DNA of 64,000 nt. It comes from Halopolyspora algeriensis (GTDB lineage: Bacteria > Actinomycetota > Actinomycetes > Mycobacteriales > Pseudonocardiaceae). Under the pieces are notes generated by a model. The model worked only from the letters and a program-made list of their open reading frames with translations, made no database searches and had not been told where the DNA came from. The translations under genes and the position numbers were made by a program. Position 1 is the first letter of the stretch. The number at the start of each line of letters is the position of its first letter. Below are positions 1 through 64,000 of this stretch, piece by piece. The DNA lies in NCBI RefSeq assembly GCF_003337235.1, contig NZ_QPJC01000003.1, positions 223,724 to 287,723 of the forward strand, in the 5' to 3' direction.

Positions 1-247
1 CCCCACCCTGCTTTTCCTTGATGGCAGCGATCAGGTCGCCCTTGCGCAGGCCACTGGTCTCGATGCCCAATTCCCCAGCGAGTTGGCGCAGCTCGGCAAG
101 CACCATGCCGGACAGACCACCGCGTCGCCGTGGAGTGCCGTTGCTCGCAGCCTCGGAGGTCCCTGCACTCGACGACTCGGATCCCTGCTGGCCAGCCGAA
201 GAGACGCCGTTGGCGGTCTCGCTGCTCAACAGATCTGTGTTGCTCAC
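1..247 (-). CDS. rho: Transcription termination factor Rho, N-terminal part (runs off left edge)
   Basis: Reading leftward from a GTG at 247, the frame stays open to the window edge (82 codons). Residues 1-40 are a Ser/Gly/Thr-rich linker typical of actinobacterial Rho. After it comes the Rho N-terminal helical domain (LAELRQLAGELGIETSGLRK, then LIAAIKEKQGG). An AGGAAGGA ribosome site lies just upstream of the GTG, which decides the start. Rho is the ATP-dependent RNA helicase that ends transcription. The gene order thrC-thrB-rho is the usual one in mycobacteria and relatives and supports the call. The RNA-binding and ATPase domains lie outside the window. Confidence 0.9.
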   Translation of the reverse strand, partial: MSNTDLLSSETANGVSSAGQQGSESSSAGTSEAASNGTPRRRGGLSGMVLAELRQLAGELGIETSGLRKGDLIAAIKEKQGG

Positions 248-1257
248 GAATGTCCTTCCTGACCGGATCCGCGCCTCCCACGCGGCCCAGCGGATTTTCC
301 GCCCGCAACCACGGCGAGCGGCCTTGTAGTGCTACCAGCCCCGGTGTCGAAGGAAACTCGACGAGGGCTCACGACACGATCGGTATCCGGGCCGACTCAC
401 GAAACCAGCGGCACCGGCGGGCGGAGACACCCGGGTCACGTGCACATGTTGCTGCCACCTCACACCGGGAATCACCATCTCAACAGCCCTTGCCGTACTG
501 GAGTCGAGTCCGGTTGTCGCACGTCTGCGGCAGTTCCGGAGCCCTCGAGTACCTCACTTGCGAGCCATCGATCATCTCCATGGTGCCGTGCGGGGACACA
601 ACCGCGGAAACACCGGAACTTCCGGCTCGACACCGGCCACGATTCGACGATCGACTGCGTCGAAGCGAGCCCCATTGAGTTGCCAACTCCTACCTCGGCC
701 ACCGCGATCAAGTACCCGCCAATCCTGATCTTCACCCGTACGGGGGTGGAGTCAATTCACAGCGAGGGATGCACCCCGGGAATGGATGTCCCGGGTACGG
801 CACCGGCGCCCGTGCGCGCGGTGACTGATTGACCTTGAGGGTAAATGCCGTCCACCGATACGTACAAGCCGTACCGGCGAGCCGTCATCTTGCGATGCGG
901 CGTTGGCCCCGACCGCGCCGCAGCCGGGGTCTTCCCGCGGCGCTCCCCGGAGTCAACCGCAACGGGCTTACTCGGGTTTCCGTCGAGCCGTTTATCGTCA
1001 CCCCGCAACGCTGGGAAGACGCCTGCCGAAGCAGGAGAACGGTTTCACATCGACCGGCTTGATTTTCACCGGAACGACCAGAACCCTCTACCCGGATTCT
1101 AGCACGCAGCACATCGATTCATGCTCCGCCTCGGCGGAGAACTCTCGGTGGTACTGCTCGGCGAGCACCCCGGAAAGGCCGCCGCCGAATCCGACACTCC
1201 CTTTGTACCACTGCGAACACCCTGCGCGACCGCCGGGTACCCCCTGCCACGCACTCT
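248..1257. other. 1-kb non-coding gap between thrB and rho (long rho leader or promoter region)
   Basis: No open frame here has a ribosome site, plausible length and family resemblance together, so I call no gene. On the minus strand a TTGACT at 755-750 is followed 16 bases later by GAAGAT, and a TAGAAT lies at 1101-1096. Either could belong to a promoter for rho, leaving a leader of roughly 480 to 840 bases. Both are weak matches. Long leaders upstream of rho are known in other bacteria, where Rho controls its own transcription, but nothing here proves that. Confidence 0.4.
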
Positions 1258-2229
1258 TCACGACAGGTGATCGACCCGCACACCGGCCCGATCCACCGGC
1301 AGCCGGAGCACGTCGAAACCCGCCGTATCGACACCGGCGGGGAGTTCCCCGCCCGGCGGGAACGCGAGCACGGTCGGTCCCGCACCGGACACCGCGGCCG
1401 CGACACCCGCGGCACGCAGACACCGCACCAGCGCGATGGTCTCCGGCCACGCCGGTTCCCGGTAATCCTGGTGCAACCGATCACCGGTCGCGTCGACGAG
1501 CAAATCGGGATCACCGGTCAGCGCATGCACCGCCAGGGCGGCGCGGCTCGCGGCGAACGCCGCGTCGGCATGCGGCACGTTCTGCGGGAGCAGGCCCCTG
1601 GTCGTGTGCGTGGCCGACTCCGCCGCCGGGACGAGCGCGACCGGACGCAAGTCCGCATGCGGCTCCAGCCTGGTGGCGCGGAAGCTGTCCCCCTCGCTCC
1701 AGGCGATGACGAGACCGCCGTACAGACTCGCCGCCGCATTGTCGCCGTGACCCTCGCACGAAGCCGCCATCTGCAAGACATCGGCGGCGCACTCGGGAGA
1801 GGCCACCGTGCGCCCGGCCAGCGTGTATCCGGCCGTGATCCCCGCGACGATCGCGGCGGCCGAGGATCCCAGTCCCCGCGAGTGCGGAATCGTGTTGTGA
1901 CAGCGGACCCGCAGCGCGGGCGCGGTGGCACCCAGCCCGGCCAGCACCCGCTGGAGCATCCGCACCACCAGGTGGTTCTCGTCGGCGGGGACCGCACCGG
2001 TCCCCTGCCCCCGCACCTGCACCCGCGCGGTGCCGGGGCGCCCCTCGACCACCTCGACCTCGACGGTGTCGTACAGCGACAGAGCCATGCCGAGCGTGTC
2101 GAACCCGGACCCCAGGTTCGCCGTCGAAGCCGGAACGGTCACCCGGACGGAGGTAGCCGGTTCCGGGTGAGCGGAACGTTCCCCGCTTGCCGGGGAGTGC
2201 ACATCCCGTTCGCTCTTCGCCGAAATCAT
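1258..2229 (-). CDS. thrB: Homoserine kinase
   Basis: This 323-residue GHMP-family kinase phosphorylates L-homoserine with ATP, the penultimate step of threonine synthesis. The glycine/serine-rich ATP loop is [12 protein letters not shown] at residues 115-126, the N-terminal motif is [12 protein letters not shown] (about 33-44), and the C-terminal [10 protein letters not shown] motif is near residue 285. The start ATG at 2229 overlaps the thrC stop by four bases (ATGA) and has a GGAG site. The first ~25 residues are a poorly conserved extension, so a later start is possible but less likely given the overlap. It is the last gene of hom-thrC-thrB. Confidence 0.95.
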
Positions 2230-3314
2230 GTCAGCTCCAGCGCTGTGGCCACGGCGCCGGGATCCACGGGCAGCGGCTCGACCTCGACCATGCCGGCCAG
2301 CGCGGTGTCCGGATCCTTGAGCCCGTGGCCGGTCACCGTGCAGACCACCGTCGACCCGGTGGGCAGGCGACCATCCGCGGCGGTGGCGAGCAACCCGGCG
2401 ATGCTGGAGGCCGAAGCGGGCTCGACGAAAACACCCTCGCGGGAGGCCAGCAGCCGGTACGCCTCGAGGATCCGCTCGTCGGTCACCGACTCGAACAGTC
2501 CCCCCGAGGCCTCCTTGGCAGCGAGCGCGGCCTGCCACGAGGCCGGACTGCCGATCCGGATCGCCGTGGCCACCGTCTCGGGCGATGCCACCGGTTCACC
2601 TCGCACGATCGGGGCGGCGCCGCTGGCCTGGAACCCGAACATGCGGGGAGTGTCGGTGATGACGCCGTCCGCGGCGTACTCGGCGTAGCCCTTCCAGTAG
2701 GCGGTGATGTTGCCCGCGTTGCCCACCGGCAGGCAGTGCACGTCCGGCGCGCGGCCGAGCACGTCGCACACCTCGAAAGCCGCCGTCTTCTGGCCCTCGA
2801 TGCGCACCGGGTTGACGGAGTTCACCAGGGTGACCGGATACTCCGCCGAGGTCTTGCGGGCGAGTTCCAGGCAGTCGTCGAAATTGCCCTGCACCTGCAG
2901 GATCTTCGCCCCGTGCACCACGGACTGGGCGAGCTTGCCCATCGCGATCTTGCCCTGTGGCACCAGCACCGCCGAAGCCAACCCGGCACGCGCGGCGTAG
3001 GCGGCCGCCGACGCCGAGGTGTTCCCGGTCGAGGCGCAGATCACGGCCTGAATCCCGGCCGCGACCGCGTGGGTGATCGCCACGGTCATGCCCCGGTCCT
3101 TGAACGAGCCGGTGGGATTGGCGCCCTCCACCTTCAGATACACCCGGCACCCGGTCAGTTCCGAGAGATGACGGGCCTCGACCAGCGGGGTGTTGCCCTC
3201 CTGCAAGGTCACCGTGCGGGCCCCCTCGGGGACCTCCACACGGTCGGGGTATGCCTCGATCAGACCGGGCCACCCGGCACCGGACGTCGGCGCTGCCCGG
3301 ATTCCCGGCGTCAC
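2226..3314 (-). CDS. thrC: Threonine synthase
   Basis: This 362-residue PLP enzyme of fold type II converts O-phosphohomoserine to threonine. The PLP lysine is Lys72 in [10 protein letters not shown], and the glycine-rich phosphate loop [10 protein letters not shown] lies near residue 200. The length matches the short actinobacterial class of threonine synthases. The GTG start at 3314 overlaps the hom stop by four bases (GTGA), and its own stop overlaps the thrB start, so the three genes are probably translationally coupled. Confidence 0.95.
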
Positions 3315-4615
3315 GATTGCTCACCTTCCACCCGCATCACGCTGACCACCTCGTTCACCGCCGAGAGCCGCGCGATCTCATCCACCGTGGCCTGCAGAGC
3401 CGAGTCGAGCGCCGTGTGCGTGATCACGACGAGGCTGGCATCGGGACCCCGGCCCTGCTGGCGCACCGCGGCGATGCTCACGTCGTGCTCGTTGAACGTG
3501 GCCGCGACCTGGGAGAGCACACCCGGCTTGTCGGCCACGTCGAGGCTGATGTGGTATCGCGTCGGCGTGGCGCCCATCGACCGCACCGGCAACTGCGCGT
3601 GTGCCGACTCACGCGGCCCCTTGCCCGCGACCACGAGATTGCGCGCGACCGCGACCAGGTCACCGAGGACGGCACTGGACGTCGGCACACCACCGGCTCC
3701 CTGCCCGTAGAACATGAGCTGACCCGCCGACTCGGCTTCCACGAACACCGCGTTGAACGCGCCGCCCACACCCGCCAGCGGGTGGCTGCGCGGGATCATC
3801 GCCGGGTGGACGCGCGCCGAGACGGACTCGTTGCCCTCGTCGTCGACCACCCGCTCGCAGATCGACAGCAGCTTGACGGTGCGGTCCAGCGACTTCGCGG
3901 CCGCGATGTCGCCGGCCCCGATCCCGGAGATGCCCTCGCGGTGCACATCGGTGGCCGTCACACGGGTGTGGAAGGACAGCGAGGCCAGGATCGCCGCCTT
4001 CGCGGCCGCGTCGAAGCCGTCCACGTCCGCCGTCGGGTCCGCCTCGGCGTAGCCGAGCTGCCCGGCCTCCTCCAGCGTCTCGGCGTAGCTCGCACCGCTC
4101 GAGTCCATCGCCGAGAGGATGTAGTTCGTGGTGCCGTTGACGATGCCCATGACCCGGCTGATGCGGTCGCCTGCCAGCGACTCCCGCAACGGTCGCAGCA
4201 GCGGGATCGCACCCGCCACCGACGCCTCGAAGTAGATGTCGGCCCCGGCCGCGTCGGCCGCCGCGTACAACTCCGAGCCGTACTCGGCCAGCAGCGCCTT
4301 GTTCGCCGTCACCACCGACTTGCCCGCACGCAGAGCCTGCAGCAACAACGACCGGGCGGGTTCGATACCCCCGATCAGCTCGACGACGACATCGACATCG
4401 CCGTTGACCAGCGCCGCAGCGTCCGTGGTCAGCAGATGCTCCGGTACTTCGGGGTGCTTGTGCGGGCGACGTACCGCCACACCCGTCACCTGCAGGGGTG
4501 CCCCGGTTCGCGCGGCGAATTCTCCGGGGCGACCCTGCAGCAGGCTCACCACCTCGGTCCCGACCGTGCCGCAGCCCAGCAGCGCCACCCTGATCGGTTC
4601 ACGATCCTCGATCAC
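3311..4615 (-). CDS. hom: Homoserine dehydrogenase
   Basis: This 434-residue monofunctional enzyme reduces aspartate semialdehyde to homoserine with NAD(P)H. The nucleotide-binding motif [12 protein letters not shown] lies at about residues 12-23. The catalytic region around [16 protein letters not shown] is in the middle. A C-terminal ACT domain (from about residue 355, with [14 protein letters not shown]) suggests feedback control by an amino acid, usually threonine. The GTG start at 4615 directly abuts the lysA stop, so the gene is co-transcribed with lysA upstream and thrC downstream. Confidence 0.95.
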
Positions 4616-6034
4616 TCACACCTCCAGCCGGAGCAGGTCGTCCTCGGTCTCCCTGCGCAGCAGCACCCGTGCCCGACCGTCCCGCGCCGCGACCACGGCA
4701 GGCTTGGGCAGGCGGTTGTAATTGCTGGCCATCGCATAGCAGTACGCCCCGGTGGCGGCTACCGCGAGCAGGTCTCCGGGAGCAATATCCTCCGGTATCC
4801 AGCAATCGCGCACTACCACGTCACCGGACTCACAGTGTTTGCCCACGATGCGGGAGAGCACACCGGGTTTCTCGCCCGACCGGGAGACCAGGCGGCAGTC
4901 GTAGCTCGCGTCGTACAGCGCCGTGCGCACATTGTCGCTCATGCCGCCGTCGACGCTGATGTACCGGCGCGATGCCCCGCCGTCGAGAGCCACGTCCTTG
5001 ATCGTGCCGACCTCGTAGAGGGTCACCGTGCCCGGCCCTGCGATCGACCGGCCCGGCTCGACGGTCACCCGTGGCGGGTCGAATCCGGCGTCGGCACACT
5101 CCCGGCGCACGATCCTGTGCAGGCGATCGGCGAGCTCGGAAACCGGCATCGGGTCGTCCTCGGGGGTGTAGGCGATCCCCTGCCCGCCACCGAGATCCAC
5201 GGTGGTCAGCGAGGACACCGCCTCGGCCCCGTACTCGGAGCGCAGCTCGGCCAGCAACCCCACCACCCGGTGGGCCGCCAGCTCGAAGCCGGTCTCGTCG
5301 AAAATCTGCGAACCGATGTGGCTGTGCAGGCCCACCAGTTCCAGGGCGTCGGCCTTGAGCACTCGGTGCGCGGCCTCGGCGGCATCCCCGGAGGCCAGCG
5401 AGAACCCGAACTTCTGGTCCTCGTGGGCGGTGGCGATGAACTCGTGGGTGTGCGCCTCCACGCCCACCGTCACCCGGATCATCACGGGCTGGCGGACCCC
5501 GCGTTCCCGCGCCACGTGCTCCAGGCGGGTGATCTCGTGGAACGAGTCCAGGACGACGGCCCCGACGCCGGCTTCGACGGCCGCGGCGAGCTCGGCGACG
5601 GACTTGTTGTTGCCGTGGAAGGCGATCCGCTCGGGCGGGAACTCGGCACGCAGCGCCACGCGCAGCTCGGCACCGGTGGCCACGTCCAGGCTCAACCCCT
5701 CCTCGGCGATCCACCGGGCGACCTCGGTGCACAGGAACGCCTTCCCGGCGTAGTGCACCGACGCGGGGTCCCCGAAAGCCGCGGCGTACTCGGCGCACCG
5801 TGCGCGGAAATCGGCCTCGTCCAGCACGAACAGCGGGGTGCCGTAGCGCTCGGCGAGCTCGCGCACGTCGAGGCCGGCCAACCGGGTGACCCCGTCCCGA
5901 CCCCGCTCCGCGTTGCGCGGCCACACGGCGGAGTGCAGCCGCGCGGTCTCTTCCACAGAGGATGGTGTGGGGCCGGGAACACCGTCGGCCACGACGACAT
6001 CGGCGTGCCGGGGCCCGGCCGGATGGGCGCGCAT
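4616..6034 (-). CDS. lysA: Diaminopimelate decarboxylase
   Basis: This 472-residue PLP enzyme with alanine-racemase fold decarboxylates meso-diaminopimelate to lysine. The PLP lysine is Lys98 in HYAGKAF, the glycine-rich phosphate site is [10 protein letters not shown], and the C-terminal motif [12 protein letters not shown] carries the conserved Cys. I chose ATG 6034 because a GGAGG site sits seven bases upstream. An upstream in-frame start at 6115 lacks this and adds a non-conserved tail. The first ~50 residues are an actinobacterial extension. It links lysine to threonine synthesis in the same operon. Confidence 0.95.
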
Positions 6035-6164
6035 ACTTGCGCCTCCTCCAAGGGATGTTCGAAAGCCCGCAGCGGCGGTCGCGCCGACCACCGCTGTGGA
6101 CTTTCGGCCTTTCACATGGTCAAAGCTGTGTTGCAGTCGGACGGCGACGGACTTCCGACACTGT

Positions 6165-7826
6165 TCACATCTGTTCCGGTGCGCTCACGCCGAGCAGGGC
6201 GAGACCGTTGGCGAGCACCTGACGCGCCGCCTCGCACAGGTGCAGCCGGGCGATCGTCAGCGCGCCGGGCCGGTCGTCACCGGGCTGCAGAACGCGGCAG
6301 GCGTCGTAGAACTTGTGGTAGGCGCTGGCCAGCTCCTCCAGGTAGCGCGCGATGCGGTGCGGCTCCCGAAGCTCCGCCGCCGCTCGCACCACACGCGGGT
6401 ACTCCCCCAGGGTACGGATCACATCGCCCTCGCGGTCGTGGGTGAGCAGCGACAGGTCCGCCTCGGCCACCGCCCCTCGATCGATCCCGAGCGATGCGGC
6501 GTTGCGCTGCAGCGACGACAGCCGCGCGTGCGCGTACTGGACGTAGAACACCGGGTTCTCGTTGGTGTGCTTGCTGATCAGATCGAGGTCGATGTCGACG
6601 GGCGAGTCCACCGACGACCGGATCAGCGAGTACCGGGCGGCGTCGACGCCGACCGCCTCGACGAGATCCTCCATGGTGACCACGGTCCCGGCACGCTTGC
6701 TCATCCGGACGGGCTGGCCACCGCTGACGAGGTTGACCATCTGCCCGATGAGCACTTCGACGGTCGCCGGATCGTCGCCCATGGCCGCGGCGGCCGCCTT
6801 CAACCGCGAGACGTAGCCGTGGTGGTCCGCCCCCAGCATGTACAGGCACAGGTCGAACCCCCGGCTGCGCTTGTCCCGCTGGTAGGCGATGTCCCCGGCG
6901 ATGTAGGCCGGTTCACCGTCGTTTTTGATGACGACCCGGTCCTTGTCGTCGCCGTGCTCGGTGGAGCGCAGCCACCACGCGCCCTCGGCGTGGTAGAGAC
7001 TGCCGGACTCCTTGAGCTGCTCGACCGCCGTCGTCACCGCCCCCGAGGTGTGCAGGGAGTCCTCGTGGAAGAACACGTCGAAGTCGGTACCGAACTCGTG
7101 CAGGCTGCGCTTGATCTCGTCGAACATCAGCCCGACACCGGTACGGCGGAATACCTCGTCGCGCTCGGTTTCCGGCAGCTCGAGCACGTGCGGCTCCCTG
7201 TCGACGACCGCGGAGGCGATGTCGTCGATGTAGGCACCGCCGTAACCGTCCTCCGGAACCGCTTCCCCCCGGGCCGAGGCGACCAGTGACCGCACGAAGC
7301 GGTCGATCTGCGCGCCGGCGTCGTTGAAGTAGTACTCGCGGGTGACCTCGGCGCCCTGCGCGCTCAGGACGCGGCCGAGCGCGTCACCGACGGCGGCCCA
7401 GCGGGTCCCGCCGAGGTGGATCGGCCCGGTCGGGTTGGCCGAGACGAACTCGAGGTTGATGCGCCGACCCCGGTAGAGCTCGCCGACACCGAAGGAATCG
7501 GCCTGCCCGAGCACCTGACGCACGATCTCGCCCTGGGCGTCGGCGGCCAGTCGGAGGTTCAGAAAGCCCGGGCCTGCAACCTCGGCCGAGGCGATGGAGC
7601 TTTCCGAGTTCAACGCCTCGGCCAGCCAGCCGGCCAGATCCCGGGGTGACACACCGGCCTTCTTGGCCACCTGCATGGCGAGATTGGTCGCGTAGTCACC
7701 GTGCTCCGGGTTGCGAGGTCGCTCGACCGTCACGGTCTCCGGGAGGACCGAGGTGTCGAGCCCTCGAGCGTCGAGGACCTGCACGGCGGTGTTGCGGACC
7801 AGTTCTGCGAGCGCGGCGGGAGTCAC
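6165..7826 (-). CDS. argS: Arginyl-tRNA synthetase
   Basis: This 553-residue class I synthetase charges tRNA-Arg. The HIGH-type motif appears as [13 protein letters not shown] and the KMSKS-type motif as RMSKRAGT. The C-terminal anticodon-binding helical domain (DALR type) follows, including [23 protein letters not shown] placed the start at GTG 7826 (protein beginning [13 protein letters not shown]), where family members begin. The longer frame to 7904 adds an unconserved tail. The ribosome site is weak. There is a 130-base gap to lysA downstream, so lysA may have its own promoter as well. Confidence 0.93.
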
Positions 7827-7900
7827 CTGATGAAGTCTAAGGAAACGTCTCTGCTGTTCAGCCAACGGGTTGACATCTCGGGAGCAGCCAGGGCCTGCTC

Positions 7901-8821
7901 TCACCAGGTGAGATTGTGACAGCGGCCCAGGCTCTCCCTCGGCTCGACCTGCAGGGTGGCGTGCTCGATGCGATAGCGCTCGGACAGCAGGCGCTGGGCC
8001 GCCACCAGCACATCACCGTGGTCGGCATCGGACCGGGTGGTCAGATGCGCGGAGGCCACCTCCATGCCGGAGGTCAGCGTCCACACGTGCAGGTCGTGCA
8101 CGTCGGTCACCGAGGGCAGGTCGGTCAGTTCCGCGTGGAGCTCGTCGATGTCCACGTCCTCCGGGGCCTGCTGCACCAGGATGCGCAGCGCCTGCCGAGC
8201 CAGCTTGAACGTGCGTGGGAGCACGAACAGGCCCACGGCGACGGCCACGACGGGATCGGCGAGGTACCAGCCGAAGGCCCAGGCCAGCGCACCGCCGAGC
8301 AGCACACCGACCGAACCCACCGCGTCGGCGAGCACCTCCAGGTAGGCGCCGCGCACGTTCAGGCTCTCGCCCGCACCCCGGCGCAGCAGCACGAACACCA
8401 CCAGGTTGGCCACCAGTCCCGCTGCGGCGGTGGCCATCATCGGGAGGCCGGCGACCTCGGAGGGATGCAGGAAGCGCCCGACCGCCTCGTACACGATGTA
8501 GCCGGCGACCCCGAACAGCAGCACGGCGTTGGCCAGGGCCGCCAGCACCTCGATCCGGTAGAGGCCGAACGTGCGCTTACCGCCGGCGGGTCTCCGCGCG
8601 GCCGTGATGGCCGCGAGAGCCATCCCGATGCCGAGGACGTCGGTGAGCATGTGTCCCGCGTCGGACAGCAGTGCCAGGGAGGAGACCAGGAAGCCCACGA
8701 CGGCCTCGAGGACGAGGAACGTCACCAGGATTCCCAGGGATATCGTGAGCCGCCGGACGTAGCGCCCCGACGCACTCGTGCCCGCTTCCTCGGGCACGCC
8801 GTGACCGTGGCCGTGGCCCAC
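7901..8821 (-). CDS. Cation diffusion facilitator (zinc/cobalt efflux type)
   Basis: This 306-residue membrane protein of the CDF family (CzcD/ZitB-like) exports divalent metal ions in exchange for protons. It opens with a His-rich stretch (GHGHGHG) and has six transmembrane segments. The metal-site pairs are visible in [11 protein letters not shown] and [10 protein letters not shown] cytoplasmic C-terminal ferredoxin-like domain follows ([20 protein letters not shown]). I chose GTG 8821, which has GGAGG seven bases upstream, over an ATG at 8854 that lacks a ribosome site. The leader holds a palindrome that may bind a metal sensor. Exact metal specificity cannot be read from sequence. Confidence 0.9.
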
Positions 8822-8848
8822 TTCCTCACCTCCAGTCGCCTGTCCCGA

Positions 8849-8868
8849 ATACATAGTGACATATGCAT
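8849..8868 (-). promoter_or_regulatory. Imperfect inverted repeat, possible metal-sensor operator
   Basis: ATACATA-N6-TATGCAT, with six of seven arm bases paired, lies 28-47 bases upstream of the cation-efflux start. AT-rich palindromes of this size upstream of efflux genes are typical targets of ArsR/SmtB-type repressors. No regulator gene is adjacent, so the assignment is inference. Confidence 0.45.
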
Positions 8869-8993
8869 GAGTTGTTCGCAGCCGGTGACAGGCGCCTGGA
8901 TCGGGCCTCCGCCCATCACGGCCATCGGCACCGCCACACCCCTTTCGAACCGCTGCCGGCGGTGCGGTAGGCTGACCGCAGTCGTCATGACGA

Positions 8994-9066
8994 GCCCTCG
9001 TAGCTCAGCGGATAGAGCACCGCCCTCCGGAGGCGGGTGTCGCAGGTTCGAGTCCTGCCGAGGGCA
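8994..9066 (+). tRNA. tRNA-Arg (anticodon CCG)
   Basis: A full cloverleaf can be drawn. The seven-base acceptor stem is GCCCTCG/CGAGGGC. The D arm contains AGCTCAGCGGATAGAGC. The anticodon stem CCGCC/GGCGG encloses a loop with CCG, and the T arm is GCAGG-TTCGAGT-CCTGC. The discriminator base is A at 9066. The following bases are CCCA, so CCA is not encoded exactly at the end. CCG reads the CGG arginine codon, common in high-GC genomes. Confidence 0.96.
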
Positions 9067-10071
9067 CCCAGGCACAGGGTTCTCCCACTGCCCCGAGATC
9101 ACTCGTGGGCACACTCGGGGCACGCACGACCCCCTCCATCCGGTCGACCGGTCTCGCTGAACCGGTCCGACAACAGGTGGCCGCAGAGGTCCGTCGTCCC
9201 GGTCCGTCAACGCCACCGGTTGCGAGTGATCGAAGACGGCCCCTCCGGACCTACCGGTGCGCACTTCCGCATCGTCCTGTTCTTCTGCAGGCAGCGCGAT
9301 GTCTGCGGTGAAGACGGTGCGCGCCGCGCCGGCGTGCGGGTGTAGTCCTCGTTTCGTGGCGTGGCAGCTCAGGTGGTACGGGTCAGTCGCCACACGTTGT
9401 CCACCCGTGCGCCGGGCTTGCCCTCGGGCGATGGCGAGGGTCGTTCCACAGCCTCCAGAGTCTCCACCCGCCAGGTGTTCGGCAGCGCAAGCATCGCGAG
9501 CAAGCCCTGGAGCGGGGGGGGGCACCCACTCGCCGGGTGCCCGCAGGTTCGGCGTATGCGGCGCCGTGCAACCTCTTCCGGCTCGATTCCGTCCTTCCCA
9601 CAGCACCGGTGATCACCAAGCCGGCGCAGCCGGAGGTGTCCTCCGAGCGCGGCACCCGGAGCACCGACCTTCAACAGAATTGCCATTCGGCCCGCAAAAC
9701 CGCCCCGTCCGAGTAATACGGGAAATACGGTAAACAAACTCGCCGATCGCCACACGGCCTTCTGAACCCACTTTCCACTTCGCTGACCTGCACAGAAATA
9801 TTCGCGCAGCACGGTGCTGGTCCGAATGGAGTCTTTTTTCTCGCCGCGCGACTTCCTATCGTTTTCCAGCAGAACGGCGGAAATCACGAGAAATAAATCC
9901 CGGGAAAAACGACAGCTCGGCCGGAAATGCCTGTACCTTGCACCGACCCACCGGTTTCCGCGCGTTCGACACGGCACTCGGGTCGAACTGCTTTCCGTCC
10001 TGTCCCGCGCTCCCACCGGCACCGATCCGGTTGCGCGGGTGCCCCACTGCACACGGAACCAGGAGACAACA
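9067..10071. other. 1-kb gap with no convincing gene, upstream of the S1 protease
   Basis: Several frames are open here, but none combines a ribosome site with a recognisable product. A strong hairpin lies at 9520-9542 just after a run of nine G (9514-9522). From about 9655 onward the base composition becomes richer in A and T, as expected for the regulatory region of the protease gene at 10072. It includes a short near-repeat (AATACGGGAAATACGG, around 9715-9730). I cannot assign a promoter with confidence. Confidence 0.4.
9520..9542. repeat. Stem-loop, 8-bp stem, beside a poly-G run
   Basis: GGGCACCC, a seven-base loop (9528-9534), then GGGTGCCC form a perfect stem. It sits inside the non-coding gap, 550 bases before the protease start, and is not placed right after any gene. 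No U-tract follows, so it is not a standard terminator on either strand. Confidence 0.5.
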
Positions 10072-11232
10072 TTGAGCCGGAAACGAACGATACGACTGGC
10101 CGGCGCGGTCCTGCTCGCCACCGGAACCGCCACGGCCCTGGCCACCCCGTCGGTCGCGAACCCGCAGACCGCCGAGGCGGATTCCCCCAAACCCGTGGCC
10201 TCCGCCGCCATGGCCGAGGCAATGCAGCGTGATCTGGGCCTGACCGCCGAACAGGCACAAACCCGGCTGGCTCAGGAAACCAAGGCCAGAAATGCCGAGG
10301 ACACATTACGTCAGTCGCTGGGCAACTCGTTCGGCGGAGCATTCTTCGACGCCGAGCGCGGCAAACTCGTCGTCGGCACGACCGATGCCTCGGAGAAATC
10401 GGCCGTCCGGTCGGCCGGAGCGGTCGCCAAGGTGGTGCCGAACAGCAAACAGGAATTGAACGCCGCCAAGGCCGAGCTGGACCGAATGGAAGGCTCCGCC
10501 CCCGACAGCATCACCGGCTGGTACGTGGACACCCGGTCCAACAGTGTCGTGGTGAACGTCAACAAGACGAAGCGCGACGCCGAGACCAACAAGTTCCTGG
10601 CTCGGGCCCGCTCCGTCGACGAATCGGTCCGTGTCGAGCAGGTGAAGCGCTCCCCGCGCACCCTGTACAACCTCATCGGTGGTGACGCCTACTACATGGG
10701 CAGCGGCGGGCGCTGCTCGGTCGGCTTCCCGCTCCAGGGCGGCGGCATGGTCACGGCCGGCCACTGCGGTGACACGGGCACCTCCGCCTCCGGCCACAAC
10801 CAGGTGCACATGGGCTACTTCCAGGGATCGTCGTTCCCCGGTAACGACTACGCCTGGGTCTCGGCCAACTCCAGCTGGACCTCGAAGCCGTGGGTGAACA
10901 TGTACAACGGTTACGCCCGCACCGTGGCCGGCTCCCAGGAGGCACCGGTCGGCTCCTCGATCTGCCGTTCCGGGTCCACCACCGGCTGGCACTGCGGCAC
11001 CGTCGAGGCCAAGAACCAGACCGTGCGGTACTCGCAGGGTGCTGTCTACGGCCTGACCCGCACCGACGTCTGTGCCGAGCCCGGTGACTCCGGTGGTTCG
11101 TTCATCAGCGGCAACCAGGCGCAGGGCATGACCTCGGGCGGCTCGGGCAACTGCACCCTCGGCGGGACGACGTTCTTCCAGCCGGTCAACGAGGCCCTGA
11201 ACGCCTACGGGCTGCAGCTGGCCACCAACTGA
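10072..11232 (+). CDS. Secreted S1-family serine protease (streptogrisin/alpha-lytic type)
   Basis: This 386-residue preproprotein starts at TTG 10072 with AGGAGA five bases upstream. Residues 1 to about 30 are a Sec signal peptide (RKRTIRL, hydrophobic core, then ATPSVA). Residues about 35-195 are an alpha-lytic-type pro-region that serves as a folding chaperone in this family. The mature domain starts near residue 198. The catalytic triad is His231 (TAGHCG), Asp259 (GNDYAW) and Ser340 (GDSGGS). Cysteine pairs 215/232, 298/308 and 334/361 fit the family's disulfides. It is probably an extracellular peptidase. A subtilisin-inhibitor gene lies elsewhere in this window at 42759. Confidence 0.93.
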   Translation: MSRKRTIRLAGAVLLATGTATALATPSVANPQTAEADSPKPVASAAMAEAMQRDLGLTAEQAQTRLAQETKARNAEDTLRQSLGNSFGGAFFDAERGKLVVGTTDASEKSAVRSAGAVAKVVPNSKQELNAAKAELDRMEGSAPDSITGWYVDTRSNSVVVNVNKTKRDAETNKFLARARSVDESVRVEQVKRSPRTLYNLIGGDAYYMGSGGRCSVGFPLQGGGMVTAGHCGDTGTSASGHNQVHMGYFQGSSFPGNDYAWVSANSSWTSKPWVNMYNGYARTVAGSQEAPVGSSICRSGSTTGWHCGTVEAKNQTVRYSQGAVYGLTRTDVCAEPGDSGGSFISGNQAQGMTSGGSGNCTLGGTTFFQPVNEALNAYGLQLATN

Positions 11233-11285
11233 TCCCGATAACCCCTCCCGGTGAGCCGCCTTCCTCCTCCGACGGCTCGCCCGAG

Positions 11286-11320
11286 GCCCACCCCGAGTGC
11301 CTGCGGCACTCGGGGTGGGC
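11286..11320 (+). terminator. Strong intrinsic terminator after the S1 protease
   Basis: A perfect 16-bp stem (GCCCACCCCGAGTGCC and its complement) with a three-base loop, followed by TGCTTTCT, lies 54 bases after the protease stop. It separates the protease gene from the convergent patatin gene. Confidence 0.88.
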
Positions 11321-11449
11321 TGCTTTCTGTCGATACCGCTCGGCGAACTCCGCACCGTCGGGGGGATTCCGCACCCCCTCGGCCGGCCGGTGCCGTGCGT
11401 TCCGTTCCACGGTCCATCGCGCTCGGATCCCTCCCCGCCATCGCGATGT

Positions 11450-12406
11450 TCAGCGTGTCGTGAGATCGGACACGTCCGCTCTTCCGCTGTCGGCACCGGA
11501 GTCGTCGACCACGGGATTGCCTCCGATGTCCACCGGCCCCGGCGGTACGGGGGCAGCCGCGGGCAGCCATTCCCGAGCCACCCGCCAGGCCGCGTCGATC
11601 AGGGCCGAGGAGTGTGCGAAGGAGTACGGCGACAGCCCTCGGGTCGACGGTGCGGGAAGCACGTAGAGCTCACACCGCGTGGAGTTGAGCTGCATATCGA
11701 GCCTGGCGGCTGCGGACATCGCCGCACCCAGCGCATCGCCGTTGACCCCGCTGATCGACCTCGGTGGCCGCTTCGGCGGGGGCAGCGTCGCAATCGATCC
11801 GACGCCGCGCTCGGGCTCGACGGGTTCGAACGGCTCGGTCCCCCCACAAGGCAGCACGTACACCCGGTCGGCGCCCTGCTCCACCGCGCGGCTGATCGGC
11901 ATGAAAGCCGCGGGGCCGCCGTCCACGAGCCACCGGTCCCCGATCCGGACCGGTGGGAACATGCCCGGGATCGAGCAGGAGGCGATCAGCGCGGGCAGCA
12001 CCGGACCGTACTCGAAGTACACGCCGTCGCCGCTGTCGATGTCGGTGGCGGTGACGGTCAACGGGATCCGCGCGTGCTCGATCCGCCGGTACGGCAGGGT
12101 GTGGTGCATCCAGCGAGCCAGGCCGTGACTGCTCATCAGGCTGTTGGACAGGCCGAGCTTGCCCGCGAGGATGCGTACGGGCTGGGTGGGAAACACGTCG
12201 CGGCGCCGCATCGAGTTCCACAGCTCCCGAAGCTTGCCTGCTCCGCGGCCGGAAGGGTCGCCGGCCAGCCAGGCGGCATTGAGGGAGCCGACCGAGGTAC
12301 CGACGACCGCGTCCGGTTCGATTCCGGCCTCGAACAGTGCCGTCACCAGGCCGGCCTGAATCGCCCCGAAGGTGGACCCACCCGGCAGGACCCATGCCGT
12401 TTGCAT
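11450..12406 (-). CDS. Patatin-like phospholipase
   Basis: This 318-residue protein of the patatin family hydrolyses acyl esters of lipids with a Ser-Asp dyad. The oxyanion loop is GGSTFG (residues 9-14), the nucleophile Ser38 is in GTSVG, and the aspartate is Asp162 in the DGG motif of WLVDGGPA. No signal peptide is visible, so it is probably cytoplasmic or peripheral. The ATG at 12406 has GGGAGGGG eight bases upstream, so I prefer it to longer in-frame starts. It is the second gene of a short minus-strand run after arfB, with a 115-base gap. Confidence 0.92.
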   Translation of the reverse strand: MQTAWVLPGGSTFGAIQAGLVTALFEAGIEPDAVVGTSVGSLNAAWLAGDPSGRGAGKLRELWNSMRRRDVFPTQPVRILAGKLGLSNSLMSSHGLARWMHHTLPYRRIEHARIPLTVTATDIDSGDGVYFEYGPVLPALIASCSIPGMFPPVRIGDRWLVDGGPAAFMPISRAVEQGADRVYVLPCGGTEPFEPVEPERGVGSIATLPPPKRPPRSISGVNGDALGAAMSAAARLDMQLNSTRCELYVLPAPSTRGLSPYSFAHSSALIDAAWRVAREWLPAAAPVPPGPVDIGGNPVVDDSGADSGRADVSDLTTR

Positions 12407-12521
12407 CCGCTTGCCCCTCCCGTGCGGCTGTCGACCACCACGGTAGCGGTGTGCCTGCGGCGATGCCGGGAAGCGCCGATCGGGCCGAACAGCCCCGTCA
12501 CCGCTTGCCGCGGTCGGGGGC

Positions 12522-12956
12522 TCAGCCTTCACCGGGGTCACCCCGGCGCCGCTGTCGCTTGATCTCACCCCGGCGTTTCTTGGTCTCGAGACGGCGCCGC
12601 CGGGCTCTCTTGCTCGGCTTGGTGGGGCGACGGGTGGGCGGGGGCGGTGCGACGGCCTCGGCCAGCGCCGCGGCCAGCCGGTCGCGCGCGTCCCGGCGGT
12701 TGGCCAGTTGGCTGCGGTGCCGGGAGGCGGCGATGGTGAGCACACCGTCGCTGAGCCGGTGGTGCAGGCGGGCCAGCGCGCGCTGCCGGGACTGCTCGGT
12801 CAGCGACGGCGAGTTCCCGAGATCGAACGACAGCTCAACCCGGGAATCCGTGGTGTTGACTCCCTGTCCGCCGGGGCCGGACGAGCGCGAGAATCGCTCG
12901 CTCAGTTCGGCGGCGGGGATGAGCAGTCGCCGCGTGATGCGCAAGTCCTCGGTCAC
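12522..12956 (-). CDS. arfB: Peptidyl-tRNA hydrolase ArfB (ribosome rescue factor)
   Basis: This 144-residue protein has a class I release-factor catalytic core with the GGQ motif at residues 29-31 (SSGPGGQGVNTTDSR). It ends in a long basic tail (from about residue 108, rich in Arg and Lys) that in ArfB/YaeJ inserts into the mRNA channel of stalled ribosomes. It releases the peptide from non-stop complexes. The GTG start at 12956 gives the family's usual N-terminus (TEDLRITRRLLIPAAEL). A longer frame to 13070 exists but adds unconserved sequence. Confidence 0.9.
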   Translation of the reverse strand: MTEDLRITRRLLIPAAELSERFSRSSGPGGQGVNTTDSRVELSFDLGNSPSLTEQSRQRALARLHHRLSDGVLTIAASRHRSQLANRRDARDRLAAALAEAVAPPPPTRRPTKPSKRARRRRLETKKRRGEIKRQRRRGDPGEG

Positions 12957-13559
12957 GCCCCCAGGATGCCGCACGGTGGGGCGAGAGCGAACCGGTTTTT
13001 TCTCCCGGATGCCTTCTACCGGGACCGCCGACAACCGGTCCGCCGGGTACCTCCAGGCCACAACAGCCACAGGTCGGCAAGGAGAACGGACTTATATCCG
13101 CAGGATGCGCTCCGCTCCGCAGTACCACGTGGGGTACGCAGGTCCCGCGCACCGGAAAGCACCGCGGTCGGTCACGAGAAGCAGGTGATCTCTCGCGGCA
13201 GGTCGAACGATTCACCGGCGAATGCGGGGTAGTCCTGCGCCAGCTCGGCGAACCTGATGTGTGGATCGAGCGCCGTCCCAGAACACAGCGCCCGTGATAC
13301 TCGAGGAACGGCCGGCACCGTCAGCGGCGCGAGCCAGACCCAGTGATGGCTCCAGGAGAACAGGGAGATCGCCGTCGCGGTCTCCCGCACAACGTCAGTC
13401 CGAGCAGGAGATGACCGTTCCGATGGGCCCTGGCAGCTACGACCGGTCCGCCGATCGCGACGGCGATCGGCGGGTAGGTGAATGGAAAACTCCCGGCACC
13501 GACATGAAGATCGGCGGCCCCACCACCCATCTCGAGCAGCGGGGCCACTTCCTGCTGTG
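12957..13559. other. 600-bp gap with possible decayed coding sequence
   Basis: On the minus strand two overlapping stretches look protein-like but are in different frames. One at about 13548-13390 begins LLEMGGGAADLHVGAGSF, and one at 13390-13172 ends PAFAGESFDLPREITCFS. Neither has a ribosome site or a recognised family. Together they could be one gene broken by a frameshift near 13390, placed just downstream of the antitoxin gene. This is weak evidence and I do not call a gene. Confidence 0.3.
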
Positions 13560-13934
13560 TCAGTCCTGCGCGGCCTTCAACAGCGTCTGCACTTCCTGCT
13601 CCAGGTTTCCTTCCACCTCACGGGCTTCCCTGAGCAAGTCGTTCAAACGGCGCAACTGCGGACCAACGACCGCGACTTCACGTGCAACGCTTGGCCGTTC
13701 AGCCATTGTCATGCACACCTTGCGAATCCACTCCGACTGAGACATGTTCGCCTGCTGCGCTGCCTGCTGGATCGCGGCGGACTCTTCCTTCGTCATACGC
13801 AGCGATGTCGTCACCGCCAGCGGTTTGGCAACGGTGACCTCTTCCTCCTCGCCCTCGAGGTCGGGATCGTTGCGGTGCTCGTATAGCCACTCGGCTTCGG
13901 CTGCTTCGCGGTCAGCGCGTGATTCGGTGTTCAT
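13560..13934 (-). CDS. Antitoxin of a BrnT-like module (ribbon-helix-helix type)
   Basis: This 124-residue protein has a central stretch (VTTSLRMTKEESAAIQQAAQ, then NMSQSEWIRKV) that resembles the ribbon-helix-helix fold used by CopG/Arc-like and BrnA-like antitoxins. It has an acidic N-terminus (residues about 10-35) and a C-terminal helical tail rich in Glu and Gln. The ATG at 13934 follows GGAGGAGGG and overlaps the toxin stop by four bases (ATGA), so the two are made together. It should neutralise the toxin and repress the shared promoter, probably via the palindrome at 14215-14236. The exact antitoxin family is uncertain. Confidence 0.72.
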   Translation of the reverse strand: MNTESRADREAAEAEWLYEHRNDPDLEGEEEEVTVAKPLAVTTSLRMTKEESAAIQQAAQQANMSQSEWIRKVCMTMAERPSVAREVAVVGPQLRRLNDLLREAREVEGNLEQEVQTLLKAAQD

Positions 13935-14176
13935 CGTCCCTCCTCCCATGCGGTGATCGGGCGCACGGTGTACGTGTCCGGGTCGTAGATGACGGCGACG
14001 ACGAGTCGGCGGCCACCATCGGTGCAGCCGTGCAGCAGGTGGGTAGCGGTTCCCGACTTCTTGTTACGGGGCGCGCGATGGACGTTGGCGATGGCTTGAT
14101 CGATCTCGACTTCGCTGGCACGGGTGAGCGCGTGGGAGCGATTGTTGGCATCCCACTCGATGTTCTCGATGTACAT
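13931..14176 (-). CDS. BrnT-like toxin
   Basis: This 81-residue protein resembles the BrnT/RelE-fold ribonuclease toxins. It begins IENIEWDANNRSHALTRASEV, as BrnT proteins begin with a short strand plus WDxxK-like helix. It then has HLLHGCTDGGRRLVVAVIYD and ends TVRPITAWEEGR, matching the family's terminal strand (R-x-I-S-A-R-like). It lies upstream of its antitoxin, the BrnT-BrnA order. The ribosome site is weak (GGAGAG ten bases before ATG). Base composition is lower in GC than nearby genes, consistent with transfer. Activity is inferred from family and layout only. Confidence 0.7.
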   Translation of the reverse strand: MYIENIEWDANNRSHALTRASEVEIDQAIANVHRAPRNKKSGTATHLLHGCTDGGRRLVVAVIYDPDTYTVRPITAWEEGR

Positions 14177-14214
14177 GTGCGACTGCGCTCTCCACTACCC
14201 TCCCACCGCTGCGC

Positions 14215-14236
14215 AATACAAGGATACTTGTGTATT
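14215..14236 (-). promoter_or_regulatory. Palindromic operator of the toxin-antitoxin pair
   Basis: AATACAAG-GATA-CTTGTGTATT, an inverted repeat with a two-base bulge, lies 39 bases upstream of the toxin start. It is strikingly AT-rich for this genome. Autoregulation by binding such a site is the rule for these modules. Confidence 0.6.
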
Positions 14237-14291
14237 ACACAGCGAGCAAGAGGGGGCTGGCGCACATGTTCCGGAGCCGAGTGGATGCCGC

Positions 14292-15641
14292 TCAGCGCCA
14301 GGATTCGACGCCACCCGGCACCGGGGCGTCCGGGTCGTAGGGCGAGCGCGTGAAGATGAACGTGTTCAGGTCGAGGTGGTTCGGCGTCCCGTCCGCGGCC
14401 CGGCCGACGCACAACTGCTCGCCGCGGTGATACCCGTCCAGGCCGGTCCAGGTGCCGTCGGCGTTCGGGCGGAACCTCGATGCCCGACCCTTGCCCTGCC
14501 ACGGCACGAGATCGAGCATCCCGTCCGGCAGGATGCGCACCACGTGCGCTGTCGGTCCCCAGTACCACAGACCCGTCAGTTCCAGCAGCGCCGGATCCAC
14601 CGGGGCGGGCTGCCACGGTTGCGGGATGCGCGGTTCGTGCTCGTCGAGGATGTCCAGCAGCTCGGCCACCAGTGCCCCGCTCGGCCCGGCGGTCGCGTTG
14701 GCCAGGAACACCGCCCCGGAGTTCTCGTCGGGGTCGGTCAACAGGTTCGCCAGGAAGCCGGGCATCGAGCCGCTGTGGCCGGCGAGCCTGCGTCCGCGAT
14801 ACCGCTGCAGTTGCAGGCCGAGCCCCATGCCCGCGGCCCACACGCCGCCATCGTCCACGCTGGTCGGAGTACGCATCTCCGTGACGGTGTCGGGATGCAG
14901 GACCTCTCCGGTGTCCCCGCCGAGAAAACGCAGCCACCGGGTCATGTCCTCCACAGTGGACCAGAGTTGCCCGGCGGGAGCCATCGCGCCCGCGTCCTCG
15001 GTGGGCTCCTCCTGGACGAGGTCGGCCCAGGGGTGCACCGCCCAACCGCGCGCATGCGGCGCGACCGGGTGCGGCGTGGTGCGTGTCATTTCGAGCGGGT
15101 CCAGGATCTCGCGCCGCACCACCGTCGCCCAGTCCTCGCCATGATGCCGCGCGACGAGTTCCCCCAGCAGCCCGAAACCGACATTGGAGTAGTGGAAGAC
15201 GTGCTGCGGGTGTGGCCGCATCGCCTCCTTGTCGATCGTGTCGAGCAGCGACTCGGCTCCCACACCCGGGGTGCGTTCCCACCACGCGGTGTTCGGTTCC
15301 GCGGTCAGCCCGCTGTTGTGCGCCAGCAACTGCCAGATCGGGCGATCCCCCACCGCGGTTCCCGGCACGTGATCCTCGACGCGATCGGACAGGTGGAGCC
15401 GCCCCTCGTCGCGCAGCCGCATGACCAGCACCGCGATGAACGTCTTGGTGATCGAGCCGATCCGGTACTGGGTGTCGGCGGTCGGGGATTCCCCGTCGAC
15501 CCAACCTCGCGTGCCCACCCAGATCGTCTCACCGTCCCGGACGAGTCCCGCGATGAGCGACGGGGCCCGGCCGTTCCGCTGTTCCCGGGCCAGTCGTCGG
15601 AGCAGGGCACGTTCGGTGGTGGGCAGCAAGCTCGTGGACAT
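14292..15641 (-). CDS. Serine beta-lactamase-like hydrolase (class C / esterase family)
   Basis: This 449-residue protein of the beta-lactamase-related serine hydrolase family has SxxK at Ser63-Lys66 (GSITKTF), the YxN motif at Tyr151 (HYSNVGF) and a late HSGSMPG motif in place of KTG. Residues about 1-345 form the catalytic domain. The remainder is a beta-rich C-terminal domain. No signal peptide is visible. Members include esterases, D-amino-acid peptidases and class C beta-lactamases, so the substrate is open. I chose ATG 15641 because the family resemblance begins there. The ribosome site is weak. It is divergent from the B12 riboswitch and metE. Confidence 0.85.
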   Translation of the reverse strand: MSTSLLPTTERALLRRLAREQRNGRAPSLIAGLVRDGETIWVGTRGWVDGESPTADTQYRIGSITKTFIAVLVMRLRDEGRLHLSDRVEDHVPGTAVGDRPIWQLLAHNSGLTAEPNTAWWERTPGVGAESLLDTIDKEAMRPHPQHVFHYSNVGFGLLGELVARHHGEDWATVVRREILDPLEMTRTTPHPVAPHARGWAVHPWADLVQEEPTEDAGAMAPAGQLWSTVEDMTRWLRFLGGDTGEVLHPDTVTEMRTPTSVDDGGVWAAGMGLGLQLQRYRGRRLAGHSGSMPGFLANLLTDPDENSGAVFLANATAGPSGALVAELLDILDEHEPRIPQPWQPAPVDPALLELTGLWYWGPTAHVVRILPDGMLDLVPWQGKGRASRFRPNADGTWTGLDGYHRGEQLCVGRAADGTPNHLDLNTFIFTRSPYDPDAPVPGGVESWR

Positions 15642-15855
15642 GCGCTCATGCTTGCGTGCGCCACCGATATCGGCAAGCGGATTCCGCACCGGCAACTCCC
15701 CGACCTGCGGTGGTCGAGAACGCTGTGTCGAAAGCCATACCACTCGTCTCCGGCCGGATCGACTGCTGCGCACGGGCATGGTGCGGCGCTCTGCGGTGCG
15801 ACCCGAAAAGGTGCGATGCCTTGCCAACCGCCCCCGGATGGGTACCGTGGCCGCT

Positions 15856-16076
15856 GCCGATGGTTCACCCGCCGGGGCCGCTCACGGGCCCTGCCGGGTG
15901 AGGCAAGAGGGAACCCGGTGTGACTCCGGGACTGCCCCGCAGCGGTGAGTGGGAACGACCGCCGTCACCGGTCACGACGACCGAAAGGCACTGAGCACGG
16001 CTCGGGAAGCCGACGGCCAGTAGGAGCACCCGGCCACAGGCCGGGCCGCCCACGAGTCCGAAGACCTGCCGTCGGT
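15856..16076 (+). ncRNA. Cobalamin (B12) riboswitch controlling metE
   Basis: The conserved core is all present in order. GAGGGAACCCGGTG and ACTGCCCCGCAGCGGTGA lie at about 15907-15948. AGCCGACGGCCAGTAGGAGC (the B12 box region) lies at about 16008-16026, and GAGTCCGAAGACCTGCC at about 16054-16070. A closing P1 helix can be drawn between GCCGATGG (15856-15863) and CCGTCGGT (16069-16076). Placed upstream of a B12-independent methionine synthase, it should repress metE when adenosyl- or methylcobalamin is present. Confidence 0.95.
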
Positions 16077-16097
16077 GCGCACACGGGAGTGTGCGCA
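16076..16097 (+). promoter_or_regulatory. Hairpin directly after the B12 aptamer (candidate expression platform)
   Basis: TGCGCACA and TGTGCGCA form a perfect 8-bp stem with the loop CGGGAG. It begins on the last base of the aptamer's P1 helix, so forming it competes with P1. No U-tract follows, and the metE start is 130 bases away. Control could therefore be Rho-dependent or translational rather than by intrinsic termination. Confidence 0.55.
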
Positions 16098-16229
16098 GGT
16101 CCGAGGCCTCGAGGGAGGGTCGCCGGACGGTTCGACCCGCGCCCCCACCACCGCGTTCGGGGCCGTGCGCCGCGCCGTTCCTCGCAGGTCTCGGTTCGTT
16201 CCTGTCATCGAGCTCGCGAGGAGAGAGCT

Positions 16230-18518
16230 GTGACCACCACGATCGGATCGACCGTCCTCGGCTACCCGCGCATCGGCCCCCACCGGGAGCTCAAGCGCGC
16301 GCTGGAGAGCTACTGGGCCGGACGCAGCAGCGAGGCGGAGTTGCGCGACGTCGCCCGCACCCTGCGCACCAACACCTGGCGCGAACTGAGCGACGCCGGG
16401 CTCGACTCGGTTCCGAGCAACACGTTCTCGTACTACGACCAGGTGCTCGACACGGCCGTCACCTTCGGCGCCGTCCCGCGGCGCTACACCGACCTCGGGG
16501 CGAACGCACTGGACACCTACTTCGCGATGGCGCGCGGGAATGATTCCGTGCCGCCGTTGGAGATGACCAAGTGGTTCGACACCAACTACCACTACCTCGT
16601 CCCCGAGATCGGCCCGGACACCTCGTTCGCCCTGACCGACCGCACCCCGATCGAGCAGTACCGGGAAGCGGCCGCGCTCGGCGTGACGACCCGCCCGGTG
16701 CTGGTCGGGCCGGTGACCTTCCTGCTGCTGGCCAAACCCGACGGAAGCGCGCCCGCGACGTTCCGGCCGCTGGACCGGCTGGGCGATCTGCTCGCCTGCT
16801 ATGCCGAGCTGCTGCGGGAACTGCACCACGCCGGCGCCGAGTGGGTGCAGCTCGACGAGCCCGCTTTCACCGCCGACCGCTCCCCCGCGGAGAAGGAACG
16901 GCTCGGGCATGCCTACCGCGTACTCGGCGACCTCACCGAACGACCGAAGGTGTTCGTGCCCACGTACTTCGGCGACGCCGGCGAGTCCCTGCACACACTG
17001 GCCACGGCGCCGATCGAGGCGGTCGGCGTGGACCTCGTGGCGGGCCCCGTCTCCCCGGACAGGTTGCCCGGCATCACCGGCCTGCGGGACAAGACCCTGG
17101 TGGCAGGCCTCGTCGACGGGCGCAACATCTGGCGCACCGACCTCGACTCCGCGCTGTGCACCGCGGCGACCCTGCTGGGGGTGGCAGGCAACGTGGCGGT
17201 GAGCACGTCGTGCTCGCTGCTGCACGTGCCCTACGACGCCGAGGCCGAAACGAGCATCGACCCGCAGGTGAAGTCGTGGCTGGCTTTCGCCAAGCAGAAA
17301 GTCGACGAGGTGGTCACCCTCGGGCGCGCGTTGAGTGAGGGGCGCGAGGCGGTCGGAGCCGAACTCAACGCGTCCCGGGAAGCGATCGCCGACCGCGGTG
17401 CTTCGGAGCGCCTCCGCAACGAACGGGTCCGCAGCCGGGTCGATACGCTGCGACCCGGCGACTACCGGCGCAGTGAGTGCGCCACGCGACGCCCGGCACA
17501 GCAGCACGCCCTCCGGCTCCCGCCACTGCCCACCACGACGATCGGCTCGTTCCCGCAGACCGCCGACGTCCGCAAGGCACGCGCGGCACTGCGCAACGGC
17601 ACCATCGACCGGACCTCCTACCACCAACGGATGGTCGACGAGATCCAGCGGGTGATCGCCCTGCAGGAGGAGATCGGGCTGGACGTACTCGTGCACGGCG
17701 AACCGGAACGCAACGACATGGTCCAGTACTTCTCCGAGCACATGGAGGGCTTCGTCAGCACCGACAACGGCTGGGTGCAGTCCTACGGGTCCCGTTGCGT
17801 GCGCCCCCCGATCCTGTTCGGCGACGTCGCCCGCCCCCGATCGATCACCACGGAATGGGCGAAGATCGCGCAGAGCCTGACCGACAAACCCGTCAAGGGC
17901 ATGCTGACCGGGCCGGTGACCATCCTCGCGTGGTCGTTCGTGCGCGACGACCAGCCGCTCGAGGACACGGCCGCACAGGTCGCGCTGGCCATCCGCGACG
18001 AAGTGGTCGACCTGGAAGCCACGGGAATCCGCGTGATCCAGGTCGACGAGCCGGCCCTGCGCGAGCTGCTCCCGCTGCGTGCCGAGCAGCAGCGGGACTA
18101 CCTGCGCTGGGCCGTGGACGCGTTCCGGCTCGCCACCTCCGGTGTCGCCGAGCGGACACAGATCCACACGCACCTGTGCTACTCGGAGTTCGGCGAGGTC
18201 ATCGACGCGATCGTGGCGCTGGACGCCGATGTGACCAGCATCGAGGCCGCGCGGTCCCGAATGGAGGTCCTCGACGATCTCAACGCGGTCGGCTTCGGTC
18301 GGGGCGTGGGCCCCGGCGTGTACGACATCCACTCACCGCGCGTCCCGCAGACCGACGAAGTCGAGAAGCTGTTGCGGGCGGCCCTCGAGTCGATGCCCGC
18401 CGAACGGCTGTGGGTCAATCCCGACTGCGGGCTGAAGACCCGTGGCTATGCCGAGGTCGACTCCGCCTTGCGCAGCATGGTCGCCGCGGCCGCACAGGTG
18501 CGGGGATCCCTGCAGTGA
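16230..18518 (+). CDS. metE: Cobalamin-independent methionine synthase
   Basis: This 762-residue zinc enzyme transfers the methyl group of methyl-tetrahydrofolate polyglutamate to homocysteine. The N-terminal TIM-barrel half begins [19 protein letters not shown], and the C-terminal barrel starts near residue 430 ([17 protein letters not shown]). Zinc ligands include His648 and Cys650 ([11 protein letters not shown]) and Cys733 ([11 protein letters not shown]). The length equals the family norm. GTG 16230 follows GAGGAGAG. The B12 riboswitch upstream implies that a B12-dependent MetH exists elsewhere in the genome. Confidence 0.96.
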
Positions 18519-18602
18519 CGTTCCGATGAGTCACGCCGCCACGCCGCGAACCTCTGCCGCTCGGGGAATCCGCCTGCCGACCGTGTTTGGCAGGATGCCC
18601 GC

Positions 18603-19559
18603 ATGGACACCGAGTACGACCGAGTGGATGTTCGCGGCGTGGTCGGCTTCGTGCTGCTGGCCTACCTCCCGGCATGGTTGCTGACGCTGCCGATGTGGCT
18701 GACCGGGCAGGGACTTTCCTGGGTGTGGTCGCCGGTTGTGCTGGTTGCCATGATGTTCATGCCCGCGGTGGCGACATTCGTGACCAACCGGTGGATCAGC
18801 CCGAGACGCAGGATGCTGCGGGAGACCGGCATCACCGGCCCGGGCGGCATCAGGGCATGGTGGCGTTACGCGTTGATCGGCTGGTTCGGCCCGCCGCTGG
18901 CCATGATGCTCGCGTTGCTGGTGGGACACGCCTTCGGCGTCTACCGGGCCGACTGGGGCGACTTCTCCGGTCTGGCCGAGCAGGTGCGGTTCTCCCTGAT
19001 CGACAATCCGGACGTGCCCACGGGCACGGCCGTGGTGATCCTCGCCGCCCATACGTTCCTGCTGGGCTGGCTCAACGTGATCCCGGCCTTCGGTGAGGAG
19101 TGGGGATGGCGCGGATACCTGACTCGGGCGCTCCTGCCGCTGGGGCAGCCGGGCGCGTTCCTGGTGACCGGCGTGCTGTGGGGACTGTGGCATGCACCGC
19201 TGCTCGTGCTCGGCTACAACTACCCCACCGTGCCGGTGGTCGTGTCGTTTTTCATGATGATCTGCTTCTGCACGCTGGTGGGCACCCTGCTCGGCTGGCT
19301 GCGCCTGGCATCCCACAGCGTGTGGCCCGCGGTGATCGGCCACGGTTTCCTCAACGCCTCGGCGACCCTGCCGGTGGTGTTCAGCGCTCCGGGGCAACCG
19401 GTGGCCAACGCCTCGGTGGGACTGCTGGGCTGGTCCGGGTGGATCGTGCTGGTCCTGCTGATTCTCGTGCTGATCGCCCTGCACAGGCTTCCCGTGCCGA
19501 ACCCGGTCCCGCGGGAACCGGGGCTGACCCGGGGCGTACGGCGCCTCAACCGCCGGTGA
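18603..19559 (+). CDS. CPBP-family intramembrane metalloprotease (CAAX/Abi type)
   Basis: This 318-residue membrane protein has about eight hydrophobic segments. The family motifs are present: GEEWGWRGYL (EExxxR, near residues 164-173), LWHAPLLVLG, and HGFLN near residue 248. Relatives cleave prenylated or other membrane proteins, or protect against self-made peptides, but the substrate here is unknown. The ATG at 18603 has only a partial ribosome site (CAGGA). It stands 84 bases after metE and is convergent with the penicillin-binding protein gene. Confidence 0.87.
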   Translation: MDTEYDRVDVRGVVGFVLLAYLPAWLLTLPMWLTGQGLSWVWSPVVLVAMMFMPAVATFVTNRWISPRRRMLRETGITGPGGIRAWWRYALIGWFGPPLAMMLALLVGHAFGVYRADWGDFSGLAEQVRFSLIDNPDVPTGTAVVILAAHTFLLGWLNVIPAFGEEWGWRGYLTRALLPLGQPGAFLVTGVLWGLWHAPLLVLGYNYPTVPVVVSFFMMICFCTLVGTLLGWLRLASHSVWPAVIGHGFLNASATLPVVFSAPGQPVANASVGLLGWSGWIVLVLLILVLIALHRLPVPNPVPREPGLTRGVRRLNRR

Positions 19560-19586
19560 AGGAGAGGCTGCCGGAGCTCGAAGGCC

Positions 19587-21680
19587 CTACGGCGATCGCG
19601 GCGACGAGGACAGCGGAGCCACCGGCAACCCCTCGTGGATCTCGGTCATCGCATTGAACCAGGTCCGCCCGGGAACCGTTCCGCCGTAGATGTTGCCGTT
19701 GCCGTCCCCGCACAGGAACGGCGGCTTCCCGCCGCCACGGACGCAGATCCCCTGCGGGTCTCCGCCGTCGGCGTAGGTCAGCACCGCCCCGGCCATCTGC
19801 GGGGTCGCCCCCACGAAGGCGGCCGACTGGTGCCGCTGGGTGGTCCCCGTCTTGGCGGCGACAGGCCGCTGCCATCCGGCGGCCTTCGCCGGCGCGTGTG
19901 CCGTCCCGCCGGGAAGGGCGTCCTTGCTGAGCCCCTGCGCCAGCGCGCCCGCGACCTGCGGGGAGAGCACCTGCTCGCAGGCTTTCTGCTTGACCGGTAC
20001 TCGGTTGCCGTTGCGGTCGATGACGGCCTCGATCGGAGTCGGGGGGCACCACGTGCCGTCGCTGACGATCGTGGCCATGACGTTCGACAGCTCCAGCACG
20101 CTCACCGAGGACACCCCGAGCGTGAACGACCCCATGTTGTGCCGCTTGACCCACTGCGCCTCGGACAGCTCGCCGTCCTCCAGGGGGCGGCCTCCGGAGT
20201 CCACGTGGTGCATGCTGCGCCGCAGCCCGAGCTCGGAGGCCATGTTCACGACGTTGTCGAGGCCGACCTTCTCCTGCAGCATGACGAAGGCCGTGTTCGG
20301 CGAGGTCGCCAGCGCCTCCTGCAGAGTCCGGGGTCCCGGCGCCACGCCCTCGGCGTTGTGCACCGTGTACGGCCTGACACCCGACTTGTAGATCGGTGAG
20401 GTGTAGACCGGCGGAGTCGGGATCGTGTCGTGGATGCTCATGCCCTGCTTGAGAGCCGCCGCGGCGGTGAAGATCTTGAACACCGAGCCGGCGCCGAACG
20501 GCTGCACATCGCTGACGATGGGATAAGCCGTCTGCCCCTTGTCCGCGTCGTTGCCGTAGTCGCGGTTGGCGACCAGAGCCCGCACCTCGTGCTTCTTCGT
20601 GCCGGGCTCCACGACCGCCATCGCATTGGCGATACCGGGCGTGCGGGTCGGAACCTGGGCCTCGGCGGCGGCCTTGGCCGCATCGGTGGCCTTGCGGTCC
20701 ATCGTGGTGCGGATGGTGTAACCGCCGGTCTCCAGCTTGTCCCGGTCGAAACCGGCCCGTTGCAGGTAGCTGAGCACGTACTCGCAGAAGAACCCGTCGG
20801 TGGTGCCGTCGCCGATGCTCACGCAGCCGTTCGGCGGACGCCCCAGCGGCGACAGCACCCCCAGCGGCTGCTGCTTCGCCCGCTCGGCGTCCTCTTCGGT
20901 GATCCGGATGTTGTTGCCCGGATCGGCCATCCGATCGATGACCAGGTTGCGCCGATGCAGGGCATCCTGCGGGTGCGTGTTGGGATTGAGCGCTCCCGGC
21001 GCGTTGACGAGCGCCGCCAGCAGCGCCGACTGCGCGATGGTCAGCTTGTCGGGGATGGTGCCGAAGTAGGTCTGGGCGGCCGCACCCACCCCGAAGGTCT
21101 GGTTGCCGAAGGGCACCACGTTGAGGTATCCGGTGAGGATCTCCTCCTTGGTCATGGTGCGTTCGAGCTCGACGGCGAGCCTGGCCTCGCGCAGCTTGCG
21201 CGCGATGGTGGTCTCCTTCGCGTTCTGCGCCTCCACCGCGTTGTCGGCCGCCACGTGGACGAGGTAGTTCTTCACGTACTGCTGCGTGATCGTGGAGGCG
21301 CCCTCCTGGACCGAGCCGCTGGCGATGTTCGTCGCCAGCGCACGCATGGTGCCCTGCCAGTCCACGCCGTGGTGGTCCCAGAAGCGCTTGTCCTCGATCG
21401 CGGTGATCGCGGCCTTCATGGTCTTGGAGATCTCATCGGCCGGTGTAGGGATCCGGTAGTCCTCGAAGAGGTGCGCCATCGGATCGCCGTTGCGATCGGT
21501 GATCGTGGTCGTCAGCGGCATCTGCCGCTTCTCCAGCGAGTCGGACATGCGCGACATCGCTGTTGTGGTCCGGTTGACCAGGGCGCCGGCGCCGACGGCC
21601 ATCGGCATCATCAAACTGGCCACCAGCACACCGGTGAGGACACACAGCCCGAACAACTTCAAGAACACGCTGCCGCGCAC
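19587..21680 (-). CDS. Class A penicillin-binding protein (bifunctional peptidoglycan synthase)
   Basis: This 697-residue protein polymerises and cross-links peptidoglycan at the outer face of the membrane. One transmembrane segment lies at about residues 5-30. The GT51 glycosyltransferase domain has the catalytic Glu in AIEDKRFWDHHG and the EGASTITQQYVKN motif. The transpeptidase domain has Ser399 in SVFK, the SxN motif in TSPNTAF, and KTGTTQ at Lys610. The protein ends with a short Ser/Pro tail and has no PASTA domain. The GTG start at 21680 is supported by the usual N-terminus, but the ribosome site is weak. Confidence 0.94.
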   Translation of the reverse strand: MRGSVFLKLFGLCVLTGVLVASLMMPMAVGAGALVNRTTTAMSRMSDSLEKRQMPLTTTITDRNGDPMAHLFEDYRIPTPADEISKTMKAAITAIEDKRFWDHHGVDWQGTMRALATNIASGSVQEGASTITQQYVKNYLVHVAADNAVEAQNAKETTIARKLREARLAVELERTMTKEEILTGYLNVVPFGNQTFGVGAAAQTYFGTIPDKLTIAQSALLAALVNAPGALNPNTHPQDALHRRNLVIDRMADPGNNIRITEEDAERAKQQPLGVLSPLGRPPNGCVSIGDGTTDGFFCEYVLSYLQRAGFDRDKLETGGYTIRTTMDRKATDAAKAAAEAQVPTRTPGIANAMAVVEPGTKKHEVRALVANRDYGNDADKGQTAYPIVSDVQPFGAGSVFKIFTAAAALKQGMSIHDTIPTPPVYTSPIYKSGVRPYTVHNAEGVAPGPRTLQEALATSPNTAFVMLQEKVGLDNVVNMASELGLRRSMHHVDSGGRPLEDGELSEAQWVKRHNMGSFTLGVSSVSVLELSNVMATIVSDGTWCPPTPIEAVIDRNGNRVPVKQKACEQVLSPQVAGALAQGLSKDALPGGTAHAPAKAAGWQRPVAAKTGTTQRHQSAAFVGATPQMAGAVLTYADGGDPQGICVRGGGKPPFLCGDGNGNIYGGTVPGRTWFNAMTEIHEGLPVAPLSSSPRSP

Positions 21681-21796
21681 GTCTGCCCCAATCCCTGCGG
21701 CCCATTTTGACCATCGCGGACGGGGGACACCCTATCGGTGCACCCACCACCCGCATGCATGCAGGGGCCGGGCGAGGTGTTCGCACAAGCCGGGCA

Positions 21797-22255
21797 CTAA
21801 CGGCGGTTCCGGTCGGCCTCGCCGAGTTCCCGCAGGTACTGGTTGTAGGCAGCCAATTCCGGGTCCTCGTCCGCATCCACCGGTGGTGCGGGTGGCGGCA
21901 CGAGGGGGCGGTTGCGCACCCGAGCGGAATCGCGTGCTGCGCCGACACCGGTGTCGGCGGGCGAGGAAGCTCGCTCGGTGCCGCTGTCGGAGACGACCCC
22001 GCTGTCGGAGACGACCGCGTCGGATCGCTCCTCCTCCGGCTTGCGCAGGTCCATGCGCGCCACCTGGTACCAGAGGAACAGCGTGAACGCGCCGAACAAC
22101 GGCCACTGCAGGGCGTAGCCGAGATTGCGGAAGCTCCCGCCCGCCTCCTGCGCACGCTCCCACTGCCACCACCCCAGCCACAGCGTGGTGGCGACGGCCG
22201 CGACGAACACCAGGTGCAACAACACCCAGCCCGGGCTCAGCAGACGATGCTTCAC
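21797..22255 (-). CDS. Small membrane protein, SURF1-like N-terminal segment, unknown role
   Basis: This 152-residue protein has a first hydrophobic helix (SPGWVLLHLVFVAAVATTLW, then GWWQWERA) that resembles the opening of SURF1-type proteins, and a second helix near residues 45-63. The rest is a cytoplasmic Ser/Asp/Pro-rich tail ending AAYNQYLRELGEADRNRR. Proteins of this layout are common in actinobacteria and have no firm function. The GTG at 22255 is ten bases after the transporter stop, so it is probably translated by coupling. No separate ribosome site is seen. The internal SDSGVVSDSG repeat is a local duplication. Confidence 0.7.
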   Translation of the reverse strand: MKHRLLSPGWVLLHLVFVAAVATTLWLGWWQWERAQEAGGSFRNLGYALQWPLFGAFTLFLWYQVARMDLRKPEEERSDAVVSDSGVVSDSGTERASSPADTGVGAARDSARVRNRPLVPPPAPPVDADEDPELAAYNQYLRELGEADRNRR

Positions 22256-22264
22256 ACCCGCATT

Positions 22265-23491
22265 TTAGGGGTTTTTTCGGTATGAGCTCTGCGCATGGGT
22301 GCCCTCCCCGAGCAGAGCGAACGGGACGCAGCAGAAAACGAGTGCGGCCGCGAGGAAGGAGGTGATCGGATAGTCCACGGCGCCGACCAGCACACCGAAT
22401 CCGGTCGCGCCGATGCCGTTGCCCGCGTCGTAGGCGATGTTCCACGTGGTGCTCGCCGGGCCGGCCGGAGCACGCTCGAACATGAGGACCAGGGTCGCGT
22501 TCTGCACCGCGCCGAAACCGCCGCCGAGCACCAGCGCACCGGGGACCGCGACAAGGGCCTGTCCGCCGGTGGCCACGGCGACGCCCACCATCCCGACCCC
22601 CGCCAGCAGCACCGAGGGCAGCAGCACGGTGCGGGAACCGAACCGGTCCCCCAGCTGCCCGGCCAACCATCGGCAGACCGTCGCAGCCATCCCGAAGGCC
22701 AGCAGTGCCACCGAGGCAATCGCGGACGCGGTCGCCAGGGGCAGGAAGGCGATGACACCGCCCGCGACGATCGACACGGCCGTCATCACCAGCCAGGGTG
22801 GCAGCAGGCCGGCCGGAAACCGCCGGCTCCGGCCGGTTTCGAGATGGTCGGTCCCATCCCGATCAGCATGGGTTCGGGCAGCACCGTCTCGAACGGCATG
22901 ATCCCGCACCGGGGCGATCCCGGCGACGGCGATGGTCGCCGCGACGGGCAGTGCTCCGGCGGCCCAGAACAGCGGGACGAACCCCACGTGCCCGGCCAGC
23001 CACACCCCCACCGGCAGGAGGACCGCATTGGGCAGGCCGACCGCGAGGCCGTAGAGCCCGGCCGCCCGGCCGCGCTGCGACGGAGGGACGAGCTCGGCCA
23101 CCAGTGCGCTCCCGGTCACGGTCAAAAGCCCGAAACCGACACCGCGCACACCCGACACCGCCAGCAGCGCCCACAACTCGGTCGCCAGGGCGAACAGCGG
23201 GGTCGGCACGCCGATCAGGAACGTGCCCAGCCCCAGTGCGATCCGGTGATCGACCCGCTGCAGCAGCCACGGCATCCCCAGCTGGGTCAGAACGGTGACC
23301 AGCATGAACAGCCCGGTGGTCGCCCCCGCGGCGACCTCACTCGCACCTGCCTCGACCGCCCACAGCGGGACGACCGGCAGCAGCGTCACGTAACCCGCGA
23401 ACGCTCCCAGGGTGGCCACCAGCAGCATCAGGAAGGAGCGGCTGCGCAGTGCTCCGCCCTCGGGGGGACGGGATTCGACCCGAAACCGCAT
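22265..23491 (-). CDS. Major facilitator superfamily transporter
   Basis: This 408-residue protein has about 12 hydrophobic segments and a central basic loop (residues about 205-225). The drug/sugar exporter layout is clear: RGVGFGLLTVTGSALVAELV in the fourth to fifth helix region, PPSQRGRAAGLYGLAVGLPN after it, and the pseudo-repeat QLGDRFGSRTVLLPS in the second half. The substrate cannot be inferred. The ATG at 23491 has CGGAGAACAG just upstream, so I prefer it to a longer frame ending at 23653. It is upstream of the small membrane protein with a 10-base gap. Confidence 0.88.
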   Translation of the reverse strand: MRFRVESRPPEGGALRSRSFLMLLVATLGAFAGYVTLLPVVPLWAVEAGASEVAAGATTGLFMLVTVLTQLGMPWLLQRVDHRIALGLGTFLIGVPTPLFALATELWALLAVSGVRGVGFGLLTVTGSALVAELVPPSQRGRAAGLYGLAVGLPNAVLLPVGVWLAGHVGFVPLFWAAGALPVAATIAVAGIAPVRDHAVRDGAARTHADRDGTDHLETGRSRRFPAGLLPPWLVMTAVSIVAGGVIAFLPLATASAIASVALLAFGMAATVCRWLAGQLGDRFGSRTVLLPSVLLAGVGMVGVAVATGGQALVAVPGALVLGGGFGAVQNATLVLMFERAPAGPASTTWNIAYDAGNGIGATGFGVLVGAVDYPITSFLAAALVFCCVPFALLGEGTHAQSSYRKNP

Positions 23492-23653
23492 CTGTTCTCC
23501 GAAGCAGGCACTCCGATGCCGACCGTATCGACCGAAACCGGACTTCGGCCGGTGCGTCACGAAAAGGGCGACACCCCAGGGGGATGGGGGTGCCGCCGCT
23601 GCGGAGTGTAGTTGCCTTCCGCTGCCGCCTTGCTCGCCGGGCGAGCCCGGCAC

Positions 23654-24481
23654 TCACTCATTCAGGTCATCGAGCATCCGCTGGGCTTCGGACAGTTCCT
23701 GCTGGAGCTGCTCGACCCGGGCACGCTGGTGCTCCCGTGCCGCTTCGAGCAGTGGCTCGACCGCGCGGGCGACATCGGCGTGCAGTGCCTTCGCGGCGTG
23801 GGCGACCGCGGAAGCCGGAACGGCCGTGGGGCGCAGAACCCGCTTCTTTCCGTTGCTGACCTCGACGCTCCACTGACCGTCCGATCCCGCCGTCAGGGTC
23901 ACGGTCGCCCCGGCCGGTCGGCTCGCCTTTCGGCGGGCGGCCGCAGCAGTCCGGGCCTCGCCCCCTGCGGCCTGCTTGCTCGCCGAGGTGTGCTGAGCCG
24001 ACCCCGACTCCGACGAACCTTCCGCGGCAGCCACGACGGTCGCCGGCCGACTCGCCGACTGCGCCGCAGCGGTTCCGGACGCAGTCCTTCCCGCACCACC
24101 GGACTTCGCACCACCGGACTTCGCACCACCGGACTTCGCACCACCGGATTTCGCGCCGCCGGATTTCGCGCCGCCGGACTTCACACTGCCGGACTTCGTG
24201 TCACCGGACTTCCCCGCGGCATCGGAGCCCTTGTTCCGTGGAGCGGGCTTGACGACGGTCACCTCCCCGGCCGAGAACGACAGCACGTCCTTCGAACCGG
24301 CCGGGCGGACCTGGATGAAGTCGCCTTCCTCGGGATCCCCCAGGGCGGTCACCTTTCCCGAACGGCCTTCCTGGACTCCCACCGCCGCGGACGTGAACCA
24401 CACCGTCGGCGTGCCTCCCGCGGACAGCTCCTCGCGAAGGCCGCGGACGTCCTCGGACGAGAGTGCACGGGCCTGTGACAT
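23654..24481 (-). CDS. Three-part protein with Lys-Ser-Gly-Gly-Ala repeats, unknown function
   Basis: This 275-residue protein has three parts. Residues 1-75 look like a small folded domain (TPTVWFTSAAVGVQEGRSGK, then EEGDFIQVRPAGSKDVLSFS). Residues about 80-180 are low-complexity, with some eight KSGGA-like units followed by an Ala/Ser stretch. Residues about 190-275 hold a second small domain and a C-terminal coiled coil (EAAREHQRARVEQLQQELSE). The basic repeats resemble the tails of actinobacterial histone-like proteins, so nucleic-acid binding is possible. No catalytic motif is visible. The start at 24481 is chosen from two nearby ATGs (24487, 24481) by spacing to GGGG. Confidence 0.75.
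   Translation of the reverse strand: MSQARALSSEDVRGLREELSAGGTPTVWFTSAAVGVQEGRSGKVTALGDPEEGDFIQVRPAGSKDVLSFSAGEVTVVKPAPRNKGSDAAGKSGDTKSGSVKSGGAKSGGAKSGGAKSGGAKSGGAKSGGAGRTASGTAAAQSASRPATVVAAAEGSSESGSAQHTSASKQAAGGEARTAAAARRKASRPAGATVTLTAGSDGQWSVEVSNGKKRVLRPTAVPASAVAHAAKALHADVARAVEPLLEAAREHQRARVEQLQQELSEAQRMLDDLNE
24091..24211. repeat. 15-bp tandem repeat inside a coding region
   Basis: About eight near-identical 15-base units (TTCGCACCACCGGAC as read on the plus strand) encode the KSGGA repeats of the minus-strand protein. The central units are almost perfect, and the outer units carry silent and missense changes. Such arrays change length easily by slippage. Confidence 0.9.
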
Positions 24482-24676
24482 CGGCATCCCCTGGTGGACA
24501 GCAGGCTCCCCGCCGTGCCGAACGGGCGAGGCACGCCCCTTTCGGGAACACGCCCCGCAACCCCGATGGGGCTTTTCGACGGGGGGTTCCGCCGACATGG
24601 GCCCGGCAACCGGGCCCGGCGCGGGAAGCCGTGGTGGCAACGACGCGCCCAGAGTATCGAACTCGCGTGCGAAGAC

Positions 24677-26176
24677 TCAACGACGCCCGGCGGAAAGGAT
24701 CTCGTACTCGGCGGGGTCGACCTTGCGCGTGCGCCACCAGTAGTTCCACGTGAAGCCGGGCCACACCGTCCGGTTCACCCCGTTGGCGTCCAGGTACCAG
24801 CTCTGGCAGCCACCCGTCGACCACACCGACTCGGTGAGCTCCGACTGGATCTCCGCGTTGAACGAGTCCTGCACCGACTGCCGCACGTCGACCTGGTCGA
24901 ACCTGCCCGTCAGCATCGGGCGCAGGACGCTGAGCACGTAGTTCACCTGCGACTCGATCATGAACACCACGGAGTTGTGCCCCAGCCCGGTGTTCGGACC
25001 CAGCAGGAAGAACAGATTCGGGAATCCGGACACCGTGATACCGAGATGGGCCTCCATCCCGTCGCTCCAGGCGTCCTGCAGTTTGCGCCCGCCGCGGCCG
25101 ACGATGGCGAGGTGCTCGAACGCGTCGGTGACGTGGAAACCGGTGCCGAAGATGATGGCGTCCACCGGGTACTCCTCGCCGTCCCCGGTGACCACCGAGT
25201 GCTCGCGCACCTCCGCGATCCCGTTCGTGCGCAGGTCCACGTTGGAGCGGTTCAGTGTCGGGTAGAAGTCGCTGGACAGCAGGATGCGCTTGCACCCCAT
25301 GGAGTAGTCCGGGGTCACGGCCTCGGCCACCTCGGGATCACGCACCTGCTTGCGGATGAACCGCTTGGCCAGCCACTGCGAGACCCGTTGCAGCTTCGGG
25401 TTGCGCAGGACGGCCACCGAACGCAGCTCCAGCGTCCAGTAGATCGCCGCCCGGGCGGCCTTCTGCAGCAGCGGGATGCGCCGGAACGCCTTCTGCAGCC
25501 GTGCGGGAATCGGCCGGTCCGGCTTCGGCTGGATCCACGGCGGGGTGCGCTGGAACAGGTGCAGGCGCTGGACCTTCTCGGCGACCTTGGGGACGAACTG
25601 GATCGCGCTGGCGCCGGTGCCCACGACGGCCACCCGCTTGTCGCGCAGGTCGTAGTCGTGATTCCAGTTCGCCGAGTGGAAGGTCTCACCCTGGAACCGC
25701 TCCAGGCCCGACAGGTCGGGGTAGCTCGGGATGTGCAGAGCCCCCACACCCGAGACGAGCGCCTTGCCGACGTACTCGGTGCCATCGGCGGTCGCGACGT
25801 GCCAGGTGTGGCCGTCCTCGTCCCACTCCGCGCCGGTGAACTCCACGCCGTAGTGGATGTGCTCGCGCACGCCGTACTTGTCGGCGCAGTACTGGAGGTA
25901 GTCCTCGATCTCGCCCTGCTCGGCGAACATCCGCGACCAGTTCGGGTTCTGCTCGAAGGAGAAGGAGTACATCAGCGAGGGGACGTCGCAGGCACACCCG
26001 GGATAGGTGTTGTCCCGCCAGGTACCGCCGAGATCCTCGTTCTTCTCCAGCACGACGAAGTCGTGAATGCCCGCCTGCTTCAGCCGGATCGCCGTTCCCA
26101 GACCCGAGAACCCGCTTCCGACGATGACCACGGAGGTCTCGTACCTGCGCTGGTCACGTTCCTGTCGCTTCGCCAC
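24677..26176 (-). CDS. Flavin-dependent Baeyer-Villiger-type monooxygenase
   Basis: This 499-residue NADPH- and FAD-dependent enzyme has the FAD motif GSGFSG at residues 20-25. The type I Baeyer-Villiger fingerprint FxGxxFHxxxW is FQGETFHSANW at 161-171, and the NADPH motif is GTGASAIQ near residue 188. Relatives oxidise ketones or activate prodrugs (EthA). The GTG at 26176 has GGGGAGG seven bases upstream, preferred over a start at 26203. It is divergent from a TetR gene with repeated sites between them, so it is probably repressed by that TetR and induced by a ketone-like or hydrophobic compound. Confidence 0.92.
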   Translation of the reverse strand: MAKRQERDQRRYETSVVIVGSGFSGLGTAIRLKQAGIHDFVVLEKNEDLGGTWRDNTYPGCACDVPSLMYSFSFEQNPNWSRMFAEQGEIEDYLQYCADKYGVREHIHYGVEFTGAEWDEDGHTWHVATADGTEYVGKALVSGVGALHIPSYPDLSGLERFQGETFHSANWNHDYDLRDKRVAVVGTGASAIQFVPKVAEKVQRLHLFQRTPPWIQPKPDRPIPARLQKAFRRIPLLQKAARAAIYWTLELRSVAVLRNPKLQRVSQWLAKRFIRKQVRDPEVAEAVTPDYSMGCKRILLSSDFYPTLNRSNVDLRTNGIAEVREHSVVTGDGEEYPVDAIIFGTGFHVTDAFEHLAIVGRGGRKLQDAWSDGMEAHLGITVSGFPNLFFLLGPNTGLGHNSVVFMIESQVNYVLSVLRPMLTGRFDQVDVRQSVQDSFNAEIQSELTESVWSTGGCQSWYLDANGVNRTVWPGFTWNYWWRTRKVDPAEYEILSAGRR

Positions 26177-26211
26177 CGGTGGACCTCCCCGTTTCGGCGC
26201 CACACTGCTTT

Positions 26212-26270
26212 TACTGTTCAGTAGGTTACTACCGGTAAGTTATGTGTATCCTACTGCCGGTAAGTTACGT
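26212..26270. promoter_or_regulatory. Operator region between monooxygenase and TetR genes
   Basis: Two copies of CTRCCGGTAAGTTAYGT lie at 26229-26245 and 26254-26270, with starts 25 bases apart and 15 of 17 bases identical. An inverted repeat TACTG-TT-CAGTA sits at 26212-26223. The region is AT-rich and separates divergent starts at 26176 and 26288. It is the likely TetR binding site that controls both genes. Confidence 0.65.
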
Positions 26271-26287
26271 ACGGTAGGGTCGATTTC

Positions 26288-26911
26288 GTGGAGGCCGAGC
26301 AAGCAGACACGCATCCGGTGGCAACCGCATCCCGCAAGCGACTTCCTCGGGCCGAACGCGAGCGCCAGATCCTGGAGGTCGCCGAGGAGGTGTTCGCCAC
26401 CCGGGGCTACCAGACCACCTCGATGGACGACATCGCCCAGCGTGTGGGCCTGTCCAAACCGATGCTCTACGAGTACTTCGGCTCCAAGGACGGGTTGCTG
26501 CTGGCCTGCCTCGAACGCGCCAGGCGGGAACTCCTGGAAAGCACCACGGCCGCGGCCGCGAACGCGGTCGGCCCCGAACAGCTGTTGCACGACGGCCTGC
26601 TGGCCTTCTTCCGGTTCAGCGACGAACACCGGCAGGCATGGGCACTGCTGCGCAACGAGTCCACCGTCCCCAGCCTGCCGGTCAACTCCGAACTCGAGTC
26701 GATCCGCAGCCAGCAGGTCGAGTTCACCGCGGACATGTTGCGCCTCTCGCTGCCCAACATGAACGAGGAACGGCTCGAGGCCTTCGCCGAAGCGATCATC
26801 GGTGCCTGCGAGCGGCTGGCCATGTGGCGCGAGAGGCGACCGGAGATCACTCCGGAGGTCGCCACCGAGCACCTGATGGCACTCGTCAGTCCGAGCCTCA
26901 CCACCGCCTGA
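26288..26911 (+). CDS. TetR-family transcriptional regulator
   Basis: This 207-residue protein has an N-terminal helix-turn-helix at about residues 24-65 (RQILEVAEEVFATRGYQTTS, then MDDIAQRVGLSKPMLYEYFG). It is followed by a helical ligand-binding and dimer domain. The GTG start is at 26288. It is divergent from the monooxygenase gene with direct repeats in the 111-base gap. It probably represses that gene and itself and is released by a small hydrophobic ligand that I cannot name. Confidence 0.92.
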   Translation: MEAEQADTHPVATASRKRLPRAERERQILEVAEEVFATRGYQTTSMDDIAQRVGLSKPMLYEYFGSKDGLLLACLERARRELLESTTAAAANAVGPEQLLHDGLLAFFRFSDEHRQAWALLRNESTVPSLPVNSELESIRSQQVEFTADMLRLSLPNMNEERLEAFAEAIIGACERLAMWRERRPEITPEVATEHLMALVSPSLTTA

Positions 26912-27013
26912 CCGAGCCGCATCACCGCCCGGCCGACGCTCTCCGGCCGATACCCCGAGTCACCGTCCTTCACGCGATCTGGCGAAACCTCCGGGCACGT
27001 ATTCCACACAAAC

Positions 27014-27027
27014 CACCCGATCGGGTG
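27014..27027. promoter_or_regulatory. Perfect 14-bp palindrome upstream of a secreted-protein gene
   Basis: CACCCGATCGGGTG is a perfect palindrome in the 265-base gap between the TetR gene and the secreted protein, 150 bases before the latter's start. It could be an operator. A chance palindrome in GC-rich DNA cannot be excluded. Confidence 0.3.
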
Positions 27028-27176
27028 TTACCGGCAAGCCCGGGGTCAAGATCGACAACGTCCCGTCCGATGCCGAGCGCGTTGGGCGTTTCACCGCCAC
27101 CGCCGACTCTCCCCCGGTCCGGCGGCACGACGGTGAGGCGGCCTTTCCGCAGAAACCGGACCAAGGAGAACTGATC

Positions 27177-28094
27177 TTGCGCCCCTGGACCACGCGCACG
27201 CTGAACGCCGCTGTTGTGGCCGCGGGTTTCGCCACGGCCACGACGGGAACCGCCTCAGCGGCGGACACTGCGAACCCCGGGCTCCCCGACCTCAGCCAGG
27301 TACCCGACGACCTCGGGATCACGGCTCCCCTGCACACCTGCCAAACCCCCGCCGGGACGCTGCAGAAGCAGACCATGGGCTCCTGCGCGGACGTCACCCT
27401 GAAAGCCGAAGCCCCGAACCCGGTCAAGAAGGTCGGTGCCGACATCGCGACCACGGCCCGCGGTACGGCCGGTGAGATGCTCAGCGAACGGAGCTCTCTG
27501 CCGTCCGTCCAGCCGGGCCCCGTGCTCGGTCACGTCGCCAAGGCGAAGGCACGCGTGGAACAGCTGGTCGACAGCAGGCCGACGGTCGGCGTCGAGGCCG
27601 AAACCACGAGTGCGGGCCGGAGCAACGAACGCGGCAAGCACGCCAAGCTGCTGGAGGCCGAAGTCGGGCCACGCCATCCCGGTCACGAGGGCGTGTCCGC
27701 AGCCGACACCGCAGTCGATCTCACGGCCGCCCAGGGCGGCAGCATCGAACCGCTGAAGCCGGTCGGCGCCGTCGTGTCGAAAGCGTTGCAGAGCGCTCCG
27801 TCTCCGAGCGCGGACGGCCGGGCGAACCTGCCGAAAACGCTGCAGGACGCTCCGCCTCAGGCCTCGGACAGCCGGGCGAACCTGCCGAGGATCGGGGAGA
27901 TCCTGCCCGCGCACAAGCACACTCCGGCCCTGGCCGCGTTGGACAACGGCCTCACCGGCGTGACGAGCCGGGCGGACACGACGGACCGGGGCGGCGAAAC
28001 CCTCCCCGGCACCGGTACCCCTGTCGGCACGCCGAGCGACGCGCTGCCGATCGTCGGCAGCGTGCCGAACCCCGGCAGTGCACTCGGACTCTGA
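27177..28094 (+). CDS. Secreted protein of unknown function
   Basis: This 305-residue protein starts at TTG 27177 after AAGGAGAA. Residues 1 to about 28 are a signal peptide ending in ASAAD. A short cysteine-bearing segment follows (TCQTPAGTLQKQTMGSC, residues about 56-72), which could form one disulfide. The rest is a low-complexity Ala/Pro/Thr/Gly-rich region with near-repeats (SADGRANLPKTLQDAP, then SDSRANLPRIGEILP) and no predicted fold. It is probably exported and cell-wall associated or released. No family is recognised and no sortase motif is seen. Confidence 0.75.
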   Translation: MRPWTTRTLNAAVVAAGFATATTGTASAADTANPGLPDLSQVPDDLGITAPLHTCQTPAGTLQKQTMGSCADVTLKAEAPNPVKKVGADIATTARGTAGEMLSERSSLPSVQPGPVLGHVAKAKARVEQLVDSRPTVGVEAETTSAGRSNERGKHAKLLEAEVGPRHPGHEGVSAADTAVDLTAAQGGSIEPLKPVGAVVSKALQSAPSPSADGRANLPKTLQDAPPQASDSRANLPRIGEILPAHKHTPALAALDNGLTGVTSRADTTDRGGETLPGTGTPVGTPSDALPIVGSVPNPGSALGL

Positions 28095-28113
28095 AGGAGC
28101 GCCTTCGAGATCG

Positions 28114-28152
28114 CCCGGTGGGCCCCGGAGCAAGGCTTCGGGGCCCACCGGG
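28114..28152. terminator. Bidirectional terminator between convergent genes
   Basis: A perfect 14-bp stem (CCCGGTGGGCCCCG and its complement) with an 11-base loop lies between the secreted protein (+) and fadB (-) stops. There is no long U-tract on either side, so termination may lean on the stem alone or on Rho. Confidence 0.7.
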
Positions 28153-28168
28153 CAAGGCCATTGCCGTG

Positions 28169-30388
28169 TCAGGCGGCCACCGCAGTGACCACCTCGGCAT
28201 CCGGTTCACCGGCGTCGAAGGCCTCGCCCGCTTCGGCCTTGGCCACCAGCGAAGCCGGCGGCTCGAAACGCTCGCCGTAGCGGGCCGCGAGTTCCCGCGC
28301 ACGCTCGACGAAACCGGCCAGACCACCCGGGTAGCCGTTCATGTACTGCACGACTCCGCCGGTCCACGCGGGGAAACCGATTCCGAGGATGGAGCCGACA
28401 TTGGCGTCGGGCACCGACTCCACCACTCCCTCGTCGAAACAACGGACGGTCTCGAGTGCCTCGATGAACAGCATCCGCTCCTCGAGGTCGGTGAGGTCGA
28501 TCTCGCCGGGATCACGGCTGTCGGCTCCGAAGTGCTCCTGCAACCCCGGCCACAGGCCCGCGCGCTCACCGTCGGCGTAGTCGTAGAAGCCGGCGCCACT
28601 GGCGCGTCCCTTCCGGTCGAACTCCTCGACCATGCGGTCCAGCACCTCATCCGCCGGATGCGGTGTCCAGGCGCCGCCCGCGGCCTCGACGGCCTGCCGC
28701 GTCTCTTCCCGGATCTTGCGGGGAAGGGTGAGCGTGAGCTCGTCGTAGAGCTGCAGGACCGGGGCGGGGAATCCGGCCTGGGCGGACGCCTGCTCGATCG
28801 AGGCGGCGGGCACTCCCTCGGTCAGCATCGCCACGCCCTCGTTGAGGAACGTGCCGATCACCCGGCTGGTGAAGAATCCCCGGCTGTCGTTGACCACGAT
28901 CGGCGTCTTGTTGATCCGGCGCACGACGTCGAAAGCCTTCGCCAGTGTTCGGTCGCTGGTCTGTTCACCGCGGATGATCTCCACCAGGGGCATCTTGTCC
29001 ACCGGCGAGAAGAAGTGCAGGCCGATGAAGTCGGCCCGGCGGTGCACGCCCTCGGCCAACCCCGTGATCGGCAGTGTGGACGTGTTCGAGGCGATCACCG
29101 CGCCCTCGGCGACGACCTCTTCGGCCTGGGCGTACACCTGGTGCTTGACCGTGGTGTCCTCGAAGACGGCCTCGATCACCAGGTCACATCCGGCGAGCTG
29201 ATCGGCCTGGTCGGTCGCGGTGATGCGGGCGAGCACGGCGTCGCGTTCCGACTCGCTGGAGCGCCCCTTGGACACGGCCTTGTCGAGGATCCTCGCGGAG
29301 TAGGACTTGCCCTTTTCGGCCGCTTCCACGGAGATGTCCTTGAGCACGACCTCCATCCCCGCCTTGGCGCAGACGTAGGCGATGCCCGCGCCCATCATGC
29401 CGCCACCGAGCACGCCCACCTTGCTCGCATTCCACTCCGGCACGTCCTGCGGGCGACTGCCTCCGGAGTTCACGTGCTGCAGGTCGAAGAAGAACGCCTT
29501 GCTCATGTTCTTCGACGTCTGCCCGCACAGCAGCTCCAGGAAGTACCGGCCCTCGATGGTCAGGGCGGTGTCGACGTCGACCTGCGCGCCCTCCACGGCA
29601 GCGGCCATGATGTTGCGCGGCGCGGGCAGCGGCACTCCCTTGAGCTGCTTGCGCAGGTTCGCCGGGAAGGCGGGCAGGTTGGCGGCGAACTTCGGGTCCG
29701 ATGGTGTACCACCGGGGATCTTGTGGCCCTTGCGGTCCCACGGCTGAGTGGCGTCCGGGTTGGACTTGATCCACTCCTTGGCCTTGCTCATCATCTCGTC
29801 GGAGTCCGCGGCGAGCTCGTCGATGAGGCCGAGATCCTTGGCCTTGCCGGGCCGCAGCTGCTGCCCCTGGAGGAGCACCTGCATCAGGGCGTCGGCAATG
29901 CCGAGCATCCGGACCGAGCGGACCACGCCACCGGCACCGGGCAGCAGTCCCAGCGTGACCTCGGGGAAGCCGAAGCGCACGCCGGAGGTGTCGACGGCGA
30001 TGCGGTGGTGGCAGCCGAGCGCGATCTCCAGGCCACCGCCGAGGGCGGTCCCGTTCAGCGCGGCGACCACCGGAACTCCCAGGGTCTCCAGTCGCCGGAG
30101 CTGCCGCTTGGCCGTGGTGCTGGTCTCGGCGACCTCCTCGGCGTTGTCCGGGCGTGCCCGGATGAGGTTGCGCAGGTCTCCGCCGGCGAAGAAGGTCTTC
30201 TTGGCGGAGGTGAGGACCACACCGGTGATGCTGTCTCGTTCCGCCTCGAGGCGTTGGAGGGTTTCCTCCATCGAGCGCAGGTAGCGCTCGTTCATGGTGT
30301 TGGCCTGCTGCTGGGGATCGTCCAGGGTGAGCACGACGACGCCGTCGGCGTCACGATCGGTCCAGCGGATGGTGCTCTGCTCGCTCAT
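28169..30388 (-). CDS. fadB: Fatty-acid oxidation multifunctional enzyme (enoyl-CoA hydratase / 3-hydroxyacyl-CoA dehydrogenase)
   Basis: This 739-residue two-domain enzyme hydrates enoyl-CoA and oxidises 3-hydroxyacyl-CoA with NAD. The crotonase domain (residues about 10-190) includes GTALGGGLEIALGCHHRIA. The dehydrogenase domain has the NAD motif VLGGGMMGAGIAYV near residue 325 and the catalytic-histidine region GLHFFSPVDKMPLVE. The C-terminal domain completes the family architecture. The length and layout match mycobacterial FadB. fadA lies 261 bases upstream on the same strand, so the pair forms a beta-oxidation unit. The gap is long enough for a separate promoter. Confidence 0.94.
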   Translation of the reverse strand: MSEQSTIRWTDRDADGVVVLTLDDPQQQANTMNERYLRSMEETLQRLEAERDSITGVVLTSAKKTFFAGGDLRNLIRARPDNAEEVAETSTTAKRQLRRLETLGVPVVAALNGTALGGGLEIALGCHHRIAVDTSGVRFGFPEVTLGLLPGAGGVVRSVRMLGIADALMQVLLQGQQLRPGKAKDLGLIDELAADSDEMMSKAKEWIKSNPDATQPWDRKGHKIPGGTPSDPKFAANLPAFPANLRKQLKGVPLPAPRNIMAAAVEGAQVDVDTALTIEGRYFLELLCGQTSKNMSKAFFFDLQHVNSGGSRPQDVPEWNASKVGVLGGGMMGAGIAYVCAKAGMEVVLKDISVEAAEKGKSYSARILDKAVSKGRSSESERDAVLARITATDQADQLAGCDLVIEAVFEDTTVKHQVYAQAEEVVAEGAVIASNTSTLPITGLAEGVHRRADFIGLHFFSPVDKMPLVEIIRGEQTSDRTLAKAFDVVRRINKTPIVVNDSRGFFTSRVIGTFLNEGVAMLTEGVPAASIEQASAQAGFPAPVLQLYDELTLTLPRKIREETRQAVEAAGGAWTPHPADEVLDRMVEEFDRKGRASGAGFYDYADGERAGLWPGLQEHFGADSRDPGEIDLTDLEERMLFIEALETVRCFDEGVVESVPDANVGSILGIGFPAWTGGVVQYMNGYPGGLAGFVERARELAARYGERFEPPASLVAKAEAGEAFDAGEPDAEVVTAVAA

Positions 30389-30649
30389 GAATGATGTGTC
30401 CTTAGGAGACTGTGCTACGGCTTTGGGGCGACGAATGCGGGAACTCTCGGTGTTTTTGGCTTTGTCTTTGAGTCTTGGCTTTTCGCACGAGTGCTCAGCC
30501 CGATCAAGGTGACCACCTCCGCCGTTCCATTTGGATGCATTGCAAGGCAGGAGGCCACGTGATGTAGGTGGCTACCTGATGTGGCCTTCAACGCCGCAAG
30601 GCGCCAAATGGGGCGGCGGTTCGGCGACCACGGACTCAAGCCGAAAACA

Positions 30650-31864
30650 TCACTCGGTTCGTTCGACGATGGTGGCGATCCCCATCCCTCCACCGATGCA
30701 CAGCGTCGCCAGGCCGTAGCGCTGGTTGCGGCGCTCCAGCTCGTCGATGAGGGTGCCGAGAATCATCGCGCCGGTCGCGCCGAGCGGATGGCCCATGGCG
30801 ATGGCTCCGCCGTTGACGTTGACCTTCTCGTGTGGCACGCCGAAGTCCTTCATGAACTTCAGCGGCACGGCGGCGAATGCTTCGTTGATCTCGACGAGGT
30901 CGATGTCGTCGATGGACATCTTGGCCTTGCCGAGCGCCTTGCGCACGGCCGGGCCGGGGCCGGTCAGCATGATCGTGGGGTCGGCGCCGCTGAGCGCGGC
31001 GGAGACGATGCGGGCGCGTGGGCGCATGCCGGTGCGTTCCCCGAACTCGTCACCGCCGATCAACGCCAGCGCGGCACCGTCGACGATGCCGGAGGAGTTG
31101 CCCGGCGTGTGCACGTGGTTGATGCGCTCGACCCAGTGGTACTTCTGCAGGGTGACGGCGTCGAAACCGCCCATGTCGCCGATTCCCGCGAAGGACGGTT
31201 GTAGTCCACCGAGGTCTTCCACGGTGGTGTTGGCGCGGATGTGCTCGTCCTTGTCGAGCACGGTGAAACCGTTGCGGTCGGTCACCGGAACCACGGAGCG
31301 CGCGAAGCGTCCGTCGGCCCATGCCTTGGCGGCGCGGGTCTGCGATTCGGCGGCGAAGCCGTCGACGGTCTCGCGGTCGAAGCCCTCCAGGGTGGCGATC
31401 AGATCGGCGCCGATGCCCTGGGGAACGAACGAGGTGTCCAGGTTGGTTTCCGGGTCCAGGGCCCACGGGCCGCCGTCGGTGCCCATCGGCACTCTCGACA
31501 TGGATTCCACACCGCCCGCGAGCACCACGTCCTCCCAGCCGGAGCGGACTTTCTGCGCGGCCGTGTTGACGGCCTCCAGACCGGAGGCGCAGAAGCGGTT
31601 GAGCTGCACGCCACTGACGGTCTCGGGCAGGTCCGCCGCGAGAGCGGCGGTTTTGGCGATGTCGCCTCCCTGGTCCCCGACGGGCGTGACCACACCCAGG
31701 ACGACATCGTCGATCGTTTGCGGGTCCAGTTCCGGGTGACGCCGGCGTATCTCCTGAATGAGACCGACGACCAGGCTGATCGGTTTGGTCCCGTGCAACG
31801 ACCCGGTTTTCTTTCCACGACCGCGCGGTGTGCGGATCGCGTCGTAGACGAACGCCTCGGACAT
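30650..31864 (-). CDS. fadA: Acetyl-CoA C-acyltransferase (thiolase)
   Basis: This 404-residue thiolase cleaves 3-ketoacyl-CoA with CoA. The acyl-accepting cysteine is Cys92 in NRFCASG. The C-terminal motifs [15 protein letters not shown] and CIGGGMG carry the catalytic His and the second Cys. ATG 31864 is chosen over 31900 because resemblance begins at [15 protein letters not shown]; a GGAGGAGG lies 12 bases upstream. It partners with fadB downstream. Its promoter overlaps the palindrome at 31907-31927. Confidence 0.94.
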
Positions 31865-31906
31865 GGGTGGCGTGCCTCCTCCTTGCAGCCGGTGCTCCAC
31901 TCAAAG

Positions 31907-31927
31907 TGTGACACCACCGCTGTCACA
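31907..31927 (-). promoter_or_regulatory. Palindromic operator in the fadA promoter
   Basis: TGTGACA-N7-TGTCACA, perfect arms, is centred 53 bases upstream of the fadA start. A TTGACT at 31932-31927 on the minus strand overlaps its upstream edge, so the palindrome lies between the -35 and the expected -10. The same architecture occurs at 41811-41831. Confidence 0.7.
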
Positions 31928-31950
31928 GTCAATGGGTCGAGTAGCTGGGC

Positions 31951-31980
31951 GGGGACATTCCTCGCCGGAGGAATGTCCCC
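31951..31980 (-). terminator. Terminator after the lactate permease gene
   Basis: GGGGACATTCCTC and GAGGAATGTCCCC form a perfect 13-bp stem with the loop GCCG. On the minus strand it lies 54 bases after the permease stop and just upstream of the fadA promoter, insulating the two. Confidence 0.75.
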
Positions 31981-32034
31981 GTTGCCCCTACCGTCCCGGA
32001 CGCGGGCCGCGTGCGCAGGACGAGCCACCGTCCC

Positions 32035-33825
32035 TCATCGCAGGGCATCCTCGCTGCTGTCGGGATGCTCCTCGACCGACCGGCGCAGCCACAGCACACC
32101 ACCGAGCAGCACACCACCGAGCAGCACCAGCATGGTGGTACCGAGGTTCGCACCGAGCCCGTTGGTCAGCACGAACGCCAGCGCACCCGCGAACAGGCAG
32201 TAGTACATCAGCGGAAAGACGGTCTTGCGAATGAGATCGCCCTCCCTGCCCAGCAGGCCCACGGTCGCCGACGCGGCCACCACGTTGTGCACGGTGATCA
32301 TGTTGCCCGCAGCGCCGCCCACCGCCTGGGAGGCCACCACCGTCTCCGGTGCCACACCGATCTGCTCGGCGGTGGAGAACTGAAACAGCGAGAACATCAG
32401 GTTGCTGACCGTGTTGCTGCCCGCGACGAACGCGCCCAGCGCACCGATCCAGGGCGCCAGCACGGGCCAGGCCCCACCGGCGATCGTGGCCGCACCGTCG
32501 GCCAGCGTCATCGGCATGCTCTCGTAACCGGACACGTTGAACTCCGTTCCGGAATTGATGAACACCCGCACCAGCGGCAGCGCGAACAGCAGGGCCACGG
32601 CCGCACCCGCGATCTGCCTGCCTGCCACCTGCCACGACGCCACGATCTGCCGCCTGCTCATCCGGTGCAGGCCGTAGGTGGCGACGCAGGCCACGATCAG
32701 CACGAAACCCGGGATGTAGAGCGGCTGCAGGCTTTCGGAAACCTCGGTACCGAAGATGCCCTCGAAATCCAGGGACACTCCACTGAGGAACTCCTTGATC
32801 GGCGTCACCGTCCTGGTGAGCACCAACAGCGCGGCGACCAGCAGGTACGGCGCCCAGGCACGGGCCGGGTGCATCGCCGTGCCGGTCACATCACCATCGG
32901 GCTCGACGTTGCCCGTCCACCGGGCAGGCCAGCCTCGCCGGTCCGGGAAGTCCCAGTTCCGCGCGGGCATGAACAGGCCGCGGCGGGCGGCGGCGACCAC
33001 GATCGTCAGGCCGATCAGCCCTCCCAGCAGCGCCGGGAATTCCGGGCCGAGCACAGCGGCGACCACGAGGTAGGGCACCGTCATCGCCAGCGCGGCGAAC
33101 AGCGCGAAGCGCCACACGCCGAGTCCCTCGCCGAAGCGGCGGTTCTCCCCGAAGAACCCGGTGAGCATGCAGGCCAAGAACAGCGGGATCAGCGTGCCGA
33201 TGATCGCGTGCATCAGCGCGGCGTCCAGGGCGATGCGGGCGACGTAGCCGGGCATGTCCACACCCAGGATCGAGGCCCGTTGCTCCACGGCCGCGCTGCC
33301 GCTGAGGCCGTCGGTGACCCCGACCAGGATCGGTGTGCCGACCGCGCCGAAGGTCACCGGCGTACTCTGGATGATCAATCCCACCATCACCGCCGCCATG
33401 GCGGGAAAGCCGAGCGCCAGGAGCAACGGGGCCACCACCGCTGCCGGGGTACCGAATCCCGAGGCCCCTTCGATGAAACTCCCGAACAGCCAGCCGATGA
33501 TGATGGCCTGGATGCGCCTGTCCGGACTGATGTCGGTGAAGGTGGCTCGGATCGCCGACAGTGCCCCGCTCTTGCCCAGTGTCTCGAGCAGCAGCAGCGC
33601 ACCGAACACGATGTAGAGCAGGCCGAGCGCGAGGATCAATCCCTGCACGCTCGACGCCGCGACCACCACGGGTTCGACGTCCCACGTGAAGACGGCCGCG
33701 AGGACGACCACGACGAATCCGACCGGCATGGCGTATTTGGCGGGCCACCGCAAACCCACCAGAAGGATGCCGACAACCACGATCGGGGATAGGGCGACCA
33801 TGCTGAGAACTGCGAGGTCACCCAT
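32035..33825 (-). CDS. lldP: L-lactate/glycolate permease (LctP family)
   Basis: This 596-residue membrane protein with about 14 hydrophobic segments belongs to the lactate permease family. The conserved stretch IIGWLFGSFIEGASGFGTPA (residues about 113-132) is the family signature. It should import L-lactate, D-lactate or glycolate with protons. I chose ATG 33825. A GTG at 33834 is in frame but has no room for a ribosome site. It lies downstream of glcDEF with a terminator-like hairpin and an inverted repeat in the 250-base gap. Its substrate thus fits glycolate or lactate oxidised by the neighbouring enzyme. Confidence 0.9.
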   Translation of the reverse strand: MGDLAVLSMVALSPIVVVGILLVGLRWPAKYAMPVGFVVVVLAAVFTWDVEPVVVAASSVQGLILALGLLYIVFGALLLLETLGKSGALSAIRATFTDISPDRRIQAIIIGWLFGSFIEGASGFGTPAAVVAPLLLALGFPAMAAVMVGLIIQSTPVTFGAVGTPILVGVTDGLSGSAAVEQRASILGVDMPGYVARIALDAALMHAIIGTLIPLFLACMLTGFFGENRRFGEGLGVWRFALFAALAMTVPYLVVAAVLGPEFPALLGGLIGLTIVVAAARRGLFMPARNWDFPDRRGWPARWTGNVEPDGDVTGTAMHPARAWAPYLLVAALLVLTRTVTPIKEFLSGVSLDFEGIFGTEVSESLQPLYIPGFVLIVACVATYGLHRMSRRQIVASWQVAGRQIAGAAVALLFALPLVRVFINSGTEFNVSGYESMPMTLADGAATIAGGAWPVLAPWIGALGAFVAGSNTVSNLMFSLFQFSTAEQIGVAPETVVASQAVGGAAGNMITVHNVVAASATVGLLGREGDLIRKTVFPLMYYCLFAGALAFVLTNGLGANLGTTMLVLLGGVLLGGVLWLRRSVEEHPDSSEDALR

Positions 33826-33874
33826 GGCATTCACATCCGAGCGAACACGGATACGGAATCTGCTGGTACACGCC

Positions 33875-33922
33875 CACTCCTTCGTGTCGAAACCCGGCTA
33901 TTCCGCCGATCACGAAGGAGTG
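33875..33922 (-). promoter_or_regulatory. 12-bp perfect inverted repeat in the permease leader
   Basis: CACTCCTTCGTG and CACGAAGGAGTG are perfectly complementary, 24 bases apart, 50 bases upstream of the permease start. It may be an operator for a dimeric regulator of carboxylate use, or an RNA hairpin in the leader. The right arm contains an AAGGAG that the left arm would mask. Confidence 0.5.
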
Positions 33923-34030
33923 AATGTAGCGCTTCGCAGTGTCACACGACAGGTCTTTCCCGGTACGACTTTCGAGGGATACTATCGCTGCGAGAGCGGC
34001 GATGCGAAAGGTGAAGAACCGCGCGATTTC

Positions 34031-34062
34031 GACGGGGAACGCCCCGAGCGCCGTTCCCCGTC
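34031..34062 (-). terminator. Terminator after glcF
   Basis: GACGGGGAACG and CGTTCCCCGTC form a perfect 11-bp stem with a 10-base loop, 15 bases past the glcF stop on the minus strand, followed by GAAATCGC. It would limit read-through from glcDEF into the permease gene. Confidence 0.6.
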
Positions 34063-34076
34063 GCTGTCGGCGGTAT

Positions 34077-35405
34077 TCACCGCCGCAGCAGCGCCTCCAC
34101 GCCGAGTCCCCGGATCGAGGCGTCGAGCACTTCCACGGTGTGCGCCATCGCCAGCTCCTTCTCGCGCCGCTCCAGTGCGGTGCGAATCTGCATCGAGCAC
34201 CCGGGATTGGCGGTCACCAGCATGTCCGCATCGGTGGCGAGCACGTTGTCGGCCTTGCGGTCACCGAGTTCGGCCGCGGCCCGCGGCTGCAGCAGGTTGT
34301 ACACCCCGGCCGAACCGCAGCACAGTTCCCCGCGATTGATTTCCCGCAGTTCCAGCCCGGGAACGGCACGCAGCAACTCGCGGGGCTGCGTCCGGATCCC
34401 CTGACCGTGACTGAGGTGGCAGGCGTCGTGATAGGCCACCTTCGCGGGCAGCGGATGGCGTTCGGCGACCGTGCCGAGCTCACCCAGCAATTCGGAAATG
34501 TCGCGCACTCGCGCGGAAAACCGCTCGGCGCGCTCGGCATGGTCGGGATCGTCGGCCAGCAGGCGCGGATACTCTTTCAGGGTGGACCCGCAGCCGGCCG
34601 AATTGATGACGATGTAATCCACCTCGGCGGATTCCAGGCGATCCAGCAGGCCGCGGGCGAACCGCACGGCCTCGGACTCGCGCCCGGAGTGCTCGCTCAG
34701 CGCCCCGCAGCATCCCTGCATCGCCGGAATCACCACGTCGCATCCCTCGGCGGCCAGCACCCGCGCGGTCGCGGCGTTGACGCCCGGGAAGAAAGCGCTC
34801 TGCACGCAGCCGGTGATCATGCCCACCACGGCACGCCGCTGCCCGTGCGCCCGCACTCGCTCGGGCAGTTTCGGGGCACGCTCGATCGGCGGTGCGAGCG
34901 ACTCCATCGTCTGCAGATGCTCGGGCAGCTTCGCCAGCAGCCCGGTCCGCCGCAGCAGCCCGGCGAGCCCGAACCGCTGGTACAGCGCGAGCGGGCCGCG
35001 CATCGCCCTGAGCCTGCGCGGATACGGGAACAGCGAGAAGATCGCGCCGCGCAGGGCGCGTTCCCAAAAACCGCGACGATGGCGGCGCTCGACCTGGGCC
35101 CGGGTCTCGGTGATGAGCGTGCCGTACTGCACGCCCGACGGGCAGGCCGTCACGCAGGCCATGCAGCCCAGGCAGTTGTCGAAGTGATCGACCATGCTCT
35201 CCGACAGCGGCTCGCCGTCCAGGCCGGCCTCCATCAGGTGGATCCGGCCGCGCGGCGAGTCCATCTCCTGGCCCCACAGGTCGTAGGTGGGGCAGGAAGG
35301 CAGGCAGAAACCGCAGTGCACACAGTCGTCGACGAGTTCTCGCTGCGGCGGGTGGAAGGCGTCGAAGGCGCCCTCGGTGCCGGGACGGGCGGTGTTGTCG
35401 GCCAT
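34077..35405 (-). CDS. glcF: Glycolate oxidase iron-sulfur subunit
   Basis: This 442-residue subunit carries two 4Fe-4S clusters bound by Cys28/31/34/38 (CVHCGFCLPSCP) and Cys78/81/84/88 (CLGCMACVTACP). Two CCG domains follow (GCCGALSEHSG near residue 230 and ELCCGSAG near 365). It passes electrons from the flavin subunits to the membrane chain. The ATG at 35405 follows GGGAGGA and overlaps the glcE stop by one base (TGATG). It is the last gene of glcDEF. Confidence 0.92.
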   Translation of the reverse strand: MADNTARPGTEGAFDAFHPPQRELVDDCVHCGFCLPSCPTYDLWGQEMDSPRGRIHLMEAGLDGEPLSESMVDHFDNCLGCMACVTACPSGVQYGTLITETRAQVERRHRRGFWERALRGAIFSLFPYPRRLRAMRGPLALYQRFGLAGLLRRTGLLAKLPEHLQTMESLAPPIERAPKLPERVRAHGQRRAVVGMITGCVQSAFFPGVNAATARVLAAEGCDVVIPAMQGCCGALSEHSGRESEAVRFARGLLDRLESAEVDYIVINSAGCGSTLKEYPRLLADDPDHAERAERFSARVRDISELLGELGTVAERHPLPAKVAYHDACHLSHGQGIRTQPRELLRAVPGLELREINRGELCCGSAGVYNLLQPRAAAELGDRKADNVLATDADMLVTANPGCSMQIRTALERREKELAMAHTVEVLDASIRGLGVEALLRR

Positions 35406-36691
35406 CAGATTCCTCCCACGAACCGGCCGGGGGACAAGCGATGTTCCGGGTCGAACTGGTCCTTGGTGCGGTGCATGAGAGTCAGCTCTCCTTCCGCTAT
35501 CGGGCCCCAGGGATCCACGGTCGCGCGCACCGCTTCGGGGGCCCGCAGCACCACGGCATGACCGCCGTACTCGGTGGTCACCGCGCGCAGCTCCCGCACG
35601 AGGTCGGCTACGGCTGCCGGGTCGGCGCTGTCCGGCACCCCGGCGTGGAGCACGCCGAGACCGGCCGAGCCCCGCACCGCCAGCGGCAGGTCGCGGTGGT
35701 CGGCCGCCTGCTGCACCCCGGCCAGCAACGATCCGATCGCGGCGGGTTCGGCGCCGAGCCGCAATCCGGTGCCCCACGCATTCCCGAAGGGATAACGTCC
35801 CCACCAGGGCGGTGCGGCGTCGAGGACCTCGCCGGAGACCCCGACCGTCGCGTCGAGTCTCTCGGCCAGCTCCCGTGCTCGCCGGTGCGTGGCCTGCGGG
35901 CGCCCTTCCAGGTGCGCGCAGACCGTGATCGGGCCGTCCGGTTCGGCCCGGTCCGTCTCGACGGCGGTGGGCATCGCCTGCGAACTCCGCACCGTGTGGA
36001 CGGCTTCACCGGCCGCTCCGGGATCGGACAGGGTCACCGCCACCCAGCGGTGCTCGGCGGCCAGCGGGTGCAGGCGGAAGATGGCCTCGGTGATCACGCC
36101 GAGGGTGCCGTAGGAGCCGGTGTAGAGCTTGCCGAGATCGTATCCGGCGACGTTCTTGACGACCTTGCCGCCGGAGGTGGTCACCACCCCGTCGGCGCGC
36201 ACCACGGTGATGCCGATGAGCAGGTCCCGGACCGCGCCGAACAGGTGGCGGCCGGGCCCGGTCGTGCCCGTGGCGATCACGCCGCCGACCGTGGCCTCGG
36301 GAAAGGGCTGGTCGATCGACAACTGCTGCCCGGCCTCGGCGGCCACCCGCTGCACCTCGGCGAGCGAGGTGCCCGCCCGTGCCCGGAGCACCAGGTCCCC
36401 CGCTGCGTGTTCGCAGATCTCGCTCGCCCGGGACAGATCGAGCACCAGATCCACCGCCTCGACGGTGCCACCCCAGTCGATCTTGCTGCCTGCGCCCCGC
36501 GCGGTGACGCGGAGCCCGTGCTCGGCCGCCACCCGCATGGCCGCCGCGGTCTGTTCGGTGCCGTCCACCGAGGCCACCCATCGGGGCTGCACGCCACCGA
36601 CGGTGTCGGCCTGCCCCGCATCGCGGAGGTGTTCCGTCCCGATCGCGGCTGCCAGAGCCGTCCGTGCCGCCTGCTCGGTCCTCGTCGCCAT
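35405..36691 (-). CDS. glcE: Glycolate oxidase FAD-binding subunit
   Basis: This 428-residue protein has a PCMH-type FAD-binding domain: VTARGAGSKIDWGG near residue 63, then TVGGVIATGTTGPGRHLFG. It has a shortened substrate domain, as GlcE subunits do relative to GlcD. It forms the flavin part of glycolate oxidase with GlcD and GlcF. It overlaps glcD upstream and glcF downstream by one base each (TGATG), a sign of tight translational coupling. Confidence 0.92.
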   Translation of the reverse strand: MATRTEQAARTALAAAIGTEHLRDAGQADTVGGVQPRWVASVDGTEQTAAAMRVAAEHGLRVTARGAGSKIDWGGTVEAVDLVLDLSRASEICEHAAGDLVLRARAGTSLAEVQRVAAEAGQQLSIDQPFPEATVGGVIATGTTGPGRHLFGAVRDLLIGITVVRADGVVTTSGGKVVKNVAGYDLGKLYTGSYGTLGVITEAIFRLHPLAAEHRWVAVTLSDPGAAGEAVHTVRSSQAMPTAVETDRAEPDGPITVCAHLEGRPQATHRRARELAERLDATVGVSGEVLDAAPPWWGRYPFGNAWGTGLRLGAEPAAIGSLLAGVQQAADHRDLPLAVRGSAGLGVLHAGVPDSADPAAVADLVRELRAVTTEYGGHAVVLRAPEAVRATVDPWGPIAEGELTLMHRTKDQFDPEHRLSPGRFVGGI

Positions 36692-38172
36692 CAGAACTGG
36701 TCCGCCAATCCCGCCTCGGTCAGTGGGTGCACACCGCGGCGGGGGCCGGGAGCCTCGCCGCACAACCGCGGTGTCGGAAACACCTTGCCCGGGTTGCAGC
36801 GATTCTCCGGATCGAAGGAGCAACGCACCCGTTGCATGGTGTCGAGGTCGTCGGAGGTGAACATCCGGCCCATGTAGCGGACCTTGTCCGCGCCGACGCC
36901 GTGTTCTCCGGTGATGGATCCGCCGTGCTCCAGGCACAGGTCCAGGATCGCGCCGGAGACCTCCTCCGCTCGTTCGGCCGCGCCGGGGTGGTCCCCGTCG
37001 AACAGCACCAGCGGGTGCAGGTTGCCGTCCCCGGCGTGGAAAACGTTGGCGACCCGCACTCCGGACTCCGCCGAGAGCGCGGAAATGCGGGCCAGCACCT
37101 CGGGCAGCGCCGTCCGGGGGATCACGCCGTCCTGGACGATGTAGTCCCGGCTGATCCGGCCCACGGCGGCGAAGGCGGACTTGCGCCCCTTCCAGATCAG
37201 GGCTCGTTCGGCCTCGTCGGCGGCGACGCGGACCTCGAAGGCGCCGTGCTCGCCGCAGTGGCGCTGCACTTCGGCGAAGGTGTGGTCCACCTCGGCTGCC
37301 GGGCCGTCCAGTTCGACCACCAGCACCGCCCCGGCCCCCTCCGGGTAACCACAGTGGACCGCCTGTTCGGCGGCCTCGATGGACAGGGCGTCCATCATCT
37401 CGATCGCCGCGGGAGTGACCCCGTCGGCGATGATCGCCGAAACCGCCGCACCCGCCTCGTCGGTGGAGGGGAACCCGGCCAGCAGTGTGCGCACCGACTC
37501 CGGGCTCCGCAGCAACCGCACGGTGATCCGGGTGGCCACACCGAGCGTCCCCTCGCTGCCGATGAACGCGCCGAGCAGGTCGTACCCGGGTGCGTCCGGA
37601 GCGCGGCCGCCGAGCTCGACGAGTTCACCATCGGGTGTGACCACCTCCATGGCGAGGATGTGGTTGGCGGTGAAGCCGTACTTCAGGCAGTGCGCCCCGC
37701 CCGAGTTCTCGGCGACATTGCCGCCCACCGAGCAGACCTGCTGACTGGAGGGATCCGGCGCGAAGTAGTACCCGTACGGCGTGGCCGCCCTCGTGACGTC
37801 CAGGTTGATGACACCGGGTTCGACCACGGCCCGCTCGTTGGCGATGTCGACCTCGAGGATGCGACGCATCCTCGAGGTGACCACGAGAACGCCGTCGGCG
37901 TGCGGGAGAGCACCCCCGGACAGGCCGGTTCCCGAACCGCGCGCGACGAAGGGAATCCCGTACTCCGCGCAGGCGCGCACCACCGACCGGACCTGCTCGG
38001 CATCCTCCGGCAGCACCACCACGGCGGGCACGACGCGATGATTGGCCAGGCCGTCGCACTCGTAGGTGCGCAACTGCTGCGGGTCGGTGATCACCGCATC
38101 CGGCGCGAGGGCGTCGCGGAAACGACGGATCAGCGCGTGCAGGGTGGAGCTCTGCTCACCGTTTGCGACCAT
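36691..38172 (-). CDS. glcD: Glycolate oxidase catalytic FAD subunit
   Basis: This 493-residue FAD enzyme of the VAO family oxidises glycolate or D-lactate. FAD contacts appear in FVARGSGTGLSGGA and SVGGNVAENSGGAHCLKYG. The FAD-oxidase C-terminal domain has HAGDGNLHPL and EHGVG motifs that hold the metal and substrate site. ATG 38172 has GGGAGG nine bases upstream. A second ATG at 38181 is too close to that site but overlaps the phosphodiesterase stop (ATGA). It is the first gene of glcDEF. Confidence 0.93.
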   Translation of the reverse strand: MVANGEQSSTLHALIRRFRDALAPDAVITDPQQLRTYECDGLANHRVVPAVVVLPEDAEQVRSVVRACAEYGIPFVARGSGTGLSGGALPHADGVLVVTSRMRRILEVDIANERAVVEPGVINLDVTRAATPYGYYFAPDPSSQQVCSVGGNVAENSGGAHCLKYGFTANHILAMEVVTPDGELVELGGRAPDAPGYDLLGAFIGSEGTLGVATRITVRLLRSPESVRTLLAGFPSTDEAGAAVSAIIADGVTPAAIEMMDALSIEAAEQAVHCGYPEGAGAVLVVELDGPAAEVDHTFAEVQRHCGEHGAFEVRVAADEAERALIWKGRKSAFAAVGRISRDYIVQDGVIPRTALPEVLARISALSAESGVRVANVFHAGDGNLHPLVLFDGDHPGAAERAEEVSGAILDLCLEHGGSITGEHGVGADKVRYMGRMFTSDDLDTMQRVRCSFDPENRCNPGKVFPTPRLCGEAPGPRRGVHPLTEAGLADQF

Positions 38173-38177
38173 CCCGA

Positions 38178-39341
38178 TCATCCTCCCGTGACCAGCAGTG
38201 GAACGTACTGTTCGGCGGCGGTGAGGGAACCGTGCTGGCCCCGCAGTGCCGACTCGCCCGGCTCCAGGACCGAACGGATCACCCCGGCCGTACGCATCAC
38301 CGCGAGCACGTCGCCGATGCGCGAGCGCACGTCCTCGGTGACGGCAGGGCCGAACCAGCCCTCGTCGATCGCCTGCTCGCCGGTCAGCACCAGGCCACGA
38401 TCGCCGATGTGCTCCCGCCAGGCCGCACACACATCATCCCGCGCTCCGGGTTCGGCATAGACGTGACGAGCGCGCACTTCACCACCGACCAGCCGCACAC
38501 CGTCCCGCAGTGTCGGTTCGGTGTCGACATCGACCGTCTCCCCGGGATCGACGGTGACCATGCCGTGATCGGCGACGACGGTGAGCGCGCTGCCTGCAGG
38601 CAGACGTTCGGCCAGCGAGGACAGGAACCGGTCCACCTGCTCGAGCTGCATCAGCCACGGCAGTGAGCCGGGACCGTGCAGGTGACCGAGCAGATCGAGA
38701 TGCCCGTGGTAGCCGTAGCACAGCGTCGGGCCGGCAGCCCCGGCCGCATCGAGCAGCTCCGCCGCGAGATCACCGAAGGCCTGCACACCACGGAACTCGG
38801 ATCCCCGCAGCGCAGCCCTGGTCAGACCGGTGTTCGCGAAGTCGCGCGGCACCGCGATGCGGACATCGACGCCGGCAGCCGCGGCCTGTTGGAACACGGT
38901 CGGGTGCGGCTGCGCCCGCTCCGGCTGCCACGCATCGAGCATGCTGCTGCGCTGCCCCGCGGCAGCCTCCGCCGTGCCGTGCGTCGACCAGGACAGCGGA
39001 TGCAGCAGGCCTCCCGAGGGCTCGGCGAACGTGTAGCCGACCACCCCGTGCTCGCCCGCACACCGGCCGGTACCCAGCGAGGTCACGCTGGTGGCCGTCG
39101 TCGTCGGAAACCCGGCCCTGCCGGGAGCGCCGCCGGCCAGGGAAGCCAGGAAGGGAGCATGGCTCGCGTGTTCGTGCAGCAATGTCCAGCCGAGTCCGTC
39201 GACGAGCACCACCACCGCCGTCCGGCACCCGGGGATACCGATGGTGTCGGTGAATCCGGTGATGCCGAGCGCGGCCAGTGCGGAGGGCAGCACATCGGCA
39301 AGGCCGCGCCCGGCACTGTCCGGAGCGACGATCCAATCCAC
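38178..39341 (-). CDS. Type I phosphodiesterase / nucleotide pyrophosphatase family protein
   Basis: This 387-residue enzyme has the alkaline-phosphatase fold. Metal ligands and nucleophile are visible in VVLVDGLGW (Asp), FPTTTATSVTS (Thr nucleophile), GHLDLLGHLHG (Asp, His) and VVADHGM (Asp, His). No signal peptide is visible. The substrate is not known. The GTG at 39341 follows GGAGAGG. It ends next to glcD within a few bases, so it is co-transcribed with glcDEF, which hints at a role in the same metabolism (for example dephosphorylating a phosphoglycolate-like compound). That link is inference only. Confidence 0.85.
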   Translation of the reverse strand: MDWIVAPDSAGRGLADVLPSALAALGITGFTDTIGIPGCRTAVVVLVDGLGWTLLHEHASHAPFLASLAGGAPGRAGFPTTTATSVTSLGTGRCAGEHGVVGYTFAEPSGGLLHPLSWSTHGTAEAAAGQRSSMLDAWQPERAQPHPTVFQQAAAAGVDVRIAVPRDFANTGLTRAALRGSEFRGVQAFGDLAAELLDAAGAAGPTLCYGYHGHLDLLGHLHGPGSLPWLMQLEQVDRFLSSLAERLPAGSALTVVADHGMVTVDPGETVDVDTEPTLRDGVRLVGGEVRARHVYAEPGARDDVCAAWREHIGDRGLVLTGEQAIDEGWFGPAVTEDVRSRIGDVLAVMRTAGVIRSVLEPGESALRGQHGSLTAAEQYVPLLVTGG

Positions 39342-39435
39342 GGCGCATCCTCTCCGGCCCGACAAGCAACAAGTCCGGCTTCCCGGTGGGAAGCTCACGC
39401 CCAGCTTCGCAGTACCACCGGCACGACAACAGCCC

Positions 39436-40578
39436 CTAGAAGCCCATCGACTTGCCCACGATCTCCTTCATGATCTCGGTCGTACCACCGTAGATCGTCT
39501 GGACCCGGGAATCCAGGAACGCCTTGGCCACCGGGTACTCCGTCATGTAGCCGTATCCGCCGTGCAGCTGCAGGCAGCGGTCCACGACCCGCTTGTTCAG
39601 CTCCGACAGCCACCACTTGGCCATCGCGGCGTGCTCGACACCGAGATCGCCCCGCAGGTGTTCGGTCACGCAGCGGTCGGCGAACACCCGGCCGATCTGC
39701 ACCTCGGTGGCCATCTCGGCCAGTTCGAACCGGTTGTGCTGGAACTTGCCGATCGGACGACCGAAAGCGGTGCGGTTGCGGCAGTACTCCTTGGTGGCTT
39801 CGAGAGTCCGCTCCGCACCGGCAATCGACGCCACCGCGATGGACAGGCGCTCCTGGGGGAGGTTCTGCATCAGGTAGATGAAGCCCTGACCCTCCTCCCC
39901 GAGCAGGTTGGCCGCCGGAACCCGCACGTCGTTGAAGAACAACTCCGCGGTGTCCTGGGACTTCTGGCCGATCTTGTCCAGGTTGCGCCCGCGCTCGAAA
40001 CCGGGCATGCCGCGCTCGACCACCAGCAGGCTGAATCCCTCGTGGCCGGCTTCGGGATCGGTGCACGCCACGACGATCACCAGGTCGGCATTGATGCCGT
40101 TGCTGATGAAGGTCTTCTGACCGTTGAGGATGTAGTCGTCCCCGTCGCGCACCGCGGAGGTGCGGATACCCTGCAGATCACTGCCCGTGCCGGGCTCGGT
40201 CATGGCGATCGCGGTGATCGTCTCCCCGGAGCAGAAACCGGGAAGCCAGCGCTGTTTCTGTTCCTCGGTGGCCAGGCGTGTCAGGTAGGGCGCGTTGATG
40301 TCGTTGTGCACGGGCACGCCGAAACCCGAGACCCCGGCGGCGATCATCTCCTCGTTGAAGACCACGTTGAACCGGAAGTCGTCGACACCGCCCCCGCCGT
40401 GGCGTTCGTCGACCGACATGCCCAGCAGTCCTTGCTTACCGGCGGCAAGCCACGCATCGCGGCTGACGATGCCCGCGGCCTCCCACTCCTCCTGGTGCGG
40501 CACCAGTTCCCCGTCGATGAAGGACCGGGCCGCCTCTCGGAACGCCTCGTGCTCGTCGTCGAACAGTTCCCTGCGCAT
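39436..40578 (-). CDS. Acyl-CoA dehydrogenase
   Basis: This 380-residue FAD enzyme makes the first oxidation in acyl-CoA breakdown. The FAD/substrate motifs are ITAIAMTEPGTGSDLQGIRT and YILNGQKTFISNG. The C-terminal helical domain ends with DSRVQTIYGGTTEIMKEIVG, the form seen in long-chain and isovaleryl-CoA types. In those the catalytic Glu lies in the earlier helix (AERTLEATKEYCRNRTAFG) instead of the YEGT motif. The start ATG 40578 is four bases after the racemase stop. It is the second gene of the racemase-dehydrogenase unit. Confidence 0.92.
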   Translation of the reverse strand: MRRELFDDEHEAFREAARSFIDGELVPHQEEWEAAGIVSRDAWLAAGKQGLLGMSVDERHGGGGVDDFRFNVVFNEEMIAAGVSGFGVPVHNDINAPYLTRLATEEQKQRWLPGFCSGETITAIAMTEPGTGSDLQGIRTSAVRDGDDYILNGQKTFISNGINADLVIVVACTDPEAGHEGFSLLVVERGMPGFERGRNLDKIGQKSQDTAELFFNDVRVPAANLLGEEGQGFIYLMQNLPQERLSIAVASIAGAERTLEATKEYCRNRTAFGRPIGKFQHNRFELAEMATEVQIGRVFADRCVTEHLRGDLGVEHAAMAKWWLSELNKRVVDRCLQLHGGYGYMTEYPVAKAFLDSRVQTIYGGTTEIMKEIVGKSMGF

Positions 40579-40582
40579 GGGA

Positions 40583-41755
40583 TCACGCATCCTTTCGGTT
40601 CGGCCGAACGGCTCCGGAATCGAGCAGTCCTTCGGCACCGGCGACCCGCCACTCCCGCAGCACGGACTCGCTGTCGGCGCCGGAACGCGGAACCGGCCCG
40701 GGCTCCGGGTTCGGCGTATGGGAAAACCGGGGCGCGGCCGCCGGTTGCAGCGCCCCGCTGTGCTCCACGAGCGACCCGCGTGCCCGCACGTGCGGGTGTT
40801 CGGCGGCCTCGGTCATCGACAGCACCGGGGCCACGCAGGCATCGGAGCCGGAGAAGATCTCCGTCCATTCCTGCCGGGTCCGTGTCGCGAAGACCTCGGT
40901 GAACCGCTCGCGCAGTGCGGGCCAGTTCGACGGATCGTCCCGGTCGGGCACGGCACCGGCCAGCCCCAGGCGCTCCAGGAGCTCGTCGTAGAACTGCGGC
41001 TCCAGCGCCCCGACGGCCATGTACTCGCCGTCGGCGGTGGCGTAGACGTCGTAGAACGGGGCTCCGGAGTCGAGCAGGTTCGTGCCGCGTCGGGTACTCC
41101 AGGAACCGGTCGCCAGCATGCCGAACAGCATTGTTCCCAGGTGTGCCGAGCCGTCCACGATGGAGGCATCGACAACCTGGCCGCGCCCGCTGCCGCGCGA
41201 TTCCAGCACGGCCGCCAGGACCCCGACCGCGAGGTACATCGCGCCCCCGCCGAAGTCACCGAGCAGGTTGACCGGCACCTGAGGAGGGCCGTCCGCCCGG
41301 CCGATCCCGTGCAGCATCCCGCTCAGGGCGATGTAGTCGATGTCGTGCCCGGCACTGGCCGACAGTGGGCCGTCCTGGCCCCATCCGGTCATCCGCCCGT
41401 AGACCAGGCCGGGGTTGACCTTCCAGCACGCATCGGGGCCGACTCCGAGGCGCTCGGCAACGCCCGGGCGGAAACCCTCCAGCAGCACATCGGCCTGTTC
41501 GACCAACCCGAGCACGGCGGCCGGTCCTCGCTCGTGCTTGAGGTCCACCGAGATCGAGCGCTTGCCGCGGTTGAGCAGATCACCCTGCTCGCCCGCGCCG
41601 GCGGGGCGGTCCACGCGCACGACATCGGCGCCCAGATCGGCCAGCAGCATGGCGCAGAAGGGGGCGGGTCCGATCCCGGCCAGCTCGACCACCCGGATTC
41701 CGGACAGCGGACCCCGCCCGGTAACCCGTTTCCCGGAATCCTCGTCTGCTGCCAC
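40583..41755 (-). CDS. Alpha-methylacyl-CoA racemase (CaiB/BaiF family III)
   Basis: This 390-residue protein epimerises 2-methylacyl-CoA so that branched fatty acids or sterol side chains can enter beta-oxidation. Compared with mycobacterial MCR, the catalytic His137 lies in AGHDIDY, the Asp in NLLGDFGGGAM near residue 165, and the Glu in AVGALEPQFYDELL near residue 250. These favour a racemase over a CoA-transferase. The GTG at 41755 follows GGGAGGTG. It leads into the acyl-CoA dehydrogenase and is divergent from a MerR regulator. Confidence 0.88.
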   Translation of the reverse strand: MAADEDSGKRVTGRGPLSGIRVVELAGIGPAPFCAMLLADLGADVVRVDRPAGAGEQGDLLNRGKRSISVDLKHERGPAAVLGLVEQADVLLEGFRPGVAERLGVGPDACWKVNPGLVYGRMTGWGQDGPLSASAGHDIDYIALSGMLHGIGRADGPPQVPVNLLGDFGGGAMYLAVGVLAAVLESRGSGRGQVVDASIVDGSAHLGTMLFGMLATGSWSTRRGTNLLDSGAPFYDVYATADGEYMAVGALEPQFYDELLERLGLAGAVPDRDDPSNWPALRERFTEVFATRTRQEWTEIFSGSDACVAPVLSMTEAAEHPHVRARGSLVEHSGALQPAAAPRFSHTPNPEPGPVPRSGADSESVLREWRVAGAEGLLDSGAVRPNRKDA

Positions 41756-41810
41756 GTTCCCACCTCCCTGCGTGCCTGTGTCCGCCGACACAGGATTACG
41801 ACGCAAGTAG

Positions 41811-41831
41811 TGTTACACCGCTGGTGTCACA
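41811..41831. promoter_or_regulatory. Palindromic operator between the racemase and MerR genes
   Basis: TGTTACA-N7-TGTCACA (one arm mismatch) lies 17 bases upstream of merR and 56 bases upstream of the racemase start. On the minus strand a TTGACC (41839-41834) sits at its upstream edge, as in the fadA promoter. The shared form suggests one regulator for both sites. Confidence 0.7.
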
Positions 41832-41847
41832 CCGGTCAAGGAGTATT

Positions 41848-42639
41848 GTGCGACGCATGCTCCGGACAGCGGACGAAGAGCTCACCATCGACGAACTGGC
41901 AGCACGTGCGGGCGTCACCGTGCGCACCGTTCGGTTCTACGCTTCCCGCGGGCTCCTGCCTCCCCCGCGCCTGCGCGGTCGACTGGGACTGTACGGGGGC
42001 GACCATCTCGCGCGGCTCGACCTCATCCGGGAGCTCCAGGCACTCGGATTCACCCTGACGGCCATCGAGCACCACCTCCAACGCATCCCGCACGATGCCC
42101 CGCCCGAGGAACTCGCACTGCAGCGAGCACTGCTGGCGCCGTGGACCAGCGACCAGACCGAGGACATCGACCGGCACGAACTCAATCGGCGCGCCGGCCG
42201 TCCCCTCGACGACGAGCGGATCGAGCAGCTCGCCACGCTCGGCATTCTGGAGCGCATCGACGACGATCCGGACCGCGTGCGCCTTTCCAGTACCGCGATG
42301 CTGGGCATCGGCATGCAGATCCTCGATCTCGAGCTACCGCTGGACATGATGGTGCAGGCCAAGCGGATCGTCGAGCAGCACACCGCGCAGATCGCCGCCG
42401 ACCTGCGCGAGCTGTTCGCCGCCCACGTGCTGCGGCCCTATGTCGAGCGCGGCAGGCCGGAGGACGAGCGGGAGCGAGTGCGGACCGCGACCGACCGGCT
42501 CCGGCCATTGACGATCCAGGTCCTGGTCAACGGCTTCCAGCGAGCCGTCAACGACGTGATCCGCGATCACGTCGAGGAGCACGCCGACGGCACACGTCTC
42601 CACCGGGACACCGACACGGGCGAGGAGGACAGCCAGTAG
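41848..42639 (+). CDS. MerR-family regulator, probable controller of fatty-acid genes
   Basis: This 263-residue protein has an N-terminal MerR winged helix (LTIDELAARAGVTVRTVRFY, then ASRGLLPPPRLRGRLGLYGG; residues about 10-75) and a coupling helix. The long helical C-terminal domain has no metal-binding Cys cluster. It is therefore likely to sense an organic ligand such as an acyl-CoA. The GTG at 41848 has AAGGAG five bases upstream. The adjacent palindrome at 41811-41831 also occurs in the fadA promoter 10 kb away, which makes this protein the best candidate for a shared regulator. Confidence 0.85.
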   Translation: MRRMLRTADEELTIDELAARAGVTVRTVRFYASRGLLPPPRLRGRLGLYGGDHLARLDLIRELQALGFTLTAIEHHLQRIPHDAPPEELALQRALLAPWTSDQTEDIDRHELNRRAGRPLDDERIEQLATLGILERIDDDPDRVRLSSTAMLGIGMQILDLELPLDMMVQAKRIVEQHTAQIAADLRELFAAHVLRPYVERGRPEDERERVRTATDRLRPLTIQVLVNGFQRAVNDVIRDHVEEHADGTRLHRDTDTGEEDSQ

Positions 42640-42758
42640 GCAACATCCGGACGGGGGAAGCTCGATCAGGTGGTTTCCGCCGTTGAACGCGGAAACTCGG
42701 CGACCTTACCGGTAGAGATGTGCCTGTCGCTCCCGATCCGGATGGAGGCACAACGAGC

Positions 42759-43199
42759 ATGGCTGCAACCCGGTCACTCGGCCGCGCACTTCTCGCCGCC
42801 ACCGCGGTATTCGCTGCCACCCTGGCGCCCGCAGGCGCCTCCGCCCAACCGCCGCCCGCACAGGATTCCGCCCCTGCCGCACCACGGCCCTCCGACGTCA
42901 TGCGTCTCACCGTCGACAGCGCCACCGGTTCCGGCACACCGCGGTCGGTGGTACTCGCCTGTCATCCCTCCGGCGGCACGCATCCGAGGTCGGCAGCGGC
43001 CTGCGCTGCCTTGTCCAAGGTCGACGGGAAGTTCGAGAACCTGCGCAAGGGCCGCGCCAACGGCATGTGCACGATGATCTACAAGCCGATCACCGTCACG
43101 GCCACGGGCACGTGGAAAGGCACCACGGTGAAGTACGACGACGATTACCCCAACGCGTGCGTCCTCACCGCGCACACCGGCCCGGTCTTCGACTTCTGA
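42759..43199 (+). CDS. Subtilisin-inhibitor-like secreted protease inhibitor (SSI family)
   Basis: This 146-residue precursor has a signal peptide of about 29 residues (ending PAGASA). The mature part matches Streptomyces subtilisin inhibitor. It has four cysteines (Cys68, 82, 104, 134) in the two-disulfide pattern, the GGTHP motif (72-76), and CTMIYKP at the reactive loop with Met106-Ile107 as the probable P1-P1' bond. A Met at P1 favours subtilisin-type targets. The ATG 42759 follows GGAGG ten bases upstream. It probably holds secreted proteases in check, perhaps including the organism's own. Confidence 0.92.
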   Translation: MAATRSLGRALLAATAVFAATLAPAGASAQPPPAQDSAPAAPRPSDVMRLTVDSATGSGTPRSVVLACHPSGGTHPRSAAACAALSKVDGKFENLRKGRANGMCTMIYKPITVTATGTWKGTTVKYDDDYPNACVLTAHTGPVFDF

Positions 43200-43354
43200 C
43201 GACCGCCCGCACGGACACGTCGCCGTCGTGGCCGCGCTTATCGGGCGGCCGGCTGTTTGCGGCCGTCCGGTAAGCGGCGGCACCTGCTTTCGGCCACGCA
43301 CGCAGTCGGCACCGCGCGGCCAGGTCCGCGCGGAGGGCTGGTTAGGGTGGCCGC

Positions 43355-43750
43355 ATGGGTTCCGCCGATTCCGAGACAGAGCCCCGGCGCCGCCCGTACC
43401 GGGTCTACCGCGAGGGTTCCGAACCCGATCCCCGCTTCACCCTGGCCAACGAACGCACCTTCCTCGCATGGCTGCGCACTGCCCTGGCCCTGATGGCGGG
43501 CGGAGTCGGCATCGAAGCCCTCAACGCGGCACAGGGCGAGACGGGGCCGCTGCGGACACTGCTGGCGGTCGTGCTGCTCGTCGGTGGCATTCTGTGCAGC
43601 ATGACGGCGTTCGTGCGCTGGGCCGTGACCGAACGAGCCCTGCGCACGGGCAGTGCTCTCCCCGCACCGCGGCTGGCTCCCGTGCTCGGTTACGGACTCG
43701 CGGTGATCGGTATTTTCGCCTGCATTCTCGTTCTGGTGGCCGGGGTTTAG
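43355..43750 (+). CDS. DUF202 (YidH-type) membrane protein
   Basis: This 131-residue protein has three hydrophobic segments and the family signature DPRFTLANERTFLAWLRTALAL near residues 25-46. Function is not established for this family. It is followed four bases later by a second DUF202 gene, as YidH and YidG often pair, so the two proteins may form one complex in the membrane. Confidence 0.88.
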   Translation: MGSADSETEPRRRPYRVYREGSEPDPRFTLANERTFLAWLRTALALMAGGVGIEALNAAQGETGPLRTLLAVVLLVGGILCSMTAFVRWAVTERALRTGSALPAPRLAPVLGYGLAVIGIFACILVLVAGV

Positions 43751-43754
43751 ACCA

Positions 43755-44117
43755 ATGCCGGGACGTGACAGCGGCGACCGCGAAAGCAGCGGGCGCCCGA
43801 GCGGCCCGTGGGATCCCGGGCTGCAGATCGAACGGACCACCCTCGCCTGGTCGCGCACAGCCCTGGCATTCGTGGTGGGGGCAGCGGTGTTCATCCGCTT
43901 GCTCGTTCGGGCCGACATCGTCCTCGCCACCGTCTGTGCCGCGCTGACGCTGCCACTGGTCGTGATCATCACCCGGCTGGCCTGGCGACGCCACCGGCAG
44001 GACGAGCGCAGTCTCCGCAGTGGGGCACCGCTGTCGGACGGTGCGCTGCCCGCTTCGCTGGCCGTCCTCACGGTCCTCGTCGGCGGGATCGGCCTCACCT
44101 ACGTGCTGGTGAACTGA
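43755..44117 (+). CDS. DUF202 membrane protein, partner of the preceding gene
   Basis: This 120-residue protein carries the same signature in the form GLQIERTTLAWSRTALAF and has three hydrophobic segments. The start ATG lies four bases after the preceding stop (TAG), with no clear ribosome site, so coupling is likely. It ends facing the aldo/keto reductase pseudogene. It is distinct in sequence from its neighbour, so it is not a recent duplication. Confidence 0.86.
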   Translation: MPGRDSGDRESSGRPSGPWDPGLQIERTTLAWSRTALAFVVGAAVFIRLLVRADIVLATVCAALTLPLVVIITRLAWRRHRQDERSLRSGAPLSDGALPASLAVLTVLVGGIGLTYVLVN

Positions 44118-44135
44118 GAAGACCGCCGGGACCGG

Positions 44136-44932
44136 TTACCGGCTGCGCCGTTGCTTTGCCGCCAGAGCCGGCGATCGCCACCCCGCGTCGGCCGGATTCA
44201 GCGTCGTGCCGGGTGGCACGATCTCGTCGATGCGGTCGAGCGTGCTCTCGTCGAGCTCGACCTCGGTGGCACCGAGCTGGGATTCGAGAGGTTCCATCGT
44301 GCGCGGTCCGATGATCGCCGAGGTGACCGCCGGATGCTCCAGAACGAACGCCAGCGCGAGATCGATCAGCGTCAGCCCGGCATTGTCGGCCAGTTCCACC
44401 AGTGATTCGACCGCGTCCAACTTGCGCTCGTTGTCCGCTGTGGAGGGATCGAACTGCGACATCGAGGCCCACTGGGCCCGCTGGGTCCGCACTTCCTGCC
44501 CCCGCCGCGAATCAGATCCGTCAGCGCGGCCAGTGTCTCGTCGATGTGCGTGTCGGGGTCGGGCCGGTGGATCTGGTACAGGTCGATGTGGTCGGTACCC
44601 AACCGGCGAAGGCTGTTCTCGACCTCGCGGACCAGCCAGCGCCGTGAGTTCCCCCGCATGTTGGGGTCCTCACCCATCGACCCGTGGGCCTTGGTCGCCA
44701 GTACGACATCGTCACGGCGGCCGCCCGCCAGCGCCTTGCCGACGATCTCCTCCGACTCTCCCCGCGAGTACACATCGGCAGTGTCGATGAAGTTGATCCC
44801 CGCGTCCAGTGCGCGGTGGATGGTGCGGATCGAGTCGTCGTGATCGGCGTTGGCCCAGGCGCCGAAGTTCATCGCGCCCAGGCACAGCGGGCTGACCTTG
44901 ACCCCGGTGCGCCCGAGAGAAACGTGATCCAT
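44136..44932 (-). pseudogene. Aldo/keto reductase, internal deletion plus frame change
   Basis: The N-terminal part (from ATG 44932; [20 protein letters not shown], then [20 protein letters not shown]) is intact through [11 protein letters not shown], about residue 140. Directly after it, in another frame, the sequence continues as [20 protein letters not shown] and runs to the normal C-terminus at 44136. The stretch of roughly 80-100 residues that should lie between (active-site strands and the PYS/PLAGG region) is missing. The junction is near 44505-44512. The gene cannot make an active TIM barrel. Confidence 0.85.
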
Positions 44933-45001
44933 GTCGGCGGCTCCCTCCTGTCCCGGTAGTGCGGGTTCCCCGTCCGTACGGGTGCCATGCCGGCCGTGCG
45001 C

Positions 45002-45211
45002 CTACACGGGTGCGCGCAGTCCGCGCAACTGCCCGGTGCCCTCGCAGTGCGGGCAGGTGCGCCACTCGGCCATCGTCATCCCGGTTTGCAGGTCGGATGT
45101 GGCCTGAACGGCATACAGTCGCGCTTCGCCGATGCGGCGGTAACCGCCGCAGATGAAGCACAGGGTGTTCGGTCCCCGCGCGAAATCGCTGTTGTCCTGA
45201 TCACTCGTCAC
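45002..45211 (-). CDS. Small zinc-ribbon-like protein
   Basis: This 69-residue protein has two CxxC knuckles, CFICGG (near residue 16) and CPHCEG (near residue 57), that would bind one zinc ion. It starts at GTG 45211 with GGGAG five bases upstream. Short proteins of this kind are common in actinobacteria and have no known role. It is separated from gcvH upstream by 375 bases containing a terminator, so it has its own transcript. Confidence 0.7.
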   Translation of the reverse strand: MTSDQDNSDFARGPNTLCFICGGYRRIGEARLYAVQATSDLQTGMTMAEWRTCPHCEGTGQLRGLRAPV

Positions 45212-45586
45212 GTCGCTCCCTGCCCGGTGTGCCCGGGCAGGGCGGCTGCCCGGGCGATTGTGCCCACTTTCCGGCGGGTTTGCGGTCGACCTCGGAAAGG
45301 GAGCTTCACGTTGCCATCCTCCCTCGAGACCACCGTGACACCGAAAGCGCCGGACGTGGTTTCCCCGGCGACGAACGACACCGTATCGATTTTCCCGAAC
45401 GGAACGGGCAAGCCCGCCGGGCATGTCACCGAGTCCGGGCTGCGCCACCTTCCGTGCGAAACTCCGGCCGACTCGGGCGAACGACCATGGCATGCCGTTC
45501 TCGTCATGCGGGCGGATCCACCGACAAGAAACGGGAGGCGCCGGTCGCCGTTGACCAGCGCCTCCCGCATCCGCACACGGGTCTGC
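45212..45586. other. Non-coding gap between gcvH and the zinc-ribbon gene
   Basis: I see no gene here. A hairpin with stem CCTGCCCG/CGGGCAGG lies at 45219-45241, in the leader of the zinc-ribbon gene, and the gcvH terminator is at 45532-45567. Nothing else stands out. Confidence 0.6.
45532..45567 (-). terminator. Intrinsic terminator after gcvH
   Basis: CGGGAGGCGC and GCGCCTCCCG form a perfect 10-bp stem with a 16-base loop. On the minus strand the stem is followed by TTTCTTG, and it lies 20 bases past the gcvH stop. Confidence 0.8.
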
Positions 45587-45958
45587 TCACCCGCTGGTCA
45601 GTTCGGCGTACTGCTCGGCGGTGAGCAGCTTGCCGTTCTCGCTCACCCGCAGTTCCAACAGCCAGCCGTCACCGAAGGGGTCGGCGTTGACCAGCGAGGG
45701 GTCGTCGACCACGGACTCGTTGACCGCCACGACCTCGCCGGTGGCGGGCGCGAACAGGTCGCTGACGGACTTCGTGGATTCCAGCTCGCCGCAGGACTCA
45801 CCCGCCGTGATCTGCTCGCCGACCTCGGGCAGCTGCACGTAGACGATGTCGCCCAGCGCCTCGGAGGCGTAGTGCGTGACGCCCACACGCACGGTGCCGT
45901 CGCGCTCTTCGAGCCATTCGTGCTCTTCGGTGTAGTGCAGATGCGTTGGCAGAGACAT
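45587..45958 (-). CDS. gcvH: Glycine cleavage system H protein
   Basis: This 123-residue lipoyl protein shuttles the aminomethyl group among the P, T and L enzymes of glycine cleavage. The lipoylation site is Lys63 in [10 protein letters not shown], and the family opening is [20 protein letters not shown]. The ATG at 45958 has GGAG eight bases upstream. No gcvT or gcvP is nearby, so gcvH stands alone with its own glycine-sensing leader. Expression should rise with glycine. Confidence 0.95.
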
Positions 45959-46009
45959 AGGGGAGGCTCCGTCGATGTCGAGGGCATGGACATGCCCGGG
46001 TACCGGACC

Positions 46010-46226
46010 TCCCCCTCTGTTGCGATACCTGAGAGCTTCGCCGCGGGATCGCGGCTTGCACCGTGGGTGCGCGGGCGCCCCTGGGGGACGTGCGGCTTTC
46101 CAGAGCTGCCTCGGTCGAGCGGTCATGGGTGCCTGAGAGTTTGCGGGGAGTCTTGCTCCTTCGGCGCCCTGCTCACCCGGAGAAGTCGCCGTTGACCTCT
46201 TCCATCTCGACAGGGGCTCTCCCGCC
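46010..46226 (-). ncRNA. Tandem glycine riboswitch controlling gcvH
   Basis: Both aptamers are recognisable on the minus strand. The first has GGGAGAG (46223-46217), then GGCGCCGAAGGAGCAAG, and closes with AAACTCTCAGGCACC. The second has GCTCTGGAAAG near 46110-46090, then GGTGCAAGCCGCG, and closes with GAAGCTCTCAGGTATC. The pair lies just upstream of the gcvH leader. Tandem aptamers with a short linker are typical for glycine cleavage genes, where glycine switches expression on. Confidence 0.94.
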
Positions 46227-46325
46227 CGACTTCGACGGCCGATATGCGATTGTCGCTGTTGTGCGGCAACGATAACCCGGCCGCCGGACACGGCCAATCC
46301 GGGTGTGCGCTCCGGGAGGCAGCCG

Positions 46326-47915
46326 ATGATCGACGTTCGTGCCCTGGCCGAGCGGGTCGGTCCGACCTTGCTGCACCTGGTGCACGTCCCCGACTCGACC
46401 GGGTGCGTCGGCGACGTCGTCATCACCGAGCCCGATGTGACTCCCGCCCTCGCCGAAGGCGATCTCGTGCTCGGTGTCGCCGTGGCCGATCCCGCGCACG
46501 CGGTGGCCCTCGTCCGCGAGTGTGGCGCGCAGGGCGCGGCGGCGGTGCTGCTCAAGGCGCCGATGGCCACCGACGGCGAGGTGCGCCACGCCGCCGAGAG
46601 CGGCGGTCTCGCGCTCGTCGAGGTGCGCCACGGCACGGCATGGGCGCAGCTGGTCTGGCTGATCCGCGCCACGCTGGCGGGTACCGCTGTCGAGGACGTC
46701 GACGGCGGTGACCCCACCTCGGTGGGGACAGCCGGGGTCGGGGACCTGTTCCGGCTCGCCGACGCGGTCGCCGATGTCGTCGACGCACCGGTGACCATCG
46801 AGGACGCGCACTCCCAGGTCCTGGCTTACTCGGCACGCCAGGACCTCACCGATCCGGCCAGAGTGTCCACGATCATGGGCCGCAAGCAGCCCGACGACGT
46901 GCTCGCGAAGTTCCGTGCGCGCGGCACGTTCCGCCGGCTCACCCGGGGCAGCTCGGCGATCTTCGTGCCCGCGCAGCAGGACGGCACCCTGCCGCGGTTG
47001 ATCATGCCGATCCGGATGGGCGGTGAGTTGCTCGGGTCGATGTGGGCGGTCGTCGGTGACGAGGTCTCCGAGGAACGCGCCACGGCGTTCGCCGACACGG
47101 CACCGCTGGTGGCCCTGCAACTACTGCGCTGGCGTGTCGTCGCCGACGCCGAGCGCAGGCGCTCGGCGGAACTGACCCGGCGGCTGCTGGAAAGCGGCGA
47201 GGGGTGGCGCGCGGCCGCGAACGAGCTCGCCCTGTCCGATGAGGCACACCGCGTCGTCACCATCGACGTCTCTGCCGCGGACGGCCTCGCCGAGGGGCAT
47301 CGACTGGCGGTGTGGGAGTGGATCACCAAGGGCATCGGCACCCGACCGCTGATCGCCGAAGTGGACGGGTTGCTGTACGCGCTCGTCCCCGACCACGGCG
47401 GTCCCGGCGGGTGGTCCGCGTTGCGGGACACCCTGACGCTCCATGTCCACCGGCGCGCCGCGGATGCTCCCCGGCTGCTGGTCGCGGCGGGCGCCGCCGC
47501 CGCTGTCGGGGACCTGGCACGTTCCCGGGCGCAGGCCGAGGAGATGCTCGGGGTGCTGCGCAGCGGCCGGACGCACGAGCCCATCGCCGTGCACGAGGAA
47601 CTGTGGCACCTGCTCGTGCTCGACCGGATGGCCGGTGCCGCCATCGATGCCGGGATCGGCACGCTCGGCCCGCTACCGCAACTGCGCGAGCACGACCACA
47701 CCCACGGCACGGAGTACCTGGCCACGCTGTACGCCTGGCTGCGGCATCCCGGCGACCCCCGCACCGCCGGCGCCGAACTGTGCGTGCATCCCAACACCTT
47801 CCGCTATCGGATGAAGCGGCTGAGCACGCTCGTGGAGGTGGACCTGACCGATCCCGAGGTGCGTTCGGCGCTGCTGGTACAGCTCCTCGCCGAGCGGTGG
47901 GCACGCCACACCTGA
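46326..47915 (+). CDS. PucR-family regulator (AdeR-like) upstream of alanine dehydrogenase
   Basis: This 529-residue regulator has an N-terminal PucR domain (about residues 10-130), a middle GAF-like region, and the PucR C-terminal helix-turn-helix ([20 protein letters not shown], near residues 487-506). In Bacillus, AdeR of this family activates ald in response to alanine. Here the ald gene follows 112 bases later on the same strand, so the same role is likely. ATG 46326 follows GGGAGG. It is divergent from the glycine riboswitch and gcvH. Confidence 0.85.
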
Positions 47916-48027
47916 GTCGTTTGTGTCGGCGGAACAAGCAGCACGGGCGAATCTCGTGCCGGGGCAATGATGCGCCCTGCCGGGCGGCAGCGGATCGTGG
48001 TGCACACCGCAAAGGAAAGGATTGCCC

Positions 48028-49143
48028 GTGAAGATCGCCGTTCCCCGCGAGATCAAAAACAACGAGTACCGGGTCGCGCTGACGCCCGCAGGTGTGCACG
48101 AATTCACGGCTCGCGGTCACGAGGTCCTCGTCGAATCGCAGGCAGGCATCGGCTCGTCGATTCCCGATGAGGAGTACCTGGATGCCGGGGCCGAGGTCCT
48201 GCCGAACGCCGAGGAGGTCTGGGCGGAGGGACGGTTGGTGCTCAAGGTCAAAGAACCCGTCCCCGAGGAGTACCCGTACCTGCGCTCCGACCAGGTGCTG
48301 TTCACCTACCTGCACCTGGCCGCCTCGGCCGAGCTCACCGACGCGTTGCTGCGCTCCGGAACCACCGGCATCGCCTACGAGACGGTGCAGACCGGTGACG
48401 GCAGCCTGCCGTTGCTCGCCCCGATGAGCGAGGTCGCCGGCCGACTCGCACCCCAGGTCGGTGCGTACGCGCTGCTGCGTCCCGGCGGAGGGCGTGGTGT
48501 GCTGCCCGGTGGAGTACCCGGCGTGCCGCCGGCTCACGTGGCGGTGATCGGCGGCGGCGTGGCCGGTCGCAACGCCGCCGCCGTCGCCCTGGGGATGGGT
48601 GCCGACGTGGAGTTGCTGGACACCGATGTCGACAAGCTCCGCGACATCGATCGCGACTACCGCGGACAGCTGCGTACCGTGGCGTCGAATCACTACACCA
48701 TCGAGCGGGCCGCACGCGCGGCCGACCTCGTCATCGGCGCGGTACTGATCCCGGGCGCCAAGGCGCCGAAGCTGGTGTCCCATCAACTCGTCGCGCGGAT
48801 GAAGCCGGGCAGCGTGCTCGTCGACGTCGCCATCGACCAGGGCGGATGCTTCGCCGACTCCCGGCCGACCACGCACGACGATCCGACGTACCCGGTGCAC
48901 GAGTCGGTGTTCTACTGCGTGGCGAACATGCCGGGCGCGGTTCCGAACACCTCGACGCATGCGCTGGCCAATGTGGCACTGCCCTACGCGCTGCGGATTG
49001 CCGAGCAGGGATGGCAGCAGGCGTGCCGCGAGGACGCCGCCCTGGCCCGGGGTCTCAACACCCACGGCGGCGCGCTCGTCAACGCAGCCGTTGCCGCAGC
49101 ACACGGGCTGACGTGCGAGTCCGGCGAGGACGTCCTACGGTAA
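48028..49143 (+). CDS. ald: L-alanine dehydrogenase
   Basis: This 371-residue NAD enzyme interconverts alanine with pyruvate and ammonia. The key residues match the canonical numbering: Arg15 ([10 protein letters not shown]), Lys75 (KVKEPV), His96 (FTYLHLAAS) and the NAD loop [10 protein letters not shown] near residue 177. A late VDVAIDQGG carries the catalytic Asp. The GTG 48028 follows AAAGGAAAGG. It probably answers to the PucR regulator just upstream. Confidence 0.95.
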
Positions 49144-49238
49144 AGGCAGCATCGACCGGTGCCACGGCACGCACTCCGCACGGCCACCGGCCGGCATCGG
49201 TACCGGGCGAGTCCGGGTACCGGGTCGTGACAAGAAGG

Positions 49239-49283
49239 GGCGGCCTGCTCAACCAGCCTGGGGGTCACCGGGAGCGGGCCGCC
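49239..49283 (+). terminator. Hairpin terminator after ald
   Basis: GGCGGCCTGCTC and GAGCGGGCCGCC pair over 12 positions with one G-U, with a 21-base loop, 95 bases past the ald stop. It is followed by ACCCTTCAGT. It is a probable terminator, weaker than the others in the window. Confidence 0.55.
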
Positions 49284-49634
49284 ACCCTTCAGTATAAGTC
49301 ACGATCGCGTTCCTATCGAAGGGTCGAAGCGGGACGATCTCAAAAATTCCGCTCACCGGGAGTTCACCGGTCCGACATCCGCTTTCCGGAGCCATCCTGC
49401 CCCGCATTCATCACTCGAACGAGTGTTTCTGTGCTTTTCCTCTGAAGTTCGTCCCCACAACGACCGATCCCTGCACAGAAGAAGCCGGAACCGGACGTCT
49501 CCGCAGACCTAGATCGGGCTCCTCCGCAGACCGGACGCCTCTGCAGAGCAGCGTTTTTCGCGAGCACCCGGCTTCGGCCTTCCGCGGCCCGCAACACCGG
49601 CGATGGTCACCGTTCGATGGCGCTGGGAGACGAC
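49284..49634. other. 350-bp non-coding gap
   Basis: I see no gene, RNA or repeat. An AT-richer patch near 49290-49320 (TATAAGTCACGATCG) could hold a promoter for the next gene, but no clear -35/-10 pair is present. Confidence 0.4.
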
Positions 49635-50261
49635 GTGACGGACACGAGGGCAGCGGATCCGGGAGATCCGGATCCGGCACGGGGAGACCGGGAACAGCGG
49701 GAGGCGGTTCTCGAACAGCTCGACAGGCTGGACGAGGTGGCCCGGGAAGGTGAACCGGACACGCTGCTGCCGCTGGCGCGCAGCGAGCTGTACCGCCTCA
49801 CGGAAGGCTTGCGTGTCCTCCTGGAGGAGCACCGGCCGGACGAGCACGGTCGCTGCCGCATCTGCCCCGGCTCCCTGCGGGCCCGCCGCTGGCCCTGCCC
49901 GGTATGGACCACGGCCCACTACCAGCTGATCGGCGAAGAGGCCGACCGGTCCGACCGCGCGAACCGTTCCCGGCTCAACGCGCTGCGCAAGCCCTTCTCC
50001 CGGGCAAGCTCCCGCGGTGGGCCCAACCGGCGATCGGCGCCACCACATGCGGTCACCACCTCGGACGAGCGCCCTTCCGGCGATCGGACGACCGACGAGT
50101 TCGAACCCTCCGGTGCCGCCGACCACGTCACCGGTGCCGACGACCACTCCACCTCTCCCCCGATCGGTGGCCATATGGAGACCGACCACATCCGGATCCA
50201 TCGCGCCCCCGTGGCCGACACCACGGTCAGGTGGCCGCCGCCACGTCACCACCGTTTTTGA
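49635..50261 (+). CDS. Cys-containing hypothetical protein with disordered tail
   Basis: This 208-residue protein has an N-terminal helical part (residues about 10-65, [18 protein letters not shown]). A compact motif [20 protein letters not shown] follows, with three Cys and a His that could bind a metal, then [10 protein letters not shown]. Residues about 110-208 are Ser/Thr/Pro/Arg-rich and probably disordered. The GTG 49635 has GGGAG five bases upstream, preferred over an ATG at 49617. No function can be assigned. The small Cys-rich proteins at 53806-54449 recall it in composition but not in sequence. Confidence 0.6.
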
Positions 50262-50487
50262 GCGCCTGTCTTCGGACCGGCTCCTCGCTCGCGGGATCAG
50301 CCCGAGCGACCACCCGACCAAGTCCCGAGACAACTTTTGATCAACGTTGTGCCGGGATGTCCCCGGTAGCTGCCACTCGTACGTTCGCCATGAGGCAGGA
50401 TGGGCACAACCGGCGTACCCGGTTTCCGGCAGTGAGCTCCGCCGGAAACAGCGCCGTTGCGACACATCCTGTCCTCTGGAGGAGCGC

Positions 50488-51591
50488 GTGCACGACGGCA
50501 GCGGCCGGATCCTGGTGCAGGGCCTCAGCAAGAACTTCGGGCCGATCGACGCGGTCCGGAACCTCCATTTCACGGTGGAGCCGGGCTCGGTGACCGGGTT
50601 TCTGGGACCCAACGGATCCGGCAAGACCACCACTCTGCGGATGATCCTGGGTTTGATCGCACCGAGCGCCGGAGTGGCGACCATCAACGGGCTGCCCTTC
50701 GCACAGTTGTCGAACCCGGGCACCGTGGTCGGCGCCGTACTGGAGGCGCAGAGTTTCCACCCCGGCCGCACCGCACGCAACCACCTGCGCAGCTATGCCG
50801 CCGCCATGGACGTGCCGGACCAGCAGGCCGACCAGGTGCTGGAACTGGTCGGCCTGGGCAGTGCCGCCACGCGCAAGACCGGTGGCTTCTCGCTCGGTAT
50901 GCGTCAGCGGCTCGCCCTGGCCACCGCCCTGCTCGGGGATCCGCAGGTCCTGGTGCTGGACGAGCCGTCCAACGGGCTCGACCCGGAGGGCATCGCCTGG
51001 CTCCGCGGCTTCCTCAAATCGTTCGCCGCGACCGGCCGTACCGTCCTGGTCTCCAGCCATCTGCTGCGCGAGATGGAACACACGGTCGACCACGTCGTGA
51101 TCGTCAGCCAGGGGCAGTGCGTCTACAACGGCGATCTGGGACAGCTGCGTTCCGCGCAGCGCTCCCGGGTCCTCGTCCGGGCCGCCGACCCGGGAAAGCT
51201 GGTCACCGCGCTGCAGCACAGCGGCTTCGTCGTGGAACACCTGCCGGACGGCCGACTGGCAGTGCTCGACTCGGATTCCCGCACGGTCGCCGATCTCGCG
51301 CTGCAGGCGGGAGTCGCGCTCTACGACATGCAGGACGAGCACGTCGATCTCGAGCAACTGTTCTTCCAGCTCACCAACGGCCAGTACACCGGCGGGGCAG
51401 CTCCGTGGGGAGGTCCCGGTCCTGCCGGAGGTGCTCCTCCGTGGGGGCCGCCGGGTGGCGGCTTCGCCCCACCCGCCCCGCAGCAAACCGGGCAGCAGCC
51501 CCACCAGCCGCAGGACGCGGCACTGTGGGGCGCACCGCAGCAGGGACACCGGCGCGAGAACGAAAACGGCGATTCCGGAGGAAAAGCCTGA
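50488..51591 (+). CDS. ABC transporter ATP-binding protein with Gly/Pro-rich tail
   Basis: This 367-residue ATPase has Walker A GPNGSGKTT (near residue 38), signature SLGMRQR and Walker B LVLDEPSNGLD (near 155), as in ABC-2 drug or lantibiotic exporters. Residues about 300-367 are a low-complexity tail (GGAAPWGGPGPAGGAPPWGP, then QQTGQQPHQPQ). The tail is not needed for ATP hydrolysis and is a feature I see mainly in actinomycete relatives. GTG 50488 follows GGAGGAG. The stop overlaps the permease start (TGATG), so both form one exporter. Confidence 0.92.
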   Translation: MHDGSGRILVQGLSKNFGPIDAVRNLHFTVEPGSVTGFLGPNGSGKTTTLRMILGLIAPSAGVATINGLPFAQLSNPGTVVGAVLEAQSFHPGRTARNHLRSYAAAMDVPDQQADQVLELVGLGSAATRKTGGFSLGMRQRLALATALLGDPQVLVLDEPSNGLDPEGIAWLRGFLKSFAATGRTVLVSSHLLREMEHTVDHVVIVSQGQCVYNGDLGQLRSAQRSRVLVRAADPGKLVTALQHSGFVVEHLPDGRLAVLDSDSRTVADLALQAGVALYDMQDEHVDLEQLFFQLTNGQYTGGAAPWGGPGPAGGAPPWGPPGGGFAPPAPQQTGQQPHQPQDAALWGAPQQGHRRENENGDSGGKA

Positions 51592-52439
51592 TGGGCGGGC
51601 TGGTCAAGGCGGAGTTCCGCAAGATCTTCACGGTCAACCTGTGGTGGGCGCTGCTCATCCCGGTGGCCGTGCTCAGTTTCGGAGCGGGGTGGATCGGCAC
51701 CGCTTTCGGCTCGATCGAGCAGATGCAGGAGGCCGCGGGGCGGTCCCTGCCGACCGGACTGCTCACCGTGTCGATGTCCACGAACTACAGCACGATCTTC
51801 GCGGCGCTGTTCGGTGCGCTGGCCGTGGCGGGCGAACACCGCCACAAGAGCATCACCACGACCTACCTCACCGGTAATCCGCGTGGTGCCGTGCTCGGTG
51901 CCAAGCTCATCGCCTACACGAACATCGGTTTGCTGTACGGCCTGGTCAACGTGCTCTCGGCCAGCATCGGCGGGCTTTTGGGGGCCGGCCTCGACGGTTT
52001 CGGCAATCCCGTCGACTGGTTCACGGTGGGTGGCGCCGGCCTGCTCGCGATGGTGCTGTGGACGCTGCTCGGCGTCGGTTTCGGTGCGCTGGTGACGAAC
52101 TCGATCGTGGCCGTGCTCGTGCTGGTGGCCTACAAGTTCGTGATCGAGTTCATCCTGTCGGTCGTGCTCCTCGGTTCCGAGATCGCCGGTTTCGTCGCCT
52201 ACCTGCCCGGTGCTGCGAGCAACGGGATCGTCGGCAACCTCGCGGTGCCCATCTTCATTTCCGCGGTGGCCGGGGACTCCGAACCGTACGTGCAGGTGGA
52301 GGCCTTCCAGGTGCTGCACTTCTTCTTCGGCGGAACCTACGGGCATCCGTGGTGGCTGAGCCTGCTCACCTTCCTCGGCTACACCGCCGCCTTCGTGCTC
52401 GGCGGCTGGCTGGTCAGCCGCCGGCGCGACATCACCTGA
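51591..52439 (+). CDS. ABC-2 type transporter permease
   Basis: This 282-residue membrane protein has about six hydrophobic segments. It begins GLVKAEFRKIFTVNLWWALL, the usual opening of these permeases, and ends with a positively charged tail. It partners with the ATPase upstream, whose stop shares one base with its start. Relatives export peptides, antibiotics or lipids, and the cargo is unknown. Confidence 0.9.
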   Translation: MGGLVKAEFRKIFTVNLWWALLIPVAVLSFGAGWIGTAFGSIEQMQEAAGRSLPTGLLTVSMSTNYSTIFAALFGALAVAGEHRHKSITTTYLTGNPRGAVLGAKLIAYTNIGLLYGLVNVLSASIGGLLGAGLDGFGNPVDWFTVGGAGLLAMVLWTLLGVGFGALVTNSIVAVLVLVAYKFVIEFILSVVLLGSEIAGFVAYLPGAASNGIVGNLAVPIFISAVAGDSEPYVQVEAFQVLHFFFGGTYGHPWWLSLLTFLGYTAAFVLGGWLVSRRRDIT

Positions 52440-52591
52440 GGCGGCGCACCACTTCCGAGGCTTTCTCCTCCCCTGTCGGGAACCGGTCCGGCAACGAGGG
52501 GCGGCGACCGATGAGTTTTTCTCGCCGGCGCGGTCCACCGTGAGGAGGAAGTACGCGGAGCCTGCGGGCTCCCCGGAGGAAAGGGCCACCG

Positions 52592-53089
52592 ATGTCCACG
52601 ACGACCCCGTGCCTGTGGTTCGACACCCAGGGCGAAGAGGCAGCGAACTTCTACACCGGTGTCTTCCCGAACTCCCGGATCCTGGACGTGACTCGCTACG
52701 GCGAAGCCGGTCCCGGGCCCGAGGGATCGGTCATGACCGTCACCTTCGAGCTGGACGGGCGGCGGTTCGTCGCCCTCAACGGCGGTCCCCATTTCACTTT
52801 CACCGAGGCCGTCTCGTTCCAGGTGGACTGCGAGACGCAGGAGGAGGTCGACTACTTCTGGAGCAAGCTCTCGGAAGGTGGGGAGGAGATCCAGTGCGGC
52901 TGGCTGAAGGACAGGTACGGCCTGTCGTGGCAGATCGTGCCCACGGTTCTGCACGAGCTGATCGGTGATCCCGATCCGGAGAAGTCGCGACGGGTCGTGA
53001 CGGCGATGCTCGGCATGATCAAACTCGATATCGCAGAGCTCCGGCGCGCTTCCGAGTCCGCCCAGGAAGCAGCCGCCGTACACGAGTGA
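52592..53089 (+). CDS. VOC-family protein, PhnB-like
   Basis: This 165-residue protein has the paired beta-alpha-beta-beta-beta units of the vicinal oxygen chelate fold. It has PCLWFDTQGEEAANFYTGVF at the start and GWLKDRYGLSWQIVPTVL near residue 110. This group is often labelled 3-demethylubiquinone methyltransferase-like or PhnB. Enzymatic function is not established. The ATG follows GGAGGAAAGG. The last codons and stop (GAG TGA) lie inside the hairpin repeat at 53081-53157. Confidence 0.88.
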   Translation: MSTTTPCLWFDTQGEEAANFYTGVFPNSRILDVTRYGEAGPGPEGSVMTVTFELDGRRFVALNGGPHFTFTEAVSFQVDCETQEEVDYFWSKLSEGGEEIQCGWLKDRYGLSWQIVPTVLHELIGDPDPEKSRRVVTAMLGMIKLDIAELRRASESAQEAAAVHE

Positions 53090-53157
53090 ACGCCAACTTT
53101 CGTTACTTCTCTCCGAGCGAAAGTTGGCGTTCACTCCTTTCCCCGCTCCGGCTCGGC
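53081..53157. repeat. Hairpin repeat copy 1 (terminator-like), 77-bp direct repeat
   Basis: A 19-bp perfect stem (GAGTGAACGCCAACTTTCG at 53084-53102, complement at 53118-53136) encloses the loop TTACTTCTCTCCGAG. A 21-base flank follows. The whole 77 bp recurs at 53756-53832 with one difference (G to A at the end of the left arm). The right flank, read on the minus strand, encodes the last residues of the Cys-rich protein at 53806 (AEPERGKE then stop). It probably terminates transcription in both directions. Confidence 0.92.
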
Positions 53158-53261
53158 AACCTTGTGCGGGGCTCTCCACAGTGCCAACATCGATGCGGCG
53201 TCGCGTGTCGGTGGCGGGCAGCGTCAGGCATGGAGGCGTCGGATTTTCCGAAAGGTCTTCG

Positions 53262-53651
53262 ATGACCATCCTGTTCAACCACACGATCATCGCCGCGCGC
53301 GACAAGCAGCAGTCGGCTTCCTTCTTCACCGAGATCTTCGATCTCCCGCCCGCGGAGCCCGGTGGGTTCTTCCTCGTCGTCCGCCTCGACGGGGATGTCC
53401 TCCTCCAGTTCGCCGAGCCGGGGATCGACTTCCCACCGCAGCACTACGCGTTCCTCGTGAGCGAGGACGACTTCGACGGCATCTACGCCCGGATCCGGGT
53501 CGCCGACATCGAGCACTGGGCCGACCCGCGAGGGAAGCTCCCCCAGCAGTACAACACCAATCACGGCGGTCGCGGGGTTTACTTCTGCGATCCCTCCGGT
53601 CACTACCTCGAGGCCATCACCCAGCCGTACGGCGCGGGCACAGCCGCCTGA
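53262..53651 (+). CDS. VOC-family protein (glyoxalase-like)
   Basis: This 129-residue protein of the glyoxalase/bleomycin-resistance superfamily opens MTILFNHTIIAARDKQQSA and ends with YFCDPSGHYLEAITQPYG, which places a metal-ligand Glu and a His where the family has them. The reaction is unknown. The ATG 53262 follows AAAGG. The gene sits in a 675-bp segment bracketed by two copies of the 77-bp hairpin repeat, so it may have entered as a unit. Confidence 0.85.
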   Translation: MTILFNHTIIAARDKQQSASFFTEIFDLPPAEPGGFFLVVRLDGDVLLQFAEPGIDFPPQHYAFLVSEDDFDGIYARIRVADIEHWADPRGKLPQQYNTNHGGRGVYFCDPSGHYLEAITQPYGAGTAA

Positions 53652-53755
53652 GGCGCACCGGCAACCTCACTTTCCGCGCTCGAAGGTTTCCGGCTGCCCG
53701 CTGCTTGCCTGCGGTGTCGCCGCGGTGGTCCTCCGGGGTAGCCGCAGCCGAAGTT

Positions 53756-53832
53756 CACGAGTGAACGCCAACTTTCATTACTTCTCTCCGAGCGAAAGTT
53801 GGCGTTCACTCCTTTCCCCGCTCCGGCTCGGC
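53756..53832. repeat. Hairpin repeat copy 2, 77-bp direct repeat
   Basis: This copy differs from copy 1 by one base. It lies between the convergent VOC gene (+) and Cys-rich gene (-), and the latter's stop (53808-53806) lies in the stem. The plus-strand bases just before it read AAEVHE then stop, close to the AAAVHE ending of the first VOC protein. Copy 2 therefore carries a remnant of that gene's 3' end. Confidence 0.92.
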
Positions 53833-54135
53833 CGCGCGGGAGCGTTCGCGTTCGGTGCGCTCGCGGAAGCGCTCGCGCTCGGCACGGGCCCGCTCGGCGC
53901 GGGCCCGCTCGGCGCGGGCATCCCGGCGTGAGCACGCCTCGGCCATGCAGGCGTCGCACGTGGGCATCAGCCAGTCCACATCATCGGGTTCGGTCAGCGT
54001 GACGGACTCACCGCACACCGTCTCCCGTTGCCGACCCGCCACCGGGCGCTCCTCGGGCGGCAGCGCGTGCCGGTAACCATCCACCGGACGCCACCACACC
54101 ACCGGACCCTCCCACCGGAAACCGTCGTAGGTCAC
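53806..54135 (-). CDS. Small Cys-rich protein with charged coiled tail
   Basis: This 109-residue protein begins IAVTYDGFRWEGPVVWWRPV after a GTG at 54135, with GGAAAGGAG eight bases upstream. CGESVTLTEPDDVDWLMPTC followed by DACMAEAC gives four cysteines that could bind zinc (residues about 41-68). The tail is a repeated Arg/Ala/Glu helix (RAERARAERARAERERFRER). Small proteins of this type recur in Pseudonocardiaceae near XRE/DUF397 genes. The function is unknown. Confidence 0.65.
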   Translation of the reverse strand: MTYDGFRWEGPVVWWRPVDGYRHALPPEERPVAGRQRETVCGESVTLTEPDDVDWLMPTCDACMAEACSRRDARAERARAERARAERERFRERTERERSRAAEPERGKE

Positions 54136-54185
54136 CGCAATCACTCCTTTCCTCGGGCAATGCCGCTGCGCACCGCTTCGGTCGA

Positions 54186-54449
54186 TCACTCCTGCTCCGG
54201 GCGATCGAAGCGAGCCGGGGCGGCGAGCATCGCGCGCATCACGCACATCAGACACGGCTCAGCGCGATCCTGCCCGGTCACGGGCGGGAACTTCGCCGGT
54301 TCGTCGGCCTCGTCGAGATCACCGCGGTCGAACCGCCGCCCGCACGGCGAGACCAGGTAGCTCCCGCCCATCGGCATCTCGGGATCGGCGACATGCACCA
54401 GCCGTTCGGACTCCTCGACCACCCCGGCCCGGTACCGGAACCACAGCAT
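54186..54449 (-). CDS. Small hypothetical protein with CxxC
   Basis: This 87-residue protein starts at ATG 54449 after AAGGGGCGGGG. It has LVSPCGRRFDRGDLDEADE near residue 32 and a late CLMC pair (near residue 66), which together could hold a zinc ion. It is 50 bases upstream of the other Cys-rich gene on the same strand, so the two are probably one transcript, and it is divergent from the XRE regulator. No family is recognised. Confidence 0.6.
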   Translation of the reverse strand: MLWFRYRAGVVEESERLVHVADPEMPMGGSYLVSPCGRRFDRGDLDEADEPAKFPPVTGQDRAEPCLMCVMRAMLAAPARFDRPEQE

Positions 54450-54469
54450 CCCCGCCCCGCCCCTTCACT

Positions 54470-54539
54470 TGATCACCATTTACGCAAAAAGAGCATTGCA
54501 AGTCGCAATGCGAGTAGCAATGACACAAAAGGGTGATCA
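54470..54539. promoter_or_regulatory. Operator array before the XRE regulator, with outer inverted repeat
   Basis: Half-sites GCATTGC (54493), GCAATGC (54505) and GCAATG (54517) begin exactly 12 bases apart. The first two form an inverted repeat with a 5-base spacer, and the third repeats the second in direct orientation. An outer inverted repeat TGATCACC (54470-54477) and GGTGATCA (54532-54539) brackets the array. It lies between divergent starts at 54449 and 54574 and is AT-rich. Confidence 0.65.
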
Positions 54540-54573
54540 CGATCGGGCTGTTGAAGCGGCAAGATTGACGACC

Positions 54574-55431
54574 ATGAACCCACCGAGCCCTGCTGTGTGC
54601 CGTCTCCTGCTTGGCCGCGAGTTACGACAACTGCGCGAAGCGGCCGGGATCAACCGCGATGAGTTGACCACGAGCACGAAGTGGCAACCCAGCAAGATCA
54701 GCCGAATCGAGCAGGGTCAGGCCACCCTGCAAGCTGCCGAGCTCGAGCGACTCCTGGAACTGTTCCAACCTCCGGCAGCGGATGCCGAACGAGTCCGGTC
54801 CCTGGCTGCGCAAGCCCGCAAACGAGGAAGTTTTGGCAAGGTCCCGGACTGGTCACGTCAGTACCTGGGCTTGGAGTCGGACGCGGACGCACTGATGACC
54901 TGGGACAGCGAGCTCATACCCGGGCTGGTTCAAACCGAGGAATACGCCCGCGCGATCGTGTCGACTTCCGTCGTGGTCGCCCCTGCGGACATCGATCAGA
55001 CCGTGCAAGCTCGACTTCGCCGTCAGTCGCTGGTGACTCGCTCCGATCCGCCGCAGCTCAACATCATCCTGGGCGAGGCAGCACTGCGCCGGGAGGTCGG
55101 TGGAGCGGACGTACTCCGGCGACAGCTGGAGCACCTGCGGTCGGTTGCCACTCTGCCGCACGTCACCCTTCAGATTCTTCCGTTCACTTCCGGCGAGCAC
55201 GCGGCCATGGGAACCTCATTCACCTTGCTGCGCCTGGAACTCGAGGACGCCACGTTCACTTACGCCTACCTGGAAAGCCTCACCCGTGCCGACTGCCTCG
55301 ATGGCGCACAACACGTTGAGGTGTACCAAATGGTCATCGAGCGGCTACGCATCGCAGCGATGGGTCAGCGTGAGACACTCACGGCACTCGATAGAGCGAT
55401 CAGCGATCTGACGAGTAGGAGCCCAGCATGA
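54574..55431 (+). CDS. XRE-family regulator with DUF5753 domain
   Basis: This 285-residue protein has an N-terminal helix-turn-helix (residues about 8-65: LGRELRQLREAAGINRDELT, then WQPSKISRIEQG). The C-terminal DUF5753 domain (from about residue 95: YLGLESDADALMTWDSELIP, then GLVQTEEYARAI) is of the kind that pairs with DUF397 partners. Relatives in Streptomyces act on development and antibiotic genes, and some are proposed toxin-antitoxin-like pairs. The stop overlaps the next start (ATGA). It is divergent from the Cys-rich genes. The repeated sites upstream suggest autoregulation. Confidence 0.9.
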   Translation: MNPPSPAVCRLLLGRELRQLREAAGINRDELTTSTKWQPSKISRIEQGQATLQAAELERLLELFQPPAADAERVRSLAAQARKRGSFGKVPDWSRQYLGLESDADALMTWDSELIPGLVQTEEYARAIVSTSVVVAPADIDQTVQARLRRQSLVTRSDPPQLNIILGEAALRREVGGADVLRRQLEHLRSVATLPHVTLQILPFTSGEHAAMGTSFTLLRLELEDATFTYAYLESLTRADCLDGAQHVEVYQMVIERLRIAAMGQRETLTALDRAISDLTSRSPA

Positions 55432-55637
55432 CGACGCCGAAACCGGCCCACATTGCGTGGCGCAAGAGCAGCCGCAGCAGCGGTGGCGCGAACAACTGCG
55501 TCGAGGTCGGTTTTGCTGCTGCGGCGGTTGCCGTGCGGGACACCAAGGATCGCGCGGGCGGCACGCTTGCGGTCTCACCCGGTGCGTGGAGCAGCTTCCT
55601 CACCGGCCTCAAGCGGGGCGCCTTCAACCGGCGCTGA
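55428..55637 (+). CDS. DUF397 protein
   Basis: This 69-residue protein has the DUF397 signature: AWRKSSRSSGGANNCVEVGF near residue 10, AVRDTKDRAGGTL in the middle, and SFLTGLKRGAF at the end. It is translated with the XRE regulator through a 4-base overlap. Such partners bind the regulator and modulate it. It is sometimes likened to a toxin, but no toxic activity is visible in the sequence. Confidence 0.93.
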   Translation: MTTPKPAHIAWRKSSRSSGGANNCVEVGFAAAAVAVRDTKDRAGGTLAVSPGAWSSFLTGLKRGAFNRR

Positions 55638-55720
55638 CCTTCCCTCTCCACCGAAGCCCTACCCGCAGGACGCGGGAACGGGCCACTTCGCGCCGTTATG
55701 AAACCGTTTCACTTCGCGCG

Positions 55721-55749
55721 TTGACCCTCCGTGTCAAGATCAGTACGTT
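55721..55749 (+). promoter_or_regulatory. Promoter for the type VII accessory cluster
   Basis: TTGACC (55721-55726), a 17-base spacer, and TACGTT (55744-55749) fit a sigma-70-type promoter. It lies 58 bases before the first gene start of the cluster. Confidence 0.6.
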
Positions 55750-55806
55750 GTGCCTGCTGGAGTGCGCACGCGCGTACGCGAACGGCTGGGGGAAAGCGAA
55801 CCCGTC

Positions 55807-56202
55807 ATGACGGATCCGCAGCAGGTGGCAAGCAGCCTGTCGGCCACCAACAACGCCATGCAGGACATCATCAGCTCGGCAGGCAGAGGCCAGTTCCAGG
55901 TCACCCCCGAAGCCGGCGACGAGCTCATCCGGATCTTCCAGGAGTACGGCGACTACCTGGATGCTCGACTCAATGACATGCAGGTTGTCAAGAACCGGAC
56001 ACCGCTGGGAGACAGTCCCGCCGGCCAGGCGATCGCGGACTTCAATCAGCAGGTCGCCGCAGGTGGGGAAGGCTCCTTCGAGGAAGCGATTCTCCAATCG
56101 AGTAAGCAGGTGCCGCAGGTGATCGAGGCCATCAAGAAGGGCATCGCCCTGTACCAGGAAACCGACGAGGGCAACGCCACCAACTTCGGCGACCGGACGT
56201 GA
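55807..56202 (+). CDS. Small helical protein, probable type VII secretion substrate
   Basis: This 131-residue protein is largely helical: SLSATNNAMQDIISSAGRGQ near residue 11, then ELIRIFQEYGDYLDARLNDM, ending EGNATNFGDRT. It has no signal peptide and no clear WxG motif. Its place before a DUF3558 lipoprotein, a PPE-like protein and EspG suggests an ESX-associated partner of the PPE-like protein. The start at 55807 has only a loose GGGGGAAAG site. It resembles WXG100 proteins in length and helix content, but the family is uncertain. Confidence 0.68.
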   Translation: MTDPQQVASSLSATNNAMQDIISSAGRGQFQVTPEAGDELIRIFQEYGDYLDARLNDMQVVKNRTPLGDSPAGQAIADFNQQVAAGGEGSFEEAILQSSKQVPQVIEAIKKGIALYQETDEGNATNFGDRT

Positions 56203-56219
56203 GAGCGAGGACGGTCACA

Positions 56220-56765
56220 GTGCAGAGGAACATGCGGCGCTCGGCCGCTGCGGCGGTGTTCGCGGTCGCGGCACTCTCGCTCTCGGCATGCAGTGGCTCT
56301 TCCAGGAGTACAGAAGACACGGCCGGCAACTCGCAGCAGCCACCGAGCTCGAAAACCGGCGAGTCGAACAGTCAGCCCTTGGCCGGGGTCAAGCCCTGCG
56401 AGGTCTTCACCTCCGAGCAAGCAACCAAGCTGGGCTTGAGCGGACCAGGCACCATCAACGAATTCGACAACTCCACCTGTGACTGGAAACTCGGCGAGCA
56501 CATCCTGGGAGTGTCCGTGTACAAGGACATGGCCCTCAACGAGATCAATTTCTCCGGAGACGAGAAGACCCGGACCACGTTCCAGGGACACGACGCCCTG
56601 CTTGTCCGCAGTAATGAACGCCAGTGCTCGCTCGCCTTTGCGACCTCGGGTACCACGTCGATGCTCGTTCGAAGCACGGTCGACGTCTCGACTCCACCTG
56701 ACACGGCTTGCAACCTGGTCAAAAAAGCCGCACCGATGGTCGAGGCCACCATCTTCGGCAACTGA
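56220..56765 (+). CDS. DUF3558 lipoprotein
   Basis: This 181-residue precursor has a lipobox LSAC (cysteine near residue 24). After a Ser/Gln-rich spacer comes a DUF3558 domain with PCEVFTSEQATKLGLSGPGT, then STCDWKL and a later CSLAFAT and TACNLVKKAAP. It should be anchored on the outer face of the membrane. The GTG at 56220 has GAGGACGG upstream. An earlier GTG at 56199 overlaps the preceding stop but adds a tail before the charged N-region. DUF3558 genes often lie next to ESX genes in this group of organisms. Confidence 0.88.
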   Translation: MQRNMRRSAAAAVFAVAALSLSACSGSSRSTEDTAGNSQQPPSSKTGESNSQPLAGVKPCEVFTSEQATKLGLSGPGTINEFDNSTCDWKLGEHILGVSVYKDMALNEINFSGDEKTRTTFQGHDALLVRSNERQCSLAFATSGTTSMLVRSTVDVSTPPDTACNLVKKAAPMVEATIFGN

Positions 56766-56784
56766 AAACAGCTGAGAGGAAGAA

Positions 56785-58302
56785 ATGACGTCGGGGGAGC
56801 CGGAGTACCGAAGCCACGAGTACATCGCCGATCGCGAGCGGCAGGCCTATGTGGACGCCGGCGGTGTCGAGGCGCACCGGATGGCGGTATCCGGAACCGC
56901 TGCGATGGACCACGCGGTCGGCAGGGCTCAGCGTGCCGAGGCGAAACGCGAGGCTGCGCAGGTCGCCGCCGAGTACGGACACCAACAGGCAGCGACGCTG
57001 TCGGGAAACCACCGCCTGCACGAAAAACCCGCCGATCTGGGGGCGACGCACTACCTGTCCTACCCGCACAGGGAACTGTCCCGGTTCGTGCGCGAGAACT
57101 TCGATCCGGTAGCGGTGCACGACATGGGGCGGTACTACCACAAGGTCGGCAACGACCTGATCGAGTTCTCCGGCCGGATCCGCAAAGCCGCCGCCAAAAC
57201 GGAGGAATCCTGGCAAGGCGCGGCCGGGGACGCGATGCGCAGCAAGATGGCTCAGGTCGCCGATCACATGGGGCATTCCGGTGAGGCCGCGCAGCTGACC
57301 GCCAACCAGCTCGGCATGCAGGCCGAGGCCGCCGAACGGGCCCGCAACGCGATGCCCGAAGAGATCGAGGTCGACACGGCCGCCGCACTGAAGGAAAACG
57401 CGCAGAACCCGGACCCCACCTCCTCCCCGCAGCAGGCCAACGCCCTGGCGGAAAAGCAGGAGAGAGCCCGGGCCGCCCACGAGGAAGCCGCCCGGGTCGT
57501 GTCCACGATGGAAAGCGACTTCGGCACGGCCGCGGCGAGCACCCCGAAATTCGCGCCGCCGCCCCCTCCCCCGGGCGACGACGGGGGTTCCGGCCCGACT
57601 TCGGGCAGCACCGCGCCGGTGGGCGGCTTCACCTCCCCTGGCGGATCCGGTGGCGCGGCCCCGACGTATTCGGCCTCCACGGCGCCGAGCGGTGCGGCCC
57701 CACCCGCCGCAGGCGGCTCCACTCCCCCACTCGCCCCCTCCGGTTCGGGTGCGCAAGCTCCGGCGGGCACGTCCCCGTCCTGGGCGAGCCCCGGATCGTC
57801 CCTGCCGCCGGGAGCGGTGCGCGGCCCGGACGGCACGATCTACCGCCAGGACCCGCGCACCGGCCAGTGGATGCGGCAGAACCCGCACAACGGCCGGTGG
57901 GCTCCGGTACCGCCGGGACAGCAGGTGCCGGGCGGCGGTCGCGCCGGTAGCGGGGCAAGCGGTGGTGGCACCGCCCGCCCCGGTGGCGGATTCGGCCCGC
58001 GCGGATCGGGTGGCTCGGTTCCCGGCAGCACGATGACCCCGGGTGGGCGCGCAGGCAGTGCCCTGACCGGCTCGCCGGCCTCGCCAACGTCCGCGGCCGG
58101 CGCCGCGCCGAGTTCGTCGCAGGCGCGGGGCGGCCGGATGCCGATGGGTGCCATGGGCGGCCAGAACCAGCAGGGCGGCGATGAGGAACAGCACGAGCGC
58201 AAGTACCTGCTGGAGGCCGACGAGATCGGCGGCGACCTCGGTCTGCCCCGCGTGGCACCCCCGGTCCTCGGGGCCCTGCCCGATGAGGACGGCGGCCACT
58301 GA
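56785..58302 (+). CDS. PPE-like protein with long Pro/Gly-rich tail
   Basis: This 505-residue protein has a helical N-terminal half (residues about 1-250) with a WxG-type turn in TEESWQGAAGDAMRSKM near residue 146. This recalls the PPE/WXG100 helical hairpin. Residues about 255-480 are Pro/Gly/Ser-rich, with a tryptophan-bearing module (GTIYRQDPRTGQWMRQNPHN, then GRWAPVPPG). The acidic tail (ERKYLLEADEIGGDLGLPRV, then APPVLG) resembles short C-terminal tails seen on other actinomycete ESX substrates. It is probably exported by type VII secretion. The stop overlaps the EspG start (TGATG). Confidence 0.82.
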   Translation: MTSGEPEYRSHEYIADRERQAYVDAGGVEAHRMAVSGTAAMDHAVGRAQRAEAKREAAQVAAEYGHQQAATLSGNHRLHEKPADLGATHYLSYPHRELSRFVRENFDPVAVHDMGRYYHKVGNDLIEFSGRIRKAAAKTEESWQGAAGDAMRSKMAQVADHMGHSGEAAQLTANQLGMQAEAAERARNAMPEEIEVDTAAALKENAQNPDPTSSPQQANALAEKQERARAAHEEAARVVSTMESDFGTAAASTPKFAPPPPPPGDDGGSGPTSGSTAPVGGFTSPGGSGGAAPTYSASTAPSGAAPPAAGGSTPPLAPSGSGAQAPAGTSPSWASPGSSLPPGAVRGPDGTIYRQDPRTGQWMRQNPHNGRWAPVPPGQQVPGGGRAGSGASGGGTARPGGGFGPRGSGGSVPGSTMTPGGRAGSALTGSPASPTSAAGAAPSSSQARGGRMPMGAMGGQNQQGGDEEQHERKYLLEADEIGGDLGLPRVAPPVLGALPDEDGGH

Positions 58303-59096
58303 TGCCGGGATCGTTCACCCTCTCGCTGCAGGCCGCCGACATCCTCGCCGAGGACCTGCAGGTCGACCTGCGGCAGTTCCCGTTCGAGATCGGTCACGGC
58401 GGCGCCACCCTCGACGAGCGCGCGCGGCTGCGCACCGAGGTGTACGGCGACCTGCAACACCGCAGGTTCGCCGACCGCGGCGAAGTCGACCCCGAGGTGC
58501 ACCGGGCACTGACGCTGCTGCACACCCCGGAGATCGGTGTCGCGGTCGTGGCCGTGGACGTACCCACCGACGAGGTGTTTCGCGCGCGGATCGCGGTCTC
58601 CGGGAACGCCGGGGTACTGGCGATCCAACAGCAGCAACGGATCCGGTTCGATCCCGTCGACCCGCGCGGACTCGTCCGGGTCTGCACCGGCCTGCTGTCC
58701 GACGTCCCGGCCGGACACCTGGAGTCGGCGACCGTCTCCACCACCCAGGAGCAACAGCCCACCGGTGCTACCGGCGACGACGCCGACGGCTCGTGGCTGA
58801 GCTCCGCGCAGGCCACCGCAACCCGCCAGGCCGGAGGTGCGCAGCTGCGCAAGGTGCAGCGGATCATGGCGCTGCCGGTGCAGCGGGTCGGCTACTTCTT
58901 CGTCACCGGGCGCGACGACCGGGGCGATCCGGTGCGGCTGCCCGCGATCGGGTGGCGCGACACCGAGCAGGGCCGCTACAGCGTCACCACCCGCCGCAAC
59001 AACGACGGCGAGACCTGGAACACCTTCACCGGGGCCGACAAACAGCGTCTCGCCGCCCACCTCGGCGAGCAGCTCAGGAGTTTCCAGCAGCGGTGA
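58302..59096 (+). CDS. EspG-family chaperone (ESX secretion-associated)
   Basis: This 264-residue protein is of the EspG family, which binds PE-PPE pairs in the cytosol and delivers them to the secretion machine. Recognised stretches are LRQFPFEIGHGGATLDERAR near residue 23, RIRFDPVDPRGLVRV near residue 115, and RVGYFFVTGRDDRGDPVRL. It is coupled to the PPE-like gene by a 1-base overlap. No EccB, EccC, EccD, EccE or mycosin gene is in the window, so it must work with a core encoded elsewhere. Confidence 0.86.
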   Translation: MPGSFTLSLQAADILAEDLQVDLRQFPFEIGHGGATLDERARLRTEVYGDLQHRRFADRGEVDPEVHRALTLLHTPEIGVAVVAVDVPTDEVFRARIAVSGNAGVLAIQQQQRIRFDPVDPRGLVRVCTGLLSDVPAGHLESATVSTTQEQQPTGATGDDADGSWLSSAQATATRQAGGAQLRKVQRIMALPVQRVGYFFVTGRDDRGDPVRLPAIGWRDTEQGRYSVTTRRNNDGETWNTFTGADKQRLAAHLGEQLRSFQQR

Positions 59097-59138
59097 CCGG
59101 CCTGCGACGAGGACACCTTCCGCGCGGCTCACCGTCTG

Positions 59139-59582
59139 ATGATGGTGGAGGGGTTCGAGTTCGGCATCGGTCTCAAGCCGGAGACACCCTGGAACGATTA
59201 CCTCGAAACGCTGGAGCAGCAGCGAACAGGCATCAACATTCCAGAAGGATTCGTCCCCGCCACGTTCCTGGTCGCCGACGTCGACGGGGAGATCATCGGA
59301 CGGACATCCATCCGACACACCCTCAACGATTACCTGGCCCGCTACGGGGGTCACATCGGTTACGGCGTTCTACCGCAACATCGTCGGCGCGGTTACGCGA
59401 CGGAGATCCTTCGGCAGAGCCTTGTCGTCGCGAGAGCCGTCGGAGTCGATCAAACCTTGCTGACTTGCGACGATGACAACATCTCCTCGGCAGCCGTCAT
59501 CGAGACGTGCGGCGGGCGGCTGGATTCACTCGTCGACACGGCTCCGGGAGTGCAGCCGAGGCGTCGATACTGGATCGACTGA
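59139..59582 (+). CDS. GNAT acetyltransferase, N-terminus apparently lost
   Basis: The 147-residue frame from ATG 59139 has the GNAT core: TFLVADVDGEIIGRTSIRH, GYGVLPQHRRRGYATEI (the acetyl-CoA pyrophosphate loop, Q-x-x-R-R-x-G) and a C-terminal DDDNISSAAVIETCGG. Upstream, in the same frame back to the EspG stop, the bases read CDEDTFRAAHRLMMVEGF, which is the expected missing first strand and helix. A GTG in another frame (59093) would start MTGLR. This suggests an ancestral start now separated by a small frameshift near 59104. Activity may be lost, or a non-standard start may be used. Confidence 0.65.
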   Translation: MMVEGFEFGIGLKPETPWNDYLETLEQQRTGINIPEGFVPATFLVADVDGEIIGRTSIRHTLNDYLARYGGHIGYGVLPQHRRRGYATEILRQSLVVARAVGVDQTLLTCDDDNISSAAVIETCGGRLDSLVDTAPGVQPRRRYWID

Positions 59583-59599
59583 GCCGCACCGCCGAACTG

Positions 59600-59648
59600 A
59601 GTGAACGGAACTTTCGTTACTTCTATCCGGGCGAAAGTTCCGTTCACT
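59600..59648. repeat. Hairpin repeat copy 3 (terminator-like), diverged stem
   Basis: AGTGAACGGAACTTTCG and its complement form a 17-bp perfect stem around the loop TTACTTCTATCCGGG. The loop is 13 of 15 identical to copies 1 and 2, while the stem differs by a compensated change. It follows the acetyltransferase by 18 bases and is followed by TCTCCTCG. Confidence 0.88.
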
Positions 59649-59757
59649 TCTCCTCGTTCGCTGGAGGGCAGCGCCTCGCGACCATCTCGCGTTGACAGGC
59701 GCGAGTCGGCGGGAGCAGTCTGAGCATCGAGAGGTGCTTACCCGGGGGGGTTGGGTC

Positions 59758-61317
59758 ATGGCGCTGCATCGAGAGCACGACGGCGCCGGCCCGCACGGTG
59801 CCGGAGGCACCCGTCCGGCGACCCGGCACGTCGACGCTCCGGCGGAGCACGTCACGCTGAGCCGGCTGGTGGCCCCGCGCGCCGAACGGTCGGGCGATCG
59901 CACCGCGCTGTCGTACGAGGGCGAACGCTGGACCTACGCCGATCTGAGCGCGGCAGCCGACGCGCTGGCGTTCGAGATGACCGCAGCCGGACTCTCGGGC
60001 GAGCGCGTCGCTCTCATGCTGCCGAACCGGCCCGAGACGGTGCTCGCCTACCTCGCCTGCTTCACCTCGGGGGCGATCGCCGCGCCGCTCAACTCCCGGT
60101 ACGCGCCGCCGGAGATCGAGCAAGCGCTGGGCCGCGCGCGCCCCGCGTGGCTGATCGTGCACTCCAGCAGGCTGGAAGCGCTGGACGAGGTGGATCCCGC
60201 GGCGCTGGCCGGGGTCCGCGTTCTGGTGGTCGGCGGCGGCGAGCGCTACGAATCGCTCGCTCCGCTCCTGACCCCGCACCCGGTGCCGCGCCCGAAGGAG
60301 CAGGCCTCGGAACACCCCGCGGTGCTGTTCTTCACGTCGGGTTCCACCGGTATCCCCAAGGGAGTGCTGCACAGTCACAGCTCGGCGCTGGCGATGCTGA
60401 CGAGCACGTCGGAAGCGCTCGGGGACGTCGACGCCGAGGACGTGGTCCAGGTGTGCGAACCGCAGGTCCACGTCAGCGGCTTCATCGCCACGCTGACCAC
60501 GCTGATGTCGGGTGGAACCGTCGTGCTCCACGACGGGTTCGACGTGAAGCGGTACGTGGCGGGCCTGCTCGAGCATCGGCCGACGCTGATCTGCACGCAC
60601 ATCGACATCCTCGCCCAGCTCGTCCACGCCCCGGGCGCGTCGCGGGAGTGGTTCTCGTCGCTGCGCGGTGTCTACACCGGTGGTGACACCGTGCCCGCCG
60701 CACTGCAACGGGAGTTCACGGAGCTGTCCCGAGAGCCGATCGCGGTGGGCTGGGGAATGACCGAGGCCATCTGGCTCACCGTGGTCCGCGAGCCCCACCT
60801 GGAACGGGACGGGTGCATCGGCAGCCCGGTGACCGGCGCCGAGGTACGAGCCGACGAGCGGACCGGCGAACTGCTGGTTCGAGGGCCCATGCTGATGAGC
60901 CGCTACTGGCAGGACGAGGCGCTCACCCGCGAGCTGATGGCCGGGGGCTGGTTGCATACCGGGGACCTGGGCTCGCAGGACGCCGACGGTCTCTGGTGGT
61001 TCCGAGGCCGGCTCAAGGAGCTGATCGTACGGCGCACCTCGAAGATCACTCCCGGCGAGGTCGAGGCGGCCATCGACGAGAACACCGCCGTGGCCGCCGC
61101 CGCGGTGGTCGCCGCCCCGGACCGGGACGAGGGGCAGGTCCCGGTGGCATTCGTCGTGCCGCGACACGGGCACTCGCTGTCCGCGGCCGACCTGCTGGAC
61201 TCCCTCCGCGGGCGGATCGCCGAGTACAAGCTACCCGCGCGGGTCCACTTCCTGGATGCCCTCCCGCTCACCGCGAGCGGCAAGATCGCACGCCACGACC
61301 TGCACGAGCCCGTGTAG
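59758..61317 (+). CDS. Acyl-CoA synthetase / AMP-dependent ligase
   Basis: This 519-residue adenylate-forming enzyme has the P-loop motif FFTSGSTGIPKG near residue 193 and GWGMTEA near residue 335. Its ATP/hinge motif is WLHTGDLGSQDADGLWWFRG near 400-420, followed by the hinge Lys/Arg in RLKELIVRRTSKI. The final catalytic Lys is in LTASGKIARHDL. It activates a carboxylic acid to its CoA thioester; the substrate is not deducible. The ATG at 59758 follows a GGGGGGG-TTGGG run. Confidence 0.9.
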   Translation: MALHREHDGAGPHGAGGTRPATRHVDAPAEHVTLSRLVAPRAERSGDRTALSYEGERWTYADLSAAADALAFEMTAAGLSGERVALMLPNRPETVLAYLACFTSGAIAAPLNSRYAPPEIEQALGRARPAWLIVHSSRLEALDEVDPAALAGVRVLVVGGGERYESLAPLLTPHPVPRPKEQASEHPAVLFFTSGSTGIPKGVLHSHSSALAMLTSTSEALGDVDAEDVVQVCEPQVHVSGFIATLTTLMSGGTVVLHDGFDVKRYVAGLLEHRPTLICTHIDILAQLVHAPGASREWFSSLRGVYTGGDTVPAALQREFTELSREPIAVGWGMTEAIWLTVVREPHLERDGCIGSPVTGAEVRADERTGELLVRGPMLMSRYWQDEALTRELMAGGWLHTGDLGSQDADGLWWFRGRLKELIVRRTSKITPGEVEAAIDENTAVAAAAVVAAPDRDEGQVPVAFVVPRHGHSLSAADLLDSLRGRIAEYKLPARVHFLDALPLTASGKIARHDLHEPV

Positions 61318-61427
61318 CCGCGGCCCCGCCGCGTGTTGCCCGCGGCAGCCCGAGTGAACCATCACAGGAACCTCCCCCATCCCGCCATTCCGCGCACCGC
61401 GTCACCGTGGGCACATAACCTGGCGGG

Positions 61428-64000
61428 GTGCCCGACTCCGATACCTCCGCCCCTGCATCCGGCGGCTGGATACGCCGCCTCGCCGCCGCGTGCTGGCGTC
61501 ATCCCGCCATCGTCGTCCTGACGATCGGCGCATCGGTCTCGGCACTCGGCATCGAAGCCCTCATCCCGCTGCTGACCAGGGCCGCCGTCGACCGCGCCGT
61601 GGTCGGTAGCACCGCCGGACTCGGCTGGATCGTGACCGCGATGGTGGGGCTGAGCCTGTTCCGCTACGGCGCGGCCTTCGTGCGCCGATACACGGCGGGC
61701 AGGCTCGCCGTCAACGTGCAGCACGACCTGCGGCGAGCGGTGTTCGGCGCGGTGCAGCGCTTCGACGGCGGCAAGCAGGACGCCCTGCGCACCGGGCAGG
61801 TCGTCTCCCGATCCATCAGCGACCTGCAGTTGGTCTACAGCCTGCTGGCGATGACACCGATGGCGGCCGGAACGCTGGTGCTGGCCCTGGTCGCCCTCGG
61901 GATCATGCTGTGGCTGTCCCCGCTGCTGACCGTGGTCTCCCTGGTCGTGACACCACTGATCGCCGTGATCTCCGCCCGCAGCAGGAAGACGCTGTTTCCC
62001 GCCACCTGGGCGGCACAGCAGAGCGCCGCCGACATCGCCCAGCACGTCGAGGAAACCGTGACCGGCGTGCGCGTGGTGAAGGGATTCGGACAGGAGTCCC
62101 GGGAAGTCGAACGCCTGCGCTCGAAAGCCCGCACGCTGTTCGCCGACCGCCTGCGGACCGCGAGCATGACCGCGCTGCCCGCGGCGAGTCTGGCCGCCCT
62201 GCCTGCCGCCGGGCAGGTCGGTGTTCTCGGCCTGGGCGGGTGGCTGGTGCTGCAGGGCCGGGTCAGCCTCGGCACGTTCGTGGCCTTCTCCGGCTACGTG
62301 GCCATGCTGGCCGGGCCCGCACGGATGCTGTCGAGCCTGATCATCCAGTCGCAGCTCGCCCGGGCGGGTGTGGAGCGCCTCCACGACCTGATCGATTCCC
62401 AGCCCGAGGTGGTCGACGCGCCGGATGCGGTGGACCTGCCGGAAGGGCCGCTGCGAGTCGAACTCGACGATGTCCGCTTCGGCTACAGCCGGGACGAACC
62501 CGTACTGCGCGGCATCTCGCTGCAGGTGCGCTCGGGCGAGACGGTCGCGCTGGTCGGTTCCGCCGGTTCGGGCAAGTCGACCGTATCGCTGCTGCTGCCC
62601 CGCTTCTACGACGTGCACGCAGGCAGCATCCGGATCGGCACCGACACCGACGAGGCGCCCGCCCACGACATCCGCCGGATCCGCATGGACTCCCTGCGGG
62701 ACTCCATCGGTGTCGTGTTCGAGGAAGCCTTCCTGTTCTCCGACACCATCCGCGGCAACATCGCCTACGGGCGCCCGGATGCCTCCGACGAGGAGATCGT
62801 GGCCGCGGCGCGTGCCGCCGAGGCCCACGAGTTCGCCAGTGCGCTGCCCGACGGCTACGACACGCTCGTCGGCGAGCGCGGGCTCACCCTGTCCGGCGGT
62901 CAGCGGCAACGCATCGCCCTGGCTCGGGCCCTGCTGTCCGATCCCCGGATCCTCGTGCTCGACGACGCGACCTCGGCGGTCGATCCGGCCACCGAGGCGA
63001 CCATCCACGCGACACTGCGCTCGGTGACCGCGCAGCGCACGACACTGCTCGTGGCTCATCGCCGTTCGACGCTGGCGCTGGCCGACCGCATCGCGGTGCT
63101 CGACGAGGGGTGCGTGATCGATGTCGGCACGCAGCAAGAGCTGGAACAGCGGTGCGCGCTGTTCCGGGAACTGCTGGCCGGGCCGGGCGCGACGATCGAC
63201 GATCCACAGCACACCGTGGCCCCGGCCGAGGAGGGCGTCACGCCCGAGCTGTGGCCCGAGCCCACCGGGGAGGAAGCCGTACCGCATCGGTCCGCCCCGG
63301 CTGCGGCGGCACCGACGTCCGGGACACCGCGCGGGATGCGTCCCGCCGGTGGTGGCGCGACCGGTTCGGGTGGGCTCCCGCCGAGCCACGAGCTGCTCGA
63401 CGGGCTGCGCAGGCTCCCGCCCGCCACCGCCGCACCGGACCTGGGGACCGAGAACCCGACCGCCCCGGACCCCGAGTTCCGGCTGCGCGGACTGTTCCGG
63501 CCGATCCGCTGGGGTCTGGCACTGACCGTGCTGCTGGTCGCCGGGGACGCGCTGTCCTCGGTCACGTTGCCGTCCCTGGTGCGCTGGGGTGTCGACAACG
63601 GTGTCAGTGCGGGGAGCACCACGGCGCTGTGGGCGGTGACCGGCGCGGGCGCCCTGGTGGTCGCCCTCGGCTGGCTGATGGTGCGGCTGCAGACCGTCGT
63701 GACCGCCCGGACCGGTGAAAGCCTGCTGTACCTGCTGCGTCTGCGCAGCTTCGCGCACCTGCAGCGGCTCGGGCTCGACTACTACGAGCGGGAACTCGGC
63801 GGGCGCATCATGACCCGGATGACCACCGACGTCGATGCGCTGTCGTCGTTTCTGCAGACGGGACTGGCCACGGCCGTGGTCAGCGCGCTGACCGTTCTCG
63901 GCATCACCGTGGCCCTGATGGTCACCGATCTCTCGCTGGCGCTGGTGGCTCTGGCCGTACTGCCGCTGCTGCTGGCGGCCACCGTCGTGTTCCGCAGGGT
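61428..64000 (+). CDS. Two-in-one ABC exporter, N-terminal part (runs off right edge)
   Basis: From GTG 61428 the frame is open to the window edge (857 codons). It contains a first six-helix transmembrane domain (residues about 25-320) and a complete nucleotide-binding domain (residues about 340-590). After a Pro/Gly linker a second transmembrane domain begins (from about residue 690). In the first ATPase, Walker A is GSAGSGKST and the signature LSGGQRQR is intact. The Q-loop glutamine is Glu (VFEEAF near 429) and the Walker B glutamate is Asp (LVLDDATSAVD near 507), so this site is degenerate. The ribosome site is weak. Confidence 0.85.
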   Translation, partial: MPDSDTSAPASGGWIRRLAAACWRHPAIVVLTIGASVSALGIEALIPLLTRAAVDRAVVGSTAGLGWIVTAMVGLSLFRYGAAFVRRYTAGRLAVNVQHDLRRAVFGAVQRFDGGKQDALRTGQVVSRSISDLQLVYSLLAMTPMAAGTLVLALVALGIMLWLSPLLTVVSLVVTPLIAVISARSRKTLFPATWAAQQSAADIAQHVEETVTGVRVVKGFGQESREVERLRSKARTLFADRLRTASMTALPAASLAALPAAGQVGVLGLGGWLVLQGRVSLGTFVAFSGYVAMLAGPARMLSSLIIQSQLARAGVERLHDLIDSQPEVVDAPDAVDLPEGPLRVELDDVRFGYSRDEPVLRGISLQVRSGETVALVGSAGSGKSTVSLLLPRFYDVHAGSIRIGTDTDEAPAHDIRRIRMDSLRDSIGVVFEEAFLFSDTIRGNIAYGRPDASDEEIVAAARAAEAHEFASALPDGYDTLVGERGLTLSGGQRQRIALARALLSDPRILVLDDATSAVDPATEATIHATLRSVTAQRTTLLVAHRRSTLALADRIAVLDEGCVIDVGTQQELEQRCALFRELLAGPGATIDDPQHTVAPAEEGVTPELWPEPTGEEAVPHRSAPAAAAPTSGTPRGMRPAGGGATGSGGLPPSHELLDGLRRLPPATAAPDLGTENPTAPDPEFRLRGLFRPIRWGLALTVLLVAGDALSSVTLPSLVRWGVDNGVSAGSTTALWAVTGAGALVVALGWLMVRLQTVVTARTGESLLYLLRLRSFAHLQRLGLDYYERELGGRIMTRMTTDVDALSSFLQTGLATAVVSALTVLGITVALMVTDLSLALVALAVLPLLLAATVVFRR

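Follow-up and report, generated by a model that had tools for sequence, protein, structure and literature searches.

We propose that the MerR-family protein encoded at 41857-42639 is a repressor that acts on fadAB, caiB-acd, and its own gene by binding two copies of a 21-bp palindrome. We give this reading a probability of roughly 0.7, and we infer both the binding and the sign of control from the sequence. The palindromes lie in a window, by which we mean the whole stretch of DNA analyzed: 64,000 nt of Halopolyspora algeriensis (assembly GCF_003337235.1, contig NZ_QPJC01000003.1, positions 223,724 to 287,723 of the forward strand). A preliminary description of this DNA had reported the coordinates of both palindromes, their arms, and their 7-bp spacing, and had placed a merR gene next to the second; all of this agreed with the sequence. 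The candidate operators and the genes of the cluster are as follows.

31907..31927, no strand assigned: candidate operator O1, TGTGACACCACCGCTGTCACA, TGTGACA-N7-TGTCACA; 42 bp upstream of the fadA ATG
41811..41831, no strand assigned: candidate operator O2, TGTTACACCGCTGGTGTCACA, TGTTACA-N7-TGTCACA; between caiB and merR, 25 bp upstream of the merR ATG
30650..31864, minus strand: fadA, acetyl-CoA C-acyltransferase (thiolase) of the PRK08242 type; Thiolase_N/C; NF006090 at 695 bits versus a cut-off of 514
28169..30388, minus strand: fadB, enoyl-CoA hydratase / 3-hydroxyacyl-CoA dehydrogenase; 3HCDH_N and ECH_1
40583..41758, minus strand: caiB, family III CoA-transferase, possibly an acyl-CoA racemase; CoA_transf_3 match
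39436..40638, minus strand: acd, acyl-CoA dehydrogenase; Acyl-CoA_dh_N/M/1
41857..42639, plus strand: merR, regulator of 260 aa; MerR_1 at 73.4 bits, cut-off 21.6

The caiB ORF opens at 41806, and we predicted its start at GTG 41758 by inspection; the acd ORF runs into the end of caiB, and inspection puts its true start probably near 40578 to 40590. In relatives, acd comes after caiB and fadB adjoins fadA. For merR, ATG 41857 is a better placing of the start than the first GTG of the ORF (41824), which falls within O2. The caiB product had been called a methylacyl-CoA racemase; that name reaches no further than its CoA_transf_3 (CaiB) family match, and none of the seven NCBIfam models listed reached its cut-off.

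Exact matches to TGTNACA-N7-TGTNACA in the whole 4.56-Mb genome numbered two, O1 and O2, compared with none for a reversed-pattern control. In this genome, the exact motif is confined to the fadA and caiB/merR promoters. Within the window, allowing up to two mismatches gave three matches (O1, O2, and one overlapping O1), whereas shuffled windows gave a mean of 0.61 and 0 of 100 shuffles reached three. Across the whole genome there was no excess at this threshold (18 matches versus 24 for the reversed control), which leaves O1 and O2, as exact matches, the only sites to stand out. A profile built from 42 sites, O1 and O2 among them, was used to score 150 of 1181 first-look candidates; it gave these two E values of 0.008 to 0.009, and the next-best location had an E value of 2.5. 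Other thiolase-like genes are present in the genome, yet the profile lifts only O1 and O2 above noise. Since the mismatch counts stay at control level and the profile finds only O1 and O2 among the candidates scored, we rejected a larger regulon and claim no further members.

In relatives, the exact site accompanies the merR gene. It occurred in 14 of 25 relatives with a merR ortholog versus 6 of 75 without (Fisher P = 1.8e-6), and the reversed pattern gave 0 matches in the former and 9 in the latter. The merR-bearing relatives held 24 sites, 23 of them at cluster promoters; none of the 6 sites in the 75 relatives lacking merR had a cluster gene within 1.5 kb. Across 100 merR-ortholog loci (1.63 Mb), 155 of 160 near-matches lay at the starts of merR, caiB, acd, or fadA, and the remaining 5 were at Streptomyces caiB promoters; none was found at fadB starts, and seven control patterns gave 0. 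The promoter of merR itself carries the site in 85 of these 100 loci, a 21-bp dyad that fits by position the operator of about 18 to 22 bp expected at a MerR regulator's own promoter. Among 39 named genomes, picked from 80, we found 46 exact sites in 36 genomes, 44 of them at cluster promoters; two exact sites (G121:C31 and G135:C6) had no window cluster genes within about 2.8 to 3.2 kb. The reversed control matched 17 times in this set, with 15 matches in Actinomadura-group genomes, one each, and two in one genome.

The site is kept at matching genes in Saccharopolyspora, Pseudonocardia, Actinomadura, and Streptomyces relatives, and O1 has a counterpart upstream of the fadA ortholog in Saccharopolyspora/Actinopolyspora relatives. 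Gene order varies (merR/caiB-acd-fadAB, merR/fadAB, merR/acd, and a caiB-acd-fadA-fadB operon), and the operator tracks the first gene: fadA in merR/fadAB (L100, L103), caiB in the Streptomyces caiB-acd-fadA-fadB arrangement, and acd in Actinomadura. Site, merR, and caiB/acd/fadA/fadB travel together across several actinobacterial genera. This footprinting strongly supports the idea, put forward from the window alone, of one regulon comprising the adjacent merR with fadAB and caiB-acd, whose promoters MerR would bind.

The promoter regions contain the following further elements.

41797..41803, no strand assigned: degenerate third half-site TACGACG, in 14-bp register with O2
31928..31932, minus strand: TTGAC, -35-like; gap 0 to O1, on the fadA strand
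41835..41839, minus strand: TTGAC, -35-like; 3 bp from O2, on the caiB strand
41844..41849, plus strand: TATTGT, predicted merR -10; 7 nt before the merR ATG

Because TGTNACA is itself palindromic, each site can equally be read as a direct repeat of 14-bp period. A third half-site at exactly this register was present in 39 of 100 relatives' loci, and 39 of 40 neighboring-site offsets of up to 60 bp equal 14. TTGAC had been described as abutting both palindromes on the minus strand, which is right for the fadA site but not for the second, where it stands 3 bp away. In relatives, TTGAC lies at gap 0 in 8 of the 9 fadA promoters counted (those of L099 and L102, outside this count, have no TTGAC) and at gap 3 in 14 of 16 merR-side promoters of the caiB group and in all 14 Pseudonocardia fadA/merR promoters. 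Six merR promoters with caiB elsewhere lack it; in those loci, 4 of the 5 separate caiB promoters carry it. All 16 merR promoters in the caiB group have TANNNT at exactly 12 nt beyond the operator, as do 9 of 10 others; as the predicted -10 is so close to the ATG, the merR mRNA is likely leaderless. In the Streptomycetaceae caiB set (24 loci, L166 to L189), all 20 promoters with a site read TTGNNN-17-TANCAT, with the operator beginning 6 nt after the -10. In none of these 20 is the operator centered in a 19- to 20-bp -35/-10 spacer, the classical MerR placement. An operator downstream of the -10 of a promoter with a normal 17-bp spacer is in a repressor position, not that of classic MerR activation, and this promoter architecture favors repression as the sign of control, which the preliminary description had not given.

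The MerR protein is predicted to contain a winged helix (residues ~9 to 80), a second winged-helix-like part (~102 to 143), and two long helices (162 to 247). Both the MerR_1 score and the structure model identify the N-terminal part as a MerR winged helix-turn-helix. Neither the protein nor 53 of 56 aligned rows contain cysteine. The residues by which classical MerR proteins usually bind metals or sense redox state are thus wanting; the preliminary description, too, had the protein without metal ligands. Foldseek comparison of the predicted C-terminal model with the PDB gave ten matches with E < 0.05 (rows 1 to 10), all to Rv1264, with E values of 3e-4 to 1.5e-2 and probabilities of 0.99 to 1.00 among the matches listed; the predicted model has the Rv1264N fold of Ad_Cy_reg (PF16701). 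An excerpt of PMC12505454 describes oleic acid in the structure of Rv1264, a mycobacterial adenylyl cyclase, and activation of the related Rv2212 by oleic acid. The PF16701 Pfam profile had no match at E ≤ 1 in the five proteins scanned, the window's MerR included. Profile-profile alignment of the MerR sensor with cyclases was collinear over 135 columns at a probability of 1.7% (P = 0.029); 6 of 150 shuffles scored as high, and the longest shuffle alignment covered 89 columns. The sample here was 14 of 18 cyclase loci, the four without the search signature, including the two best Pfam matches (L220 and L221), having been dropped. A search of 8667 ORFs, many of them likely noncoding frames, placed 10 of 14 cyclase ORFs within the first 303 non-MerR ranks, and none was significant. 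These comparisons gave no sequence-level proof of a relationship to Rv1264, and sequence support is weak. The acyl-CoA-like ligand suggested earlier is plausible, and the fold speaks for a fatty acid or an acyl chain; for a long-chain fatty acid or acyl-CoA specifically, we put that step alone at about even odds.

In the proposed mechanism, a MerR dimer would read both arms of the palindrome. O2 would span the predicted merR -35 region and sit inside the caiB promoter, so that a single dimer there would close the two divergent promoters; MerR bound at O1 would shut fadAB likewise. Because the palindrome sits at matching genes in relatives, MerR likely holds the cluster off until a signal arrives. 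Given a sensor with the predicted fold of the Rv1264 regulatory domain, rising fatty-acid levels would free the repressor and turn on beta-oxidation: a long-chain fatty acid or acyl-CoA would bind the C-terminal domain, and the repressor would let go. More tentatively, and at somewhat under even odds, we suggest an actinobacterial class of MerR repressors in which an oleate-binding cyclase sensor module is joined to a DNA-binding domain and acts as a roadblock instead of by promoter untwisting.

Chance similarity of O1 and O2 would account for a pattern no commoner than its reverse at two mismatches, but the exact sites (2 versus 0) both lie at acyl-CoA gene promoters 10 kb apart and are conserved over many genera. 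The genome-wide exact counts and the near-match placement in the 100 loci contradict chance, and we rejected it as having almost no probability. That another regulator encoded elsewhere (for example, of TetR, GntR, or CRP type) binds the palindrome, with merR merely one target, is very improbable. The window alone cannot tell which protein binds; it contains a TetR gene (26288-26911), and the TGTGA/TCACA arms resemble CRP-type sites. However, a CRP site is 16 bp compared with the 21 bp of this palindrome, and the TetR gene occurs only in L090 among 20 loci, several of which end before its expected place. The tie of the site to merR orthologs and its presence in merR's own promoter also argue for MerR.

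MerR itself could act as a classic activator that sits in the -35/-10 spacer of a shut promoter until ligand binding untwists the DNA and turns it on, although we consider this unlikely. The N-terminal domain is MerR_1, TTGAC precedes the dyad in the window, and the fadA dyad is centered 10 nt beyond TTGACT, where the midpoint of a 19-bp spacer would fall; moreover, TTGAC is kept at gap 0 or 3 in Saccharopolyspora, Actinopolyspora, and Pseudonocardia promoters. Yet the 3-bp difference in gap between the window's two promoters means that one fixed activator geometry cannot fit both, no conserved -10 at 19 to 20 bp was evident by eye, and the 20 Streptomycetaceae promoters have their operator past the -10. 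By eye, no hexamer in the window gave fadA and caiB the clear -10 that spacer activation calls for, and we did not adopt this reading there. With MerR as a repressor, the signal could instead be some compound other than long-chain fatty acids and their CoA esters, such as a branched-chain or methyl-branched acyl-CoA on which CaiB and Acd act. This is a real possibility, if clearly short of even; it differs from our best explanation in the ligand step only, and the odds of the two overlap. In most Streptomycetaceae loci caiB and acd lie beside fadAB, the CoA_transf_3 family includes racemases of methyl-branched acyl-CoAs, and the sequence similarity of the sensor to Rv1264 is weak. Against such a signal, all ten top structural matches are to chains of Rv1264, in whose structure oleate is found (excerpt of PMC12505454).

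As a fatty-acid-responsive repressor, MerR would be a candidate for local control of beta-oxidation across a wide range of actinobacteria, Saccharopolyspora erythraea and S. spinosa among them. These species are antibiotic and insecticide producers, and their polyketides use the same acyl-CoA pools. Titles and abstract openings among the literature matches listed, a scope with few subscription papers, describe no MerR regulator of fatty-acid genes in actinobacteria, and we know of no earlier report linking a MerR sensor to the Rv1264 fold. If true, that link would join two lipid-signaling systems, with one lipid-sensing fold serving both cAMP signaling and direct control of beta-oxidation genes. 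The operator, the regulator, and a class of ligand are specified closely enough to go straight to gel-shift assays.

Among known systems, the fadAB clusters of S. coelicolor resemble the window in containing fadAB; two of three adjoin other fatty-acid genes, and two of three promoters are enhanced by oleate (excerpt of PMC5539140). The same excerpt, from a 2017 study of Streptomyces fadAB, states that for TAG and fatty acid catabolism in these bacteria neither regulatory signals nor regulatory genes had been described. SCO5550 (PDB 2dg6), an actinobacterial MerR with a nonclassical dimer (excerpt of PMC5045206), matches the MerR domain at 1.9 Å over 78 residues; we rejected it as a full-length model, since only that domain matches well and 2dg6 is not among the 50 rows listed for the C-terminal model. 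Rv1264N (PF16701) shares the predicted fold of the C-terminal domain but gates a cyclase, whereas here the sensor is fused to a DNA-binding domain, with no Pfam match and weak sequence similarity. The classical activators MerR, CueR, CadR, SoxR, and BmrR share the N-terminal winged-helix domain, but the window's MerR is Cys-free and the Streptomycetaceae operator lies outside a 19- to 20-bp spacer. LiuR governs acyl-CoA catabolism, and PsrA belongs to a non-MerR family. Like the proposed repressor, FadR (GntR), PsrA, and FadP (TetR) control fatty acid degradation genes, but FadR and FadP are not MerR proteins, and all three are described in Proteobacteria (excerpt of PMC5343134). That excerpt also tabulates LiuR, a MerR-family regulator of branched-chain amino acid utilization whose regulon was likewise inferred by comparative genomics; LiuR is proteobacterial, with a larger regulon (tabulated mean of 13.7 genes per genome), whereas the regulator described here is actinobacterial, has a long C-terminal domain, and would govern a narrow fadAB/caiB-acd set.

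The two 21-bp palindromes of the preliminary description were confirmed: O1 lies 42 bp upstream of the fadA ATG (31864), and O2 lies 25 bp upstream of the merR ATG (41857). The TTGAC said to adjoin both directly abuts O1 but stands 3 bp off O2. The features concerned are listed below.

26288-26911, TetR gene near fadB
28169-30388, fadB, hydratase/dehydrogenase
30650-31864, fadA, above the NCBIfam cut-off for PRK08242
31907-31927, operator O1
32035-39398, fadA-acd interval: lactate permease, FeS protein, two GlcD/GlcE-like oxidase subunits, phosphodiesterase
39436-40638 (ORF extent), acd, acyl-CoA dehydrogenase
40583-41758 (predicted start), caiB, family III CoA-transferase
41811-41831, operator O2
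41857-42639, plus strand, merR, encoding a 260-residue protein that carries a MerR winged helix
44136-44932, minus strand, two overlapping ORFs, one matching the N-terminal part and the other the C-terminal part of aldo/keto reductases

The exact pattern TGTNACA-N7-TGTNACA occurs in the 4.56-Mb genome only at O1 and O2, before fadA and merR, and the reversed pattern (the operator pattern read backwards, as a control) does not occur. A profile of 42 sites, O1 and O2 included, recovered both at E 0.008-0.009 and nothing else below E 2.4 among the 150 of 1181 first-look candidates scored. With two mismatches allowed, there was no excess over the genome (18 matches versus 24 for the reversed pattern).

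To relate the sites to the regulator, 100 genomes were searched with the MerR protein, and matches better than E 1e-40 were taken as orthologues. These were found in 25 genomes, including the window's own; the next-best match had an E of 4e-25. Exact sites occurred in 14 of the 25 genomes with an orthologue versus 6 of the 75 without (Fisher p = 1.8e-6). Since the reversed pattern gave 9 matches in the 75 (and 0 in the 25), the exact sites there look like chance, and the 6 sites had no cluster gene (merR, caiB, acd, fadA or fadB) within 1.5 kb. By comparison, 23 of the 24 exact sites in the 25 genomes lie at promoters of merR, caiB or fadA; the lone exception (L057) has no cluster gene within 1.5 kb.

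We then counted sites with at most one mismatch, overlapping ones singly, in 100 orthologue loci (20 + 80 from two sets, 1.63 Mb in total), a collection in which some genomes are closely related and at least two appear twice. By nearest gene, the 160 sites fell to merR (53), acd (52), caiB (37), fadA (13), fadB (0) and elsewhere (5), and seven control patterns gave zero matches over the same loci. The five sites elsewhere (L169, L173, L174, L182 and L185) are caiB promoters of Streptomycetaceae. A site was present at 85/100 merR starts (the other 15 only partly accounted for), 36/49 caiB, 26/55 fadA, 28/74 acd and 0/59 fadB starts; many of the fadA and acd starts without one belong to genes located within an operon. 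Across 39 named genomes, cluster promoters accounted for 44 of the 46 exact sites, with 17 matches for the reversed control; among the sites placed, two that were at first unplaced belong to fadA promoters. The earlier proposal of one regulon of the adjacent merR is strongly supported, with sites at cluster promoters across relatives and tied to orthologue presence. Collectively, these data point to a real, conserved, narrow regulon in which a MerR-family protein stands over beta-oxidation genes.

The operator tracks whichever gene comes first. The window, L090-L092 and L094-L097 have merR divergent from caiB-acd, and fadAB with a second operator, with oxidase genes in between (the L093 stretch stops short of fadA); in L098, L099 and L102, fadAB with its second operator follows caiB-acd. 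The divergent partner is acd in Actinomadura and fadAB in Pseudonocardia. merR diverges from fadAB across an operator in L100 and L103, lies ahead of fadA in the same direction in L101, L105 and L106, and faces fadA-fadB-acd-caiB in L107 and L109. Streptomyces and Kitasatospora loci mostly have a caiB-acd-fadA-fadB operon facing merR, and across L166-L189 (24 loci) the operator is at caiB in 20 and at merR in 15. No such operator was found in L107, L108 and L109, from another family of the order; their merR-fadA gaps (L107:9602, L108:10071, L109:9789) hold the dyad CAGT-N3-ACTG, which also forms the inner core in many operators and is extended in L107 and L109 to TGCCAGT-N3-ACTGGCA. Among 14 Actinomadura-group genomes scanned, 12 had one exact site, one had none and one had two. 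In that group (L124-L152), merR and acd are divergent; no fadAB appeared in the stretch examined. A protein labeled Mycobacterium tuberculosis at source (P0103; 59% identical to the regulator) ranks among Actinomadura proteins, and its species label may be wrong.

The genes between fadA and acd had no operator in the window motif scan; the oxidase genes and phosphodiesterase nevertheless keep this position in Saccharopolyspora/Actinopolyspora relatives. The TetR gene, also found in a same-genus genome (L090), is a possible second regulator of the region, and the aldo/keto reductase gene looks, from its sequence, as if broken by a frame change.

Promoter anatomy was compared in hand-picked sets. 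On the merR strand, TANNNT lies exactly 12 nt past the operator in 16/16 caiB-group merR promoters and 9/10 further ones, and at 17 nt in 12/14 Pseudonocardia merR promoters. Because TANNNT precedes the start codon by 6-8 nt in the examples measured, the merR mRNA is probably leaderless, with its -35 region under the operator. TTGAC lies 3 bp before the operator in 14/16 of the caiB group and 14/14 Pseudonocardia fadA promoters, and directly abuts it in 8/9 fadA promoters; it is absent in two more (L099 and L102). Where caiB is away from merR (L112, L115, L116, L119, L120 and L123), the merR-side operator has TANNNT without TTGAC, and separate caiB copies retain TTGAC in 4/5. By sequence pattern, TTGAC therefore appears to serve caiB and TANNNT to serve merR. 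Three TGTNACA-like half-sites occur at 41797-41831 and in L090, L124, L178 and others; a third half-site at the exact 14-bp period was present in 39/100 loci and may reflect two side-by-side dimers. In the examples inspected, these triplets belong to merR promoters.

The sign of control was judged from promoters of relatives. Where a Streptomycetaceae caiB promoter has a site (20/20), it reads TTGNNN-17-TANCAT, a pattern defined after the sequences had been inspected, with the operator 6 nt further, likely over the transcription start site. A site there would block, as the normal 17-bp spacer requires no untwisting of the kind a MerR activator performs, and a repressor also fits better than such an activator because site position shifts between lineages. 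We infer that the MerR protein very likely binds the operators and likely represses. As proposed earlier, it is without metal ligands, having zero cysteines. Its predicted signal, at about even odds, is a fatty acid or acyl-CoA. Its C-terminus is predicted to resemble the fold of Ad_Cy_reg, the regulatory domain of the mycobacterial adenylyl cyclase Rv1264; an adenylyl cyclase-like ORF of the same genome (G000:C5:71639-71926, L228) has a match to this domain.

Among the literature matches listed, none described a MerR regulator of fatty-acid genes in actinobacteria. In Streptomyces coelicolor, oleate is reported to raise expression of two of three fadAB clusters, and that study terms the regulatory signals and genes undescribed (PMC5539140). 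The closest system among those matches is the MerR-family protein LiuR, which controls the use of branched-chain amino acids in Proteobacteria (PMC5343134).
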